In this document: positions 1-64,000 of the stretch, piece by piece | Layout of the letters: every line of letters begins with the position of its first letter | Numbering within the stretch: position 1 is the stretch's first letter | Assembly (NCBI GenBank): GCA_023138735.1 | Contig: JAGLOY010000061.1 | Span: 1 to 64,000 of the forward strand | Source of the DNA: Candidatus Aegiribacteria sp. | Lineage (GTDB): Bacteria > Fermentibacterota > Fermentibacteria > Fermentibacterales > JCC-6 | DNA length: 64,000 nt | Direction of reading: 5' to 3' | Notes under the pieces: generated by a model | The model's input: the letters and a program-made list of their open reading frames with translations, nothing else | Databases searched by the model: none | Told to the model about the DNA's origin: nothing | Translations under genes and position numbers: made by a program

Positions 1-552
1 AGACAGATGTTCGCATCCAGAGGTTCCCTTAACAGTCTTACTGGAGAATTTGCGGGTGGTGCTCTTGGCGGAAATATTGGATACCAGAAGTATCTTATTG
101 ATTCAAGTTGGTATGTGCCATCCTTCTGGAGATTTATATTCTTCCTGAGAGCAAGGATCGGGATGGTGGCATCTCTGGATGGTAGAGAACCTCCTGCATA
201 CGAGTATTTTGAACTGGGCGGAACCGGTTTCTATGGTGTAAGAGGGTATCCGTCACACAGCATCACTGCTCGAGAAGGTTATGAAACGGTGGGCGGGGGC
301 TCAATGCTTATCCTCAGCGCCGAATACAGATGCCGGATTATTGATCAACTCCAACTTGCTGTATTTGCTGATGCTGGAAACACATGGGCATCATGGTCTT
401 CCAGCGATTTTACCGATCTGAACCGAGGCGCTGGAATCGGAATCCGAATCGAAGTACCTATGCTTGGTGTAATCGGGTTCGATTACGCTTACGGTTTCGA
501 TGGTCCTGAACGTGGCTGGGAACCGCATTTCCAATTTGGTACAATGTTCTGA
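1..552 (+). CDS. bamA: BamA/Omp85 outer-membrane assembly protein, C-terminal fragment
   Basis: The reading frame is open from the window edge, so the N-terminus (POTRA domains and most of the barrel) lies outside; the first ATG at 7 is internal. What is visible is a run of amphipathic beta-strands rich in Gly and aromatic residues, including a FYGVRGYP-like segment and GIGIRIEVPMLGVIGFDYAYGFD near the end (split here by reading only: GIGIRIEVPMLG, then VIGFDYAYGF). The protein ends in Phe (FQFGTMF), the usual C-terminal signal of barrel proteins. BamA is the core insertase for outer-membrane beta-barrels. Its position directly before skp, lpxD, lpxC and lpxA is the classic bamA-skp-lpx order, which supports BamA over the related TamA or a surface-antigen paralogue. 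Confidence 0.8.
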   Translation, partial: RQMFASRGSLNSLTGEFAGGALGGNIGYQKYLIDSSWYVPSFWRFIFFLRARIGMVASLDGREPPAYEYFELGGTGFYGVRGYPSHSITAREGYETVGGGSMLILSAEYRCRIIDQLQLAVFADAGNTWASWSSSDFTDLNRGAGIGIRIEVPMLGVIGFDYAYGFDGPERGWEPHFQFGTMF

Positions 553-631
553 TAAGAAGGAATCGCACTCTGAGATTACTGGATTATCGGTATATTCAGA
601 CTGACCGTTTTGTATTTGGAGGATTACATTT

Positions 632-1138
632 ATGAAGATTACACTGCTTGTAGCGGTTTCCGTTGCTTCTATTCTTGTGGCACAGACAATTGCGGTCATA
701 GATTCAGACAGAATATTCGATAATCTGGGTGAGGTGACGGATGCAACCGAACTGCTGGAAAGAGAGATCCAGGACTGGGAAGCTCATGCAGATTCACTGC
801 AGGAAGAAATCGATGCTATTCAGGCTGACCTTGAGTATACAATGGTAATGAGCCCGGAGCGAAGGAGAGAGAGAGAGGCGCTGATCGAAGAGAAGTCCGT
901 GGAGCTCCAGACTTTCCTTTCGAACACATTCGGGCCGGGAGGACTGGTTGAATCAAGAAACAGTCAACTTGTATCACCAATAGTGGCCAGTATCAATGAA
1001 GCAGTTCAGGAATTGAGCATTGAAGAAGGATACGATATAGTATTGGACACATCAGGGGGACTGGTTGTATATGTATCCAATTCTCTGGATATAACAGACA
1101 TGGTTCTGGAGAAACTATCTACCAGAGGCAGTGACTGA
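632..1138 (+). CDS. skp: Skp/OmpH-family periplasmic chaperone
   Basis: 168 residues with an N-terminal signal peptide (about residues 1-21, ending VAQTIA) and then a largely helical, charged region with coiled-coil character (residues 35-95), the tentacle region of Skp-type chaperones. After AVIDSDRIF, which matches the family start, the C-terminal part closes with a short beta segment (YDIVLDTSGGLVVYVS). Skp holds unfolded outer-membrane proteins in the periplasm and delivers them to BamA, encoded just upstream. A clear GGAGG lies about 10 bases before the ATG. The stop codon sits one base before the preferred lpxD start, so the two are translationally coupled. Confidence 0.82.
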   Translation: MKITLLVAVSVASILVAQTIAVIDSDRIFDNLGEVTDATELLEREIQDWEAHADSLQEEIDAIQADLEYTMVMSPERRREREALIEEKSVELQTFLSNTFGPGGLVESRNSQLVSPIVASINEAVQELSIEEGYDIVLDTSGGLVVYVSNSLDITDMVLEKLSTRGSD

Positions 1139-1139
1139 T

Positions 1140-2162
1140 ATGAAGTTATCCATCCTGGCCGGAAAGTTGAACGGAGAACTAGTCGGACCGGATGGAGATA
1201 CTGAAGTAACTGGTGTATCAACACTTCAGAATGCACAAACTGATCAGATCTGCTATTTTGGAAATAGACTTTACAAGAAATACCTGAAATCCACAAACGC
1301 TCTTGCTGTAATAGCGAGGGAAAGGCTTGAATCCTCAGCCGCAAACCTGATTCTGGTGAAGGATCCTTATCGAGCTTTCCGAGAAGCACTGATTCTATTC
1401 AGACGCGAATCACAGTCAGGCTTCACAGGAATCCATCCGACTTCAGTCATACATCCCGATGCAGTATTGAATGCCAATGTGACGATAGGTCCGAATGCTG
1501 TTGTGGATTCATGCGCAAGGATAGGCTCCGGTACACTCATAGGTGCAGGTTCGGTCATAGGCCCGGGAGTTACTATCGGGTGCGAATGTATTATTAATCC
1601 CGTCGTTTCAATATATCATGATTGTGTCATCGGCAACAGAGTGATAATTCATTCGGGCGCAGTGATCGGATCAGACGGTTTCGGCTTCATACCCGACCCT
1701 GAAGGTCATCTTAAGATACCCCAGAACGGGAATGTGGTTATAGAGGACGATGTTGAAATAGGTGCTGGATGCGCGATAGACAGGGCCGTAGTTGGCAGTA
1801 CGTTAATAGGCAGGTTTTCCAAGCTAGACAATCTTATTCAAATCGCTCATAATGTAACGGTTGGCCAGGGATGCTTAATTGCGGCTCAAACTGGAGTATC
1901 AGGGAGTACTGCGATCGGGTCGGGGGTTATTTTCGGCGGTCAGGTTGGTACGGCCGGGCATATCACTATTGGAGATAATGCTGTTATTGCTGCTCAGTCC
2001 GGAGTAACGAAAAATGTAGCTGCCGGAAAAACTGTATCCGGTTATCCGGCTCGTTCTCACGAGCGTGCTCTCCGGCTGAACGCTGCCGTCTCTGATCTGC
2101 CGGAATTCAGAAAAAAAGTTCTTGAATTCATGAGGGAATCAAGTAGTAAAGAAGAGGAATAA
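1140..2162 (+). CDS. lpxD: UDP-3-O-acylglucosamine N-acyltransferase LpxD
   Basis: Third enzyme of lipid A synthesis: it adds the second 3-hydroxyacyl chain to UDP-3-O-acyl-GlcN. The protein has the short N-terminal uridine-binding domain (to about residue 100, with QICYFGNRLYKKYL), then many hexapeptide repeats forming a left-handed beta-helix, then a C-terminal helix. IQIAHNVTVG carries the expected catalytic His, and GSDGFGF is the usual LpxD signature. A GTG at 1131 is also in frame and would overlap skp. I prefer the ATG at 1140 because AGAGG at 1124-1128 is then spaced 11 bases, rather than 2 bases from the GTG. That gives 340 residues, normal for the family. It sits within the bamA-skp-lpxD-lpxC-lpxA operon. 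Confidence 0.93.
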   Translation: MKLSILAGKLNGELVGPDGDTEVTGVSTLQNAQTDQICYFGNRLYKKYLKSTNALAVIARERLESSAANLILVKDPYRAFREALILFRRESQSGFTGIHPTSVIHPDAVLNANVTIGPNAVVDSCARIGSGTLIGAGSVIGPGVTIGCECIINPVVSIYHDCVIGNRVIIHSGAVIGSDGFGFIPDPEGHLKIPQNGNVVIEDDVEIGAGCAIDRAVVGSTLIGRFSKLDNLIQIAHNVTVGQGCLIAAQTGVSGSTAIGSGVIFGGQVGTAGHITIGDNAVIAAQSGVTKNVAAGKTVSGYPARSHERALRLNAAVSDLPEFRKKVLEFMRESSSKEEE

Positions 2163-2167
2163 TACAT

Positions 2168-3484
2168 ATGAACCATTACCAGACTACCCTTCAACAGTCG
2201 GTAGTATACAGTGGAGTAGGTCTTCATCTCGGCAAGGAAACTTCCATTCATTTCCAACCTGCTCCCGCGAATACGGGAATTGTATTCGTTAGAACGGATG
2301 TAAAAAGCAGACCCAGGATAGAAGCACGCCTTGCAAATGTCAGGCAGGTTGAGGAGCAGTCAAGAAGAACGACTCTCGGATATGATTACTACGAAGTTCA
2401 TACTGTCGAGCACGTTCTTTCTGCACTCTACGGTCTGGGGATTGATAACTGTATCATTGAGCTTGATTCAGACGAACCTCCCGAACCGGAAGACGGTTCC
2501 ATCAGAAGCTATATAGAAGTGCTTGAGAAAGGTGGAATCAAGGAAATCGAAGGCGAATTAGCCAGGATAATCAAGATTGACAAGCCTGTAAGCATTGAAG
2601 TATTTGGAGCCAGTCTTACAGTTGTACCGTACGATGGCCTGAAAATAAGCTTTACGATCAATTACGATAATCCTGTTCTTGGAACTCAGTATCTATCCCT
2701 TGTACTGACACCTGATTCATTCAAAAATGAAATAGCTCCAGCGAGAACATTCTGTCTTTACAAAGATGTCAAGCACCTTCAGGAGAAGAACCTGATAAAG
2801 GGAGGTACACTTCAGAATGCGGTCGTGGTAGGAGACGATGGAATCCTGAATGATGAACCGCTCCGATTCCCGGACGAATTTGTTCGTCACAAGATTCTTG
2901 ACCTTGTAGGAGATCTTTCACTGCTGGGGGCAAGGCTTAAAGGACACATCATATCAGCAAAATCCGGTCATGCATCCAATGTTAAATTTGTTAAAAAGAT
3001 CGCTGACGTCTATAAAATTACCAGGGATTCAATCCCGCTTACGGACAAAAATTGGGATATAAACGATATCATGGATCTGCTGCCTCACAGATATCCTTTT
3101 CTTCTTGTGGACAGGATGCTCGAAGTTGAACCGGATAAGAGAGTAGTAGGATTGAAGAATGTTACCATCAATGAACCGTATTTTCAGGGTCATTTTCCTG
3201 GAAGCCCCATCATGCCCGGAGTGCTGATAGTAGAGGCAATGGGTCAGGTCGGTGGACTGATGCTGTTCAATTCGCTTGAAAAACCCTCAAACTGGATTGT
3301 GATGTTCACCGGTCTGGACAAAGTCAGATTCAGAACCCCTGTCAGACCCGGTGATCAGATTATTTTTGAACTCGAGATGATTCATAAAAGAGGCCCTATG
3401 TGCAGGATGAAAGGTGTAGCTAAGGTCGATGGTAAGATAGCTGTCGAAGCAGTAATAATGGCTATGCTTGTAGAGAAAGAATGA
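2168..3484 (+). CDS. lpxC-fabZ: Bifunctional LpxC deacetylase / FabZ dehydratase fusion
   Basis: Residues 1 to about 285 are LpxC, the zinc deacetylase that commits UDP-3-O-acyl-GlcNAc to lipid A. The zinc ligands are visible as HTVEHVLSALYG (His near 80) and RHKILDLVGD (His and Asp near 240), and KSGHASN holds the catalytic-loop His. From about residue 298 a complete FabZ hot-dog domain follows, with the catalytic His in LLPHRYPFLLVDR and the Glu in PGVLIVEAMGQ. FabZ dehydrates 3-hydroxyacyl-ACP, so the fusion joins the enzyme that uses lipid A precursors to the one competing for hydroxyacyl-ACP. Such fusions are known in Bacteroidetes, Chlorobi and relatives, which helps place the organism. 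GAGGAA precedes the ATG. The stop overlaps the lpxA start as ATGA. Confidence 0.95.
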   Translation: MNHYQTTLQQSVVYSGVGLHLGKETSIHFQPAPANTGIVFVRTDVKSRPRIEARLANVRQVEEQSRRTTLGYDYYEVHTVEHVLSALYGLGIDNCIIELDSDEPPEPEDGSIRSYIEVLEKGGIKEIEGELARIIKIDKPVSIEVFGASLTVVPYDGLKISFTINYDNPVLGTQYLSLVLTPDSFKNEIAPARTFCLYKDVKHLQEKNLIKGGTLQNAVVVGDDGILNDEPLRFPDEFVRHKILDLVGDLSLLGARLKGHIISAKSGHASNVKFVKKIADVYKITRDSIPLTDKNWDINDIMDLLPHRYPFLLVDRMLEVEPDKRVVGLKNVTINEPYFQGHFPGSPIMPGVLIVEAMGQVGGLMLFNSLEKPSNWIVMFTGLDKVRFRTPVRPGDQIIFELEMIHKRGPMCRMKGVAKVDGKIAVEAVIMAMLVEKE

Positions 3485-4242
3485 TTCACCCGACTGCTGT
3501 CGTGGACTCGGTTCTGCCCGATGACGTGCAAATAGGAGCGTACGCTGTTATCGGTCCGGATGTTCAAGCTGGCACCGGTGTACGAATCGGTCCGCATGCC
3601 TACGTAACTGGACCAGTATTTATCGGTGATTCCGTCTCCATTGGGCCATCAGCAGTCATCGGTACCGATCCTCAGGACCTGAAATACGACGGTGAACGGA
3701 CGGAGTTGCACATAGGTTCAGGCACCGTCATTCGCGAATTCGCCAATATAAACAGAGGAACAGTCGAATCAGGCAAAACGGTGATAGGTTCAGACTGTCT
3801 TATCATGGCTTACGTTCACGTTGCACATGACTGCATAATAGGTGACAGGGTCATCCTCGCGAATGCTGTGAACATGGCGGGACATGTGGAGATTGGCAGC
3901 GATGTGATCATCGGTGGTGTTGTTCCGATCCACCAGTTTGTACGAATTGGTGATTATGCAATGATAGGGGGGGGATTTCGGGTCAGCAAGGATGTTCCTC
4001 CTTTCGTTCTGGCGGGTGGCCTTCCTCTTGGAGTTCGAGCTTTGAACCTTGTCGGACTTCGAAGGAAGGATTTTTCACGGGAAAGACTGGACAGTCTTGA
4101 CAGGGCTTTCAGACATCTATTCAGGGAAGATGGTACACTCACTTCAAAAGCACTCGGTCTGATCGAGGACCCGAATACCTCCGATGACGTTAAACAGCTG
4201 GCCAACTTCATATTATCCAGTTCCAGAGGAGTTATCAGCTGA
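3481..4242 (+). CDS. lpxA: UDP-N-acetylglucosamine O-acyltransferase LpxA
   Basis: First committed acyl transfer of lipid A synthesis, moving a 3-hydroxyacyl chain from ACP to UDP-GlcNAc. The protein opens with MIHPTAVVDS and consists of hexapeptide repeats (left-handed beta-helix, residues 1-180) followed by a helical C-terminal domain. AYVHVAHDCIIGD carries the catalytic His, and GTDPQDLKYDGE and NMAGHVEIG are standard LpxA motifs. The length of 253 residues is typical. It starts inside the lpxC-fabZ stop codon (ATGA, 4-base overlap), so translation is coupled. Confidence 0.95.
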   Translation: MIHPTAVVDSVLPDDVQIGAYAVIGPDVQAGTGVRIGPHAYVTGPVFIGDSVSIGPSAVIGTDPQDLKYDGERTELHIGSGTVIREFANINRGTVESGKTVIGSDCLIMAYVHVAHDCIIGDRVILANAVNMAGHVEIGSDVIIGGVVPIHQFVRIGDYAMIGGGFRVSKDVPPFVLAGGLPLGVRALNLVGLRRKDFSRERLDSLDRAFRHLFREDGTLTSKALGLIEDPNTSDDVKQLANFILSSSRGVIS

Positions 4243-4244
4243 CG

Positions 4245-4733
4245 ATGCGATGTGTTCTGCTATTATCGATCCTGTATTTCTTCACTGCGGACGCTTTCAA
4301 TGGTACTGATTACGCGTTTCAGGATAGCCTGGATAATGACAGTTCAGAAGTAATTACTTTTAAAGAAGTACCCGTTGTTATCAGGAGAAATCCTGGGGCC
4401 GCCCTGCTGCGTTCTGCAGTTCTTCCCGGGTGGGGTCAATTCTACAACGATGAACCCCTGAAGGGGATATTTTTCGGTACGCTTGAGCTTGGATTGCTTT
4501 CATGGCTGATAGCTGAGCATTTTGCCGCTGAGGAAGCCAGGATCAACAACGATTACCCGATCTACCAGATCCACAGACAGAGAAGGCTTGATCTTATATG
4601 GTATACCTCCGCAGCCTGGCTCTTCGGTATGCTTGATGCATACGTTGATGCATACCTCTTTTCTTTCAGTACAGAGAATGATGTATTCGAGAGGGAAACA
4701 GGTATAGCCGCCGCTGTCTTCATTAATTTCTGA
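4245..4733 (+). CDS. DUF5683-like membrane protein of unknown function
   Basis: 162 residues with an N-terminal signal or anchor (about 1-18), a linker, and then the motif SAVLPGWGQFYNDEP followed by hydrophobic segments. This AVLPGWGQFYN pattern with two or three following membrane segments is typical of DUF5683, common in FCB genomes and often found near envelope genes. No function is established. It starts two bases after the lpxA stop and precedes the sigma factor, so it is part of the envelope operon. Confidence 0.65.
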   Translation: MRCVLLLSILYFFTADAFNGTDYAFQDSLDNDSSEVITFKEVPVVIRRNPGAALLRSAVLPGWGQFYNDEPLKGIFFGTLELGLLSWLIAEHFAAEEARINNDYPIYQIHRQRRLDLIWYTSAAWLFGMLDAYVDAYLFSFSTENDVFERETGIAAAVFINF

Positions 4734-4746
4734 AAGGGAATAAGAG

Positions 4747-5346
4747 ATGCTTCTGGGTGTATTACTTTCGATGGCAGGAGAAGACGAGAATCCTGACATA
4801 CAACTGCTCAGAAAAGCTAAGAATGGAGACAGGGATGCTTTTGGGGAACTATTCAGGAAATACGAGAAACGGGTATTCAGAGTGGCAAGGCGGATGTGCG
4901 GAAGCGATGATGAAGCCTGGGATATCACTCAGGATGCATTCATCAGAGCTATGCAGGCCATGGATAGATACGACACACAGTATCGCTTCTTCACCTGGAT
5001 ATACAGGATCACAACAAATCTTGCTATCAACTATGCAAAGAAGAAGATGAGAAGGCACGAAGTGCATTTTGAAGAAGCTTACAGCGCGGAAGGACAGCAG
5101 GTGATCGAAGATAACGTGGCTGATAGAGCTGCAGGTGAACAGCTGCTTGGTGCAGTAAGCAAAGCTGTCAATAAGCTTACTCCCGCGTTGAAAGCTGTTT
5201 TTGTGCTGAGGATCGATCAGCAGCTCAGTTACTCTGAAATCGCAGAGAGCCTTGATATCGCGCTGGGAACTGTGATGTCCCGGCTCAACCGCGCAAGGAC
5301 TAAAATAAGGGAAGAACTTGGATCTATGCTTGGAGAATGGGAATGA
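4747..5346 (+). CDS. ECF-family RNA polymerase sigma factor
   Basis: 199 residues with sigma region 2 (about 28-95; DAFGELFRKYEKRVFR, then DEAWDITQDAFIRAM and FFTWIYRITTNLAIN) and region 4 (about 140-190; LTPALKAVFVLR, then YSEIAESLDIALGTVMSRL as the helix-turn-helix). Regions 1.1 and 3 are absent, which defines the extracytoplasmic-function class. The ATG at 4747 follows AGGGAA; an internal ATG at 4771 has no ribosome-binding site. The next gene is a zinc-finger anti-sigma factor that overlaps it, the usual arrangement for a membrane-controlled envelope-stress regulator. Being in the lipid A operon suggests it monitors the outer membrane; that is inference. Confidence 0.9.
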   Translation: MLLGVLLSMAGEDENPDIQLLRKAKNGDRDAFGELFRKYEKRVFRVARRMCGSDDEAWDITQDAFIRAMQAMDRYDTQYRFFTWIYRITTNLAINYAKKKMRRHEVHFEEAYSAEGQQVIEDNVADRAAGEQLLGAVSKAVNKLTPALKAVFVLRIDQQLSYSEIAESLDIALGTVMSRLNRARTKIREELGSMLGEWE

Positions 5347-6521
5347 ACTGCCCTGATTTTAATACTCTGATGATGTTCCTCGACGGTGAGCTGGGGGAAG
5401 AGAGGATGAAGGAGGTTTCCGAGCATGTTGGACAATGCAGCAGGTGTAGAAACCTCATAGATTCCCAGAGAAATCTGGAAACATCATGGAGAGATAGTTT
5501 TGTAACTCCAGAAGACGACAAATTCCGCAGCATGGAGTGGATTATTTATAGAAAAATGAACCGTCGTTCGCGCTGGAAGTTCTTCGTTCCCGCTGCTGCC
5601 GGAATTGTCGCTGTACTGCTTGGCGTCAAACTTATAATGGATAATCAGCCATTCAAGGGCAGAGTCACCGAGCTTTTAAGAGACGGCCGGACTGATTATG
5701 TGTCTTATACCCTGCGATTCGATGAAGAACGGGGTGAATTGCCCGTTTCGGGTATTGACGAATTTGGTTCTGAGGAAACTCCTGTAGATGCATCTTTTAA
5801 CGTGCCCACTGAGGAATCAGTCCAGGCGGAAGATATCTCAGCCCCAACCACCGGTGAAGCGGTCGGCTACAGTACTGCTAACGCAGAACCTGTAGACAGG
5901 CAGTTCGCTGTACTGGCAGATACTGTGGAGGAATATCTCAGAGGTTCAGGCAGCGCTGCCGCGGAAACTTATCCTCATACCGTTGCAGGCGGAGAATTAT
6001 CCGCAGGCGGTTCCGGGGGAATCGGAGCAGCGGCTTCCTCCGGATATATAAACGAGGAGGAATGCGAGGAGGCTGAAATCCCTGAGGAGATCATGTTCTC
6101 CGGAGCATTTGAATGCAGCGGTCCTGAAGGGCAGACGGATGATATCGGTGACATTACTCTTTCCCTTGATTCCGATACTGCAGAACTTGCGGTTATCGAA
6201 ACTGTTCCTTCAAGTACAGGAATCTTTAATGATACGGAAAATAACATGGCAGTTAGCCAATCCTGTGATTATTACTCCCGCTTGCATGAAACGTCAGACC
6301 ATGACATGAACACCACCAGGGCAGATATCTACGTTGAACTTGTTTTCGATGAAGGAGGACAACCTGACAGCAGTACCGCATTGCTTCTTGATACACTCTT
6401 TGCCGGCTGGAGTGATTATATTCCAATTGAATACCGGGATACCGTAATTATAGTTCCCATGTCGGGTGTTTCGGAACTGTTCTTGGAAGGTTGTATTGTT
6501 CCCGCGGAAACCATCGAGTAG
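5343..6521 (+). CDS. Transmembrane zinc-finger anti-sigma factor
   Basis: 392 residues. The N-terminal 40 residues form a ZAS-type anti-sigma domain with H-x3-C-x2-C (HVGQCSRC) preceded by CPDFNTLMMFLDGEL. One transmembrane helix follows (about residues 80-100; VPAAAGIVAVLLGVKLI), and then about 290 residues outside the membrane, low in complexity and rich in Gly, Ser, Ala and Glu, with a more structured end (about 330-392). It would hold the upstream sigma factor at the membrane until released by a signal. I chose the ATG at 5343, which overlaps the sigma stop as ATGA and has GGAG seven bases before it; the ATG at 5337 is only one base from that site. The long periplasmic part is unusual for the class and may be the sensor. 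Confidence 0.82.
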   Translation: MNCPDFNTLMMFLDGELGEERMKEVSEHVGQCSRCRNLIDSQRNLETSWRDSFVTPEDDKFRSMEWIIYRKMNRRSRWKFFVPAAAGIVAVLLGVKLIMDNQPFKGRVTELLRDGRTDYVSYTLRFDEERGELPVSGIDEFGSEETPVDASFNVPTEESVQAEDISAPTTGEAVGYSTANAEPVDRQFAVLADTVEEYLRGSGSAAAETYPHTVAGGELSAGGSGGIGAAASSGYINEEECEEAEIPEEIMFSGAFECSGPEGQTDDIGDITLSLDSDTAELAVIETVPSSTGIFNDTENNMAVSQSCDYYSRLHETSDHDMNTTRADIYVELVFDEGGQPDSSTALLLDTLFAGWSDYIPIEYRDTVIIVPMSGVSELFLEGCIVPAETIE

Positions 6522-6532
6522 GGAGAATCAGG

Positions 6533-7843
6533 ATGCGATTTGTAAGATCTGCCATAGTGCTGCTCTTTATTACAGGAACCCTTTCGGCTGCGCTTCCCCA
6601 TCTTGCAGTTGTTTCAATCGATTTTGATGAATTTGCCCCCAACACACTCTTAATCGAAGAAGTCATCAAGGAATTAGAGGAAAGCGGCCGATTCCAGATG
6701 GTAGACCTGGGAGACGATTCCTTCCTGGACACATCTCCCGATTCTCTGCTGAGTTCGCTTCGAACCCTGGCTGGAGAGAGGGATATCGATGTGTTCCTTG
6801 CCCTTTCAATACTCGATCCGGAGGAAAACGATAGAACGGTATTCCGGAACGATTCTCTGATAACCTACAGAACCGTTTCAGTTGATGTTCTGGGAAGATT
6901 CTATTCGGGAGCAGGGATTCTCATCGGAACAATAAAAAATACAGTTGAAAGAGAGGAAATCCTTCCTTACATTCCCGAACAATACAGACTCGCAATCATG
7001 TCAGCCCGGGAGCTAGCCTCGAGGGCGATACTGGAACTTTTCCCGATAGAGATAAGCTTTGTCGCTTCCCTGGATGAAGTATTTACAGTTCCCGTTGGAT
7101 CTGATCAGGGTGTCTCAAAGGGTACGGTAATGGCGTTGGTCGCTTCCTCTACAGGAATACCGGATAATATTTATGAATATCAGAACCTCAGAAGCGGGGG
7201 GATCCTTCAGATAATGGATTCCCAGAGCACTCAGTCTACCGCAAGGCTCCTTTCGGGCCGGCTGATAGAAGGGGGGACCGTTATAGCAATAGAGCAGTCC
7301 GCTCCCGCTATCCTGTATCTTGAGTACGGCGGAATCATGATGTCTTCTGAACCGGGAGCAGGTCTTGAGGATGACGCATCGGAGTGGAGCAATAATATCA
7401 GGTTAGGAATCGAGACTGCGAAATGGGGATTCTGTTTCGGAGGCGGAGTGACCGCAGGGGGGCTTGACCACGCGTCCTTAATCGGCATTGATCTTCAGTT
7501 TGGTACCAGGATTCCTCTCAGCAGCCCTTCTCTTGGATTGAGACTTTCAGGAGGAGGAGAAGTAGCTTTTCATATGCAGGATGTAAGGTCAATCTATTTA
7601 TCATCAAATGCGACGGCTATTTCGGTAGCTGCTGTGGGAGACGCTACAATAGAATACCTCTTTTCGGGACACCTGGGATTCCAGGTGGGAGTCTCAGGTG
7701 TGCTTAGTACTGCCTGCGACAGCTGGACAGTGCAGCAATACAACGGAACTGTCAGGGATGCACAGCCGGATGAAATCTACTACACTGAATTGAGGCAGGA
7801 ACCGGTAGGTGTACATGCGGGATTGATGTATTTTATTTTTTAG
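6533..7843 (+). CDS. Exported protein with a barrel-like C-terminus, unknown function
   Basis: 436 residues starting at the ATG at 6533 with AGGGAG upstream. A longer in-frame TTG start at 6491 would overlap the previous gene and spoil the signal peptide. Residues 1-20 are a signal peptide ending in LSAA. The first half (about 22-170) reads like a soluble alpha/beta domain (LAVVSIDFDEF, then VIKELEESGRFQMVDL), reminiscent of CsgG/FlgT-like or TolB-like lipoprotein domains. A VPVGSDQGVSKGTV segment follows. The last about 180 residues alternate Gly and aromatic residues (GGEVAFHM, GHLGFQVGVSG) and end YFIF, consistent with an outer-membrane beta-structure. Close to the anti-sigma gene (11 bases). 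I do not recognise a named family. Confidence 0.55.
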   Translation: MRFVRSAIVLLFITGTLSAALPHLAVVSIDFDEFAPNTLLIEEVIKELEESGRFQMVDLGDDSFLDTSPDSLLSSLRTLAGERDIDVFLALSILDPEENDRTVFRNDSLITYRTVSVDVLGRFYSGAGILIGTIKNTVEREEILPYIPEQYRLAIMSARELASRAILELFPIEISFVASLDEVFTVPVGSDQGVSKGTVMALVASSTGIPDNIYEYQNLRSGGILQIMDSQSTQSTARLLSGRLIEGGTVIAIEQSAPAILYLEYGGIMMSSEPGAGLEDDASEWSNNIRLGIETAKWGFCFGGGVTAGGLDHASLIGIDLQFGTRIPLSSPSLGLRLSGGGEVAFHMQDVRSIYLSSNATAISVAAVGDATIEYLFSGHLGFQVGVSGVLSTACDSWTVQQYNGTVRDAQPDEIYYTELRQEPVGVHAGLMYFIF

Positions 7844-8540
7844 TATGATTGTTCTTCCATGGCCTCTGAGCCATTCCGCGTTCCCAGATTATCTCCAGTG
7901 CCGACCATGTTGCTATTGCGAACACGACCCCTCCTATAATGCCGGAGAATAATGTTCCGTGTACTATCCCAAGTGCCAGTGCTCCACCCGCAATTGCGGC
8001 TGTCAGCAGTATCAGGATTGTTGCAGCGAGGGATGATGGTCCCCACTTGGAAATCACACGTACTCTGGCCAGCTGAATTCCCCAGACTCCCAGTGGATAA
8101 CCGGTTGCGCCGAAAACAGCAGCGGGAATATCCCTCAGGAAGAGCATTGCGGCAGCCCACAGCAGGGTCAGCGGCAGAAAAAACAGAACCGCATTTCTGC
8201 TCAAGGGGGATATCCAGTGCATCTGTTCGGGTATATCGCACAATGCTGTCCATATGAACAGACCTGCCGTAAAACCTAGAACAAGAGAGGCCTCACCGTT
8301 ACTGATGAAACAGCTGAAAACCGCACCCGCCAGACCGAGAACAAGAAGCACCAGTACGAAAACCTTGGGACCTATCTGTCCCGATTCATTGATCTTGACG
8401 AAAATCCTTGTTCCCAGAAGCTGAAGGAAAATAAATAGCAAAAAGGATGCTACACCGAAGAATCCCGTTACGGCGTAATCCTTTAAAGTGAGTTCAGCTG
8501 TAAGAAAAAGGTCAGCGATCAGTGAATTGAGAATTCCCAT
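7833..8540 (-). CDS. Polytopic membrane protein, unknown function
   Basis: 235 residues with about seven hydrophobic segments (for example GFFGVASFLLFIFLQLLG, then VFVLVLLVLGLAGAVF and SLAATILILLTAAIAG) and few polar motifs. No catalytic signature was seen and I do not recognise the family. An earlier ATG at 8570 exists, but the ATG at 8540 has GGAGGAAA directly upstream and is preferred. The gene converges on the exported-protein gene and their ends overlap by 11 bases. It is divergent from the lipoprotein gene at 8693, sharing an upstream region with a palindrome. Confidence 0.6.
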   Translation of the reverse strand: MGILNSLIADLFLTAELTLKDYAVTGFFGVASFLLFIFLQLLGTRIFVKINESGQIGPKVFVLVLLVLGLAGAVFSCFISNGEASLVLGFTAGLFIWTALCDIPEQMHWISPLSRNAVLFFLPLTLLWAAAMLFLRDIPAAVFGATGYPLGVWGIQLARVRVISKWGPSSLAATILILLTAAIAGGALALGIVHGTLFSGIIGGVVFAIATWSALEIIWERGMAQRPWKNNHTKK

Positions 8541-8628
8541 GTATTTTCCTCCATGCGGGGAAATTTGCATAATATGATTGCCATCGTCAACACAGATGTT
8601 TGCGCAATGTTGCTCGCGTGGTCATATA

Positions 8629-8644
8629 TTCAGGTGTACCTGAA
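8629..8644. promoter_or_regulatory. Operator-like palindrome in a divergent promoter region
   Basis: TTCAGGTGTACCTGAA is a perfect inverted repeat with 7-base arms around GT. It lies between two divergent genes (start at 8540 on the minus strand and 8693 on the plus strand), where a transcription factor could control one or both. No regulator is identified. Confidence 0.35.
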
Positions 8645-8692
8645 GAGGTTCCATTGTGATTACTATTCTGGCGGTAACAGCGGGAGGCCCCG

Positions 8693-10831
8693 ATGAATTC
8701 AGTTCGGTTCATTGTATCGATTTCCATTGCTGTACTTGCCTTCTCATGTGGAGACGGTATGGAAGCCGCAGACAGACAGCATAACGAAATTATATCTATT
8801 TATGCTGATAAGGGTGTTTACATTGATTTGACACTGGTTTCAGAAGAGTTCAGGGATACTCTTATTTACCGGAACGAGATGCCGGTAGAACTGATACTAT
8901 CCTCTGAGAATTGCGAACCATGCATAACCGCAATGCTGGTGCCCGGCTGTGGCTCAACTCCAGCAGACAGAATGGAATACTTGTCCGGAGGCGATCTTCT
9001 GAACCTTGATACAAACTATGTGAGACCATTTGGGGATATACCAGGCTTCACCGCTGTCGTTTATCTCAGAGGCGATTCAAGTGTAGTGGAAAGGGTATGG
9101 AACAGAGGCAGCGGTGAACTGGCGGTTCTTCAGATCAAATCCGGAAATACATCCATTAATTTTCTTCTGACATCTGTCACCGGGATACTGGGCACATCGG
9201 AGATAGTCGAACCGGCCAACGGTATTTCCCGTTCTGTATACCTTTCTGACCGCATCAGAAGCGAGATCGTGGAAGAAGTGAACGCGGATGTGACCGTACC
9301 GCCCGAAGTCAGCCACAGAATAAAACTTACTGTTGAGCCAATGGATAGGGAAATGTATGTGTTGGATTCCCTGACTATCGATTTCCGATCTACTCAATCC
9401 GACAGTCAGCTGATGATTTATCTCCCGTACTGCGATAATGGAACAAATTTTGAAGTTCTTTCCGGATCAGCTGAGAACTCTGGGGATTCAGTCCTGTGTA
9501 CCGCAGATTCCAACAGAGTATTTTCAGGTTTGTATTCCGGAAACTGGGACGGCTTCATATCATCCTCACCCGACAGGATTATGGAACATGGGCTCCAGAT
9601 CAATCCATCGACATCCTTCCAGAGCGGTATGTGGTTCTATCCCGGTTGCGGTATTCCTTCGGCTTATACTCTTGATATTTCGGTACCTGACAAGGGTTAC
9701 GAAGTCTTTGCTCCTCTTGCGGAACGGCGAAGAAACGTAAGAGATTCTCTGCTTACCGTATCCTATGTTTCCCCGATAGAGGGGGTCAGAGGTCCGCTTT
9801 CCTGGGCAGTCGGCGGTTTCACGGAAAATGCAATTGCTGATGGGCGAAGCAGGTATATCTGCCTTGAATCAGATTCGACAGCATTGGGAATGATCGATCT
9901 TGCCGATGATATCGCGGAAGTGCTGTGGCGGAACATGGCTTTCGATGGTGCAAGACTTGATATTGTTGTTGTGAGCTGTCTGGACCTGCCAGTGTTTATC
10001 ACCGGTCCAGGGTGTCTTTTCCTGTCAGCGGATATGCTATCCTCGGTCAGGGGATATGAAACGTGGTCCGATTCTTTTGTCCGTGGAACAGCTGTTCCCG
10101 CTACATCCATAGTATTCGAAGCAGCAAGGGCTTATCTGGCAGGGAGTACATACCTTTCGGATAATCTGAGAAATGTGCTTGCGGCATGGTCCGTTTACAG
10201 ATTTATGCTTTCGGGTGACGAATCGGTCTCATATCAGCTGCGTGAGGCATTCTTGAAATACTACCTGTACTCTACCGAGATCAGCGGAGGAATCGAATAC
10301 GCTATTGCAGATCCGCGATTGACCGAATCACCCCTTCATAATCCTGTAATATTCGGAAAAGCTCCGGTTGTCATAGAGTTTCTCTTACGCGAGATTCCGG
10401 CCTTTGAAAGAGCTGTTCCCAGAGCACTTCGTAATCTGCGGCACTCAGGTGATTCATTCGGCCGGTTGTTTTCGGCTATGGGGATACCTGAAAGCAGCGG
10501 ATACGGTGAGATGTTCTACCAGTGGCTTTACAGCCCCGGTGTGCCTCAGCTGGAAATTTCTTGGACGGACTCCTCCGGCACTCTCAACCTTCGTGTTGAA
10601 CAGCTTCAGCCCGGACAGGATTTCCCTCTTGGCTCAACCCTCGATGAAGTCCGGGTTCATACAGGAACAGGTTTTATTGATCTGGACCTGACCCTCGGTT
10701 CTACGGAGGGTATCTACATGGGTGATATACCTGCTGCGCAACGGATACTTGCGATCGATATCGATCCCGATGGTATTCTTCCAGCCGATATCGTTTATAG
10801 ACATATAAATAACGAACCAAATGACATCTAG
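8693..10831 (+). CDS. Lipoprotein with a degenerate M1-peptidase-like architecture
   Basis: 712 residues. The N-terminus looks like a lipoprotein signal (VLAFSC, acceptor Cys near residue 19). A domain around 200-330 begins HRIKLTVEPMDREMYVLDS and resembles the beta-sandwich N-domain of M1 aminopeptidases. The middle (about 380-560) follows the order of the M1 catalytic domain, but where HEXXH is expected there is FEAARAYLAG (near residue 472), and the usual zinc-ligand Glu helix reads AAWSVYRFML. No HEXXH occurs in the protein, so metallopeptidase activity is unlikely. GGGAGG precedes the ATG. The M1 relationship is my inference from layout, and the protein may be a substrate-binding or structural relative. 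Confidence 0.5.
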   Translation: MNSVRFIVSISIAVLAFSCGDGMEAADRQHNEIISIYADKGVYIDLTLVSEEFRDTLIYRNEMPVELILSSENCEPCITAMLVPGCGSTPADRMEYLSGGDLLNLDTNYVRPFGDIPGFTAVVYLRGDSSVVERVWNRGSGELAVLQIKSGNTSINFLLTSVTGILGTSEIVEPANGISRSVYLSDRIRSEIVEEVNADVTVPPEVSHRIKLTVEPMDREMYVLDSLTIDFRSTQSDSQLMIYLPYCDNGTNFEVLSGSAENSGDSVLCTADSNRVFSGLYSGNWDGFISSSPDRIMEHGLQINPSTSFQSGMWFYPGCGIPSAYTLDISVPDKGYEVFAPLAERRRNVRDSLLTVSYVSPIEGVRGPLSWAVGGFTENAIADGRSRYICLESDSTALGMIDLADDIAEVLWRNMAFDGARLDIVVVSCLDLPVFITGPGCLFLSADMLSSVRGYETWSDSFVRGTAVPATSIVFEAARAYLAGSTYLSDNLRNVLAAWSVYRFMLSGDESVSYQLREAFLKYYLYSTEISGGIEYAIADPRLTESPLHNPVIFGKAPVVIEFLLREIPAFERAVPRALRNLRHSGDSFGRLFSAMGIPESSGYGEMFYQWLYSPGVPQLEISWTDSSGTLNLRVEQLQPGQDFPLGSTLDEVRVHTGTGFIDLDLTLGSTEGIYMGDIPAAQRILAIDIDPDGILPADIVYRHINNEPNDI

Positions 10832-11029
10832 GAGCCTGACCGACAATGAAACATTGGCATAAAACCCACACAGCTGGCTATAATACTCGCATATTATCGT
10901 CAAATACATCCAGTATTCTCCTCAAATCTACGAGCATTCTATCTCAGCCGTGAGGATATTCAGCTCAATGCACATTGCCGGACACACTCCTAAATCGCCT
11001 CAATGTAATGATTCCGGAGAAGGATTCTT

Positions 11030-15050
<4,021 letters not shown>

Positions 15051-15062
15051 GGGACGGAGATT

Positions 15063-15094
15063 GGGGACGGAGGGAGTTTTCGACCTCCGTCCCC
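15063..15094. terminator. Strong hairpin between convergent ligA and serC
   Basis: A perfect 11-base inverted repeat (GGGGACGGAGG at 15063-15073 and its complement at 15084-15094) encloses a 10-base loop. A second partial copy, GGGACGGAGA, lies just upstream at 15051. Position suggests a bidirectional terminator, although the T-run after the stem is short. The GGGGAC...GTCCCC form also resembles REP palindromes mobilised by RAYT transposases. Confidence 0.55.
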
Positions 15095-15100
15095 ATTTAC

Positions 15101-16183
15101 CTAGTTTGCAGCCTTGAATCCCTTCATGAATTCAATGAGAGCTTCAATACCCTCATGAGGCATGGCATTGTAGATCGAGGCTCTGCATCCGCCAACAGAT
15201 CTGTGCCCCTTTAATCCAAAGAGATCGTTCTCGGCGCCTTCAACTATGAACTTCTTTTCCAGCTCCTCGGATGGAAGGCGGAATGTTACGTTCATCAAGG
15301 ATCTGCTGTCCTTTTCCGCAGTACCCGTGTAGAAGCCGTTGCTGTCATCCATGTAGGAATAGAGGAGTTCGGCTTTCTTCACGTTTGCCGCCTCAACAGC
15401 TTTAATCCCGCCCTGCGCAAGGATCCATTTCATGACAAGACCCACAACGTAGACAGGGAAGGATGGAGGAGTATTGAAAAGTGAATTCTTGCTCATATGG
15501 GTTTTGTAGGAGAGCATTGTGGGTACTTCCGTGCGCGCCTGGTCTACCCAGGAACGTCTGACGACAACCGCAGCAACACCTGAAGGACCGATATTCTTCT
15601 GGGCTCCGGCGTAAATGAGTGAGAATTTGCTGAAGTCAAGATCTCTTGAAAGAAAATCTGATGACATATCACTGACCAGCGGGACATCACCTGTTTCAGG
15701 AAAGTTTTTTATCTGAGTTCCCACAAGTGTGTTGTTGCTTGTAGTGTGCACGTATGCTGCTCCCGGAGTCAGGTTAAACTCCTTCGGTATAAAGCTGAAA
15801 TTGGAATCCTCACTGCTGGCGGCAATATTGACGTTGCCGAAGAACATTGCCTCTTTTACCGCCTTCTTTGACCATCCTCCTGTGACAACGTAATCTGCAG
15901 TCATGGAGTCCTTGAGGAAGTTGAAGGGAAGAGCGCAGAACTGGGTGCTGGCTCCGCCTCCTAGGAAGAGTACTGCATACTCGTCATCTGAAAGCCCCAT
16001 GATCTTAAGCATGTTGTTCTGTGCTTCACAGAACATCCGGTCGAACTGTGCAGAGCGGTGGGATATTTCCATTACGGACATTCCCATGTTTTCGAAGTTT
16101 ACGACACCCTTTGCTGCTTCCTTCACCACATCGTAGGGAAGAGTGGCCGGTCCAGCGAAAAAGTTGAATACACGTTCGGGCAT
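15101..16183 (-). CDS. serC: Phosphoserine aminotransferase SerC
   Basis: 360 residues from the ATG at 16183, which follows a GGGAGA site; an upstream extension to 16279 is possible on paper but the family begins at NFFAGPATLP. SerC is a PLP enzyme that makes 3-phosphoserine from 3-phosphohydroxypyruvate in serine synthesis and also acts in pyridoxal phosphate synthesis. Visible features are the FAGPATLP start, FLGGGASTQF near residue 75, the PLP lysine in YAGAQKNIGPSG, and GGCRASIYNAM near the C-terminus. It lies downstream of lptF and lptG on the same strand with a 129-base gap, so co-transcription is possible but not shown. Confidence 0.96.
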   Translation of the reverse strand: MPERVFNFFAGPATLPYDVVKEAAKGVVNFENMGMSVMEISHRSAQFDRMFCEAQNNMLKIMGLSDDEYAVLFLGGGASTQFCALPFNFLKDSMTADYVVTGGWSKKAVKEAMFFGNVNIAASSEDSNFSFIPKEFNLTPGAAYVHTTSNNTLVGTQIKNFPETGDVPLVSDMSSDFLSRDLDFSKFSLIYAGAQKNIGPSGVAAVVVRRSWVDQARTEVPTMLSYKTHMSKNSLFNTPPSFPVYVVGLVMKWILAQGGIKAVEAANVKKAELLYSYMDDSNGFYTGTAEKDSRSLMNVTFRLPSEELEKKFIVEGAENDLFGLKGHRSVGGCRASIYNAMPHEGIEALIEFMKGFKAAN

Positions 16184-16312
16184 TTCTGTCTCCCTGGTTA
16201 AAGTAATGCTGTGATAAATGAAAAGAAATTCTCTTCTGGAACAAACATGAATATGCATCCTGCAACCTGTAATCTGCAAGTGTCTGATTGATCTGAATAA
16301 ACATGTATTCGA

Positions 16313-17404
16313 TTAAGTTTTTGATGCCCTCGACAGAAGGAATATCCCAAGAGAGATATAGACAATATCGGCTATGCTTGCAGCGAGAAGAGGGGGAAGG
16401 GCTCCCTTATGACCCAGGGTCTGGCCAAGCCGCAGAAGTGAGAAAAAGATAAAAGCCAGCAGTATGGCAAGGCCGATACTGGAGGACTTGCCGCTCCTCG
16501 GATTTCTAAGGGCCAGCGGGGCTCCAACAAATACCATGATCAAATTTGAGAGGGGGAAGAAGAACTTCAGATAGAATTCGACCAGATCTCCTCTTGAGTC
16601 GCCCCCCGCTTCATCAACGCTTGCGATATAATTGCGAAGTTCGATGAAGTTCATTTCCACTGGCGCTTTCTGCCTTGCCCCGAAATTTTCTGGTGTTTCG
16701 GTCACTTCAGGGATAAGCAGCGTATCAGCAGTTGAGAAAACAAGCGCCCCGGATGGTCCGAATATTCTGTCAGTTGTGCCTATACCTGTCCATGCGGAAT
16801 CGATCCACAGCATTCTGTCCATATCAAGTCTCCGGATGACCCTGCTGCTGTCATCGAACCACTCTATAGTAACATTATCCATTACTTCGGTCTGGCCATT
16901 GAAAAATCCGATATCCAGTATTGATCCGTCCGGTGATCTGTGGGCGAAATTACTTCTTCTTGAGTAGTTTATCGGTTCCTGACCATCGATTTCAATCCTT
17001 TTAACCAGTGTCTGCTGGTACGTGGCGTTGGCTACTATGAAATCACCAACACCAAGCTCAAAGACCGATGTGAGTCCTCCGACGATAAGCAGCGGCAGGA
17101 TGATCCTGGGTATGCTTATTCCAGCAGCTCTCATTGCGACCAGTTCGTTCTTTCTGGAAAGGGATGAAATCAGGAACAGTGAGCTAAGGAGAACGGCTAT
17201 CGGCAGAACCAGCACGATGATATAGGGCAGTCCGTAGAAATAGTACGTCAGAAAGGCGCCAACCGATACATCCTTGTCCACCCATCTGGTGAAATGGTCA
17301 AACGCATCGACGCTTACGAATATGACTACGAATGATGTTACGGATACGATTATCATTCTGACGAACCGCACTGCCAGATAAACGTCCAGCTTTTTGAAAA
17401 TCAT
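16313..17404 (-). CDS. lptG: LptF/LptG-family lipopolysaccharide export permease (LptG-like)
   Basis: 363 residues with the YjgP/YjgQ topology: about three N-terminal membrane segments (through LPYIIVLVLPIAVLLSSLFL), a periplasmic domain of roughly 150 residues, and three C-terminal segments. The conserved cytoplasmic motif SRKNELVAMRAAGISIPRI matches the coupling helix region that contacts LptB. It pairs with LptF to drive LPS from the inner membrane to the periplasmic bridge. Its start overlaps the upstream lptF stop by 4 bases, so the two are coupled. Confidence 0.88.
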   Translation of the reverse strand: MIFKKLDVYLAVRFVRMIIVSVTSFVVIFVSVDAFDHFTRWVDKDVSVGAFLTYYFYGLPYIIVLVLPIAVLLSSLFLISSLSRKNELVAMRAAGISIPRIILPLLIVGGLTSVFELGVGDFIVANATYQQTLVKRIEIDGQEPINYSRRSNFAHRSPDGSILDIGFFNGQTEVMDNVTIEWFDDSSRVIRRLDMDRMLWIDSAWTGIGTTDRIFGPSGALVFSTADTLLIPEVTETPENFGARQKAPVEMNFIELRNYIASVDEAGGDSRGDLVEFYLKFFFPLSNLIMVFVGAPLALRNPRSGKSSSIGLAILLAFIFFSLLRLGQTLGHKGALPPLLAASIADIVYISLGIFLLSRASKT

Positions 17405-18810
17405 ACGGAACGGCCTTCTTTCAGGTCTCCGGCAGAACCTGGTTTACTGCGGCGGAATTTTATCAAGAAAGACCTGGAAGCGGCGATGAGTCTGCCCAGA
17501 GGGAGAGGATTGCCCTCGTGAAGACTCCTTGCAGTAAGTACTACTCCAAATGCGCCAAGTATGATATTCGGAAGCCACATCGAGAGAAATGCCGGCATCA
17601 TTCTTCTGTCCGCAAGTTGTTCCCCGGCGATAAGAAAAAGGTAATATGCAAGAATCACCAGAAGACTTACACCGAGGGCAATACCGGCGCTGCCCTTCCT
17701 GGTTGAGAGCCCAAGCGGGACACCGAGAAGCACGAATATTATACACGCGAATGGAATGGAGTACTTCTTCTGTATTTCAACCCTGTAACGGCTTATGCTT
17801 CGCTGCAGTGAAGCTATGCGATCCGCCAGAATCCTGAGGTCTCCCGATTGCTGCGCCAGGTAATTCCTTGAGAGATTGAACCATGTTCGCGCATCAACGC
17901 TGTCAGGAGGCGGGAAAGGGGTTCTTCCAGAGATGATCGTTGAATCACTGATCAATGCAATAATGGGTGCGCTTCCGATATTGAGCAGTGAATCCTCAAA
18001 CAATTCAACCTGTTTTTCAAGAGAATCAACCATCGCTCTCATCTGACCCGCGGAAAGTTCCCTGTCTCCCCGGCTATCTCTGTCCTGCCTGATAAGTTCC
18101 TCTGACCTGACTATTTCAACAGTATACACTGAGAAATCCAGTTTTCTATACTCACCGTTATACGTCAGTTCATGCATCTGTCCATCGGTAAGAACAAGGC
18201 GGAAACGATTGGCTGAGACAGGCTCCATTCTTCCCCGCAGGGCGGTAATAGTTCTCCCCGGCATACCCGGTACCCGTTCATGAATTACGACGTTTTCAAG
18301 CTCACCGGTCAAATCGTCCTTTTCCTCCACGATTATCCTGTAATTCTCAATATCTTCTACGAACATACCCGGTATGATCTTTGCAGCGGGACGCATTGTA
18401 CCGATGTCCAGGAGGAGGTTCTTAGCCATGTGATTCGCATCAGGGAGAACGTAATTATTGAAGAGAACCATTGTTGCCGTCAGGAGAAGAGCAGCAAGCA
18501 TGAGCGGTTTTATAAGCACGAAGATACTAATGCCTGATGATTTCATCGCTGTTACTTCAAGGTCGGATTCCATCCTGCCCACTGCCATGAGCACCCCGGC
18601 CAGGACTCCCATTGGAATCACCACAGCCACCATTGAGGGAAGCAGCAGAAGGAATACTTCCACAACGGTTCTTACAGGCACCCCTTTGCTTACGATCATA
18701 TCCAGAAGATCCAGCAATTTATCCAGCAGCATCACAAAAGTGAAGATACCGCAGGAAAGCAGAAAGGGCGCTGTGAATTCCCTTAATGTGTAAACTTGCA
18801 GTTTTCTCAT
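17401..18810 (-). CDS. lptF: LptF/LptG-family lipopolysaccharide export permease (LptF-like)
   Basis: 469 residues, longer than E. coli LptF (366). N-terminal membrane segments (residues about 15-120) include LPSMVAVVIPMGVLAGVLMA and the motif MESDLEVTAMKSSGIS. The periplasmic beta-jellyroll region follows, then an extra helical, Leu/Gln-rich insertion (about 235-330), then C-terminal membrane segments (IPFACIIFVLLGVPLGLS, then VSLLVILAYYLFLIAGE) and a basic tail. It forms the LPS exporter with the LptG-like protein. The insertion before the last membrane bundle accounts for the extra length. Divergent from sprA with a 117-base gap. Confidence 0.87.
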   Translation of the reverse strand: MRKLQVYTLREFTAPFLLSCGIFTFVMLLDKLLDLLDMIVSKGVPVRTVVEVFLLLLPSMVAVVIPMGVLAGVLMAVGRMESDLEVTAMKSSGISIFVLIKPLMLAALLLTATMVLFNNYVLPDANHMAKNLLLDIGTMRPAAKIIPGMFVEDIENYRIIVEEKDDLTGELENVVIHERVPGMPGRTITALRGRMEPVSANRFRLVLTDGQMHELTYNGEYRKLDFSVYTVEIVRSEELIRQDRDSRGDRELSAGQMRAMVDSLEKQVELFEDSLLNIGSAPIIALISDSTIISGRTPFPPPDSVDARTWFNLSRNYLAQQSGDLRILADRIASLQRSISRYRVEIQKKYSIPFACIIFVLLGVPLGLSTRKGSAGIALGVSLLVILAYYLFLIAGEQLADRRMMPAFLSMWLPNIILGAFGVVLTARSLHEGNPLPLGRLIAASRSFLIKFRRSKPGSAGDLKEGRSV

Positions 18811-18927
18811 TTAGTTCTCATTATTGCCATTCAGTAATATCATACAATATGCTGATTATACCCTGTATCGAGTTTTCTTTCCACTAGTGACGGGAACCAT
18901 GAGTAAGTCGGAGACTAGAATCTGCGT

Positions 18928-21900
18928 ATGAAAATAAGAACCGTAATTTTGCCATTGATCACGCTGTTTATAGCGAATACAGCTGCTGGAACAGCCGGAG
19001 TACGTGCTCCCACGCTGGTTCCCGTCTATCCCTGGGCAGCTGAATACGCAAGCGAGATGCTCGTTGAACCCGCTGTGTCCTGGAGACTTGTGCATTCCCT
19101 TCGGAGCAGTTTTCTCTGCTGGCGGCTGTTCTATAGATCTTTCCCTGTTTCGACATCGGGCTGTTTTCCCATTGATGTACTGAACCAGCGGTCAATGGAG
19201 TGGACTCTGAGGGACACCTGGGTCACCCTGAACAGCATCAATTGCCTGCGTACAGCAAGGGACGAGGGCTCTCTCATCCCCACTATCTACCTGCCCCTGG
19301 ACATGCCCCCGATACTGGCGGGTGCAATAGGTGAAGGCGGGCAGATAGATATCAGCGGTTACCAGAAGATCACTCTTTCCGGAATAAGCCATTACAGACC
19401 GAACGCGGTTGAAACCGAGGGGCAGAGCCAGTCCCTCTTCCCTGATCTCAAGATGGAACAGGAATTGAGGGTTCAGCTGGAAGGAACCATCGGTGAGAAG
19501 GTTCATGTTAATGTAAACCATGACAGCCAGAGGAGCTTCGGCCCCCAGAGCAGCGTCAGTCTTCGTTACGAGGGGTATGAGGATGAGATAATTCAGAGTA
19601 TCGAGATGGGTGATATCAGCCTTTCCATTACCGGGCCTGAATTCGTTTCGTACAGCATACCCCACGAGGGACTATTCGGAGCCAAGATAGTGGCCCAGGT
19701 TGGTCCCGTTGAATTCACCACCATTGCAAGCCGTGAATCCGGCTCCACCGAATCCTCGGAATTCGTCGGCCAGGCTACTCTGGTGGAAGACAGTATACTC
19801 GACATACATCCTGCCGATAATTACTTCTTCTATACGTCACCCGATTCACAGGTCCAGCCACAGATCGTATCGATCAGGGTTTTTCAGGATGACGATGATG
19901 GAACAAACAATCAGGAAACCGGGGCGGTCGAGGGGGCCTGGTTCATAGAAGGAGCGGACACGACTGGTATCGGTTACTGGGATGAACTTTTGCCCGGCCT
20001 TGATCTGGACTACGTTCTGGTTGATACGGCCACAACAATCCGTTTCAACAGGCCCATCAATAATAATTACAGGATCGCCATCTGGATGGTCACCGCAGCG
20101 GGTGACACCATCGGTAACGCTACTCCCGGTTCGGACTGGAATCTGAAACTTATTAAACAGATCAATCCTCTGCCCAATAATCCGAGTTACCCAACATGGG
20201 ATTACGAACTTCGTAACAGGTATTTCCTTGGAGCTAACAACATCGTTCAGGAGAGCTTCAACTGCGCAATCTATCTTACAAGGTCGGGTGAGGACCCTAT
20301 CCAGACGCAGGGCGAAGACTCTTTCATAAAACTTCTCGGTCTTGATACCAATGGCGATGGTTCTCTTGCAGATGAGGAAAACGCCGTTGACTGGGATAAC
20401 GGTTTCCTGGTGTTTCCCATGGTCAGGCCTTTTACCGATCCCGTCCTCGATGTTACGAACCCTGTTGTATACGAAGAGAACAATCCTCTTCCCGTGCAGA
20501 GCAAATACTTCATTGAAGTAAGCTACAGGGCCGCTTCAACCACGTACTCATTGGGACGTATGGGGATAATACCCGGCAGTGAGAATGTAACTCTTACGAT
20601 GGCCGGGCAGGTAAGAACCCTTGTTAAGGACGTTGACTATACGATTATCTATGAAATAGGACTGCTGACGCTGATGGGGGAGGCCGCCGAGGATGCCCAG
20701 AATCCCAGTAACACTGTGCGCGTTACATTCGAGTACATCCCCCTTTTCGCAGCACAGAAAAAGACACTGATTGGAACAAGGGCCATCTACGAGATAGGAT
20801 CTGATTCGTGGCTGGGAGCCACCGTCATGTTTGAGAGCGCGAGTACACCGGGAGACAGGCCGAGGGTAGGAGAAGAATCCACAAGAACCCTGGTTGCCGA
20901 TATTGATGCACATTTTGAAGCAGAACCGGAGTTTCTAACCAATTTTGCGAACCTTATTCCCGGAATAAACACGGAAGCCCCCAGCAATGCGACGATCTCC
21001 GGTGAGATAGCCATGAGTTTTCCCAACCCGAATGTCGATGGGAAGGCCTATATAGATGATATGGAGGGTGCGGAAACCTCCTTTCCCATAGGCCAGAGCA
21101 GACCCGCATGGCACCTTTCAAGTATTCCCTATTCAGGTGCTTTCCAGGATTATCCTGCTGGAGAAATCCGTTGGTACAATACTTATAGAAGATGGAAACT
21201 TGAAGACATCGTCCCGAATATTATCGGCAGACAGGAGGATAATTATGTAAACAATGTTCTGGAACTTTATTTCCAGCCTTCGGCAAGCAGCAGCAATTCG
21301 TGGGGCGGAATCATGAGGTGTATGGACAAGTACGGGCTGGATCTGTCAACCAAGACCTATCTGAGGATGTACATAAGAGTTACTGGAAGCGCCGCGAATG
21401 CAAATATCTGTCTCGATCTGGGTGAGAGAATAGACGAGGATTCATACTGGCTCGAAAGGACGGCTGGAGAACTCGTGAGAAGGGCCAACGGGGAACTTGA
21501 CACGGAGGATCTTGATTTAAACGGCGATTTGTCTGATGATGAGGACACGGGCCTGGATACCCTCTGGGATGCACAGGAAAACCCCCCTGAAGGAGGTGAT
21601 CCAAATCGGGATAATTACGATTACAACGAGGATAATCCTCCTGCCGTCAGATATGACAGTATAAACGGCACGCAGGGCAATAATGAGCTTGATACAGAGG
21701 ATCTTAACAGAAACGGTGTCCTGGACAGGTCGAATTCGTTCTTCAGGATCAGCATACCTGTAGATGATTCCGAATACATAGTATCCGGACCCAATGCAAA
21801 TGGATGGATGCTCATAGAGATACCGCTATCGGACACAAATGTCGTTTCCGTTCCAGGATTCGTATCGGGGACACCAACATGGGAAAAGATAAGCTACGCA

Positions 21901-24531
21901 AGACTCTGGGTGGATGGTTTTACAAGTGCTGATACTGTACAGATATACGACCTTGAGATCGTAGGTAACAGATGGGAGGAGTCAGGTGTAGCCTATGTTG
22001 ACTCGGTAGGTACACCGGTATCTCCCTGGGAAAAAATGTTCGTTTCCACCGTCAACAATAAAGACAATCTGGAGTACGCCAACGATCCTCCTCCCGGTGT
22101 TGATCCGGGGGAGGATGAGTACGGTGACCCGCGACTCGAGCAGTCCCTTTCTCTTGAGGCCGAGAACATAGCCTACAGACATTACGGCATTGCAACGCAG
22201 AGTTTTTACACCGGGGAGGATTATACCGGATACAGGCAGATAAAGTTTCTGGTGCACGGAGAAGAACATTACGATTCAGAGCTTTTTTTCAGGCTTGGAA
22301 CCGATAGCCTCAATTACTACGAGATAGGGGCCGTAATCAGCCCCGGCTGGCAGACTGTGGACGTAAGCCTTGATGATCTAGTGGATCTGAAGGCGAGGAT
22401 GGTTGAATCGGAACTTGAGTATATCAGTGAGGGCGAACTAAGTGTACGGGGTTCGCCGAATTTAGCCAGAATCATGGAGATGAGCCTTGGACTGCGCAAC
22501 AACTCATTAATCCCATTGAACACCACGATATGGGTCGATGATATAACGCTGCACGAGCCATGGAGTAATACAGGTACAGCGCACAGAATAACCGCCGGTA
22601 TTGATATAGCCGACCTTTTATCCCTGAACGGTGATTACAGAGAGATAGATTCCGATTTCCACGGACTGGGAAGCAGGTCCGGGCAGGGATATACACACAC
22701 CACCTACAACGCAGGGGCAACCATGTACCTGAACCGGTTTACACCGCCACTGTGGTCGCTCTACGCTCCGGCCAATTACTCCTGGTCGCTGAACATCTCC
22801 AAACCTGTATTTCAGTCCGGCTCTGACTACCGCCTCGATGACACCGAATCCTGGAATGAGCGAACTCAGAACAGAAGCTGGAGCACCGGTTTTCAGATTA
22901 GAAAGAACAGCAATGCTGAATCATTGATCGGAAGGTACTTCATAGATCCCTTCAGGTTTGTGCATACCTATTCGCGAGGTTACGGCATGACACCTTCAAC
23001 CCGCGATACTTCCAGCACAGCTAATGGTTCACTTTCTTACGACATCAGTCCCGGGAGGATGCAGCTGCTCAGTCTGCCTGTCATTGAATTCTTCAGGATA
23101 AGACCTTCGCGTGTGAGCTGGTCTTTATCAAGAAGGAACAACTGGGAAACGAGATGGAGTTTTCTCAACGACGATACCGTACAGACCAGAGCAACGATAT
23201 TGAGTACACTCTCATCCACCGGGTCAATTACGTTCACCCCATGGAAGGGACTATCAGCCAGTGGTTCCCTTGGTCTCGTAAGAGATCTGCTGTTCCCATG
23301 GTCCGGGAACCTGGGCGTGAATGTCGGACGGGAGATATCAAGGAATCAGAATATCAGTATTTCTCAGGATATCAATCTGTTTGATTATCTGAACCCAAGA
23401 TTCTCCTTTGATTCAAACTATGGTCAATCCAGGCTTGCTCCCCATACTATCTCAGGCGCTGATTCACTGGGATTGCCAAGGTTTTCGATTTCAGCCACAA
23501 GAAGGATTAATGTCAGAATAGGGCTTGTTCATACTATAAGAAGCCTTGCTGGATTGCGGGATGAAAGGCTGGATGAGGAGGCTGAGACGGGGAGTCCAAG
23601 GTGGTTCCTGATTAAGCTCGAGCGCTGGGCAAACATGATCAATGATCCGAATATCACCTATTCTGAAACTGAAGGCAGTGAATACAGGGATATGGAGTTC
23701 ATTCCCGACTGGCGCTACCAGACCGGTCTCGATCCGGTACTTGATGATGAAATTCCGTGGGACAGAACAAAGGGATGGAACCTGCAGGTGTCCGGAGGAT
23801 TCAGACCGGTATCTTCCATGTCAATCAGACTGGAGTACAGATCATCGGAAAACAAAAATCTCTACTCCGGATTCTGGAATAATCAGAGATCGAAGACCTG
23901 GCCCTCCATTTCCTTTTCATGGTCCGGATTGAACAGGCTTGCAGGATTGAGCAGTATTATAAGGACTGGTTCAGCCAGCTCCGGATACAGCATCGAAACA
24001 AGCGAGAGCGGAAGATTTGAAAGTGATGTCTATACACCGACTACGGAGACTGTAAAGACAAACTGGACGCCCCTTTTCAACATCAGCGTTACTCTCCTGA
24101 ACGATGTTCAGATAACTCTTACCGATAATGTAACAAGAACAGTGATGCAGAGCTTCACCGGAACCCAGGCAAAGACCGAAAGCAGCAACAGCAACATTCA
24201 ACTTAGAATTCAATACTCATTCAGTGCTCCCGGTGGGTTTGCCATACCGTTGCCGCTGCTGGACAGACTTCGGATTAGCTTCCGGAGTGATCTCACAACG
24301 AGTCTTAGTGTAACAAGATCCACAACCAGGAGTGAGTTGTTCGGAAGCGTTGTCGGCGCACAGCTGCAGACCGACAGGGAGGAATGGCGGATAGAACCTG
24401 CACTGAATTACGATTTTGGCACTGTAGTTGCCGGACTTACAGGTATTTTCGGTTGGAAAACCGATAGAGTCAATTCACAGTACAATCAGCGTGATGTCGG
24501 AATGAATATATGGGTAACCATTAATTTCTAA
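18928..24531 (+). CDS. sprA: SprA/Sov-family outer-membrane translocon of type IX secretion
   Basis: 1,867 residues with a signal peptide (about 1-21). Family hallmarks include GGQIDISGYQKITLSG (near 145), the LEGTIGEKVHVNVNHDS region, EDEIIQSIEMGDISL (near 215), YIDDMEGAETSF (near 708), and a C-terminus of repeated barrel strands ending IWVTINF. SprA is the very large beta-barrel pore of type IX secretion in Bacteroidetes, where it usually exceeds 2,300 residues, so this homologue is shorter. Three EF-hand-like acidic loops are visible (near 472, 861 and 922; for example DTNGDGSLADEE). No other type IX genes are in the window. Only GGAG at 18910 precedes the ATG, at a wide spacing of 14. FCB genomes outside Bacteroidetes also carry SprA homologues of uncertain role. 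Confidence 0.85.
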   Translation: MKIRTVILPLITLFIANTAAGTAGVRAPTLVPVYPWAAEYASEMLVEPAVSWRLVHSLRSSFLCWRLFYRSFPVSTSGCFPIDVLNQRSMEWTLRDTWVTLNSINCLRTARDEGSLIPTIYLPLDMPPILAGAIGEGGQIDISGYQKITLSGISHYRPNAVETEGQSQSLFPDLKMEQELRVQLEGTIGEKVHVNVNHDSQRSFGPQSSVSLRYEGYEDEIIQSIEMGDISLSITGPEFVSYSIPHEGLFGAKIVAQVGPVEFTTIASRESGSTESSEFVGQATLVEDSILDIHPADNYFFYTSPDSQVQPQIVSIRVFQDDDDGTNNQETGAVEGAWFIEGADTTGIGYWDELLPGLDLDYVLVDTATTIRFNRPINNNYRIAIWMVTAAGDTIGNATPGSDWNLKLIKQINPLPNNPSYPTWDYELRNRYFLGANNIVQESFNCAIYLTRSGEDPIQTQGEDSFIKLLGLDTNGDGSLADEENAVDWDNGFLVFPMVRPFTDPVLDVTNPVVYEENNPLPVQSKYFIEVSYRAASTTYSLGRMGIIPGSENVTLTMAGQVRTLVKDVDYTIIYEIGLLTLMGEAAEDAQNPSNTVRVTFEYIPLFAAQKKTLIGTRAIYEIGSDSWLGATVMFESASTPGDRPRVGEESTRTLVADIDAHFEAEPEFLTNFANLIPGINTEAPSNATISGEIAMSFPNPNVDGKAYIDDMEGAETSFPIGQSRPAWHLSSIPYSGAFQDYPAGEIRWYNTYRRWKLEDIVPNIIGRQEDNYVNNVLELYFQPSASSSNSWGGIMRCMDKYGLDLSTKTYLRMYIRVTGSAANANICLDLGERIDEDSYWLERTAGELVRRANGELDTEDLDLNGDLSDDEDTGLDTLWDAQENPPEGGDPNRDNYDYNEDNPPAVRYDSINGTQGNNELDTEDLNRNGVLDRSNSFFRISIPVDDSEYIVSGPNANGWMLIEIPLSDTNVVSVPGFVSGTPTWEKISYARLWVDGFTSADTVQIYDLEIVGNRWEESGVAYVDSVGTPVSPWEKMFVSTVNNKDNLEYANDPPPGVDPGEDEYGDPRLEQSLSLEAENIAYRHYGIATQSFYTGEDYTGYRQIKFLVHGEEHYDSELFFRLGTDSLNYYEIGAVISPGWQTVDVSLDDLVDLKARMVESELEYISEGELSVRGSPNLARIMEMSLGLRNNSLIPLNTTIWVDDITLHEPWSNTGTAHRITAGIDIADLLSLNGDYREIDSDFHGLGSRSGQGYTHTTYNAGATMYLNRFTPPLWSLYAPANYSWSLNISKPVFQSGSDYRLDDTESWNERTQNRSWSTGFQIRKNSNAESLIGRYFIDPFRFVHTYSRGYGMTPSTRDTSSTANGSLSYDISPGRMQLLSLPVIEFFRIRPSRVSWSLSRRNNWETRWSFLNDDTVQTRATILSTLSSTGSITFTPWKGLSASGSLGLVRDLLFPWSGNLGVNVGREISRNQNISISQDINLFDYLNPRFSFDSNYGQSRLAPHTISGADSLGLPRFSISATRRINVRIGLVHTIRSLAGLRDERLDEEAETGSPRWFLIKLERWANMINDPNITYSETEGSEYRDMEFIPDWRYQTGLDPVLDDEIPWDRTKGWNLQVSGGFRPVSSMSIRLEYRSSENKNLYSGFWNNQRSKTWPSISFSWSGLNRLAGLSSIIRTGSASSGYSIETSESGRFESDVYTPTTETVKTNWTPLFNISVTLLNDVQITLTDNVTRTVMQSFTGTQAKTESSNSNIQLRIQYSFSAPGGFAIPLPLLDRLRISFRSDLTTSLSVTRSTTRSELFGSVVGAQLQTDREEWRIEPALNYDFGTVVAGLTGIFGWKTDRVNSQYNQRDVGMNIWVTINF

Positions 24532-24569
24532 CATCGGAATCGCTGCATTTCCTGTTGATAACCACCGGT

Positions 24570-24592
24570 CATTTACATCAATCATGTAAATG
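24570..24592. repeat. Perfect AT-rich palindrome after sprA
   Basis: CATTTACAT and its exact complement ATGTAAATG flank CAATC, giving a 9-base stem with a 5-base loop. It lies between the sprA stop and the pilB promoter candidate. It could be an operator for the pilus operon or a weak terminator for sprA; there is no T-run directly after it. Confidence 0.4.
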
Positions 24593-24633
24593 CTCATTAT
24601 TGCTCTGTTGAAACATTACTTACCTAGTAGGAA

Positions 24634-24661
24634 TGTACAACAGAACCTGAGTGGGTATAAT
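24634..24661 (+). promoter_or_regulatory. Candidate sigma-70 promoter of the pilus operon
   Basis: TGTACA (4 of 6 to the -35 consensus), 16 bases, then TATAAT (6 of 6). The predicted start near 24668 would leave a leader of about 45 bases before the pilB ATG at 24713, which has GGAGG at 24704-24708. Confidence 0.4.
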
Positions 24662-24712
24662 TGCACGAGTGATGCACGATGGCTTGGTGTATAGGTTGAT
24701 TTTGGAGGCTTG

Positions 24713-26503
24713 ATGAACATAAAGATAGGTCAGCTTCTTCTGAATTCGGGGATCATAACGAACAAGCAGCTTGAGAAGGCACTCAGCAAACAGAGTGAAG
24801 ATGGCAACAGGATCGGATACCACTTGGTGAATATCCAGGCCATTTCGGAAGAAGACCTGAATCAATTCCTGGCAAGACAGCAGAGTATCGAAAGCGCAGA
24901 TCTAAATAAATCAGAAATAGATGAGGATATTATTCATCTTATATCAGGCGATATAGCGAGAAGGTATCAAGTTATTCCCATTAGAAGGGAAGGCAGAAAA
25001 CTTATTGTTGCCATGACCGATCCAAACAACCTCTTTGCAATTGATGACCTTAGATTCTCATTGGGGATGGATATAGAACCACACATATGTGCTTCCAGCA
25101 TGGTGAAGAAAACCCTGTCGAAGTATTACCCCGATTCCGAGGCCCTCGTATCCCTCGAGGAAAGCGAGAAAGAGAATAAGGCCAATAGTATACACGATGC
25201 TCTCGCCGATATCGATGACGAAGGTATTATCGAAGACTCCGAAATGCTTATGGGAGACGAAGTCTTTGAATCCATGATTATCCAGGATGATGAAGAAGAG
25301 GATATCGAAGAGGAGGATCTTGATTACAGTATTTCGGATTCTCCGGTGGTCAAGCTTGTAAACAGTCTCATTGCCGATGCTGTAAGGAGGGGAGCAAGTG
25401 ATATCCATTTCGAACCCTTCGAGAGATACGTCAGGGTCAGATTCAGAATCGATGGCGTTCTTCATGAAGTAATGCGCCCAAGCCGGAAATACAGATCATC
25501 CATGGTTAGCCGACTGAAGATTATAGGTGGAATGGATATCGCTGAACGTCATCTTCCTCAGGACGGTAGACAGAAGATACTTGTCGGCGACAAGTTCGTT
25601 GACCTCCGGCTCGCGACCCTGCCTACTCTATTCGGCGAAAAGGTTGAAGTCAGGCTGCTTGACCGCAGTGCCGTTATCCTGGACCTTGAAAAACTTGGAT
25701 TCGAAGAAGAACCTCTCAAAGAATTCAGAAAAGGCATCCATAGACCTTTTGGAATTGTACTGGTTACCGGACCCACCGGATGCGGTAAAACAACCACTCT
25801 GTACTCAGCGCTTACAGAGCTTAACGACATCGGTGTAAACATAATGACTGCAGAGAATCCGGTTGAATTCAATCTGAAGGGTGTCAACCAGGTCCAGATG
25901 AATGCCGATGTCGGATTGACCTTCGCCAATGCTCTGCGAGCTTACCTCCGCCAGGATCCGGACATTATCATGGTTGGAGAAATCCGTGACAAGGAAACCA
26001 GTGAAATTGCGATTAGAGCAGCTCTGACAGGTCACCTGGTGCTTTCAACTACACACACAAACGATGCTCCCAGCACTATTAACAGGCTTATAGACATGGG
26101 AACTGAACCCTTTATGCTGAGTACGTCGATTGTGTGTATCGCTTCTCAGAGACTTATCAGGAAGATCTGTACCAAATGCAAAACTCCAATCCATGTTCCG
26201 GAGGATGCCTTCGTCGATGCTGGAATTGACTTTGAACGTTTTAAGAATATAGAGCTTTATGAGGGTACCGGCTGTTCATACTGCAACAAAACAGGTTACA
26301 AGGGCAGAATGGGGATTTTCGAAGTCATGCGTGTCGATGAAGATATTCGCCAGCTGATAGAGGGGGATGCCAACAGTTTAGAGATCGAAAAAGCCGCACT
26401 TGAAAAAGGTATGGTGAACCTGAGAGAATCAGCTCTCAGGAAGCTTGAAGCCGGACTTACAACTTTCGATGAAGTCCTGCGCGAAACAATCTCGAACGAA
26501 TAG
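24713..26503 (+). CDS. pilB: Type IV pilus assembly ATPase PilB (first copy)
   Basis: 596 residues. An N-terminal MshEN-type domain (residues 1-150; KIGQLLLNSGIITNKQLE), an acidic linker (DDEEEDIEEEDLDY near 195), then the GspE/PilB motor with GASDIHFEP, Walker A GPTGCGKTTTLY (near 352), Walker B IIMVGEIRD, and a four-Cys zinc site (CTKCKTP, then CSYCNKTGYKGRMG). It powers pilus extension at the inner membrane. An ATG directly after GGAGG is preferred over the overlapping TTG at 24710. First gene of a pilB-pilB-pilT-pilC-pilS-pilR run. It could instead serve a type II secretion-like system; the pilT and pilin neighbours favour pili. Confidence 0.9.
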   Translation: MNIKIGQLLLNSGIITNKQLEKALSKQSEDGNRIGYHLVNIQAISEEDLNQFLARQQSIESADLNKSEIDEDIIHLISGDIARRYQVIPIRREGRKLIVAMTDPNNLFAIDDLRFSLGMDIEPHICASSMVKKTLSKYYPDSEALVSLEESEKENKANSIHDALADIDDEGIIEDSEMLMGDEVFESMIIQDDEEEDIEEEDLDYSISDSPVVKLVNSLIADAVRRGASDIHFEPFERYVRVRFRIDGVLHEVMRPSRKYRSSMVSRLKIIGGMDIAERHLPQDGRQKILVGDKFVDLRLATLPTLFGEKVEVRLLDRSAVILDLEKLGFEEEPLKEFRKGIHRPFGIVLVTGPTGCGKTTTLYSALTELNDIGVNIMTAENPVEFNLKGVNQVQMNADVGLTFANALRAYLRQDPDIIMVGEIRDKETSEIAIRAALTGHLVLSTTHTNDAPSTINRLIDMGTEPFMLSTSIVCIASQRLIRKICTKCKTPIHVPEDAFVDAGIDFERFKNIELYEGTGCSYCNKTGYKGRMGIFEVMRVDEDIRQLIEGDANSLEIEKAALEKGMVNLRESALRKLEAGLTTFDEVLRETISNE

Positions 26504-26515
26504 CGGAGGTTATTC

Positions 26516-28327
26516 TTGCTCAGCAGACTTGGTATGATGCTTATGGAATCCGGGTTGGTGACAAGTGATGAAATCAACCAGATAGTGACCGAGTACGGAC
26601 CTGGCGAGATCGAACTTGCCGACCAGCTGGTATCGATGGGCATTGTTCCTGAAGATCTTATCACCGAATATCTAGCCGAGATCTATTCCGTTAAACCCGT
26701 ATTTCTCAACGAGATGGATCTTGATCCCGCCCTTGCCGAAACGATACCGGATGAGACTGCCAGGAGATATCTCCTGGCTCCCTTCAAAGATGAAAAGGAC
26801 TACCTGCATATCGGTATGGGCTCTCCGGGGGATCTTTACGCGATCGACGATGTGAAATTCGCAGTTGGTAAAGGAGTCATTGCCTATGCTTCGGCTCCAT
26901 CTGCCGTACGAAGAGCCCTGAATGACCTGTACGGCAAGCAGGATTCCCTCGTTTCGGTAAAAGATCAGCTGGACGATTACGAGGAAGATCTTGATGATCT
27001 GGAGGTAGTGCAAACACTTGGATTCGAGGGGGAAGAGGAAGTAGAGCTCGACGAAGGGGATCTGGAGGACGAATATGCAAACCTCTCCGAAGGTCCGATA
27101 GTAGCATTTGTAAACTCGATCATTACCAAAGCTGTTCTTACTGAAGTCAGTGATATTCATATAGAGCCCTACGAGAAGTACCTCAGAATAAGATACAGGC
27201 GGGACGGCAAATGCTTCGTGGTCAGAAAGCTTCCAAAGAAAGTGCAGCCTCAAATCATAAGCAGACTTAAGATAATGGCCACTATGAATATAGCAGAGAA
27301 AAGAAAAACTCAGGATGGTCGAATCAAGGCCATAATCGATGGGAGGTCAATCGATTTCCGTGTAAGCGCGGTACCCACCATCAACGGAGAGAAAATCGTT
27401 TTGCGTATCCTTGACAGGGGCAGCCTGGAGCTCGACCTCCGGGAACTGGGTTTTCCCGAAGATGCACTTAAAGTTTTTCTTCAGGGAGTCAGTTCTCCAT
27501 ACGGGATCGTTCTGGTAACAGGCCCTACTGGAAGCGGCAAGACAACCACTCTTTATTCTGCTCTGAGCTCACTGAATACGGCTAATGTTAACATTCATAC
27601 AGCTGAAGAACCGGTGGAGTACAGTATTGAAGGTTTAACTCAGTCTCAGATAAATTTCAGTAAAGGTTACGATTTCGCCGCAGCTCTGCGAGCCATTCTC
27701 AGGCAGGATCCGAATATAATTATGGTGGGTGAGATAAGGGACTTCGAAACTGCCAGTATAGCTATAAAAGCTGCACTCACAGGGCATCTGGTTTTCTCCA
27801 CCATACACACGAATGATGCTCCCAGTACTGTGAACAGACTGATCGATATAGGTATCAAGCCATTCCTGGTTGCATCGGCAGTTAGAACGATTATGGCTCA
27901 GAGACTTGTCAGAAAGATCTGCAAATACTGCAAGAAGCCGCATGAATACTCGGATGAAGAATACAGGGCAGCAGGTGTTGACCCCACTGAAATGGTTGGC
28001 CATATAACATATAAGGGTAAGGGGTGCAGTAAATGCAGCGGTTCCGGTTACAAGGGAAGAACAGGTCTTTACGAAGTGCTTCCAATTGATAAGAATGTAA
28101 AACAGTCCATTATCGAAAAGGTAACCGCCGGGCAGCTGCGCGTTATGGCTGTTCAGAACGGGATGAGAACGCTGAGAATGGATGCTGTTGCCAAGCTGAA
28201 GGCGGGAGTTACGACGCTTGAGGAAGTTACAAGGGGAACCGCTGAGGATGACAGGGAAATACTGAGAGCCGAAGAGGAATTGAAGAGCAGAAATGCTCCG
28301 CAGAAAGAGGAAGGACATTCAGCCTGA
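26516..28327 (+). CDS. pilB: Type IV pilus assembly ATPase PilB (second, tandem copy)
   Basis: 603 residues, same layout as the preceding gene: MshEN-type N-domain (LGMMLMESGLVTSDEIN), an acidic linker (EEDLDDLEVV and EEEVELDEGDLEDEY), VSDIHIEPYEKYLRIRYR, Walker A GPTGSGKTTTLYSAL (near 335), Walker B IIMVGEIRD, and the zinc-binding CKYCKKP ... CSKCSGSGYKGRTG. The start is TTG at 26516, six bases after GGAGG; the first in-frame ATG is six codons in. The two copies differ clearly outside the motor motifs, so this is an old duplication, not a recent one. Both keep the catalytic residues I can see, so both are likely active. Confidence 0.88.
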   Translation: MLSRLGMMLMESGLVTSDEINQIVTEYGPGEIELADQLVSMGIVPEDLITEYLAEIYSVKPVFLNEMDLDPALAETIPDETARRYLLAPFKDEKDYLHIGMGSPGDLYAIDDVKFAVGKGVIAYASAPSAVRRALNDLYGKQDSLVSVKDQLDDYEEDLDDLEVVQTLGFEGEEEVELDEGDLEDEYANLSEGPIVAFVNSIITKAVLTEVSDIHIEPYEKYLRIRYRRDGKCFVVRKLPKKVQPQIISRLKIMATMNIAEKRKTQDGRIKAIIDGRSIDFRVSAVPTINGEKIVLRILDRGSLELDLRELGFPEDALKVFLQGVSSPYGIVLVTGPTGSGKTTTLYSALSSLNTANVNIHTAEEPVEYSIEGLTQSQINFSKGYDFAAALRAILRQDPNIIMVGEIRDFETASIAIKAALTGHLVFSTIHTNDAPSTVNRLIDIGIKPFLVASAVRTIMAQRLVRKICKYCKKPHEYSDEEYRAAGVDPTEMVGHITYKGKGCSKCSGSGYKGRTGLYEVLPIDKNVKQSIIEKVTAGQLRVMAVQNGMRTLRMDAVAKLKAGVTTLEEVTRGTAEDDREILRAEEELKSRNAPQKEEGHSA

Positions 28328-28328
28328 T

Positions 28329-29399
28329 ATGATTATTAAGACTCTTTTGAAGGATATGATGGAAAGAAGGGCTACCGACCTTCATCTTACGGTCGGGTCA
28401 CCTCCCGTTATCAGGATAGACGGTGAGCTGGAAAGGATGGAGTACGATCCTCTTACACCCCAGGATACACAGAACCTTGTTTACAGCCTGATAAAGGATG
28501 ATCAGAAGAAGAAATTTGAGCTTGAGAAGGAGCTTGACTTTGCCTTCAGTGTAAGGGGCCTTTCCAGATTCAGGGCCAACGTATTCTTCCAGAGGAGTTG
28601 CGTCGCCTGCGCCATCAGGTCTATCCCGCATGAGATCCTTTCTTTTGATGAACTGGGTCTCCCGAGTGTCGTAATGGACTTCTCAGAAAGACGGCAGGGT
28701 CTGATTCTTGTCACCGGCCCGACAGGATGCGGAAAATCAACTACACTTGCATCAATACTCCGGAAGATAAACGGCACAAGGCATTGTCATATCATAACCA
28801 TCGAGGACCCTATAGAATACGTGCACCATCACGATAAGGGTATCGTTAATCAGAGGGAGATAGGGCAGGATACCAAGTCCTACAGCAACTCTCTGAAGTA
28901 CGTACTTAGACAGGATCCAGATGTGGTTCTGATCGGTGAGATGAGGGACAGGGAAACCATGCAGGTTGCCCTGAACATTGCCGAGACAGGTCACCTTACT
29001 CTGGCTACGCTGCATACAAACTCCACATATGAATCCATCAACAGAATCATCGACTCATTTCCTGCGTCACAGCAGGATCAGGTCAGAAGCCAGCTGTCAT
29101 TCGTTATCATAGGCATACTTACTCAGCAGCTTGTACCGAAAGCCAGAGGGTCGGGCAGATCGCTGGCGGCGGAGATACTTGTATGCAACCAGGCAGTCAA
29201 GGCAACTATTCGGCAGGATAAGCTTCACCAGATATACGGGCTTATGCAGGCCGGTCACAAGTATGGCATGCAGACGATGAACCAATCCCTCTTTAACCTT
29301 TACAAAGATAAGGTAATAACCAGAGAGGTTGCTCTGGAGCGATCCCACGATGTAGCGGAACTTGAACAGATGGTAGCAACTGGAAGAGACATCATCTAG
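28329..29399 (+). CDS. pilT: Twitching motility retraction ATPase PilT
   Basis: 356 residues from an ATG one base after the pilB2 stop; an earlier ATG at 28293 would overlap pilB2. The protein lacks the long N-domain of PilB and starts with the PilT-type PAS-like domain (ATDLHLTVGSPPVIRIDG). Walker A is GPTGCGKSTTLAS (near 128), the Asp box is ITIEDPIEYVH, Walker B VVLIGEMRD, and the His box HLTLATLHTN. PilT depolymerises the pilus, giving retraction, twitching and DNA uptake. AGGAAGG at 28308 lies 14 bases before the ATG. Confidence 0.94.
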   Translation: MIIKTLLKDMMERRATDLHLTVGSPPVIRIDGELERMEYDPLTPQDTQNLVYSLIKDDQKKKFELEKELDFAFSVRGLSRFRANVFFQRSCVACAIRSIPHEILSFDELGLPSVVMDFSERRQGLILVTGPTGCGKSTTLASILRKINGTRHCHIITIEDPIEYVHHHDKGIVNQREIGQDTKSYSNSLKYVLRQDPDVVLIGEMRDRETMQVALNIAETGHLTLATLHTNSTYESINRIIDSFPASQQDQVRSQLSFVIIGILTQQLVPKARGSGRSLAAEILVCNQAVKATIRQDKLHQIYGLMQAGHKYGMQTMNQSLFNLYKDKVITREVALERSHDVAELEQMVATGRDII

Positions 29400-29414
29400 G
29401 AATAGGAGGCGGAA

Positions 29415-30623
29415 ATGCCTGAGTTCAGATGGGAAGGAACAAACAGGGCCGGCAGAAAAATGTCGGGTAAAATTTCTGCCGCTAAAAAGGCAGAAGCGGA
29501 AGCAATCCTCACTCAGAGGGGGGTGAATGTTTCCAAGATCAAGGGTAAAGCATTCGATATAGCCACATTCGGTGTAATAGGGTCAGGTGTTAAGGACAAA
29601 GAGCTGTCGACATTCACAAGGCAATTCGCCGTGATGATCGACGCTGGACTTCCACTTGTCAAATGTCTTCAGATACTCGCTCGACAGCAGGAAAATAAGG
29701 TTTTCCAGCTGATCATCGAGGAAATTTCGGGAGACGTCGAGAAGGGAGGAACCCTGGCTGATGCCATGGGTAAACATAGTAAGGTTTTCACAGATCTCTA
29801 TGTGAACATGGTTGCGGCAGGTGAGCAGGGTGGTATTCTGGATACCATTCTTAACAGACTTTCCACACACCTTGAAAAATCAACAGCCCTCAAAAGCAAG
29901 ATAAAATCGGCCATGATGTACCCTATGGTCGTTCTGATAGTTGTGATAGTGGTTGTAATGGCTCTTCTGCTTTTCGTCATACCTATTTTCCAGCAGATGT
30001 TTGATGACATGGGCGGTTCACTGCCGGCGCCTACGCAATTCGTTGTGAGCCTTTCCGAATTTGTACAGGGGAACGTCCTCCTTATCCTTTTAGGATTTGC
30101 CGCTCTGATAACCGGTTACAAGATGTATTACAAAACTAAAAGCGGAGAGAAGGTTATTGATACGGTTAAACTCAAAATGCCGATCTTCGGCATACTGCTT
30201 AGAAAGATGTCGATAGCCCGTTTCTCGAGAACTCTGGGTACCCTTATATCAAGCGGTGTTTCCATACTTGATGGTCTCAGTATAACCTCCAAAACATCGG
30301 GGAACAGGATTATTGCTGATGCGATAATGGAAGCACGGACCAGCATCTCCGGAGGTGAGAATATCTCCAACCCGCTGCAGGCTTCGGGTGTTTTCCCCGG
30401 TATGGTAACCCAGATGATAGCGGTAGGAGAAGAAACCGGAGGAATCGACACCATGCTCTTGAAAATAGCCGATTTCTACGAGGAGGAAGTGGACACGGCT
30501 GTAGCAGGTCTTACGGCAACACTGGAACCGATCATGATAGTTATTCTGGGTGCTATAGTCGGTGGTATTGTTATTGCCATGTACCTTCCGATCTTCGACA
30601 TGATCGGTGCTGTAGGAGCCTGA
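29415..30623 (+). CDS. pilC: Type IV pilus inner-membrane platform protein PilC
   Basis: 402 residues with two repeats of the GspF/PilC domain (about 65-190 and 268-390; the first begins LSTFTRQFAVMIDAGLPL, the second FSRTLGTLISSGVSIL) and three hydrophobic segments (about 170, 215 and 370-395; MIVILGAIVGGIVIAMYLP). It is the membrane platform turned by PilB and PilT. AGGAGG precedes the ATG closely. The next gene, pilS, follows after a short gap containing a weak hairpin. Confidence 0.94.
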   Translation: MPEFRWEGTNRAGRKMSGKISAAKKAEAEAILTQRGVNVSKIKGKAFDIATFGVIGSGVKDKELSTFTRQFAVMIDAGLPLVKCLQILARQQENKVFQLIIEEISGDVEKGGTLADAMGKHSKVFTDLYVNMVAAGEQGGILDTILNRLSTHLEKSTALKSKIKSAMMYPMVVLIVVIVVVMALLLFVIPIFQQMFDDMGGSLPAPTQFVVSLSEFVQGNVLLILLGFAALITGYKMYYKTKSGEKVIDTVKLKMPIFGILLRKMSIARFSRTLGTLISSGVSILDGLSITSKTSGNRIIADAIMEARTSISGGENISNPLQASGVFPGMVTQMIAVGEETGGIDTMLLKIADFYEEEVDTAVAGLTATLEPIMIVILGAIVGGIVIAMYLPIFDMIGAVGA

Positions 30624-30633
30624 GAATACGATC

Positions 30634-30659
30634 AACAGCGGTGTTAAACCTCTGCTGTT
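30634..30659 (+). terminator. Weak hairpin between pilC and pilS
   Basis: AACAGC and its complement GCTGTT bracket a short loop with an inner GG/CC pair and a bulge, followed by TTT. It may attenuate transcription between the pilus machinery and the regulators, but the stem is short. Confidence 0.3.
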
Positions 30660-30698
30660 TTGAAGAACTGCGGGAGTATGCATAAGGATATACTGACG

Positions 30699-32333
30699 AT
30701 GACGCGCCGCACCTGGTTCCAGGTGGGGCGCCTCATCGTATTCGGTCTCTTCGTGATTTTCGGCATACTGTTCCTTGGATGGGCAAGTGTAGGAAGAGTC
30801 TATTCCATCGTAGGTTCCGTCGTTATTCTCTCACTATTTCTGGATTTCTTTCTAAGAAGAATCCTGCGGGAGAGAGAATGGCAGGTCTGGGTCCAGTTCA
30901 TCCTGGATTCCATCCTGGCATCGATCCTGATTCGAATTGCAGGCGGTTTCGACGGTCCCTTTACCGCATTCTTCTTTATTCATACTTTCACAGCAGGTAT
31001 ATTCCTTGGTATTCGCGGCGGTGTAACAATAGCTGTGCTGGATGCTCTCATGATCGCATCCATGGCTTTCGTATCAATTTCCAGCCTGGCTGATGCTACG
31101 CCCACCGGGAGTGCTTTTGAGAGACTGGTGCATGCTGTCCCCTCGAATATTTCTTTTCAGTACGCTCTTCTTTTCGTGATGATATACGCTGGATTCCTCA
31201 CTATTACAGGACTTGTATCAGGATACCTGTCACAGCATCTATTGCTTGAAAAGGGTAGGTCTGAAGGAATCCTGAGGCAGCTCAGAGAAGCCAGAACCAT
31301 GTCCCGCGAAATACTTGAAAGTCTTTCGGACGGGATACTCGTCATAGACAATTCAGGAAATCCAGTTAGCATCAACCAGTCCGGTCTTAAAATCCTGTCA
31401 CTCGGTAGTAAATGGCGTGAACGGGTATGCAATACGGACATCTATACGATGCTGAAGGAATTTCAGCTTTCCGAAGGAATGCCTCCTGTGATAGAGTTAA
31501 GTATTGATGAGGCGATTCTGGAATGCAGAATGGGCACATTCCTTGACCATGAAGGTAATTCGGCGGGAGCCCTCGTGGCCATGACCGACATAACCGAAAC
31601 GTTTGAGCTGAAGAGGCAGCTTCAGGAGCAGGAAAAACTTGCGGCAATCGGCCGGCTTTCAAGCACCATGGCTCACGAAATAAGAAATCCTCTGGCATCC
31701 ATGAGCGGCGCTGCTCATATTCTTCAGATGGGAACGCTGGACTGGAAGAAAACGGACAGAATGACCGAACTGATCAGCCATCAGGCGAAAAGGATATCGG
31801 AGATAATAGAGGGGTACCTTGAGCTGTCCCGTGAGAGTAACGTTTCCTATACGAATTCCGTATCACTTGCAGCTGTTGTAAATGAAGCAATTGATGTGGC
31901 CAGTCAGGGCTTCGCTGGACTGATCGAGATAGAATCTCACATTGGGGGTGATTTCATTGTATTCGGCAATCAGTCAAGACTCGTGCAGCTGCTTACGAAT
32001 ATCATGCGTAACAGTGTCGAAGCTTTTGAAAACTTATCTGATGGGAAAATCACCGTTTCCCTTGTAAAATCTGACATGGACGGTATGGCTGAACTCAGCT
32101 TGCATGATAACGGACCTGGAATACCTGATAGAGTTCTGACCCAGATATTTGCCCCGTTCTTCACAACAAAGAAGGAGGGAACAGGTCTCGGGTTGTTCGT
32201 AGCTCGGAAAGTGGCACGTGATCACAGAGGCCGGATTGATATCGAATCAGAACCGGGAGAAGGTACTGTTGTCCGAGTAAGCATTCCTATAGCGCCGCCT
32301 GATGCTGTAACAGCGGAAACTGGAGGGAATTAG
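30699..32333 (+). CDS. pilS: PilS-type sensor histidine kinase
   Basis: Six N-terminal membrane segments (about residues 10-180) without a large periplasmic domain, as in PilS of Pseudomonas and Myxococcus. A PAS domain follows (about 205-295; ILESLSDGILVIDNSGNP), then HisKA with the phosphorylated His in MAHEIRNPLASM, and HATPase boxes NSVEAF, DNGPGIP and GTGLGLFVARK. It phosphorylates the downstream PilR. Starts at 30660 (TTG), 30678 (ATG) and 30699 (ATG) are all in frame. I chose 30699 because AAGGA sits ten bases before it and the first membrane helix follows; length is then 544 residues. Confidence 0.88.
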   Translation: MTRRTWFQVGRLIVFGLFVIFGILFLGWASVGRVYSIVGSVVILSLFLDFFLRRILREREWQVWVQFILDSILASILIRIAGGFDGPFTAFFFIHTFTAGIFLGIRGGVTIAVLDALMIASMAFVSISSLADATPTGSAFERLVHAVPSNISFQYALLFVMIYAGFLTITGLVSGYLSQHLLLEKGRSEGILRQLREARTMSREILESLSDGILVIDNSGNPVSINQSGLKILSLGSKWRERVCNTDIYTMLKEFQLSEGMPPVIELSIDEAILECRMGTFLDHEGNSAGALVAMTDITETFELKRQLQEQEKLAAIGRLSSTMAHEIRNPLASMSGAAHILQMGTLDWKKTDRMTELISHQAKRISEIIEGYLELSRESNVSYTNSVSLAAVVNEAIDVASQGFAGLIEIESHIGGDFIVFGNQSRLVQLLTNIMRNSVEAFENLSDGKITVSLVKSDMDGMAELSLHDNGPGIPDRVLTQIFAPFFTTKKEGTGLGLFVARKVARDHRGRIDIESEPGEGTVVRVSIPIAPPDAVTAETGGN

Positions 32334-32335
32334 CC

Positions 32336-33733
32336 ATGCGTAAATCTCTTTCTGTAATGATCGTTGATGATGAGAAACCTATGCTTGAATGGCTATCCAT
32401 ACTGCTGGAAGAGCATGGATACGATGTGTCATGTTACTCGACAGGAGAACAGGCTGTAGAAGCCGGTTCAGTATCCATGCCGGATATACTTGTTGTGGAT
32501 GTAAAGATGCCCGGAATTAGTGGTTTCGATGTTCTTACACGGCTTCAGAAGATATCCCCCGGTCTTATCAGTATAATAATGACAGCCTTCTCAAGCGTTG
32601 ACTCGGCAGTTAAGGCAATGAGGAGGGGAGCGACGGATTATCTTGTTAAGCCCTTTGAGGTTGATCAGCTTCTGATAGCGATAGAGAAAGCCCTCAGCGA
32701 AAGGGATCTTAAAAGGGAGAACCTGGAACTCAGAAAAAGGATCCGATCGAAACACCCCGTCGAGGAGATAATTGGAAAATCCAGATCCATCGTTGAACTG
32801 CTTGAAAAAGTGAGGATGGTTGCGGACAAGAACAGCACGATAATCATCACCGGCGAAAGCGGTACGGGCAAGGAACTAATAGCAAGAGCTATTCACACCA
32901 CAGGACCCAGATCTGAACTGCCTTTCATGGCGGTCAGCTGCGGAAGCTTTTCCCGCAGTCTTCTCGAAAGCGAACTGTTCGGTCACATGAAAGGATCGTT
33001 CACAGGCGCTTACAAGGACAAGGAGGGGCTTCTTGTTGCAGCAAGGGGAGGGACTTTCTTTCTGGACGAAATAGGTGAACTCGACAGGGAACTTCAGGTA
33101 AAACTGCTAAGAGCACTTCAGGAACGTCAGGTGCTTCCAGTCGGCGGGACAAAACATGTCCCCTTCGAAGCCAGAATTATAGCGGCCACCAATGCCGATC
33201 TTGGTAAAATGGTTAAGACCGATGATTTCAGAGCGGACCTCTATTACAGGCTTAACGTTATTCCTCTCCATGTTCCCGCACTGAGGGAAAGAAGATCTGA
33301 CATTCCCTTTCTTCTGGATAAATTCCTTGAAGACTACTCCGGTGAAACGGGTGATCAGCTTAAAACTATTACGCCCGAAGCAAGAAAGATACTTTCTGAT
33401 TACAGCTGGCCAGGAAATGTACGTGAGCTTGAAAATGTGGTTGAACGTCTTTGTGTGATGACACAGGGCGGGGAAATAGCAGCGGATGACATACCGGACT
33501 TCATCAGGTATCCCGGTGAAACGGAACCTCATACCGCGGATTCTCGGATCACGGCTGAACAGTCTTCCAGGAGGAACCCCACTCTGGATGAGATAGAAAA
33601 AGCTTACACTCTGTACGTGCTTGAACACCAGGCGAGGGGACAGAAACGTCTTGCTGCTAAGATCCTTGGTATTAACGAGAGCACTCTTTACAGGAAGCTG
33701 GAAAAATACGCAAAGAGTAATGATGATCCATGA
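32336..33733 (+). CDS. pilR: PilR-type sigma-54-dependent response regulator
   Basis: 465 residues. Receiver domain (1-120) with acidic pocket DDE and phosphorylation Asp55 (VVDVKMPG), AAA+ domain (about 140-375) with Walker A TGESGTGKE, the sigma-54 contact loop GSFTGA (GAFTGA in most members), Walker B GGTFFLDEIGEL and the arginine finger region, and a Fis-type helix-turn-helix (LAAKILGINESTLYRKL). It activates sigma-54 promoters; two such candidates stand before the pilin genes in this window. GGAGGGAA lies before the ATG, two bases after the pilS stop. Confidence 0.92.
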   Translation: MRKSLSVMIVDDEKPMLEWLSILLEEHGYDVSCYSTGEQAVEAGSVSMPDILVVDVKMPGISGFDVLTRLQKISPGLISIIMTAFSSVDSAVKAMRRGATDYLVKPFEVDQLLIAIEKALSERDLKRENLELRKRIRSKHPVEEIIGKSRSIVELLEKVRMVADKNSTIIITGESGTGKELIARAIHTTGPRSELPFMAVSCGSFSRSLLESELFGHMKGSFTGAYKDKEGLLVAARGGTFFLDEIGELDRELQVKLLRALQERQVLPVGGTKHVPFEARIIAATNADLGKMVKTDDFRADLYYRLNVIPLHVPALRERRSDIPFLLDKFLEDYSGETGDQLKTITPEARKILSDYSWPGNVRELENVVERLCVMTQGGEIAADDIPDFIRYPGETEPHTADSRITAEQSSRRNPTLDEIEKAYTLYVLEHQARGQKRLAAKILGINESTLYRKLEKYAKSNDDP

Positions 33734-35067
33734 CGCATAGTCATTGGAGTTCGCGTTCAATTGTAGCAGCACTCTGCTTCCTGATGGTATTTATCATTGC
33801 TATTCTAACCGGTCAGAGGGGCATCCCCATTGAAGATGGAGGAGAGTTTCTTACCGTTGCCCGGCTTGGAGGTATCAACCATCCTCCCGGCCTTCCCCTT
33901 CTTAGCCTTCTATCAAGATTGTCATGGATTCTCTTCGGCTCGGAGGGTTTGAAAGTGCTGTTTGCGCTTGCTGCTGCATCAGCTCTGATCATGATAGCAA
34001 ATAAATATACTCTCTCCGCACTGCTCTTCCTCTCCGGGGTTCTTCTGCTGCCTTCGGTCGCCGGAAGACTTCTTATCTGGGATGCTTACGGTATACTCTT
34101 CCTTATTTGCACGGTTGCATATTTCAGAAAACCACCTTTCAATCTTGAAGCTGGATTCCTTCTTGGCCTTGCCCTTGCAATTCACCCGCAGGGGATTTTC
34201 CTTATTGTTCTTTTTGGATTCAAGCGTTCCTCGATATTGCAGTTCTTCTCCGGGCTCCTCCTTGGATTGAGTTTGTACATAGCTCTTCCCCTGTATTCAG
34301 CTTCGGGAGCAATTGTAGACTGGGGCAGCACCGGAACCGTGGGGAATTTTGTAAGGCAGATAACGGCGGGAGGATACAGGGAAGTATACGGCGGGAGGAT
34401 GTTCGGTATTTCAATCGATATCCTTCTCCTGCATCTCGCAGTCCTCTGGAAAATTGTATGGCCCGTTCTGGTGCTGCCGCTCATCACAGGAGCAGTAGTG
34501 CTTTTCAGAAGCAATAGAAAACTGATGATCAGACTGGAAATACTGGTCGTTCTTGATCTGCTGTTTGTGGTCATTATCAACCCCATGGCAGCTGGGACTA
34601 CCCAGACGGCAATACTCTCCCTGTTCGTAATACTGGTGCTTGCCGCAGCAGGCATGAATGCCATAAACAGCTGGAAGCGCCCGGCGGGTGTGATTGCCGC
34701 CGGAGCCGTTCTCGCTGCGGGAATTCTGCAATGGACCCCGCTTCCCGATCAGGAAAACGAAATTAAGGAGTACTTCACGTCTGCGCCTTTCGAATCGATT
34801 ATCTTTTTCAGCAGCAACGATCTTCTTTACGGAGGATGGATTCTGAAATATGCGGAGGACAGAAGACCGGATATTGTCCTGCTCTCCACTGGAAATTTCT
34901 CCGGTTGGTTCGAACGTATGGCAACATGGTTCAACCCGGATGTTGATCTTTCTGCAGGTGTACTGGATGTTGGTGATTTCAGTATGTCCCGCGAGGAACT
35001 GGCCGGCAGGCTGATAAACAGAACTATTCAGGACAATCCGAATCGACCGGTCTTCACTGATCTCTGA
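33730..35067 (+). CDS. DUF2723-like GT-C membrane glycosyltransferase
   Basis: 445 residues with about ten hydrophobic segments and a soluble C-terminal part of about 110 residues. The motif PIEDGGEFLTVARLGGINHP followed by PPGLPLLSLLSRL is the DUF2723 signature (family: D-x-GEF ... G-x-x-HPPG-x-P), a GT-C fold related to protein O-mannosyltransferases. The acidic pair would bind the lipid-linked sugar donor. It overlaps the pilR stop as ATGA and precedes the pilin gene, so it may modify pilin or another exported protein; that is inference. It could act on a glycolipid instead. Confidence 0.65.
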   Translation: MTHSHWSSRSIVAALCFLMVFIIAILTGQRGIPIEDGGEFLTVARLGGINHPPGLPLLSLLSRLSWILFGSEGLKVLFALAAASALIMIANKYTLSALLFLSGVLLLPSVAGRLLIWDAYGILFLICTVAYFRKPPFNLEAGFLLGLALAIHPQGIFLIVLFGFKRSSILQFFSGLLLGLSLYIALPLYSASGAIVDWGSTGTVGNFVRQITAGGYREVYGGRMFGISIDILLLHLAVLWKIVWPVLVLPLITGAVVLFRSNRKLMIRLEILVVLDLLFVVIINPMAAGTTQTAILSLFVILVLAAAGMNAINSWKRPAGVIAAGAVLAAGILQWTPLPDQENEIKEYFTSAPFESIIFFSSNDLLYGGWILKYAEDRRPDIVLLSTGNFSGWFERMATWFNPDVDLSAGVLDVGDFSMSREELAGRLINRTIQDNPNRPVFTDL

Positions 35068-35083
35068 TGAATATGCGAACTGG

Positions 35084-35098
35084 TCTTGCATTATGCAA
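35084..35098 (+). promoter_or_regulatory. Upstream motif shared by both pilin genes (first copy)
   Basis: TCTTGCATTAT (35084-35094), extending to a near palindrome TTGCATTATGCAA at 35086-35098. The same 11-mer occurs in reverse complement before the second pilin (53611-53621). It lies about 90 bases above the sigma-54 -24 element, a normal distance for an enhancer. A PilR site is the simplest reading. Confidence 0.45.
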
Positions 35099-35183
35099 TA
35101 GACGGCAATTATTATTAACCCACTTTATTGTATATAGGGGTAATAATATGTGCTCATGCGGGATTAATAACGATAAATCTGAG

Positions 35184-35200
35184 TTGGCAAAGATATTGCT
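35184..35200 (+). promoter_or_regulatory. Sigma-54 promoter of the first pilin gene
   Basis: TTGGCAAAGATATTGCT matches the -24/-12 consensus TTGGCACGNNNNTTGCT at every position except two before the spacer, with the required GG-N10-GC spacing (GG 35186-35187, GC 35198-35199). Transcription would start near 35211, leaving a leader of about 56 bases before the ATG. PilR, encoded 1.5 kb upstream, is the class of activator it needs. Confidence 0.8.
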
Positions 35201-35266
35201 TTGCTTTATAGTACGACTTAAAGATAAGTTTGTGTTAACGTTAACCTCAAGTCGAAAGGAATCAAA

Positions 35267-35638
35267 ATGAAAAAGGGTTTCACGCTTATCGAGCTGATGA
35301 TCGTTGTGGTCATCATTGGTATCCTTGCTGCCATAGCGATACCCAAGTTCTCCAGCGTAAAGGACCAGGCGGAGCAGGTAGCCTGCAGAAGCAACCTCAG
35401 GTCTCTCGGATCCGCTGAAGCCATGTACTACGGATCTTACAACGTATACGGTACTACTGGATCTCTTGATGCATCGGAAGTGATGGGAAATGCTGATGAT
35501 ATCACTTGTCCAGTAAATGGTTCAAACTACGTTGCAGTTCCAGCTGGTGACACGTACGTCATCCCATGTCCTGATGAAGCTGATGCTCCAATCACCCATG
35601 GTAGTATTGATGATGGTATAGTTTCCTGGCAGCAGTAA
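35267..35638 (+). CDS. pilA: Type IV major pilin (first copy)
   Basis: 123 residues. Prepilin cleavage is expected after Gly4 (MKKG, then FTLIELMIVVVIIGILAAIA), giving an N-methylated Phe. Glu5 of the mature protein is present. Three Cys residues (ACRSN in the N-terminal helix, TCPVNG and IPCPDE near the end) are kept in the second pilin, as is the ending HGSIDDGIVSW. The small globular head fits a short type IVa or competence-type pilin. It has its own sigma-54 promoter and a terminator right after it, so it is made as a single abundant transcript. Ribosome-binding site AAAGGA. Confidence 0.92.
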   Translation: MKKGFTLIELMIVVVIIGILAAIAIPKFSSVKDQAEQVACRSNLRSLGSAEAMYYGSYNVYGTTGSLDASEVMGNADDITCPVNGSNYVAVPAGDTYVIPCPDEADAPITHGSIDDGIVSWQQ

Positions 35639-35661
35639 AAGTCTGATATTTCAGATTTTGT

Positions 35662-35697
35662 AAGCGGCGGGTTTCAAAACCCGCCGCTTCTTTATTG
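35662..35697 (+). terminator. Rho-independent terminator of the first pilin gene
   Basis: GCGGCGGGTTT at 35664-35674 pairs with its exact complement at 35677-35687, extended by AA/TT outside, and is followed by TTCTTTATT. It lies 23 bases after the pilin stop and also faces the convergent gene at 35713. Confidence 0.85.
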
Positions 35698-35712
35698 AGT
35701 ACTTCCCGGTAA

Positions 35713-37590
35713 CTACAGATTCAATGGACAAAACTTGAAAATTGTGTACCCATCGATATTCGCAACCGGTTCAAGTACATCTCCACGGCCGATTCTAGAA
35801 AAGAGTTCAACCTGATTCTCATCGTCAAATGGAGCGGGGTCACTCTCTCCTAGAATGACGTAATCTATATCCAGCTGTTTCAGGATCTCGATTTCATCTG
35901 TAATGCTGTTGTCCAGATATATATACGCGGATAAAGGATAGCGCCAAGAATTGATCCACCTGTGATTGGAAAAATAGCGCTTTGTCGCATAGAATGAGAG
36001 GATTGTTGAATTACTCGGAATATGATTATTCATCCATAGTGTTGCTTCCAGTTCAGGCTGTTCCGGAACTATTTGACAGCTGGACAATCTCCAATCCTTG
36101 ATTACATAAGATTCGACCAGTCTGTTTCTGAACGATAATCCATAATGTTCCGTGGGTGAGAGAGAAGTATCATATATAAAGTAGATTACGACTGTTAGAA
36201 TAGTAGCAAAAAGTAGGCCATGTTTCAAGTACCTGAACATATAGAGACCAAACAGAGTGGCAAAGGGAATCAGCATTATTCCGTATTTTGCGCCCCACCA
36301 GGCAGGATAGAACAGGATCAGAGAAATAGTTGCATAAACACTAAAACCCGCGAAAATCATTGCCCTTCGCGTAAGACATTTTCTCTTTACCGTGAGAATA
36401 AACCCTCCGAGCAGTAGAAAAACAGATGAATTCCAGGTCCCGAAGTAATGCCAGAGATTCTGAATGATTCCAACGGTCGGGTAGAAATCCGAACTTCTGT
36501 TGTTAAACGTATTATAAGTAAGATGTATCAGGGGCATTTGCCATTGCGGTTTCAGAAGTGTCTTGAAAAGTGTATACGGGTACAATAACGCCCCGGTATG
36601 GATGAACGTCCGCAATGCAAATATCAGAGGCAGTACTGCCATCAGGATAATACTTGAAAGAATGTAATTTCTGTCAGGTTTATTACGAATTATTATATAT
36701 GTATACATTATTATAAATGGAATTAGTGCAATGTATACAGTCATTTTCGATGTCAGAGCCAGACCCATCACTGCAAACGCGGACAGGTCAGTGTGATACT
36801 CCTTATCCATCATCTGCTTCAGTAGAATAGTCAGAGCAACTGTAATGAAAAAAAGCGCAGTAGCATCGGGTTTTGCGAAGTGGCACCAGAGAAGAACTGT
36901 AGAGCATCCGGTTATACTGATCAATGCAGCAGGATACCATTTCCAACCGAATCCAAGTATTGCCATGCAGAGCAGGATCAGTGCAATGGTCATACTCAGT
37001 TCAAACAGCTGCCCCAGAATAAGCTGATCCACTCTATCAACTGCCAGTGAAGACGGCATCAGTAACAGCATCTCTGAAGTCATCGGAAAAGCGGAGAATA
37101 CCGTTTCATCAAGAAAGCTAATCTGTCCCTCATTCAACCATCTGTCAGGTTGAACCAGATAGGTGACCTGAGTATCGTTGAATTCCATTTCCGGGCGCCC
37201 GGCCAGCATCAGGTTTGTAATCAGAATGTATCCTGCAAGCAGAGCAGGGAGAATGATTATTGGATGCCTGATGTGAAAACTGAAACCGGGGAAAGACTTC
37301 TTCAACCGAACATATAGTATAATCAGTCCGGTTAACGCTCCGGGTACGATCAAGATGGGCAAAATATTTCTTGTAAGTATATGAAGCAGTGAAAGGAGTA
37401 CTGCTGCTCCCATATAAATAAGCATTCCCGGTATAACTGAAGGCATCAGTCTGAAGTACTTATTCATCACTCTGATTCGCATTATCAGTGAACCTGCGCC
37501 ATAAAAGGCCAACCAGATAATTGCTATACGAAACAGTGACCAGACAAGTGAGTTAAGACTGAGCCAGTCAATCAGGGTTGTATCAGCCAT
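35713..37590 (-). CDS. GT-C type polytopic membrane glycosyltransferase, putative
   Basis: 625 residues with 12 or so hydrophobic segments and a soluble C-terminal part (about 470-625). Residues FNDTQVTYLVQPDRWLNEGQ (about 135-155), in the first outer loop, resemble the donor-binding loop of RgtA/ArnT-like GT-C enzymes, and a similar loop occurs in the protein at 49173. It probably moves a sugar from a polyprenyl-phosphate carrier to an extracytoplasmic acceptor. It starts three bases after the exported repeat protein gene and is co-oriented, so the two are likely co-transcribed. The family is assigned from topology and loop only. Confidence 0.5.
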   Translation of the reverse strand: MADTTLIDWLSLNSLVWSLFRIAIIWLAFYGAGSLIMRIRVMNKYFRLMPSVIPGMLIYMGAAVLLSLLHILTRNILPILIVPGALTGLIILYVRLKKSFPGFSFHIRHPIIILPALLAGYILITNLMLAGRPEMEFNDTQVTYLVQPDRWLNEGQISFLDETVFSAFPMTSEMLLLMPSSLAVDRVDQLILGQLFELSMTIALILLCMAILGFGWKWYPAALISITGCSTVLLWCHFAKPDATALFFITVALTILLKQMMDKEYHTDLSAFAVMGLALTSKMTVYIALIPFIIMYTYIIIRNKPDRNYILSSIILMAVLPLIFALRTFIHTGALLYPYTLFKTLLKPQWQMPLIHLTYNTFNNRSSDFYPTVGIIQNLWHYFGTWNSSVFLLLGGFILTVKRKCLTRRAMIFAGFSVYATISLILFYPAWWGAKYGIMLIPFATLFGLYMFRYLKHGLLFATILTVVIYFIYDTSLSPTEHYGLSFRNRLVESYVIKDWRLSSCQIVPEQPELEATLWMNNHIPSNSTILSFYATKRYFSNHRWINSWRYPLSAYIYLDNSITDEIEILKQLDIDYVILGESDPAPFDDENQVELFSRIGRGDVLEPVANIDGYTIFKFCPLNL

Positions 37591-37593
37591 TCA

Positions 37594-38520
37594 TTAATCC
37601 TCGCTGCTTTTTGAAAAGCTGAAATCATGCTTCAGGTATTCAATTGTTATCGGCAGTCTTGAAATACCGGTATCCTGTTGCTCAACGGAAACGTAGTATT
37701 CAGCATTTGATTCATCCGTTGCGAGGACCGCATAAAATCCTGGATTCAGATTTGCAATCATGCTTTCTCCGGGCTGAAGGGCAATGCTGTCAAGGTAAAT
37801 TCCATCTGAACCATTCTGTGGTACTATCTGCAGCTCTGTTATTGCAATTGGCAGACAGTTTTCTATAAGAAATGATCCAGTGCCGTTTCCTGTAATTCCA
37901 ATCGGTGGTTCCGGAGCGGTTACCATGTTGCTGAAAATCGAAACGATGCGGTTCTCATGCGGTATAATGATATTATCTATGCTGTAAGTTCTACCGATCT
38001 GGTCGACAGCACTGACCGAATAGATACCTTTCTCCAGCCAGACAATGATGCTGTTCCCAGGGAATATTCTGAAGTTGTCAAGTACGATATCCTCATCAAG
38101 TTGTGCTGAAGAGAGTATGAGCGTATCCAGCGCAAATCCGTTAAGTGAATTAGTCAGGTTTAACAGGTACTGTCCATAATCAACATTTGGTCTTCCAAAA
38201 GTAATGTATTCCAGGTCAATCAGAATGGTATCTGGTGCATTTTTCTGAATATTCCCAGCGATACCGTAGGAGTTCCCCAATTCATCAAAAGCAAGGAGAT
38301 TGCATTTTCCCGATGGCAGAGAAAAGGTAACAGCGCAATCCGGCTGAAGTGCTGTGGCTATCCAGCTATCGCCCTTATCCGGTTGATCTGAACCCCAGAT
38401 ATACAGGCTGACGATTTGTACATCTCTTACTCTGTTGATAAAGGTCAGATTATGTAAATTTATCCTATCTGGCAGGGAGCTGAATAGAAAGATAAAGATC
38501 AACGTTATATATAGATGAAT
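37594..38520 (-). CDS. Exported protein with three tandem beta-rich repeats, unknown
   Basis: Roughly 308 residues. A hydrophobic N-terminus (IHLYITLIFIFLFSS) acts as signal peptide. Three repeats of 80-100 residues follow, each with an N-terminal strand, a hydrophobic pair, a L-x-P-G/D-x-S/A-x-x-x-x-L-x-x-G turn and a final DE-x-G/N-x-x-Y strand: QPDCAVTFSLPSGKCNLLAF, FPGNSIIVWLEKGIYSVSAV, QPGESMIANLNPGFYAVLAT. No known family was recognised. No ATG, GTG or TTG gives a full signal peptide with a ribosome-binding site; GGAAGGAA lies just before ATT codons at 38523 and 38520, while the TTG at 38502 has none. I used the ATT at 38520. Co-oriented with the GT-C gene. Confidence 0.55.
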   Translation of the reverse strand: MHLYITLIFIFLFSSLPDRINLHNLTFINRVRDVQIVSLYIWGSDQPDKGDSWIATALQPDCAVTFSLPSGKCNLLAFDELGNSYGIAGNIQKNAPDTILIDLEYITFGRPNVDYGQYLLNLTNSLNGFALDTLILSSAQLDEDIVLDNFRIFPGNSIIVWLEKGIYSVSAVDQIGRTYSIDNIIIPHENRIVSIFSNMVTAPEPPIGITGNGTGSFLIENCLPIAITELQIVPQNGSDGIYLDSIALQPGESMIANLNPGFYAVLATDESNAEYYVSVEQQDTGISRLPITIEYLKHDFSFSKSSED

Positions 38521-38676
38521 AATGCGTTCCTTCCGAGAATATTGCCTTTGAATGAATATTCAGGATGTAGTTATGTTTTGCAAGTAACCGCTCGACGTTC
38601 TTGATAAGTGCCTATTGATTCCGAGTGTGTTTCTGACAATACTACATATGAGTATTTGCTATCCTGACTGCGTGCG

Positions 38677-38691
38677 ATTGTGTATCACAAT
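38677..38691. promoter_or_regulatory. Operator-like palindrome before the sugar operon
   Basis: ATTGTG-TAT-CACAAT is a perfect inverted repeat about 105 bases before the first gene of the sugar operon and inside a 275-base gap shared with the divergent exported repeat protein. No regulator is assigned. Confidence 0.3.
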
Positions 38692-38795
38692 GTAAATACA
38701 GTGGTTAGTGGATAATCATCAACTCATTTCATGTGTAGAATTTACTAAGGAGACGATATAAAGGGTAAGACCCGAATTTGAATGAAAGGTCAAAG

Positions 38796-39752
38796 ATGCC
38801 AATAGTGAATAAGAGAATTTATATAACAGGTGGGGCCGGTTTCATCGCAAACGCATTAATAGGAAAACTAATAGAAAATAATGAAGTAACAGTATATGAT
38901 AATTTCTGGCGTGATTCATTGACAGGCAGCCCATATGCAACCCATAGGAATCTGGAAATAATAGAGGGTGATGTACTGGACTATGAAAAAGTCCAGAAAA
39001 GCATGAAGGGTGCTGATATTGTGATTCATGCAGCTGCAGTTGCCGGTATCGATACAGTTATATTAAGTCCGACAACAACCATGAAAGTGAACATGATAGG
39101 GACGGCAAATGTGCTTGAAGCAGCGAATGCAAATGCTGTTAAAGATCGATTTATTGATTTTTCAACTTCAGAGGTTTTTGGCAGTATGGCTTTCAAACCT
39201 ACTGAGGATTCCGAGACCGTTGCTGGAAGCGCGGGAGAAGCTAGATGGACGTATGCTGTAAGCAAACTTGCAGGTGAGCATCTATCGGTTGCTTACTACA
39301 GGGAATTCGGTTTACCTGTTGTTTCGGTAAGACCTTTTAATGTTTACGGACCCGGTCAGACGGGAGAAGGTGCTATACAGGTTTTCATCAAAAGAGCTCT
39401 TAAGAATGAGGACATTTTCATATATGGTGATGGAAATCAAATTCGTGCATGGTGCTACATAGATGATTTTATCGATTGCTTATTAGAGTGCATTGAAAAT
39501 CCTGTGGCAATCGGGGAATCATTCAATATTGGAAATTCACGTGCTGTTGTAACCACTTATGGCCTGGCGCAGACGGTATGCCGTGTCTTGCATTCAGAGT
39601 CCAGAATTATGTTTAAACCTGCTCTTTCAGCGGAGGTAGAGCTTAGAATTCCTTCAGTTGAGAAGACATATAGAATGCTTGATTTTAAAGCGAAGATCGA
39701 TCTGGATGAGGGCATCAGAAGAACTGCGGAGTGGTTCAGAAAAAATGATTAG
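38796..39752 (+). CDS. Extended SDR nucleotide-sugar epimerase/dehydratase
   Basis: 318 residues. Rossmann NAD site [13 protein letters not shown] near residue 12 (the third Gly of the usual motif is Ala), DVLDYE around 60, catalytic Tyr and Lys in [10 protein letters not shown] (near 150), and the substrate-binding [10 protein letters not shown] segment. Such enzymes act on UDP- or dTDP-sugars (4-epimerisation, 4,6-dehydration). The exact reaction cannot be fixed from sequence. The ATG at 38796 has AAAGG six bases before it; an upstream TTG at 38778 is less likely. First gene of a long plus-strand operon; it overlaps the next gene by 8 bases. Confidence 0.8.
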
Positions 39753-40857
39753 ATTGGCGAAACCATTCATATCTGAAGCTGCTGTTAATAATGTGCTGGA
39801 GATATTCGAATCGGGCGATCTGGTTCAGGGTAAATATGTTAAAGAATTTGAGATTGTCCTTCAGGATTATTTGAAAATTGATCATTCAGTTCTAGTCTCA
39901 TCCGGAACCGCAGCTCTTCATCTCTCTCTGATGGCATTGGGAATAGGGTATGGTGATGAAGTTATTGTTCCGGCTTTTTCTTTCCCTGCAACCGCAAATG
40001 TAGTTGAAATTGTTGGCGCAAAACCTGTTCTGGTTGATATTAATCTTGATGATTACTGCATGAATGTCCCTGATATTGAAAAAGTAATTACGGATAAGAC
40101 AAAGGCGGTCATTGCTGTACATGAATTCGGGCAATCTGCTGATATGGAATCGTTAATGCAGAGTGCACAAAAACATGATCTCATGGTAATTGAAGACGCT
40201 GCATGTGCTCTGGGCACTGAATACAAGGGGCAAAAGGTTGGATCATTCGGTGATATTGGTTGTTTTAGTTTTCATCCGCGCAAGGCAGTTACGACAGGTG
40301 AAGGCGGTCTGGTTGTTTCAAACAATCCGGATATCGCGGATGAAGTTCGAGCATTGAGAAACCATGGCATCTCTGGTAAAAGCGATATTATTCATCCGGG
40401 TTTAAACTATAGAATGACAGATTTCCAGGCGGCTGTTGGATCAGCTCAGATGGATTCTCTTGAAAAAGCAATTGAAATACGAATCGAAATGGCAAGAACT
40501 TATAACGAACTCCTTGCTGATTGCGATTACATTATAACCCCCGCCATATTTCCTGAAAGAAAGAACGTATATCAAACCTATCATATTCTTCTGCATGATC
40601 GAATCAACCGGGAAGAACTGATATCCTGTTTATATGAAGATGGGGTGCAAACGAATTTTGGTGCTAATGCATTACATTGCCTTACATACTATAGAGAGAA
40701 ATATGGATACGAAGAATGTGATTTCCCTGTTGCCAGAAAAGCTTATGAGAAAGGGTTGGCACTGCCTTGTGGACCTCACATGAGTAATACTGATGTTGAA
40801 TATATTTGTGGAAAACTGCTGGCTGATTATCAAACCGGATTCTACACAAAGGAATAG
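39745..40857 (+). CDS. DegT/DnrJ/EryC1 family PLP sugar aminotransferase
   Basis: 370 residues from the ATG at 39745, which overlaps the epimerase stop; the longer upstream reading would run through the epimerase gene. Fold-type-I aminotransferase signatures: [11 protein letters not shown] near 60, [10 protein letters not shown] near 88, [13 protein letters not shown] near 160, and the PLP lysine in [14 protein letters not shown] near 188. It transfers an amino group from glutamate to a keto-sugar nucleotide. Candidate products are 4-amino-4,6-dideoxy or 3-amino sugars. It differs from the WecE at 58690 and from WbpE-type sequences. It could supply the 3-amino group for the WlbB step, but that is a guess. 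Confidence 0.85.
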
Positions 40858-40858
40858 G

Positions 40859-41764
40859 ATGGATGTCCTTGTAACTGGAGCTACGGGTTTCATGGGGAGG
40901 CATCTCGTCCGATTTCTTACGCGACAATCCGGACTTGAGTTATGGTGTATATCCCGGAACGGTGGGCAGGTTGACGGGATTCATGTGGACAGCGTTGATC
41001 TCACTTCGTATGAAGAAGTTGCGCAATGGCACAGGAACAAGCCGATTATTGATACAATCTTTCATCTGGCAGCATTGATCCCTTCATCTTCTGAATCATC
41101 GGAATCCGATGATATGTTCTTTAATAATCTACTTATGATGAAGAATATCATTTCATTGGGAGTTTCAGATAAGTCGTCAATTGTGAATATTTCCAGTTCT
41201 TCGATCTATTCTATGGATAATAATGTCCCGCTGACCGAAGATATGCTTCCTCAACCAGATAATCTGTATTCTTTGTCGAAATATACTGGTGAACTGTTAT
41301 GCGATATCGCGCATATGCGATATGGTATATCTGCTGCAAATCTGCGGATATCCGCGCCGTATGGACCCTGCCAGAAAGTACAGACGGTTATAAATGTTTT
41401 TCTGAGGGCAGCATTGGAGTCAAGAGAAATTACTGTATTCGGCTCAGGTAATCGCACACAGGATTTTACATATATTGATGATGTGATTCAGGCGATATGG
41501 TTGGCCTGCCGGAAAAAAGCATCCGGTGCATATAACATTGCCAGCGGTAAAGCTGTAACAATGTGCGAACTGGCGAAAACAGTATTGCATGTTGAACCAC
41601 AGAGCAAATCTGAAATCGTATACTCGGGCACGCCGGATTCTCAAGAAACCTGCAGAGGAGTGTTTTCCATTGAGAAAGCTCGGAATGTCCTGGGTTATGT
41701 TCCACAAACTTCATTGGAAAATGGATTGCTGCACTGCATGGATGCTATGAAAAACGGAGGATGA
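40859..41764 (+). CDS. NAD-dependent epimerase/dehydratase (second)
   Basis: 301 residues from an ATG one base after the previous stop. NAD site VTGATGFMGRHLV (residues 5-17), HLAALIPSSSES near 75, SSSSIYS then YSLSKYTGE with the catalytic Tyr/Lys (near 142-146), and FTYIDDVIQA near 205. It is an extended SDR acting on a nucleotide sugar. It lies between the aminotransferase and the metallophosphoesterase and is part of the same operon. Confidence 0.8.
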   Translation: MDVLVTGATGFMGRHLVRFLTRQSGLELWCISRNGGQVDGIHVDSVDLTSYEEVAQWHRNKPIIDTIFHLAALIPSSSESSESDDMFFNNLLMMKNIISLGVSDKSSIVNISSSSIYSMDNNVPLTEDMLPQPDNLYSLSKYTGELLCDIAHMRYGISAANLRISAPYGPCQKVQTVINVFLRAALESREITVFGSGNRTQDFTYIDDVIQAIWLACRKKASGAYNIASGKAVTMCELAKTVLHVEPQSKSEIVYSGTPDSQETCRGVFSIEKARNVLGYVPQTSLENGLLHCMDAMKNGG

Positions 41765-41765
41765 A

Positions 41766-42449
41766 TTGCGGATTGGTGTTATCGCGGATATTCATGGCAA
41801 TAGCTCCGGTTTGAGTGCTGTATTTGCTGATATGGAACGGTTGAATATCGAACATATTCTGATAGCCGGGGATTTCGTTGGTTATTATCCCTATGTGAAC
41901 GAAGCATTCAGTCTTCTTCGATCGAAGAATGTTACTTGTGTACTGGGTAATCATGATTGCTATCTGTTGGATAGGATATCGGTTTCAGAGGATCTCAGAC
42001 TCTCGTACAAGCTGGATTATATCGAGCGGATTATTTCGGAAAATAATATGGAATGGTTATCCGGTTTACCAGTTCTCAGAAGATTTGAACTTGGAGGATT
42101 GAACTGGATCCTGTGTCATGGCAGCCCATGGAGTATTGAAGAATATATATATCCTGACAGCAGTGATCTTGAGCGTTTTGCCGAACTTGAAGCGGATATT
42201 GTTGTTATGGGTCATTCTCATATCCCTATGGTTCACAGAGCGGGGGATGTATTACTGGTAAATCCCGGTTCCTGCGGTCAACCGAGAGATTACAATCCTT
42301 TAGCGTCCTATGCTGTTGTGGAAACCGAAATTCGTGAGGTTGAGATCAGGCGCGTGCCATACGATGTTAATACTGTCTGTAAGCGTTTAGCGGAGGAAGG
42401 TTACGAACAGGAGCTCATTGATATTCTAACACGAACGAGCGGGGAGTGA
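41766..42449 (+). CDS. Calcineurin-like metallophosphoesterase (YfcE/MJ0936 type)
   Basis: 227 residues. All metal-site motifs of the family are present: D-x-H (IADIHGN, residues 7-12), GD (LIAGDFVG), GNHD (VLGNHDCYLL), and GHSHIP with NPGSCGQPR near 175. A small cytoplasmic phosphodiesterase or phosphatase fold of this type has many substrates. The start is TTG at 41766 after GGAGG; the previous gene stops one base earlier. Its role in a sugar operon is unclear; removing a phosphate or nucleotide from an activated intermediate is possible. Confidence 0.8.
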   Translation: MRIGVIADIHGNSSGLSAVFADMERLNIEHILIAGDFVGYYPYVNEAFSLLRSKNVTCVLGNHDCYLLDRISVSEDLRLSYKLDYIERIISENNMEWLSGLPVLRRFELGGLNWILCHGSPWSIEEYIYPDSSDLERFAELEADIVVMGHSHIPMVHRAGDVLLVNPGSCGQPRDYNPLASYAVVETEIREVEIRRVPYDVNTVCKRLAEEGYEQELIDILTRTSGE

Positions 42450-42454
42450 TCACT

Positions 42455-43564
42455 ATGCAAGCTTGTTCACCTGACATGGTGAGTGTAATCATTACAGGTG
42501 TCAGCGGTGGCAGTATTGGTAATGAACTGATAAAAGCACTGCGACTGGCAGAAGCATCATATCACATAATAGGTGTTGATATGAACCCGGCAAGTCTTGG
42601 ATTGTATCAGGCAGATGAATCCTGCATCGTGCCCCTGGCTTTGGATCCCGAGTATGTTGATGTTCTATTGGAACTCTGTGAGAAGAAAAATGCCAGAGTA
42701 CTGATTCCTGGCTCAGAACCTGAAATGAAGATAATTTCAGCAAATCGTCAACTTTTTACAGAAGCCAACATATTAACATTGATCAATAGTGCATATGTTA
42801 TTAATTTATGCACAGATAAGTGGAAAACAATCAATTTCCTGACTGAAAATGGATTTAATTCTCCAAAATCCGTATTGCTGAAGAATGAGGATGACTGCAC
42901 AAAAATAGAAAAAATGCCCGTTGTAATTAAACCATCTACAGGCAGTGGCGGGAGTAATCTTGTGTTTATCGCTCAGGACATTGAAGAATCGCGTTTTTTT
43001 GCCCGCTACATTCTTAAAGCCGGGATGTTGCCCATTGCTCAGGAATACCTGGGTGCATTTGATGAAGAGTATACTGTCGGTGTTCTGACAACACTCGATG
43101 GAGAACTGGTAAGTTCCCTGGCAGTACACCGCCGTATAATGAGTGGACTTTCCAACAGGATGAAGATAAATGGCCGTGTTGGTAAATATGCCGGAAAGAC
43201 ACTCGCAATTTCCTCCGGTATTTCACAGGGAGCAATAGAAGACCTGCCTGAAATTCGTTCAGAATGTGAACGTCTGGCTGCAGCCTTAGGCTCAAAAGGT
43301 CCACTTAACATTCAACTTCGAGTTGCTGACGGAAAGGTTTACATTTTCGAGATAAATCCTCGGTTTTCAGGAACAACTGCATTTCGTGCACTGGCAGGTT
43401 GTAACGAACCTGACATTCTAATTCGTCATCATTTATTCGATGATTCGTTCCGCCCTGTATCTTACGAATATGGCGAAGTGGTTAGAGGGTTGGTTGAAAG
43501 ATTTATCCCCCCTGAAGAATTATCGAATCATGTCTATCTATGTAAAAAGAGGAGCGAATCATGA
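42455..43564 (+). CDS. ATP-grasp ligase of the carbamoyl-phosphate-synthase type
   Basis: 369 residues. An N-terminal Rossmann-like preATP-grasp domain (about 1-115) precedes the ATP-grasp core: VIKPSTGSGGSNL (near 155-167, the phosphate-binding loop) and IFEINPRFSGTTA (near 290-305) with the metal-binding Glu and Asn. Such enzymes join a carboxylate to an amine or thiol by an acyl-phosphate. Here it could ligate an amino acid or other acid to an amino sugar. I chose the ATG at 42455 with GGGGAG nine bases upstream over the GTG at 42446. Its stop overlaps the next start by 4 bases. Confidence 0.78.
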   Translation: MQACSPDMVSVIITGVSGGSIGNELIKALRLAEASYHIIGVDMNPASLGLYQADESCIVPLALDPEYVDVLLELCEKKNARVLIPGSEPEMKIISANRQLFTEANILTLINSAYVINLCTDKWKTINFLTENGFNSPKSVLLKNEDDCTKIEKMPVVIKPSTGSGGSNLVFIAQDIEESRFFARYILKAGMLPIAQEYLGAFDEEYTVGVLTTLDGELVSSLAVHRRIMSGLSNRMKINGRVGKYAGKTLAISSGISQGAIEDLPEIRSECERLAAALGSKGPLNIQLRVADGKVYIFEINPRFSGTTAFRALAGCNEPDILIRHHLFDDSFRPVSYEYGEVVRGLVERFIPPEELSNHVYLCKKRSES

Positions 43565-44394
43565 TGGATAGAAAACTGTCAACCAGGATTAAGCAGGCAA
43601 ACATTGAATATCATTCCAGCATGGCATCCACTTACAATATCGAACAACCTCACTATCAGGCTGAGAATACAAACCGTGTAGAGAAAATTATCAGTGACCT
43701 TGCTGAGAAAACAGATGGCGGAAATCTGCTGGACATAGGCTGTGGAACAGGATTTGTAATCGATATAGCAAAGAAGTACTTTGATAGAGTTGTAGGCATA
43801 GATTTAACTCAAGCGATGTTGGATGAGATCAATCCGGCTGAAAATGTGACGGTATATATCGGTGATTCAGAAGATATGCAGTTCGATGATGAATCTTTTG
43901 ATGTGTGCACAGCTTATTCTTTTCTGCATCATCTGCCTGATTTTGAACCGACAGTGAATGAGGTTTTCCGCATTTTACGATTTGGCGGATATTTCTATAG
44001 CGATGCCGATCCTAACTGTTTCTGCTTTTCGGAACTTGAGAAAACCTCAACTGATAATTCTGAGATATCTGAATGCCTTGGATCGGAGATTGAGGCTATT
44101 CAGGATGTATTCAGCATTCTGGCAAAGAAGTACAATATCTCTGAAGAGACTGTAGTTATGGCGGAGTATCGGGATCTATCCAAAGGAGGAATTGACCCAT
44201 ACGAGCTGATTGAGCTGTTTGAAAGTACTGGTTTTAAATCAGCTGTTGCCCATCTGGTATGGTTTCTTGGTCAGGGACATATCATACATAGTATATCCTC
44301 GGAGACAGCATTTGCGATTGATGACTATCTACAATCCATGCTGCCGGTAACCAGGAATCTTTACAAATATTTTACAATAATCGCTCAAAAGTGA
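43561..44394 (+). CDS. SAM-dependent class I methyltransferase
   Basis: 277 residues, starting in the ATP-grasp stop (ATGA). Motif I LLDIGCGTGFVIDIAKK (near 60), motif II region VVGIDLTQAMLDE, DMQFDDESFDVCTAYSFLHH (motif IV/post) and RILRFGGYFYSDAD (motif V). It transfers a methyl group from S-adenosylmethionine. The acceptor is unknown; a sugar hydroxyl or amino group fits the operon. Followed by HisH after 19 bases. Confidence 0.8.
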   Translation: MMDRKLSTRIKQANIEYHSSMASTYNIEQPHYQAENTNRVEKIISDLAEKTDGGNLLDIGCGTGFVIDIAKKYFDRVVGIDLTQAMLDEINPAENVTVYIGDSEDMQFDDESFDVCTAYSFLHHLPDFEPTVNEVFRILRFGGYFYSDADPNCFCFSELEKTSTDNSEISECLGSEIEAIQDVFSILAKKYNISEETVVMAEYRDLSKGGIDPYELIELFESTGFKSAVAHLVWFLGQGHIIHSISSETAFAIDDYLQSMLPVTRNLYKYFTIIAQK

Positions 44395-44413
44395 ATCAGA
44401 TCGTAGAAAAAGA

Positions 44414-45043
44414 ATGATGAATGAACTGGTCGTTATTATCAATTATGGGATGGGCAATCTAGGGTCTATTCAGAACATGCTCAAGCACGTAGGTGTAGAA
44501 TCAACTATTTCTGATAACATTACAGATATTGAGAATGCAGATAAGCTGGTTCTATCGGGTGTGGGTGCTTTTGACAGCGGGATGAAGAATATATCTGACC
44601 TTGGTTTTATATCTGTTCTTAATAGCAAGGTTCTTGATGATAAAACACCAATTCTTGGAATCTGTCTTGGAATGCAGCTGTTCGCTCAAAGCAGCGAAGA
44701 GGGAAAACTATCGGGTTTGGGATGGATAAATGCTGATACGGTAAGATTCAGCTTTGCTGATGAATCCTGTAACTTGAAAATTCCTCATATGGGATGGAAT
44801 CATGCAAATGTTCAAAGAGATAGTGAATTAATTAAAGATGTATCTGAAGATTCTCGCTTCTATTTTGTTCATTCCTATCATTTAGACTGCAGGGAACTGG
44901 AAAATGTTATTTGCACGACACATTACGGTTACGATTTTCCATCAGTTGTTGAGAAGGAGAATATCTTTGGTGTTCAATTCCATCCAGAAAAAAGCCACAA
45001 GTTCGGCATGAAATTACTGAGTAATTTCGCTCAGATTGTCTAA
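44414..45043 (+). CDS. wbuY: HisH-like glutamine amidotransferase of sugar amidation (WbuY)
   Basis: 209 residues with the class I glutaminase triad: Cys84 in GICLGMQLF, and His and Glu in FHPEKSH near the end. It releases ammonia from glutamine for its HisF-like partner, encoded next. Such HisH copies that sit beside a second HisF and an N-acetyl-sugar amidotransferase, away from the histidine operon, belong to sugar amidation clusters (WbuY/WbuZ/WbuX in O-antigen loci). No other his genes occur here, so histidine synthesis is unlikely to be the role. Confidence 0.85.
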   Translation: MMNELVVIINYGMGNLGSIQNMLKHVGVESTISDNITDIENADKLVLSGVGAFDSGMKNISDLGFISVLNSKVLDDKTPILGICLGMQLFAQSSEEGKLSGLGWINADTVRFSFADESCNLKIPHMGWNHANVQRDSELIKDVSEDSRFYFVHSYHLDCRELENVICTTHYGYDFPSVVEKENIFGVQFHPEKSHKFGMKLLSNFAQIV

Positions 45044-45044
45044 T

Positions 45045-45815
45045 ATGTTAATGACGAGGGTGATGCCATGTCTGCTTGTTGAGAATGGCAGATTGGTAAA
45101 GACTGTAAATTTCAAGAATCCGTCTTACGTAGGTGATCCTGTCAATGCGATAAAAATATATAACGAAAAAGAGGTTGATGAACTGGTTCTGCTGGATATT
45201 GTTGCAACTTCTGAGGGAAGAGAACCGTCTTTTGATCTCTTATCTAACGTTGCTGATGAGTGTTTTATGCCCCTTACATATGGCGGCGGTATCAGGGAAC
45301 TTGATGATATTAAGGAAATATTCAGCCTTGGAATTGAGAAGGTTGCCATCAACAGTTTTGCGGCGCAAGACCCGGGATTCATCAGAAAAGCGGCAGAATT
45401 ATTTGGAAATCAGAGCATCGTTGTCTCGATCGATGTAAAGAAATCCATGTTCGGAAAATACGCAGTTTATACTCAAAGCGGCCAAAAAAACACCGGCTAT
45501 AACCCGGTTGAATACGCCGCTGAAATGGAAGAAATGGGGGCGGGTGAGATACTTCTAAACTCTATCGACAGAGACGGAACCTGGAAAGGTTATGATATTG
45601 CATTAATTCGCGCAGTGACCGATGCCGTGAATATTCCGGTCATAGCCTGTGGAGGCGCGGGAAATGTGCAGGATTTCGGTAACGCAGTCAGCCAGGGCGG
45701 TGCATCTGCTGTTGCGGCAGGCAGTATGGTGGTTTACTCGGGGAAGGGATTAGGTGTCCTGATCAACTTCCCGAAACGAATCGAATTAAGAGAAGTATTT
45801 GGAGAGACAGTATAA
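45045..45815 (+). CDS. wbuZ: HisF-like cyclase subunit of sugar amidation (WbuZ)
   Basis: 256 residues, (beta/alpha)8 fold with phosphate loops GGGIRE and GGAGN. Authentic HisF has two catalytic aspartates, residues 11 and 130. Here residue 11 is Leu (MPCLLVENGR), while Asp130 (SIDVKK) is kept. The CLLVENGRLVKT-x-x-FKNP-x-YVGDP form is the pattern of WbuZ-type proteins. So it should carry ammonia but not do the histidine-pathway cyclisation. I use the ATG at 45045, just after the wbuY stop, rather than a TTG at 45036. The stop overlaps the next start as TAATG. Confidence 0.87.
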   Translation: MLMTRVMPCLLVENGRLVKTVNFKNPSYVGDPVNAIKIYNEKEVDELVLLDIVATSEGREPSFDLLSNVADECFMPLTYGGGIRELDDIKEIFSLGIEKVAINSFAAQDPGFIRKAAELFGNQSIVVSIDVKKSMFGKYAVYTQSGQKNTGYNPVEYAAEMEEMGAGEILLNSIDRDGTWKGYDIALIRAVTDAVNIPVIACGGAGNVQDFGNAVSQGGASAVAAGSMVVYSGKGLGVLINFPKRIELREVFGETV

Positions 45816-46942
45816 TGATATGTTCCCGCTGCATTTATGATGACCACATACCATATATAACTTTCGATTCAGAAGGAGTATGCAATTATTGCCATCGGTT
45901 TGACCAATTGGAAGAAGAATACCCCAAAGGTGAACAAGGGTGGAAGAAACTAAAATCAATTGCGGAAAAGATTAAAAAAGATGGCATTAAGAAACCCTAC
46001 GATGTTGTTATTGGTGTCAGTGGCGGCTGCGATTCTTCCTATATGGTATTTCTCGCAAAAGAACTTGGCTTACGTCCCCTGGCCGCACATTACGACAATA
46101 CATGGAATTCGAAGATTGCTGTAGAGAATATTAACAATGTCCTGAGCAGCCTTGAAGTGGATCTTTTCACTCATGTTGTGGATAATCGTGAGTATTGTGA
46201 CATTTTCAAATCATTTATGAAAGCCTCAGTTCCTGAGATTGATTGCCCCTCCGATATAGGTTTAGCAACAACCCATTACCTGGCATGTGAGAAGTATGGA
46301 ATAAAATATATCTTTGAGGGGCATAGTTTCAGAACGGAAGGAATAACACCGCATGGCTGGGTATATATGGACGCGAAGTATATTGACACTATTCAGAAAC
46401 AATTTGGTTCATATAAGATAAAAACATTTCCTAATCTATGGTTGTCAAGCTGGTTAAAATGGACTGTCATTAAAGGGATCAAGAAAATCAGACCCATGTA
46501 TTACATCGATCATAACAAAGAGAAAGCGAAAGAATTCTTAAGCAAAGAGTTCGGATGGCAGTGGTATGGTGGTCATCACATGGAGAATAGAACAGCGTAT
46601 TTTGCAAATAACTATTTTCTCCCCCTTAAATTCAACATTGATCTGAGATATCCTGAATTTTCTGCCCTGGTCAGATCAGGTCAAATGACAAGAGAAGAGG
46701 CTCTGTCGAAGATAAAGGAACCCAAACCATTCGATACCAGTATATTGGATGAAGTTAAGAAGCGACTTGATTTTACTGATGAAGAATTTGAAGAAATAAT
46801 GAACCTGCCATTGAAATCCTATCGAGATTACAAAACCTACAAGCAGACTTTTGAACGATACAAGTGGTTTTTCTGGACCATGTATAAGCTGGATCTGGTT
46901 CCAAAAAGCTTCTATATGAAATACACATCAAAGTACAAATAG
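45815..46942 (+). CDS. wbuX: N-acetyl-sugar amidotransferase (WbuX/WbpG/PseA family)
   Basis: 375 residues. N-terminal zinc-binding cysteines (CSRCIYDD, then CNYCHRF), a PP-loop ATP site GVSGGCDSSYM near 70, EGHSFRTEGITP near 168, and a C-terminal helical part. Members of this family (WbpG in Pseudomonas, PseA in Campylobacter) use ammonia from a HisH/HisF pair to turn an N-acetyl group into an acetamidino group on a sugar nucleotide. Its gene starts in the wbuZ stop codon. The tight trio makes the assignment firm; the sugar itself is not known. Base composition is noticeably AT-rich here. Confidence 0.88.
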   Translation: MICSRCIYDDHIPYITFDSEGVCNYCHRFDQLEEEYPKGEQGWKKLKSIAEKIKKDGIKKPYDVVIGVSGGCDSSYMVFLAKELGLRPLAAHYDNTWNSKIAVENINNVLSSLEVDLFTHVVDNREYCDIFKSFMKASVPEIDCPSDIGLATTHYLACEKYGIKYIFEGHSFRTEGITPHGWVYMDAKYIDTIQKQFGSYKIKTFPNLWLSSWLKWTVIKGIKKIRPMYYIDHNKEKAKEFLSKEFGWQWYGGHHMENRTAYFANNYFLPLKFNIDLRYPEFSALVRSGQMTREEALSKIKEPKPFDTSILDEVKKRLDFTDEEFEEIMNLPLKSYRDYKTYKQTFERYKWFFWTMYKLDLVPKSFYMKYTSKYK

Positions 46943-46951
46943 AATTATGAA

Positions 46952-48283
46952 ATGAAGAGAAAAAAAAGAATACTTCTGGGAATTGGTGAAATAGCCGGAT
47001 ACTATACAAACCTGAAAAAGGGTCTTGATGAGCTTGGTGCGAAATCTTACTTTTTCAGCATCGATGCCCATCCATTCAGATACGGTCACGGAGATAAAAG
47101 GGAAAGACTGTATATGCGAATGGTCAGATATTTTCTGCAGAAGAAAATATCATCAAAGAAAAGGAAATCAATCCTTGAAATCTGGTGGACACTGTTACTG
47201 GTGCTGTCCATATTCCCCTTGAGATTGAGTATCTTCATCTGGTCATTGTTCTGGTGTGATGTTTTTGTCTTTCATGGAACATCCTCCTTCTTTCATGGAA
47301 CCTCTTCCTTTTTTGAAATGTATGATTTGCCGATATTGAAGCTTTTTGGCAAGCGTATAATCTGGATTTTTCACGGCAGTGATACCAGGCCAGCCTATAT
47401 CAGCGGGTCCAGTGTTTCGAAAAATTATGGCTGTTCTATAGAAAAATGTATCAGGATTGCACAAAAACAGAAGAAGTGGATTAAACGAATAGAACGGTAT
47501 GCTGATGTCATTATCAACCATCCTACAAGCTCTCAGTTTCACGAAAAGAAGTTTGTACAGCACTACGTTATAGGAATTCCAATCTATAGCAGATACAAAG
47601 CCGAACATCATGAAGCAGCTGTGGTAGATAAGAAATTGCGAATTGTCCATGCGCCTTCTTTTTCCGAATGCAAGGGATCGAGCAGATTTCGCAAGATCAT
47701 GAATAAAATGCGGGAAAAAGGTTATTCGTTTGAGTATATAGAAATAGTCGGGAGACCGAATTCCGAGGTCTTAATGGAACTGGCTGACTGTGACTTTGTT
47801 GTTGATGAACTTTATTCCGACATTCTGATGGCAGGGCTAGCTACAGAGGCCGCATTTTTCGAGAAACCTTCAGTGGTAGGTAGTTATGCTTCCATGGAAG
47901 ATATGGGACATTTGAATGAGAAATTGATTCCCCCAACTGAATTTCACCACCCGGATGAAATCGAAGATGCAATAGAAAAACTGATAACAGATGAACAGTA
48001 CAGACTTGAACTTGGTAAAAAAGCCGGAGATTTCATTACTGAAAACTGGGCACCTGGAAAGGTTGCAGAACGGTTCCTTCGAGTTGTCAATGATGATTAT
48101 CCTGAAGAATGGCTTTTTGACCCTAAAGATATTCGTTACCTTCACGGTTGGGGTTTGGATGAGGAAAATGTTAGAAGTCTGATAAGGCAAACTCTGGAGT
48201 TTGCTGGGAAGGATGGACTTAATCTGTCCGATAAGCCTGAGCTGGAACAGAAATTCATCGAATTTGCTAACGATGAAAATTGA
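46952..48283 (+). CDS. GT-B type glycosyltransferase, putative
   Basis: 443 residues with two Rossmann-like halves: an N-terminal half (RILLGIGEIAGYYTNLKKGL; FHGSDTRP near 145) and a C-terminal half ending in EDAIEKLITDEQYRLELGKK and AERFLRVV, the usual tail of group 1 glycosyltransferases. The E-x7-E region is weak (DELYSDILMAGLATEAAFFE). It likely adds a sugar to a lipid-linked glycan on the cytoplasmic face. A seven-residue tandem duplication (FHGTSSF twice) is present near 106-119. Start at the ATG at 46952; no clear ribosome-binding site. Confidence 0.65.
   Translation: MKRKKRILLGIGEIAGYYTNLKKGLDELGAKSYFFSIDAHPFRYGHGDKRERLYMRMVRYFLQKKISSKKRKSILEIWWTLLLVLSIFPLRLSIFIWSLFWCDVFVFHGTSSFFHGTSSFFEMYDLPILKLFGKRIIWIFHGSDTRPAYISGSSVSKNYGCSIEKCIRIAQKQKKWIKRIERYADVIINHPTSSQFHEKKFVQHYVIGIPIYSRYKAEHHEAAVVDKKLRIVHAPSFSECKGSSRFRKIMNKMREKGYSFEYIEIVGRPNSEVLMELADCDFVVDELYSDILMAGLATEAAFFEKPSVVGSYASMEDMGHLNEKLIPPTEFHHPDEIEDAIEKLITDEQYRLELGKKAGDFITENWAPGKVAERFLRVVNDDYPEEWLFDPKDIRYLHGWGLDEENVRSLIRQTLEFAGKDGLNLSDKPELEQKFIEFANDEN
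47268..47309 (+). repeat. In-frame 21-base tandem duplication within a glycosyltransferase gene
   Basis: Two adjacent 21-base units (47268-47288 and 47289-47309) are identical at 19 of 21 positions and encode the same seven residues, FHGTSSF, twice. Both differences are silent, so the copy is not brand new. Confidence 0.8.
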
Positions 48284-49217
48284 TAAACTAAAAAAGAGCT
48301 GGTACAGCAGAGTTCTTCTGGTCATCGTACTGGCAGCGGTTATCTGGGTTGTATGGAAGAATGTTTCAGAGATATCCAGCTATAGTTTTGAATTCAAGTA
48401 CAGTTATTTTATTGCAAGTTCTGTCGTCATTATACTGAACTACCTTTTCTGTTTCTTAATCTGGCATTGGCTGACGGCTTCCTTCGGTTTACATGTTCCG
48501 ATATTCAAAGCAGCGCGAGGGTGGTTCCTTTCGTATCTTGGTAAATACGTTCCCGGCAAGATCGCTCTCCTGCTAGTGCGAATGGATGCATACAGTGGCT
48601 ATTCAGGTAAGAAAGTTGCAATAGCTACGATAGTGGAATACATTGTAGCTCTTATTGCTGCATGCCTTGTAGTACTTGTTTCTATGTTGTTTTCACCGGA
48701 AATAGTACCCGATTATGTCCGATGGGTTGCAGTTCTCGGAACTGTTTTACTTCTTGCTGTTCTGTATCCGCCGGTTCTGAAAAAAGCTGTAAATCTGGTT
48801 CTGAAACTGATAGGAAAAGCTCCTCTGGAGGAAATACCAACATTCACAAAAATTCTACTTCTTGTTGGAACCTATATTATTGCTACTCTCATAGCTGGCT
48901 TTGCACTATTTCTTATACTGAATTCTCTCGCAGCGGTGAGTTTCAAGTATTACATTGTCATAACCGGCGTTTACGGTATTGCAGGTCTGGTTGGTCTGGC
49001 AGCGTTTTTTGCACCAAGCGGGATAGGTGTGCGCGAAGGTGTACTGTTTCTTATACTTCCTGCATTCATCCCAGAACCTGCTGTGATCGTTGGTGCGATT
49101 GCGATACGATTGATCACTACTGTTACGGAATTACTTCTCGCTGGATTCTTTGTTATCATGGAGCATATACATTCAAGGCGTAAGCTCGAACAGAACATAG
49201 CGATCAACAGTCAATAG
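48273..49217 (+). CDS. Lysylphosphatidylglycerol-synthase-like flippase domain protein
   Basis: 314 residues with about eight membrane helices. The pattern GWFLSYLGKYVPGKI (near 100) and APSGIGVREG-x-L (near 255) is that of the UPF0104/LPG-synthase transmembrane family (AglD/MprF-N type), often found with glycan assembly genes as putative lipid or glycolipid flippases. The ATG at 48273 overlaps the glycosyltransferase end by 11 bases; a further upstream start would overlap more. Its end overlaps the convergent GT-C gene by 45 bases. Confidence 0.72.
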   Translation: MKIDKLKKSWYSRVLLVIVLAAVIWVVWKNVSEISSYSFEFKYSYFIASSVVIILNYLFCFLIWHWLTASFGLHVPIFKAARGWFLSYLGKYVPGKIALLLVRMDAYSGYSGKKVAIATIVEYIVALIAACLVVLVSMLFSPEIVPDYVRWVAVLGTVLLLAVLYPPVLKKAVNLVLKLIGKAPLEEIPTFTKILLLVGTYIIATLIAGFALFLILNSLAAVSFKYYIVITGVYGIAGLVGLAAFFAPSGIGVREGVLFLILPAFIPEPAVIVGAIAIRLITTVTELLLAGFFVIMEHIHSRRKLEQNIAINSQ

Positions 49218-50924
49218 AGGATTGAGTTTGAAGGAGACAAAGCATCTCCATTGCTCAAGTTCATCAGCAGATAATTCAGGAGTTACGTTTATTGAAGTCA
49301 GAAACATGTCCATTGCCAGATGGGTTACTCCTCTTTCCCTGAGATTGATTGCGATATCCTCAGAATCCATTCCGGCCCATAGCATCTCCATCAATTCAAA
49401 GGGCACCACTGCATGATCGAAAACAGCGTATCCGGGAAAATAGAACGGACGATTCATATTGACCATAAGTGTGGTGTCACTTTCAGATATATAACCGTCA
49501 CATTCCTGATAAAAACCATAGTAGGGCGTGTTTTCATCAAGATATGCTCTCTCATCCTGAAATTCCCATGGCCTCTCATGGTCATATAGGGTAAAGTATT
49601 TTTCCGCAGACCAGATTAAGCATATGGTAATCAGAACACCCACTGCTATTTTCATGGTTTTGTTCCTGTAAAGCAGAAAGCTCTCGAGTGCTTCGGCAAC
49701 CGGAATGGCAAGCATTGCTAGGCCCGGAAGAAGGTATCGAACCCTGACAGCTGCTCCATTTGCGATCAGTGCGATGATTATGTAAAGAAACGGCAGCAGA
49801 AGTTTTTTCCTTTTATTCTTCAGAATTGGAAATGCAAGAATCGTACCCGCCAGCAGTAACGGTCCGCTTGACCCGTCAAAAAGTGCAGGATTATTCCATT
49901 CACCCTGAAGCGATATCCTCACCGGAAGAAGCAGATAATCCACAATCCCATTGAGAGACGTACTGACTGTATTTATGGCGTAGTATTGGGCCGCTCTGTT
50001 GCTCAGGGGAATATTCGGGCCGAAGAGACCCCTGAAAAGCGGATATACCGGATTACCCCATTGCAGGATATTCGGAACCGCCCAGCATGCTGTGGTTAAT
50101 AAAGCGGCAAAGACGCAATGGAAGATCACTTTCCTGGTCATATTCCTGAAGAAAAACGGCAGAAGCAGACAGACAGATACCAGCACAATGAATCCGTTGT
50201 ATTTACAGCAGCTTGCGCCTCCGGCCCAGATAACCGCAAGGACGGGATTACCTCTTTTTCTGATAAGTTCTACATAGGCCAGCAGAGAAAAGAAAACAAG
50301 GAAAGAATCCGAATAACTCCATGTTGCATTCCTGACAAGCTCAGGGATACTCATGAGCACTATCAGAGAGAGAACCGCTGTTATTCTTCTTCCTTTTCGA
50401 AGGAAATATCCTGTAAGTACAGAGCAGCCGGCAAGGAATCCAAGCAGACTTACTGCTCTTGAGACTCCGAATCCGAATGTTCCTCCTGCCATTGCGTAGA
50501 ACGATTCAACCAGATATGGATAGCTGAAGACTCCGGACCACTCCGGCCTGATAATCCTTCCTGCTTCAAGCCAGATCCTGGCTTGATAAAGGTGATGGAT
50601 CATTGCATCTCTGGTAATCGGAGGAAGAAGTATCAGGGGGAACAGTATCAATCCGCAGAGTGCTATCATTACGCCGCCTCCGGGGATGCACAGGCGTCCG
50701 GGCCGAACCCATAGAAGCATTCCGACTGCAAGGATTACCCATAACAGGGAGGATGTCAGATATCCCGACCAGCCGGCAGCTGATACAAGGAAGAACATCA
50801 GCAGGATTCCTGCACCGAATTTTCCGGACCAGGATTCTGAGCGAGGAAGTGCAATAACTCCCCACCCGCTGATGGAGATAATCGCTGCTGATAAGAAGAT
50901 GAAAGTACTGATTATTCCGATCAT
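49173..50924 (-). CDS. GT-C type polytopic membrane glycosyltransferase, putative
   Basis: 583 residues with about 12 membrane segments and a soluble C-terminal part of about 130 residues. The first large outer loop holds TRDAMIHHLYQARIWLEAGR, with the acidic residue typical of polyprenyl-sugar-using GT-C enzymes. The same overall plan is seen in the protein at 35713. It lies downstream of the GT-2 and WlbA/WlbB genes on the same strand, so it may transfer the product of that pathway. Assignment is by topology and the loop motif. Confidence 0.55.
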   Translation of the reverse strand: MIGIISTFIFLSAAIISISGWGVIALPRSESWSGKFGAGILLMFFLVSAAGWSGYLTSSLLWVILAVGMLLWVRPGRLCIPGGGVMIALCGLILFPLILLPPITRDAMIHHLYQARIWLEAGRIIRPEWSGVFSYPYLVESFYAMAGGTFGFGVSRAVSLLGFLAGCSVLTGYFLRKGRRITAVLSLIVLMSIPELVRNATWSYSDSFLVFFSLLAYVELIRKRGNPVLAVIWAGGASCCKYNGFIVLVSVCLLLPFFFRNMTRKVIFHCVFAALLTTACWAVPNILQWGNPVYPLFRGLFGPNIPLSNRAAQYYAINTVSTSLNGIVDYLLLPVRISLQGEWNNPALFDGSSGPLLLAGTILAFPILKNKRKKLLLPFLYIIIALIANGAAVRVRYLLPGLAMLAIPVAEALESFLLYRNKTMKIAVGVLITICLIWSAEKYFTLYDHERPWEFQDERAYLDENTPYYGFYQECDGYISESDTTLMVNMNRPFYFPGYAVFDHAVVPFELMEMLWAGMDSEDIAINLRERGVTHLAMDMFLTSINVTPELSADELEQWRCFVSFKLNPLLTVDRYVLFELTP

Positions 50925-50956
50925 TTCAATATCTCATTGAGAGTAACCTATGGTGA

Positions 50957-51907
50957 TTATCCCTTCAATTCGCGGTTGGCTTCCATATCGAACAGCATCG
51001 CGAAGAGAATGGACTGCATTCCGATGAAGGTGCAGAAAAGAATTGCAAGGGCGTTTATTTTGGGGATATATGAAGTCGTTGCCCAGAGATAGAGAAGCCG
51101 GACGATTAAAGGAATATCCAGGAGAAAAAGAATAAATCCGAAGGTATAGAAGAGAACAAGGGGGTGAAAATCGCGGATGATGTACTTCTGTATCATGCGG
51201 CGGAAAAAGAGCCGCATAAGAAGAAGAGGTAGTGAAAACAGAACCTTTGTTATTCTGATACCGCTTTTTTCTCCAATATCGTAAACCGGTTTGATAGGCA
51301 CATCCATTACACGCATGTTGTAGATATTACAGGTTACAAGGAAGTCGTTTGGCATACCGTAGCGCGGATATATGTCCTCAAGGGGAAGCAAGTGGAGCGC
51401 TTTTTTATTCAAAGCCGTATAACCGGTCTGGGAATCGGTGACATGCCAGTAACCGGATGCGATTTTTGTCAGGAACGTGAGTACTGAGTTACCAAGGTAG
51501 CGAAGGCGGGGAATCTTTTTCCAGGCTTCTCCTGTAATAAGACGATTGCCTTTTGTATAATCGGTACGATCTTCCACCACCGGGTCAAGCAATCCGGGCA
51601 AGTCATCGGGGTCCATCTGTCCATCACCAGCCATTACAACGGCTATATCGATATCGTTCTCCCTGCACCAGATGTAACCGGTTCCTATTGCCTTGCCGAC
51701 ACCTCCGTTAGTCTGGTGCTTGATCAGAAGTATACGGTTATCCTCTTTTTCGAGATGCTGGACGATCTCTACAGTGCGGTCTTTACTCATGTCATCGATA
51801 ACGATTATTCTATCGACATAATCCGGCATCGTTTGAACCGTGCGTTCGATCTGTGTTTCCTCATTGTATGCGGGTACAACGATACCTATTCTCTTATTCC
51901 TGTACAT
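50957..51907 (-). CDS. Family 2 glycosyltransferase, dolichyl-phosphate-mannose-synthase-like
   Basis: 316 residues. GT-A fold with VVPAYNEE (residues 10-17), IVIDDMSKDRT, MAGDGQMDPDD (the DxD-type metal site) and GYTALNKKA, followed by two C-terminal membrane segments (about 245-300; PLVLFYTFGFILFLLDIP). Such enzymes load a sugar onto a polyprenyl phosphate at the inner membrane, making the donor used by GT-C enzymes like the one encoded next. Its start overlaps the wlbB end by 14 bases. Confidence 0.85.
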   Translation of the reverse strand: MYRNKRIGIVVPAYNEETQIERTVQTMPDYVDRIIVIDDMSKDRTVEIVQHLEKEDNRILLIKHQTNGGVGKAIGTGYIWCRENDIDIAVVMAGDGQMDPDDLPGLLDPVVEDRTDYTKGNRLITGEAWKKIPRLRYLGNSVLTFLTKIASGYWHVTDSQTGYTALNKKALHLLPLEDIYPRYGMPNDFLVTCNIYNMRVMDVPIKPVYDIGEKSGIRITKVLFSLPLLLMRLFFRRMIQKYIIRDFHPLVLFYTFGFILFLLDIPLIVRLLYLWATTSYIPKINALAILFCTFIGMQSILFAMLFDMEANRELKG

Positions 51908-52481
51908 TGTGAATCAACCGTCCGTTTTCTTTCAGGCAGTATTTCATTCCACACCTGGGACATCGAATATTACTTTCAAATCCGGGCAGGATCTGCCCGC
52001 ATTCACATGCCCATCCAACTCGCTTTGCTGGAACACCAACCATAAGGGCGTAATCAGGAACATCACCAGTTACTACAGCTCCGGAACCGATAAATGCATG
52101 TCTTCCAATTGTATTACCGCATACAATAGTAGCATTCGCGCCGATCGAAGTGCCCTCTCTGACTACCGTTTCTGCATAGAACTCCGACCCTCTCTGAGGA
52201 TATTTGCATCGGGGGTCTTTTACATTTGTGAAGACCATTGAAGGACCGCAGAAAACGTAATCTTCAAGAACGACCCCCTCGTAGACTGAAACATTGTTCT
52301 GAATCTTGCAGTGATTACCGATTATTACATTACTCTGAACGAAGACGTTCTGACCAAGGGTACACCCTTCGCCCAATTCAGCACCGGACATAATATGACT
52401 GAAATGCCAGATACTGCTCCCCTTGCCGATAACGGCACCCTTATCAACGTATGCAGATTCGTGAACAAAATAATCGCACAT
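51894..52481 (-). CDS. wlbB: WlbB/WbpD-type sugar N-acetyltransferase
   Basis: 195 residues. Left-handed beta-helix of hexapeptide repeats (AVIGKGSSIWHFSHIMSG; IQNNVSVYEGV), PSMVFTNVKDPR as in WbpD, and VGVPAKRVGW at the end of the helix. It acetylates the 3-amino group of UDP-2-acetamido-3-amino-2,3-dideoxy-glucuronate. A C-terminal zinc ribbon (CECGQ, then CPRCG) is a common addition in this family. It follows the wlbA gene by one base, the usual pairing. Confidence 0.9.
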   Translation of the reverse strand: MCDYFVHESAYVDKGAVIGKGSSIWHFSHIMSGAELGEGCTLGQNVFVQSNVIIGNHCKIQNNVSVYEGVVLEDYVFCGPSMVFTNVKDPRCKYPQRGSEFYAETVVREGTSIGANATIVCGNTIGRHAFIGSGAVVTGDVPDYALMVGVPAKRVGWACECGQILPGFESNIRCPRCGMKYCLKENGRLIHNVQE

Positions 52482-52482
52482 A

Positions 52483-53433
52483 TCAACCCTTCTTTAATGC
52501 AAATCGATGAGAGTTTCTGTTTATTCCAATAGGAGCTGATTCGCGAATGTTATGTATCAGCTGTATGGATGGCCGCACATCTTCGATACCGAATCCCGAT
52601 CCGGCAAGAGTTTTTTCGTACAGCTGAGTATGAAGCCCTGTAAATCCACTGGTGAATTCCAGCTCGTCATCATCAATAGTAATCATTCTACAGGCTGAAG
52701 GTTCGTTACTCTTATTGAACAGATGTGAATCATTTCTGTTTATTGAAAGAAACCATTTAACCCTTGCTTTCTCGAGTTCAAGAAATCCCGAACAGCGGGT
52801 TGGTTCGGAGATATGCACCTCATTTGTTTCTACAGCACCGAATATCCAGATAAGCATATCGTAGAAATGCACACCAATATTGGTAGCAAGTCCGCCTGAA
52901 CGCTCTATATTGCCTTTCCAGGAATTCAGATACCAGGGACCGCGCGGCGTTATATATGTCAGTTCAATTTCATATTTTCTGCCGGGTTCATCCTTATCGA
53001 TCCGTTTTTTCAGGGCGATGATTGAAGGGTGAAGACGCAGTTGCAGAACCGACCAGACACGACAACCTGTTTCTACTTCGAGTTCTGCAAGAGCATCAAG
53101 ATTCCATGGATTCAGAACTATCGGTTTTTCACAGATTACATTGGCTCCAACACGGAAAGCCATTCTGATATGCGCGTCATGAAGATAATTTGGTGAACAG
53201 ATTGTCATCCAGTGGATCCTCTTCTCTTCACCTGTTCTTCGAAGTTTCTCTATGTGCCTGTCGAACCTTTCAGGTTCTGGAAAAAATCTCGCATCCTGAC
53301 AGTATCTATCCAGAATGCCCACCGAATCATGCGGATCCAGTGCAGCGACTATTCTATGTCCGTTGCTAGTAATAGCATCGAGATGCCTGGGAGCTATATA
53401 TCCAGCGACCCCTGTTACTGCAAAATTTGCCAC
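52483..53433 (-). CDS. wlbA: WlbA/WbpB-type UDP-N-acetylglucosaminuronate 3-dehydrogenase
   Basis: 316 residues of the Gfo/Idh/MocA fold: NAD site VTGVAGYIAPRHLDAI at the N-terminus, ICSPNYLHDAHIRMAF near 100, the EKPIVLNPWNLDAL motif with the conserved Lys, and GGLATNIGVHFYDML (near 190) with the catalytic His. It oxidises C3 of UDP-GlcNAcA so that an aminotransferase can add the 3-amino group. The start codon is GTG at 53433, with AAAGG eight bases upstream; no better ATG exists. First gene of a minus-strand operon with wlbB, a GT-2 and a GT-C gene. Confidence 0.9.
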   Translation of the reverse strand: MANFAVTGVAGYIAPRHLDAITSNGHRIVAALDPHDSVGILDRYCQDARFFPEPERFDRHIEKLRRTGEEKRIHWMTICSPNYLHDAHIRMAFRVGANVICEKPIVLNPWNLDALAELEVETGCRVWSVLQLRLHPSIIALKKRIDKDEPGRKYEIELTYITPRGPWYLNSWKGNIERSGGLATNIGVHFYDMLIWIFGAVETNEVHISEPTRCSGFLELEKARVKWFLSINRNDSHLFNKSNEPSACRMITIDDDELEFTSGFTGLHTQLYEKTLAGSGFGIEDVRPSIQLIHNIRESAPIGINRNSHRFALKKG

Positions 53434-53610
53434 ATTTATGCCTTTATTATCTGGTGTATTTTTCCTCTGTCACTTGCGACTGCCAGAGAAAATGATTTCC
53501 TTGTATTTCACCTGGCTGCCTGCTTTCTATAAATAATCATAATGTATCACTGGCCTGAGTCAATTCTGCCAATCGAGTATGCCTTGCAGATGGTTCTAGG
53601 CAAAACTGGA

Positions 53611-53621
53611 ATAATGCAAGA
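53611..53621 (-). promoter_or_regulatory. Upstream motif shared by both pilin genes (second copy)
   Basis: ATAATGCAAGA is the exact reverse complement of TCTTGCATTAT at 35084-35094. Adjacent bases agree too (ACTG before the motif in both, with one extra G in the first copy). It is about 64 bases above the -24 element of the second pilin promoter. Confidence 0.45.
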
Positions 53622-53682
53622 CAGTGATCAAACGCGTGGAGAAATATATCATATATATCGGAATAAACTGCGTATCTGTGTG

Positions 53683-53699
53683 CTGGTAAGCATTATGCT
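53683..53699 (+). promoter_or_regulatory. Sigma-54-like promoter of the second pilin gene
   Basis: CTGGTAAGCATTATGCT keeps GG (53685-53686) and GC (53697-53698) with exactly ten bases between and TGCT at the -12 element. It is weaker than the first pilin promoter (T for C and A for T at two conserved positions). The start would be near 53710, giving a leader of about 46 bases. Confidence 0.6.
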
Positions 53700-53712
53700 T
53701 TATAATTAGTCA

Positions 53713-53732
53713 AAAAGTAGTCAGTTACTTTT
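53713..53732 (+). other. Hairpin in the second pilin leader
   Basis: AAAAGTA and its complement TACTTTT surround GTCAGT just after the predicted start site. It could stabilise the mRNA or affect translation; it is short and AT-rich. Confidence 0.3.
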
Positions 53733-53755
53733 CAGTCTCCGAATGAGGTGGCCAA

Positions 53756-54115
53756 ATGAACAGAAAAGGTTTTACGCTGATTGAACTCATGATAGTTGTA
53801 GTGATAATTGGTATTCTGTCATCCATTGCAATACCTAAATTCACGTCCGTCAAAGAACAGGCGAACGAAGCTTCATGTCGAAGCAACATGCATGCACTGG
53901 CAAATGCGGAAGCCATTTACTATGCGTACAACAGCACATACGGTCTTGTTGGGAACCTGGAAACTTCTGGTATTCTGGCCAATGCTGCAATATTGAGATG
54001 TCCCAAAGCGGTTCTCGGTTATGCAATTACGCATAACGGTGACAATTATGCTGTACCGTGTCCCAACGCCGATCCGAATCATGGGAGTATCGCGGATGGA
54101 ATAGCATCCTGGTAG
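53756..54115 (+). CDS. pilA: Type IV pilin (second copy)
   Basis: 119 residues. Prepilin peptide MNRKG, then FTLIELMIVVVIIGIL. The N-terminal 30 residues are almost the same as in the first pilin; the head differs but keeps three Cys (ASCRSN, LRCPKA, VPCPNA) and the ending HGSIADGIASW. GAGGTGG precedes the ATG. It stands alone within the glycan island with its own sigma-54-like promoter, 18 kb from the first copy, and converges on a methyltransferase gene. It could be a minor or alternative pilin, for example used under other conditions or for DNA uptake. Confidence 0.9.
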   Translation: MNRKGFTLIELMIVVVIIGILSSIAIPKFTSVKEQANEASCRSNMHALANAEAIYYAYNSTYGLVGNLETSGILANAAILRCPKAVLGYAITHNGDNYAVPCPNADPNHGSIADGIASW

Positions 54116-54166
54116 AGAACTGACAGATTCATAGACATTTTTCTTGTCAACTATGTTCTTCAAATA

Positions 54167-55003
54167 CTAATATATCTTTTTCTGAGCTATGCACATACAG
54201 CTTGTTCCAGTTGAATTTGATTTGCCTGATGAGATCTGTTTGGCTTCTGATGAAAGGAATCGCTGAATTAACTTGATCGCAAATCCGCCGCTTAAACCAT
54301 GTTCCTTTGCGGCTGCCTGTGTTTTCGTGCTTGTTGAGAAACCAAGACGGTATGGTGCAGCACGTAAAGCCAGAACAGGAAATACGAGCACACTGAAAAA
54401 GCATGTAATAAATAGAACATTGAAGTGTTCATTCAGTATTTTAACCAGCTCTTCAGGGTTGTAGCGACGGTAATGACCTGCACTGATATCACTTCCGGAC
54501 CAGAGCCATTCAAACGCTGGTACGGTTATATACAGGTAACCTCCCGGTTTCAGGCGGGTGTAAACTTCAGTTAGAAATCTCCCATCTTCTTCAATATGTT
54601 CAAGTACATCGAATAAAGCGATGGCACTTAAAGAGTCTTCCGGGAAACCGCAGTCTTCGAGAGTTGCGCGGAAGACATTCGGGATATTTCTTTTTGTTTT
54701 AGCATTGTAAGCTCCGATCGGACCAGGCTCAATGAGAGCTGCTTCGAAACCTTCATCGAGCAATCTCCGGGTTACAAAACCATTGCCACCACCTACATCA
54801 AAAACAGAGCCTGTAGGTGGATACAGGTTCAGCGCTGCAACAATGCAATTGTTTCTGTGCTTGAACCAGAATGACTTATCCTCGATCTGGAAGTACTCCC
54901 TGTTCCCTTCATCTGGATATGAGATTTTCATTTGAGTAGTTCTGGTAACCCATATTCCGTGCGAATCAGGTGTCAGATTCTCAGCAAGGTCTGTTATCTT
55001 CAT
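54167..55003 (-). CDS. SAM-dependent methyltransferase, type 11-like
   Basis: 278 residues. An N-terminal segment (YFQIEDKSFWFKHRN) is common in methyltransferases of polysaccharide loci. Motif I VFDVGGGNGFVTRRLL (near 68), ALFDVLEHIEEDGRFL (near 130), LKPGGYLYITVPA (near 152) and HYRRYNPEEL follow, and a hydrophobic stretch (TCFFSVLVFPVLALRA) may bind the membrane. It likely methylates a lipid-linked sugar or similar. AGGAAGA precedes the ATG. Confidence 0.78.
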   Translation of the reverse strand: MKITDLAENLTPDSHGIWVTRTTQMKISYPDEGNREYFQIEDKSFWFKHRNNCIVAALNLYPPTGSVFDVGGGNGFVTRRLLDEGFEAALIEPGPIGAYNAKTKRNIPNVFRATLEDCGFPEDSLSAIALFDVLEHIEEDGRFLTEVYTRLKPGGYLYITVPAFEWLWSGSDISAGHYRRYNPEELVKILNEHFNVLFITCFFSVLVFPVLALRAAPYRLGFSTSTKTQAAAKEHGLSGGFAIKLIQRFLSSEAKQISSGKSNSTGTSCMCIAQKKIY

Positions 55004-55160
55004 TGTTCTTCCTGTGCGACTCTGTAATCGATTAATGACTTCGTAAAGTGCTCATCATTGTTGATGAATAAAGTTCAGGATATTGCTTGTCAAGAAAATG
55101 TATGTGCATAGAAGTTGAAAATACGGAGCATTATCCTGCAGCCATCACCCTATCCTGAAG

Positions 55161-55190
55161 TTGACTGGGCAGAGTATGAAACAATATTAT
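55161..55190 (+). promoter_or_regulatory. Candidate sigma-70 promoter of the membrane glycosyltransferase gene
   Basis: TTGACT (5 of 6), 18 bases, TATTAT (5 of 6). It lies about 75 bases before the ATG at 55264 in a 260-base gap. Confidence 0.4.
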
Positions 55191-55263
55191 CAGGAAAGCT
55201 GGAAGAACCGTAAATGTCTTGAACTGGATTGTTGTTTGGACAATAGATTATGTTGAATCAATC

Positions 55264-56829
55264 ATGAATTGCAGTAAACTGAAATTGCGATATTCGTCCC
55301 TTTCTATAGCTGCTATTGCTGTAAGTTTGCTTATATCTCTTTCCGTATTCCATCCCTGTCCTTACGATAATGTTGTAACAAGGTGGGGACTTGCAGAAAG
55401 ACTGATAAGTCAGGGAAGCATCCGCATAGATCCCTGGTCGTCGCTGACAAGTGACAAAGCTGAGTACGAAGGACATTACTACTCCGACAAATCCTTTCTT
55501 CCTTCGGCTCTTGCCGCGATATCGGTTGCACCGTTGCGTCTTCTGAACTGTATTACTGAATTCGATGCTTATCAAGTTGGAGGTATCGGCAGATACATTG
55601 CCGAGAGAATGACCGTATCACTGGCTCTGCTTGCTTTGCTGCTTCTACTCAGGAGATACTGCAAACGGGAAGGTACTTACTGTACACTACCGATAATTGC
55701 CCTGGGTCTCGGCAGTATACTGCTTCCTTATTCGACACTTCTGTACACTCATGTTCCCGCGGCTCTGCTTCTCTTCTCCTGCTACGTTACGCAGAGGAAC
55801 GGAAAATATCTGGCCTCTGATGTTCTGGGTGCTCTGGCAGTTTCCTACGAGTATACGCTTCTGCTTCCTTTCCTTGTCATGCTGCTCTACAGAGACAGGG
55901 ACTACTGGAATATCTGGCGCGGAGCAAGAGTGCCCCTGATTCTGCTGCTGGCCTTCCTTCCGCAGCTGGCACACAATTGGTCTGCCTTTGGGAATCCCTT
56001 CAGACTGGGATACAGTCTGGAAGCGGAAAGTTCTTTCGCTGTTGTCTCAACTGGTTTCTTCGGCTTTACATATCCCTCGCTGGGAAGATTGTTCATGATA
56101 CTGTTTTCACCGGAGAGGGGAATATTCTTCTATATGCCGTGGGCTGCGCTGGGACTCTGGGGATTATTGGGAGGTAGCGGGTGGCTGCAGCGTCTACGAT
56201 CCGATCCTCTACCTGCAGCTGTTATCTTGTACATCATGCTGTATGCCGCTCAGAATGCATCTACGGCTGGCTGGGCATACGGCCAGCGATACCTGATTGC
56301 CATAGTGCCCTTCCTGGCCCTGGGACTTGGTCGCTTTGCAGCCGGGAGTAACCTTCGAAGAAGCCTTGCGGCGGCAGCAGTTCTACCAGGAATAATACTG
56401 GCTCTTCTTGGAACTTTCGGGGAGGTGCATATGCCTGTACACCCTGTGAGTAATCCCATTCCTCTACCGCAATTTAATATTTCCTTGAATATGATGCTCA
56501 GAGGACACCATTCAACCTGGCTTTTCGGAGCTGTAGGAACCTTGTTGCTCTCAGCAGCAGCTCTGACCTGCTGGTCCGCGCTCATGCGAAAAGCCGGGCT
56601 GCGATGGATAAGCATGATGTGGATTCCTCCATGGCTGCTACTGGCGGTTATCTCGCTGGGGGAAGACTGGGGAGGTAAGGTGGACTACTACAGAGGAATT
56701 CTGGCGCAGCACCGAGGGGAATGGTTGCTGGCTGCGGAGTACTATGAAGAGGCTATAAAAGATGAAAGCGCTCCTGACATTGTCAGAAGAAGATTATCGT
56801 ATGTTCGATCAAGGGCTGCTTCAATATGA
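55264..56829 (+). CDS. GT-C-like polytopic membrane protein
   Basis: 521 residues with about 11 membrane segments. The first outer loop reads WGLAERLISQGSIRID and EYEGHYYSDKSFLPS, the pattern of a group of RgtA/GT39-like proteins in which DKA/S-x-Y-x-G-x-Y-x-SDK follows the first helix. The last 45 residues form two amphipathic helices similar to a single TPR unit (EWLLAAEYYEEAIKDE). An in-frame TTG at 55219 would extend it by 15 residues; neither start has a good ribosome-binding site. Probably transfers a sugar outside the inner membrane. Confidence 0.5.
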   Translation: MNCSKLKLRYSSLSIAAIAVSLLISLSVFHPCPYDNVVTRWGLAERLISQGSIRIDPWSSLTSDKAEYEGHYYSDKSFLPSALAAISVAPLRLLNCITEFDAYQVGGIGRYIAERMTVSLALLALLLLLRRYCKREGTYCTLPIIALGLGSILLPYSTLLYTHVPAALLLFSCYVTQRNGKYLASDVLGALAVSYEYTLLLPFLVMLLYRDRDYWNIWRGARVPLILLLAFLPQLAHNWSAFGNPFRLGYSLEAESSFAVVSTGFFGFTYPSLGRLFMILFSPERGIFFYMPWAALGLWGLLGGSGWLQRLRSDPLPAAVILYIMLYAAQNASTAGWAYGQRYLIAIVPFLALGLGRFAAGSNLRRSLAAAAVLPGIILALLGTFGEVHMPVHPVSNPIPLPQFNISLNMMLRGHHSTWLFGAVGTLLLSAAALTCWSALMRKAGLRWISMMWIPPWLLLAVISLGEDWGGKVDYYRGILAQHRGEWLLAAEYYEEAIKDESAPDIVRRRLSYVRSRAASI

Positions 56830-56976
56830 GCAGGATCCGTGCACTTCGAATTGTCCGATATCAGTTGTGTATTGACGAACAGCCTGGCAGGATTGATTGG
56901 TTTGGAGAGTTGTGATTATTATCTATTTATGTTATGTCCGTGTTTAAACAGATCTACCGATTCACCTGCTTAGAGG

Positions 56977-56981
56977 GGAGG
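56977..56981 (+). promoter_or_regulatory. Ribosome-binding site that points to an ATT start
   Basis: GGAGG, inside GAGGGGAGG, is seven bases before ATT at 56989. An in-frame TAG at 56971 limits the possible start to the short stretch after it, where no ATG, GTG or TTG occurs before 57079. Confidence 0.65.
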
Positions 56982-56988
56982 TCTCGTC

Positions 56989-57948
56989 ATTCTGGCATCT
57001 GATGGTGTTTCCTTAATAGTTCCGGTTTACAACAGTGCTCAGTCACTGGCTGAGCTTACGAAACGGGTTCATGCTGTAATGATCAAGATGAAAATACCTT
57101 ATGAGATAATAATGGTTGATGATGGCAGCAGTGATGACAGCTGGTCTGTAATATCAAAGCTGAGTTGTGAATCCCACGAATTGAAGGGCATTCAGCTGAG
57201 CCGTAACTACGGCCAGCACAATGCACTGCTGTGCGGTATAAGAGCAGCGCGTATGCCGTTGATAATAACTATTGATGATGATCTTCAGTCCCCTCCTGAG
57301 GAGATTCCCCTGGTTTTTTCTAAACTGGATGATAACACAGATGTGGTTTACGGTACGCCGGCAGAGGAGAAGCACAGTTTCTGGCGAAAAGCCGCCTCAA
57401 GAATTACAAAAATGGTACTGCAAAACGCCATGGGAGCGAGTACCGCGTCCAGAGTAAGTGCATTCAGAATTTTCAGAACCCGGCTTAGGGAGGCGTTCAG
57501 CGATTACGGAGGAGCATTCGTTTCCATCGATGTACTTCTATCCTGGGGAACAACAAGGTTTGAATCGGTTGATGTAAGACACGACCGCAGGAAGTACGGG
57601 CGCTCCCAATACACCATTCGCAGGCTTGTCTTTCACGCTTTGAACATGATGACAGGTTTCAGTACACTTCCTCTGGAGATAGCGAGCATGATGGGTTTCA
57701 TATTCACCCTTTTTGGTCTGTGTATTCTGATCTATGTGGTCGGGCGTTTTGTTCTGGAAGGAGGAAGCGTACCTGGCTTCCCGTTTCTTGCCTCAATAAT
57801 TGCTATTTTTTCAGGTGTACAGCTCTTTTCTCTTGGTATCATTGGTGAATACCTTGCCCGAATGCACTTCAGGATAATGGATAAACCATCCTATGCAGTG
57901 AGAACTGAAACAGACGATGCGTTAGGTGTGGAGTCCTTAAAAGAATGA
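56989..57948 (+). CDS. Family 2 glycosyltransferase, ArnC/GtrB-like, probable AUU start
   Basis: 319 residues if begun at ATT 56989. The N-terminal strand of the GT-A fold, VSLIVPVYNSAQSL, is encoded upstream of the first usable ATG (57079), so that ATG cannot be the true start. Motifs are VDDGSSDDS (near 40), LSRNYGQHNAL, the IDDDLQSPPEE metal site (near 96), SAFRIFRTRLREAF (near 155), and two C-terminal membrane helices (about 235-300). Enzymes of this type load a sugar on undecaprenyl phosphate. The gene is coupled to wecD by an ATGA overlap. CTG at 56992 is an alternative start. Confidence 0.82.
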   Translation: MLASDGVSLIVPVYNSAQSLAELTKRVHAVMIKMKIPYEIIMVDDGSSDDSWSVISKLSCESHELKGIQLSRNYGQHNALLCGIRAARMPLIITIDDDLQSPPEEIPLVFSKLDDNTDVVYGTPAEEKHSFWRKAASRITKMVLQNAMGASTASRVSAFRIFRTRLREAFSDYGGAFVSIDVLLSWGTTRFESVDVRHDRRKYGRSQYTIRRLVFHALNMMTGFSTLPLEIASMMGFIFTLFGLCILIYVVGRFVLEGGSVPGFPFLASIIAIFSGVQLFSLGIIGEYLARMHFRIMDKPSYAVRTETDDALGVESLKE

Positions 57949-58679
57949 TCGAATATCTTGAGTGGGATAGTGATTTTTTTGGTATTTCCGTGGGTTCTGT
58001 CAGAAGTAGTGTTGCTTCTGATCGTAAACTGCACTCTATTCTCTGCGAGATGAGGGAAAGCAATTTCAATCTGGTCTATGTAACTCTACCAATGTACAGA
58101 CTCGATCTGATTAACAGGATTCTGCACGAGGAAGGTACAATACCTGCGGGAACCAGAGCGGAGATGGTACTTGATCTTGAGAAATACAGTTCTTCGCAAT
58201 CGGTTATTCAGTCCGACAATGTCATCCTGAGAACCGCTGAAAACGAGGATGAAGCTTCCGTTGGTGGACTGGCGAGCTATTGTTTCCGCGGTCTTACCCG
58301 TTTCTACAGGGATCCCCGGCTCAGTGACGAAAAGTGCGACGAGCTTTATCGGATATGGGCCGAAAGGGATATCAGGAGAAGCGGAAATTCTAACCTGATA
58401 TGCACCTGCGAAGGTAAACCTGTCGGGTTCTGTACTGTTGATATAACTGGAGATGGGAGTGCAAAGATAGGACTTATAGGAGTAAAACCTGATTTTCGCG
58501 GCTTTGCTCTGGGACAGGTACTGCTTAATAAAACAGCCGGGATATTGCGGGATAAATCATGTGGGCATCTGCTTGCTGTAACTCAGCTGGAGAGCGTTGG
58601 GGCAATGAGAATGTACGAGAGAGCGGGGTTCCTGCTTCAGGATACAAGTATTGTAGTACATTTCTGGAAGGATATGTAA
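57945..58679 (+). CDS. wecD: WecD/RffC-like dTDP-fucosamine acetyltransferase
   Basis: 244 residues. The start YLEWDSDFFGISVGSV and the following helix match RffC/WecD. The C-terminal GNAT domain shows ICTCEGKPVGFCTVD, IGLIGVKPDFRGFALGQ (acetyl-CoA site, near 180) and ESVGAMRMYERAGF. It N-acetylates dTDP-4-amino-4,6-dideoxygalactose, the product of WecE, giving dTDP-Fuc4NAc, a precursor of enterobacterial common antigen and O-antigens. wecE follows 10 bases later, the expected pair. Confidence 0.85.
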   Translation: MIEYLEWDSDFFGISVGSVRSSVASDRKLHSILCEMRESNFNLVYVTLPMYRLDLINRILHEEGTIPAGTRAEMVLDLEKYSSSQSVIQSDNVILRTAENEDEASVGGLASYCFRGLTRFYRDPRLSDEKCDELYRIWAERDIRRSGNSNLICTCEGKPVGFCTVDITGDGSAKIGLIGVKPDFRGFALGQVLLNKTAGILRDKSCGHLLAVTQLESVGAMRMYERAGFLLQDTSIVVHFWKDM

Positions 58680-58689
58680 GGAAAATGAA

Positions 58690-59820
58690 ATGAACAGGAA
58701 GTGGAGGATACCTTTTAACAGACCTGCCCTGATGGGCAGGGAGATTGAATATGTACAGCAGGCTATAGAGGATGGCCATATTTCCGGGGGGGGAAGCTTC
58801 ACTGAGAAATGCCAGAATCTGCTCAAGGATTCCCTGAATGCTGAAGCTGTAATCCTCACCACCTCCGGTACCCATGCTCTGGAGATTGCTGCTCTTCTTC
58901 TTGATTTAGCACCTGGTGACGAGGTGATTATGCCCTCGTTCACCTTTGTCTCCACCGCAAATGCTTTTGCTCTGAGGAATGCCAGAATAATCTTCGCAGA
59001 TATCAGACCTGACACACTGAATATTGATGAGGAACAACTTCCTTCGCTGCTGTCAGAAAGGACCAGGGCAGTGGTTCCCGTGCACTACGGAGGAGTTGCC
59101 TGTGAAATGGATGCTATCAGTGAGTTATGCAGGGTAAGGGGCATTACAGTTATAGAAGACAACGCACATGGTCTTTTTGCAACTTACGGAGGTAGATACC
59201 TTGGTACTATGGGCAAGATGGCTGCACTGAGTTTCCATGAGACGAAAAATGTTACATGTGGTGAAGGCGGAGCTTTGATCATCAATGATCCATCCCTGAT
59301 CTCAAGGGCCGAGATAATCCGAGACAAGGGTACCGATAGATCCCGCTTTATAAGGGGTGAAGTGGATAAATATACCTGGGTTTCACTGGGTTCCAGCTAC
59401 CAGCCATCAGATATGCTGGCAGCTTACTTGCTGGCGCAGCTTGAGAAAAGGCTCGAGATAACCAGGAAACGTTCGCTTCTGTGGAACAGGTATATGGATG
59501 GTCTGGACGATTGGGCGGTAGGCAACAGAGTACGACTTCCTATTGTACCAGATGGCTGCAGGCATTCAGCGCACGTTTTCTACCTGTTGATGCCAGATAA
59601 GGTATCCAGGGACACCCTTATCGAGAAACTAAGGCGAAAAGGCATTCTTGCGGTTTTTCATTATCAGCCGCTGCATTTATCAGGAATGGTTAAGGAAAGC
59701 TTCGAGTGTCCCGTAACGGAGTCTGTTGCTTCAAGGCTGGTCAGGTTACCTCTCTACTTTGGATTGGATGAAACAGAACAGGATTCAGTCATCGGAGAAG
59801 TCCGGAATCTAAAACTATAA
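58690..59820 (+). CDS. wecE: WecE/RffA-type dTDP-4-amino-4,6-dideoxygalactose transaminase
   Basis: 376 residues, aligning by eye with WecE along its length: IPFNRPALMGREIEYVQQAI, PGDEVIMPSFTFVSTANAF, IVPDGCRHSAHVFYLL, and VPVHYGGVACEMDAI near 137. The PLP lysine is in SFHETKNVTCGEGG (near 185). It transfers an amino group from glutamate to dTDP-4-keto-6-deoxyglucose. The dehydratase and thymidylyltransferase (RmlA, RmlB) are not in the window. AAGGAAA precedes the ATG. Confidence 0.92.
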   Translation: MNRKWRIPFNRPALMGREIEYVQQAIEDGHISGGGSFTEKCQNLLKDSLNAEAVILTTSGTHALEIAALLLDLAPGDEVIMPSFTFVSTANAFALRNARIIFADIRPDTLNIDEEQLPSLLSERTRAVVPVHYGGVACEMDAISELCRVRGITVIEDNAHGLFATYGGRYLGTMGKMAALSFHETKNVTCGEGGALIINDPSLISRAEIIRDKGTDRSRFIRGEVDKYTWVSLGSSYQPSDMLAAYLLAQLEKRLEITRKRSLLWNRYMDGLDDWAVGNRVRLPIVPDGCRHSAHVFYLLMPDKVSRDTLIEKLRRKGILAVFHYQPLHLSGMVKESFECPVTESVASRLVRLPLYFGLDETEQDSVIGEVRNLKL

Positions 59821-59891
59821 CCGGTCACAATGTATAGTATGTTTCTGATATTTTTTCGTTCGAAGTTTCATACTGAAAAGGGGAAATACTA

Positions 59892-60896
59892 TTGCGTACG
59901 AGGTTTATTGATCTAGTTTCTATTGAGGTTTACGGTGGGAAGGGCGGAGATGGTATCGTCTCTTTCCGAAGGGAAGCGTATGTCTCAAAGGGTGGCCCAA
60001 ACGGTGGTAACGGGGGTGCAGGTGGCGATGTTATTCTTGTAGTTGATCCGAAACTTACTACACTCGCGGATTTCAGAAACGGAGCCATCTTCAGGGCTGA
60101 AAATGGAAGATCCGGCGGTTCGGCCAACAAGACAGGCAGAGGGGGGAGGGATGAAATACTCAGAGTTCCTCCAGGCACTGTAGTTTGTGATTCCGATACC
60201 GGAGAGCAGCTCGGTGACCTAACGGAAGCCGGACAGGATCTGCTGGTTGCTCCCGGAGGAAAGCCAGGGAAAGGAAATGCCTTATTTGCAACTCCAAAGG
60301 TAAGAGCACCGCGGAAGTTCACGAAAGGGGAGCCCGGCACCTACAGGAAAATCCGTCTGGAACTCAGTCTAATAGCTGACGCTGGTCTCATCGGGGTTCC
60401 AAATGCCGGAAAATCGACCATTCTGTCCACTGTAAGTGCTGCGAGACCAAAGATCGCGGGATACCCTTTCACCACACTGAACCCGGCTCTTGGAATGGTG
60501 AAAATGGCAAAGGGTTTCAGTTTTGTGCTGGCCGATCTTCCCGGCCTTATAGAGGGCGCCAGTGAAGGAGTAGGCCTCGGATTGCGGTTCCTCAGGCATG
60601 TTGAGCGGAACAGAATACTCATATTCATAGTTGGAGCCGGACTGGAGATGGACCCTTCGGAGCAGTACAGAACCGTCCGTGAAGAAGTGATGACGTACAA
60701 ACCTGATCTGGAAGAGCTGGATGAAATAGTCGTACTTTCCAAAGCCGATCTAATCAATGAAGAAGAGAAAATGACCATTCTTGAAACGCTTCCGGAAGGA
60801 ACAATGGTTATATGCGCTGTTACCGGCCTGGGAATGGAAGAATTTCTTAGAACGATAGCAGCTTCTATACGCCGGCTCCGGAATGCTGACAAATGA
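59892..60896 (+). CDS. obgE: Obg/CgtA GTPase of ribosome assembly
   Basis: 334 residues. Gly-rich Obg domain (1-158; GGKGGDGIVSFRREAYV, GGPNGGNGGAGGDV) and G domain with G1 GVPNAGKST (near 168), G2 PFTTLNP, G3 DLPGLIEGAS and G4 SKAD. No extra C-terminal domain. It works in large-subunit maturation and stress signalling. The start is TTG at 59892 after AAGGGGAAA. The stop overlaps the dprA start as ATGA. Confidence 0.95.
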   Translation: MRTRFIDLVSIEVYGGKGGDGIVSFRREAYVSKGGPNGGNGGAGGDVILVVDPKLTTLADFRNGAIFRAENGRSGGSANKTGRGGRDEILRVPPGTVVCDSDTGEQLGDLTEAGQDLLVAPGGKPGKGNALFATPKVRAPRKFTKGEPGTYRKIRLELSLIADAGLIGVPNAGKSTILSTVSAARPKIAGYPFTTLNPALGMVKMAKGFSFVLADLPGLIEGASEGVGLGLRFLRHVERNRILIFIVGAGLEMDPSEQYRTVREEVMTYKPDLEELDEIVVLSKADLINEEEKMTILETLPEGTMVICAVTGLGMEEFLRTIAASIRRLRNADK

Positions 60897-61990
60897 ACAG
60901 CGCTATCCTGTTATCATCCTGGGATAAAGTAAGCAGGGAAGATCTCAGAAGGCTTCTGCGCAAACACACACCTGACGAATCTGTTGAGATACTGAAAAGG
61001 GAAATCCCCTCAGGAATGCCGGATAAAGAAAAGTTCGAACGGATGACTGTTTCCGCTGCGGCACAGTGTATGAAGGCTGTTATCTACGGAAATGATGATT
61101 ATCCCGATATTCTGATCAACATACCGGATCCGCCTGTCGTATTGTTTTACCTGGGGAATTTTGAAGGGTTTCTTACCATGCCCGCGATTGCGGTTATAGG
61201 ATCAAGACGCTGTACTACTTACGGAAGGAAGGTTGCCAGAACACTTGCGCGTGAATTTGTAAGAAACGGTGTTGCAGTAGTCAGCGGCCTGGCGAGAGGT
61301 ATAGATGGTGAAGCGCATAGAGGTGTTGTCGAAGCGGGCGGTGTAACGATGGCAGTGCTTGGGAACGGTCTTGATTCCTGTTACCCCCCGGAGCATGACC
61401 GATTGTCGGAGAGTATTCTCGAAAAGGGAGTTCTTCTCAGCGAATATCCCCCGGGCACGGAACCTGCCAGGTATAGATTTCCCGAGAGGAACAGGCTCAT
61501 AAGCGGTTTTTCAAGAGGAGTGGTAGTAGTGGAGGCGGGCAGGAAAAGCGGAACGATGATTACAGTGAATACTGCACTTGATCAGGGCAGGGATGTATTT
61601 GCTGTACCCGGAGAAGTGACGAGAGCCCTTTCAATGGGGACGAATATGCTGCTTCGGGATGGGGCTGGAGTAGTCATCACTGCGGACGATGTTTTAGAAC
61701 CCCTGGGGCTGGCACACGATGCGGAAAGCTCGAGGGATACTTACGAACCGGAGAACGATACCGCAAAGGCGATACTTGAAAACCTGTCAATTGAAACTCT
61801 CCATTTTAACCAGCTGCTAAGATTGGTTGGGGTTGCTACCGCTGTGCTGCAGTCTGAATTGCTGAGTCTTGAGATGGCCGGTGTTGTTTCCCAGCACCCG
61901 GGGAAGTTCTATTCGTTAGGCCCGGCCCCCGGTGCCCAACCCCAGGATGCTGATTATTTCAAGGACGGTTTCGGTCGGGGTGATACCTGA
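60893..61990 (+). CDS. dprA: DNA-processing protein DprA/Smf
   Basis: 365 residues with the Rossmann-like core: IGSRRCTTYGRKVA (near 102), VSGLARGIDGEAHRG (near 132), NGLDSCYPPEH, FPERNRLISG (near 198) and EAGRKSGTMITVNTAL. A C-terminal winged-helix domain follows, ending FYSLG. DprA loads RecA on incoming single strands in natural transformation, which fits with type IV pili. The last 22 residues (PAPGAQPQDADYFK...) extend past the usual end and lie antisense over aroK. Starts in the obgE stop. Confidence 0.94.
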   Translation: MNSAILLSSWDKVSREDLRRLLRKHTPDESVEILKREIPSGMPDKEKFERMTVSAAAQCMKAVIYGNDDYPDILINIPDPPVVLFYLGNFEGFLTMPAIAVIGSRRCTTYGRKVARTLAREFVRNGVAVVSGLARGIDGEAHRGVVEAGGVTMAVLGNGLDSCYPPEHDRLSESILEKGVLLSEYPPGTEPARYRFPERNRLISGFSRGVVVVEAGRKSGTMITVNTALDQGRDVFAVPGEVTRALSMGTNMLLRDGAGVVITADDVLEPLGLAHDAESSRDTYEPENDTAKAILENLSIETLHFNQLLRLVGVATAVLQSELLSLEMAGVVSQHPGKFYSLGPAPGAQPQDADYFKDGFGRGDT

Positions 61991-62452
61991 TGTGTCTATC
62001 CGGTTGGGTAGAGAATTGTAGTGCTCATGCCTTTTCTTCAGCAGTTCAATGAATATCCTGTCGTTACTTGCAAGGGGTCTGTTTCCGTTCTGAGATAATC
62101 TCCGTTCAAGGAGTATATCATCTGACGCGGTAAGAGTGATTATGATCCCATTATTCCTGACCGCGAGGAGATTATTGTTTTCCAGCAGGCTGCCGCCTCC
62201 TAGGGCCAGGACTATACTCTCTGCGGTTGAGAGAAGTGAATTCAGTGCTTCCGATTCCAGCCTTCTGAATTCATCTTCATTAAAACGGCTGAAAATATTG
62301 GAAATGCTCATGGAAGCCTTCTCCTCTATAAGGGTATCAAGATCGTGGAAAGGTAGACCCAGCAGTATCGCCAGGAGTTTTCCTGTGGTTGATTTACCGG
62401 AGCAGGGAGGTCCGGTAACAAAGATCGATCCGTTTCCAGTCAGGCTGTTCAT
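61916..62452 (-). CDS. aroK: Shikimate kinase AroK
   Basis: 178 residues. Walker A GPPCSGKST (near 14-22), DLDTLIEE (Asp of the shikimate site), FRRLESEAL (Arg), LALGGGSLL (near 82) and the lid RPLASNDR region, all as in AroK. It phosphorylates shikimate on the way to chorismate. It converges on dprA and the two ends overlap by 75 bases. Confidence 0.92.
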   Translation of the reverse strand: MNSLTGNGSIFVTGPPCSGKSTTGKLLAILLGLPFHDLDTLIEEKASMSISNIFSRFNEDEFRRLESEALNSLLSTAESIVLALGGGSLLENNNLLAVRNNGIIITLTASDDILLERRLSQNGNRPLASNDRIFIELLKKRHEHYNSLPNRIDTSGITPTETVLEIISILGLGTGGRA

Positions 62453-62756
62453 TGAATGATGATAATCAAATAAGCCGGTGCCGCAAGTTTTGAAGCTGAA
62501 ATCTAGAAGCCCAGTAATAGTTGGGGTCGTATCTTGAATTTCGGCATTCGTTGATGTTTTAACAAATCAAATGCCAAAATTCAAGATACGACCCCGATAG
62601 ATGTTAGGTCCGGCCCTAATTTTGCCGGTTGACGGATTACTACTGGTGATGTATTGACTTCAACGTCTGTTAAGATGGAGAGATAAATATACTCTTGATT
62701 CTGATATCCTATTTCTGCTTTTACAGATCGGTATTGCCGGTAAATCGGAGAGAATT
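62453..62756. other. 304-base intergenic region with a REP-like palindrome
   Basis: No gene was found between aroK and the HU-fusion gene. The region carries the long inverted repeat at 62523-62595 and a smaller CCGGC/GCCGG pair near 62611-62627. I saw no clear promoter with normal spacing for the HU-fusion gene. Confidence 0.6.
62523..62595. repeat. REP/RAYT-type long imperfect palindrome
   Basis: Two 26-base arms (62523-62548 and 62570-62595) are complementary at 25 of 26 positions around a 21-base centre. Each outer end is GGGGTCG (or its complement CGACCCC). This length and the GGGG-starting ends are typical of REP palindromes moved by RAYT (TnpA-REP) transposases; no transposase gene is in the window. 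It lies outside genes, between aroK and the HU-fusion gene. Confidence 0.75.
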
Positions 62757-63287
62757 ATGACAAAGGATGAACTTGCTGGAGTTGTAGCTGAAAAAACCGG
62801 CGTTAGCAGGAAAGTGGCAAGATCGGTACTGGCAACCCTGCTTGACACCATTACTGAGCAGCTTTGCAACGGAGAAATAATTTATCTGAGAGGTTTCGGC
62901 TGTTTCGAGACAAAAGAGGGAAGAAGAAGAAGAGCACGTGATCCGCAGGGAGATGGAATAATAGAGATACCTCCTCGGATCAGACCAGTCTTCAGACCCT
63001 ATAATGACCTTAAGGATGCAGTACAGGAGAAACTCGGGAAAAGGGTTACCGTTGATTTTCTTTGTCTGAGCGCAAAAAATGCTCTAACGGTGTCCGTGGT
63101 AGGAAAATTCAACAACTGGAATCAGGCAAGCAACCCGATGCAGCGCCTTCCCGACGGAAGCTGGGTTGGGGAGATTCGGGCTGTTTCAGGGCAGACATTG
63201 AAATATCAGTACTGGATAGACGGCACACTCGAAAACGATCCAGCGTTTCCTGCCGACAGTAAGGGCAATACAGTGAGGCAGATATAA
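62757..63287 (+). CDS. HU/IHF-family DNA-binding protein fused to a CBM48/AMPK-type glycogen-binding domain
   Basis: 176 residues. Residues 1-95 are an HU/IHF domain: TKDELAGVVAEKTGVSRKVA, IIYLRGFGCFETKEGRR and a beta arm of RRRARDPQG..., then IRPVFRPYNDLKDAV. After LGKRVTVDFLC the rest (about 98-176) is an E-set domain of the glycogen-binding type: VSVVGKFNNWNQASNPM, LPDGSWVGEI, LKYQYWIDGTLENDP, with the conserved W and K/Y positions. The reading frame is continuous with no stop or frameshift between. GGAGAGAA precedes the ATG. The stop overlaps the next start (TAATG). HU domains bend DNA; the second domain binds alpha-glucan or acts in protein contacts. I do not know of a described fusion of this type. 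Confidence 0.85.
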   Translation: MTKDELAGVVAEKTGVSRKVARSVLATLLDTITEQLCNGEIIYLRGFGCFETKEGRRRRARDPQGDGIIEIPPRIRPVFRPYNDLKDAVQEKLGKRVTVDFLCLSAKNALTVSVVGKFNNWNQASNPMQRLPDGSWVGEIRAVSGQTLKYQYWIDGTLENDPAFPADSKGNTVRQI

Positions 63288-64000
63288 TGGTTTCGGGAAC
63301 TAAACACCGCTCACCCAGAAGAGCAAGAAGGAAAAAACCCAGCAGGATAAGAAATGTTATCCTGGTTTCAGTGCTTTTCCTTGGTGCATCATTTATTGCT
63401 GTACTTGCGATACCTGCACCCGGGATTGCTGGTGAAATACGCCGGTTCCTTTACGGGAAACTGGGATGCCTTTCCCTTCTTATACCGCTTTTTCTCTTTC
63501 AGACAGGAGCATGGCTTCTTGATTTCAAATTCAGGAAGACCGGGTTTAGAATACTGTCGGGTATCGCTGTCACAGGCTACTTCTTCACCGCTGTGCTTGA
63601 TTTCGTCATAAGCAGAAGGATATACGCATTTCATAATATTCCAGGCGGCAGTATTGCAGGAACCCTTGGAGATATTCTCCTTCCCGTTATCGGAGTCGCA
63701 ATAACATTCCTGATTCTTTTTACGGCGTTTGTGGCTTCACTTGTTGCTTTTACAGGATGGGATATCAGCAGTGATTTTAAGTCGATCGCCGAGGGGCTAC
63801 AAAGATTATTAGATAGAAGTGGCTCTAGAAAGAAGAAAGAGAAGCCAGGAAAAAGAAAGATATCTGAAACTGAAGAACCAAACGCATGGTCGCGGATTAA
63901 TACGGTTGAATCCATACCCATGATACCTTTAGTGTCGGATGTTGCTAAGCCGGATGAAAACGATTTATCGGCAGAGCGTATAAAGAGCAGAAAATCGAAG
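63287..64000 (+). CDS. ftsK: FtsK/SpoIIIE-like DNA translocase, N-terminal part (cut by window edge)
   Basis: The frame opens with ATG at 63287 in the previous stop codon (TAATG) and stays open to the end, so only about 238 residues are visible. A basic N-terminus (SPRRARRKKPSR) is followed by four membrane segments (about 25-45, 60-80, 88-108, 122-150; for example LLPVIGVAITFLILFTAFVA) ending TGWDI, then a charged Lys/Glu-rich linker. This is the four-helix plus linker layout of FtsK-family proteins that move DNA during chromosome segregation. The motor domain would lie outside. Assignment rests on layout and GTLGDILLP-like spacing only. Confidence 0.65.
   Translation, partial: MVSGTKHRSPRRARRKKPSRIRNVILVSVLFLGASFIAVLAIPAPGIAGEIRRFLYGKLGCLSLLIPLFLFQTGAWLLDFKFRKTGFRILSGIAVTGYFFTAVLDFVISRRIYAFHNIPGGSIAGTLGDILLPVIGVAITFLILFTAFVASLVAFTGWDISSDFKSIAEGLQRLLDRSGSRKKKEKPGKRKISETEEPNAWSRINTVESIPMIPLVSDVAKPDENDLSAERIKSRKSK

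Follow-up and report, generated by a model that had tools for sequence, protein, structure and literature searches.

The window, by which we mean the whole stretch of 64,000 nucleotides analysed, contains near its end a single open reading frame of 176 codons (62757-63287, forward strand), with an ATG start and no internal stop, that joins an HU/IHF domain to a CBM48-type E-set and whose stop codon overlaps the start of ftsK. The nearest named relatives of the window genome are Aegiribacteria, Sabulitectum, Fermentibacter and Hyd24-12 (Candidatus Fermentibacterota). The genes and domains at the locus are:

60893..61990, forward strand: dprA, further upstream (PF02481, E 3.1e-75)
61916..62452, reverse strand: shikimate kinase gene (aroK), divergent upstream neighbour (PF01202, E 3.4e-34)
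62757..63287, forward strand: HU-E-set fusion gene, 176 aa (open reading frame; full-length copy in 33 of 42 Fermentibacterota genomes)
62757..63035, forward strand: HU/IHF DNA-bending domain, residues 1-93 (PF00216; invariants in 31 sequences; PDB HU matches over residues 1-90)
63042..63284, forward strand: CBM48/AMPK-type E-set, residues 96-176 (PF02922; AlphaFold2 pLDDT 96.4; Foldseek matches 1z0n and 4yef)
63287..64000, forward strand: N-terminal part of ftsK, which continues past the window (weak FtsK_4TM match; motor domain in the same open frame)

As aroK is divergent, the operon probably begins with the fusion gene; the same divergent neighbour was found upstream at two further loci (L033 and L050), and a consensus search upstream of the fusion gene returned no sigma-70 type site. 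The shikimate kinase gene and dprA converge, with an overlap of 75 nt (window 61916-61990). Between aroK and the fusion gene lies an inverted repeat with two 26-nt arms that are 96% complementary (window 62523-62595). The arm occurs 13 times in the genome, versus 0 in a reversed control, and a 300-aa REP/Y1-transposase-like ORF on contig C173 (L115; transposase assigned by eye only) has a copy on either side; the repeat is thus apparently a MITE-like relative of this element.

An HU domain fused to a CBM48-type E-set

The Pfam profile for HU (PF00216, Bac_DNA_binding) matched residues 1-89 (E 7.9e-23; 81 bits versus a cut-off of 22.4) and CBM_48 (PF02922) matched residues 104-157 (E 2.9e-7; 31.2 bits versus a cut-off of 22.4), which bears out the first-pass annotation of this DNA, where an HU/IHF domain at residues 1-95 and an AMPK/CBM48-type E-set at residues 98-176 had been proposed to share one unbroken frame. 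The AMPK1_CBM profile (PF16561), also suggested there, remained below threshold in the window sequence (20.0 bits versus 26.8) and matched 28 of the 31 family members at E <= 0.01. Among NCBIfam models, the N-terminal half was matched by those for HU/IHF and the C-terminal half by those for GlgB, with all scores far below these protein-specific cut-offs.

The predicted structure divides in the same way. In an AlphaFold2 model of the monomer, built with 31 relatives, the helices, sheet and arm of HU occupy residues 1-93, and a beta E-set does follow residue 95, as the earlier reading expected, extending from residue 96 to 176. The E-set modelled alone reached a mean pLDDT of 96.4, compared with 88.8 for the full-length model, whose pTM of 0.57 leaves the relative orientation of the domains uncertain. 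The HU part ends in a helix (83-93) and the E-set opens with a strand (96-103), so that the predicted linker is two residues long. When compared with the PDB using Foldseek, HU/IHF structures ranked first for the full chain, while the E-set was closest to AMPK-beta glycogen-binding domains (1z0n and 4yef, TM about 0.75-0.77) and also matched GlgB.

Distribution and conservation

Among 42 genomes of the class (Candidatus Fermentibacterota), 33 encode a full-length fusion (a count that includes G004, with an early in-frame stop), as do 23 of the 24 genomes that are >= 90% complete, so that the search for the same domain order suggested at first pass recovered it across Fermentibacterota. Three further copies are incomplete: that of G025 is divided between the ends of two contigs, that of G044 is truncated where its contig stops, and that of G040 is frameshifted. 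The length of the protein is 176-178 aa throughout, and comparisons of close pairs give a dN/dS of about 0.03-0.15 for the HU half and the E-set half alike, indicating purifying selection on both domains. The fusion is a real gene that an entire phylum of uncultured bacteria has retained. That two genes had been joined by a frameshift in sequencing or assembly, a concern raised in the first-pass annotation, is practically inconceivable: 31 distinct intact sequences, obtained in many independent assemblies, read through the junction, dN/dS is well below 1 in both halves, and the isolated broken copies seen in two draft genomes (L041 and L058) are the reverse of what a false join would give. These two interruptions, an early in-frame stop in L041 and a frameshift in L058, where ftsK is broken too, are probably sequence errors.

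Beyond Fermentibacterota, profile searches of 231 genomes from four other phyla (4, 133, 17 and 77 genomes) returned HU only or nothing at the thresholds applied, the searches of 17 and 77 genomes showing little alone as they used a strict E-value and no positive control. Genomes of 84,980 species were also scanned with short motifs that must match almost exactly, so that distant fusions could escape; the scan recovered only the Fermentibacterota fusions and three plain HU matches. In a plasmid search, no record spanned 80% of the fusion protein. One 98%-complete genome (G005) lacks both the fusion and ftsK; because dprA is absent as well, the entire segment may have been lost or may be missing from the assembly, and this apparent co-loss was set aside as evidence.

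Coupling to ftsK

The first-pass annotation recognised the fusion and overlooked the strongest clue, its phylum-wide overlap with ftsK: across the phylum, the two genes of an intact locus are spaced by -4 to +1 nt. The usual spacing, as read at the stop codon, was also found at the G021 locus and two others. In the window genome the ftsK open frame comprises 705 aa, with the FtsK motor domain in the same frame just past the window (G000:C151:64445-64981), and the orthologue of the downstream gene at L031 carries the FtsK alpha, motor and gamma domains. An FtsK N-terminal region without the fusion was seen in none of the genomes examined; in G008 and G010 the motor is present and the fusion absent, the contig breaking before the upstream site. 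In several loci ftsK is followed by lolA. In the four genomes from other phyla in which both genes were located, HU lies on a different contig from ftsK. The phylum-wide overlap with ftsK points to a role in chromosome segregation or division.

DNA binding by the HU half

HU is among the best-known bacterial DNA-bending proteins, and the HU half of the fusion, to judge from its profile scores, is a canonical HU, as PF00216 (81 bits) far exceeds the HU-HIG profile PF18291 (28.1 bits). The arm residues R58, R59, R61 and P63 are invariant in 31 of 31 sequences, with P63 corresponding to the proline that intercalates in HU/IHF. Together, the invariant arm and the canonical score suggest that a dimer of the fusion is likely to bend DNA. 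The same genome encodes a separate, stand-alone gene of the ordinary HU type (G000:C63), and the fusion would therefore be free to specialise.

Loss of most of the canonical glucan site

The residues that AMPK beta1 uses to bind sugar include W100, K126 and W133 among others. W100 and W133 have been named as key sugar-binding residues, and starch binding by the plant CBM48 protein PTST was abolished when both equivalent tryptophans were mutated together (PMC4339375). In a profile alignment, the equivalents of W100, K126 and W133 are residues 121, 151 and 158 of the fusion. Tryptophan is retained at position 121 in 28 of 31 family sequences (it is lost in L005, L023 and L024), while position 151 is lysine in 4 of 31 and position 158 is tryptophan in 1 of 31, and the E-set thus lacks the canonical set of AMPK sugar residues. 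Invariant across the 31 sequences are instead M128, the motif LPDGSWxxE (131-136 and 139) and R174; part of the motif may be structural. As the W133 and K126 equivalents are unconserved while LPDGSWxxE is invariant, the most economical reading of the alignment is that the E-set has been retained for something other than canonical glucan binding.

The genomic context was considered as well. The window genome encodes GlgB, which was considered as a possible source of the E-set; the two are 35% identical over 55 columns. A GH57 gene, to which the first-pass annotation drew attention, does lie in the same window (11030-13066) but is ~50 kb from the fusion and outside its operon, and was dropped as an operon link. 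A second non-enzymatic E-set protein may be encoded at L112:1438-1818 (G000:C24), where a 126-aa predicted lipoprotein gave a weak CBM48-like match (18.8 bits, below cut-off).

Comparison with known HU and E-set proteins

Residues 1-93 of the fusion align end to end with HU (PF00216; 1hue, 1b8z and 5lvt), and the arm RRxRxP with its proline is kept. In contrast to HU/IHF proteins, the fusion adds a folded C-terminal E-set of 80 residues and is paired with ftsK, in a genome that has a stand-alone HU-type gene. The HU-HIG proteins (PF18291: HU with a wHTH, an Ig or a Gly-rich motif), whose clades were reportedly described by Burroughs et al. in 2017, similarly carry a C-terminal accessory domain that is Ig-like in some members. 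However, although PF18291 exceeded its cut-off on the fusion (28.1 bits versus 26.2), it did so over residues 2-55 of the HU half only; the score to PF00216 is far higher and the second domain is a CBM48-type E-set, and membership of HU-HIG was rejected.

C-terminal tails that are long and charged have been described for other HU proteins, Lys-rich in the HU_acti_C of Actinobacteria and mixed acidic and Lys in the HU_bacL of Bacteroidetes (PMC5683647). These share with the fusion an HU core followed by an extension, but the extension of the fusion is a compact predicted beta domain. With the AMPK-beta glycogen-binding domain and the CBM48 of GlgB, SEX4 and PTST the fusion shares a recognisable sequence and the E-set fold (TM about 0.7-0.8), but it differs in lacking the main sugar residues and in attaching the E-set to a DNA-binding domain. 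HU proteins with C-terminal extensions are thus already known, whereas none of those found joins a canonical HU to a CBM48-type E-set in an operon with ftsK. The literature searched, of incomplete coverage, yielded no description of an HU-CBM48 fusion and no biochemical study of any member of the family.

A putative partner of FtsK in chromosome segregation

The standard motor for clearing the division site of DNA is FtsK, for which, to our knowledge, no dedicated HU-type partner has been described. Our preferred reading, to which we would give a probability of roughly 0.5, is that the fusion is a dimeric HU-type DNA-bending protein made together with FtsK, in which the E-set serves as a docking module and which contributes to chromosome organisation or segregation at division. 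The protein would be a specialised HU paralogue; the fold of its N-terminal half and the conservation of the arm suggest that this half forms dimers and bends DNA as HU does. Directly after the last HU helix, the CBM48-type E-set, with most of its glucan site lost, would act as a repurposed protein-interaction module, two of which would be displayed by the HU dimer. Since coupling of the gene to ftsK extends across the phylum, we consider it likely that the protein is both made and active with FtsK; translational coupling would keep its synthesis in step with that of the motor. It may then act with FtsK on the chromosome at division by organising or marking DNA near the septum. Alternatively, it could help to load or regulate the FtsK translocase, or provide DNA architecture for the FtsK-gamma/XerCD/dif step. 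The fusion, its predicted folds, its conservation, the coupling to ftsK and the loss of canonical sugar residues are observed; from these we infer DNA binding, dimerisation and contact with FtsK or a divisome partner, and consider chromosome handling at cell division more likely than sugar sensing. Against a partnership with FtsK, coupling of neighbouring genes can serve dosage alone.

A bolder proposal, which we make tentatively and expect to be wrong rather more often than right, is that a dedicated nucleoid protein partners FtsK through its repurposed glycogen-binding-type E-set, as a phylum-wide, HU-based adaptor in terminal segregation of the chromosome; at its boldest, the proposal has the protein still sensing glucan and tying division to energy reserve. 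The presence of an HU-E-set gene coupled to ftsK across a phylum makes an HU-FtsK partnership directly testable, and would represent the reuse of a glycogen-module fold in a chromosome context.

The E-set could instead be only a cap or oligomerisation unit that alters HU-DNA architecture, for example through filaments or bridging, with the adjacency of ftsK reflecting expression timing only. E-sets are commonly packing or dimer modules, and the near absence of a linker between the two domains would suit such a role, but the coupling to ftsK in every intact locus would be left unexplained, and we regard this alternative as rather unlikely. The E-set as a dimer or partner-binding module had been offered as an option at first pass, and fits the data better than the link between nucleoid state and glycogen level proposed alongside it. 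If the E-set bound glycogen or maltodextrin, it could connect nucleoid state or FtsK output to the carbon reserve; its closest relatives in sequence and fold are the AMPK-beta glycogen-binding domain and the CBM48 of GlgB, an enzyme encoded in the genome, and the retention of W121 in most members leaves room for some glucan binding. We nevertheless consider a glycogen sensor decidedly doubtful: the W133 and K126 equivalents are rarely kept, the double tryptophan mutation abolished starch binding in PTST, three members lack the first tryptophan too, and the operon has no glycogen gene. Finally, the fusion might set the level of FtsK, by HU-type binding upstream or by translational coupling, with the E-set sensing a ligand or partner. 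Its probable position as first gene of the operon and its overlap with ftsK would permit such autoregulation, but the DNA binding of HU domains is largely independent of sequence, making this a very improbable explanation.

Other genes in the window

Elsewhere in the window, a protein of 1867 aa with an SprA_N domain (Pfam E 3.6e-14), a gliding/type 9 secretion relative, is encoded at 18928-24531, and is followed at 24710-28327 by a pair of neighbouring genes for type II/IV secretion ATPases, both with an MshEN domain.
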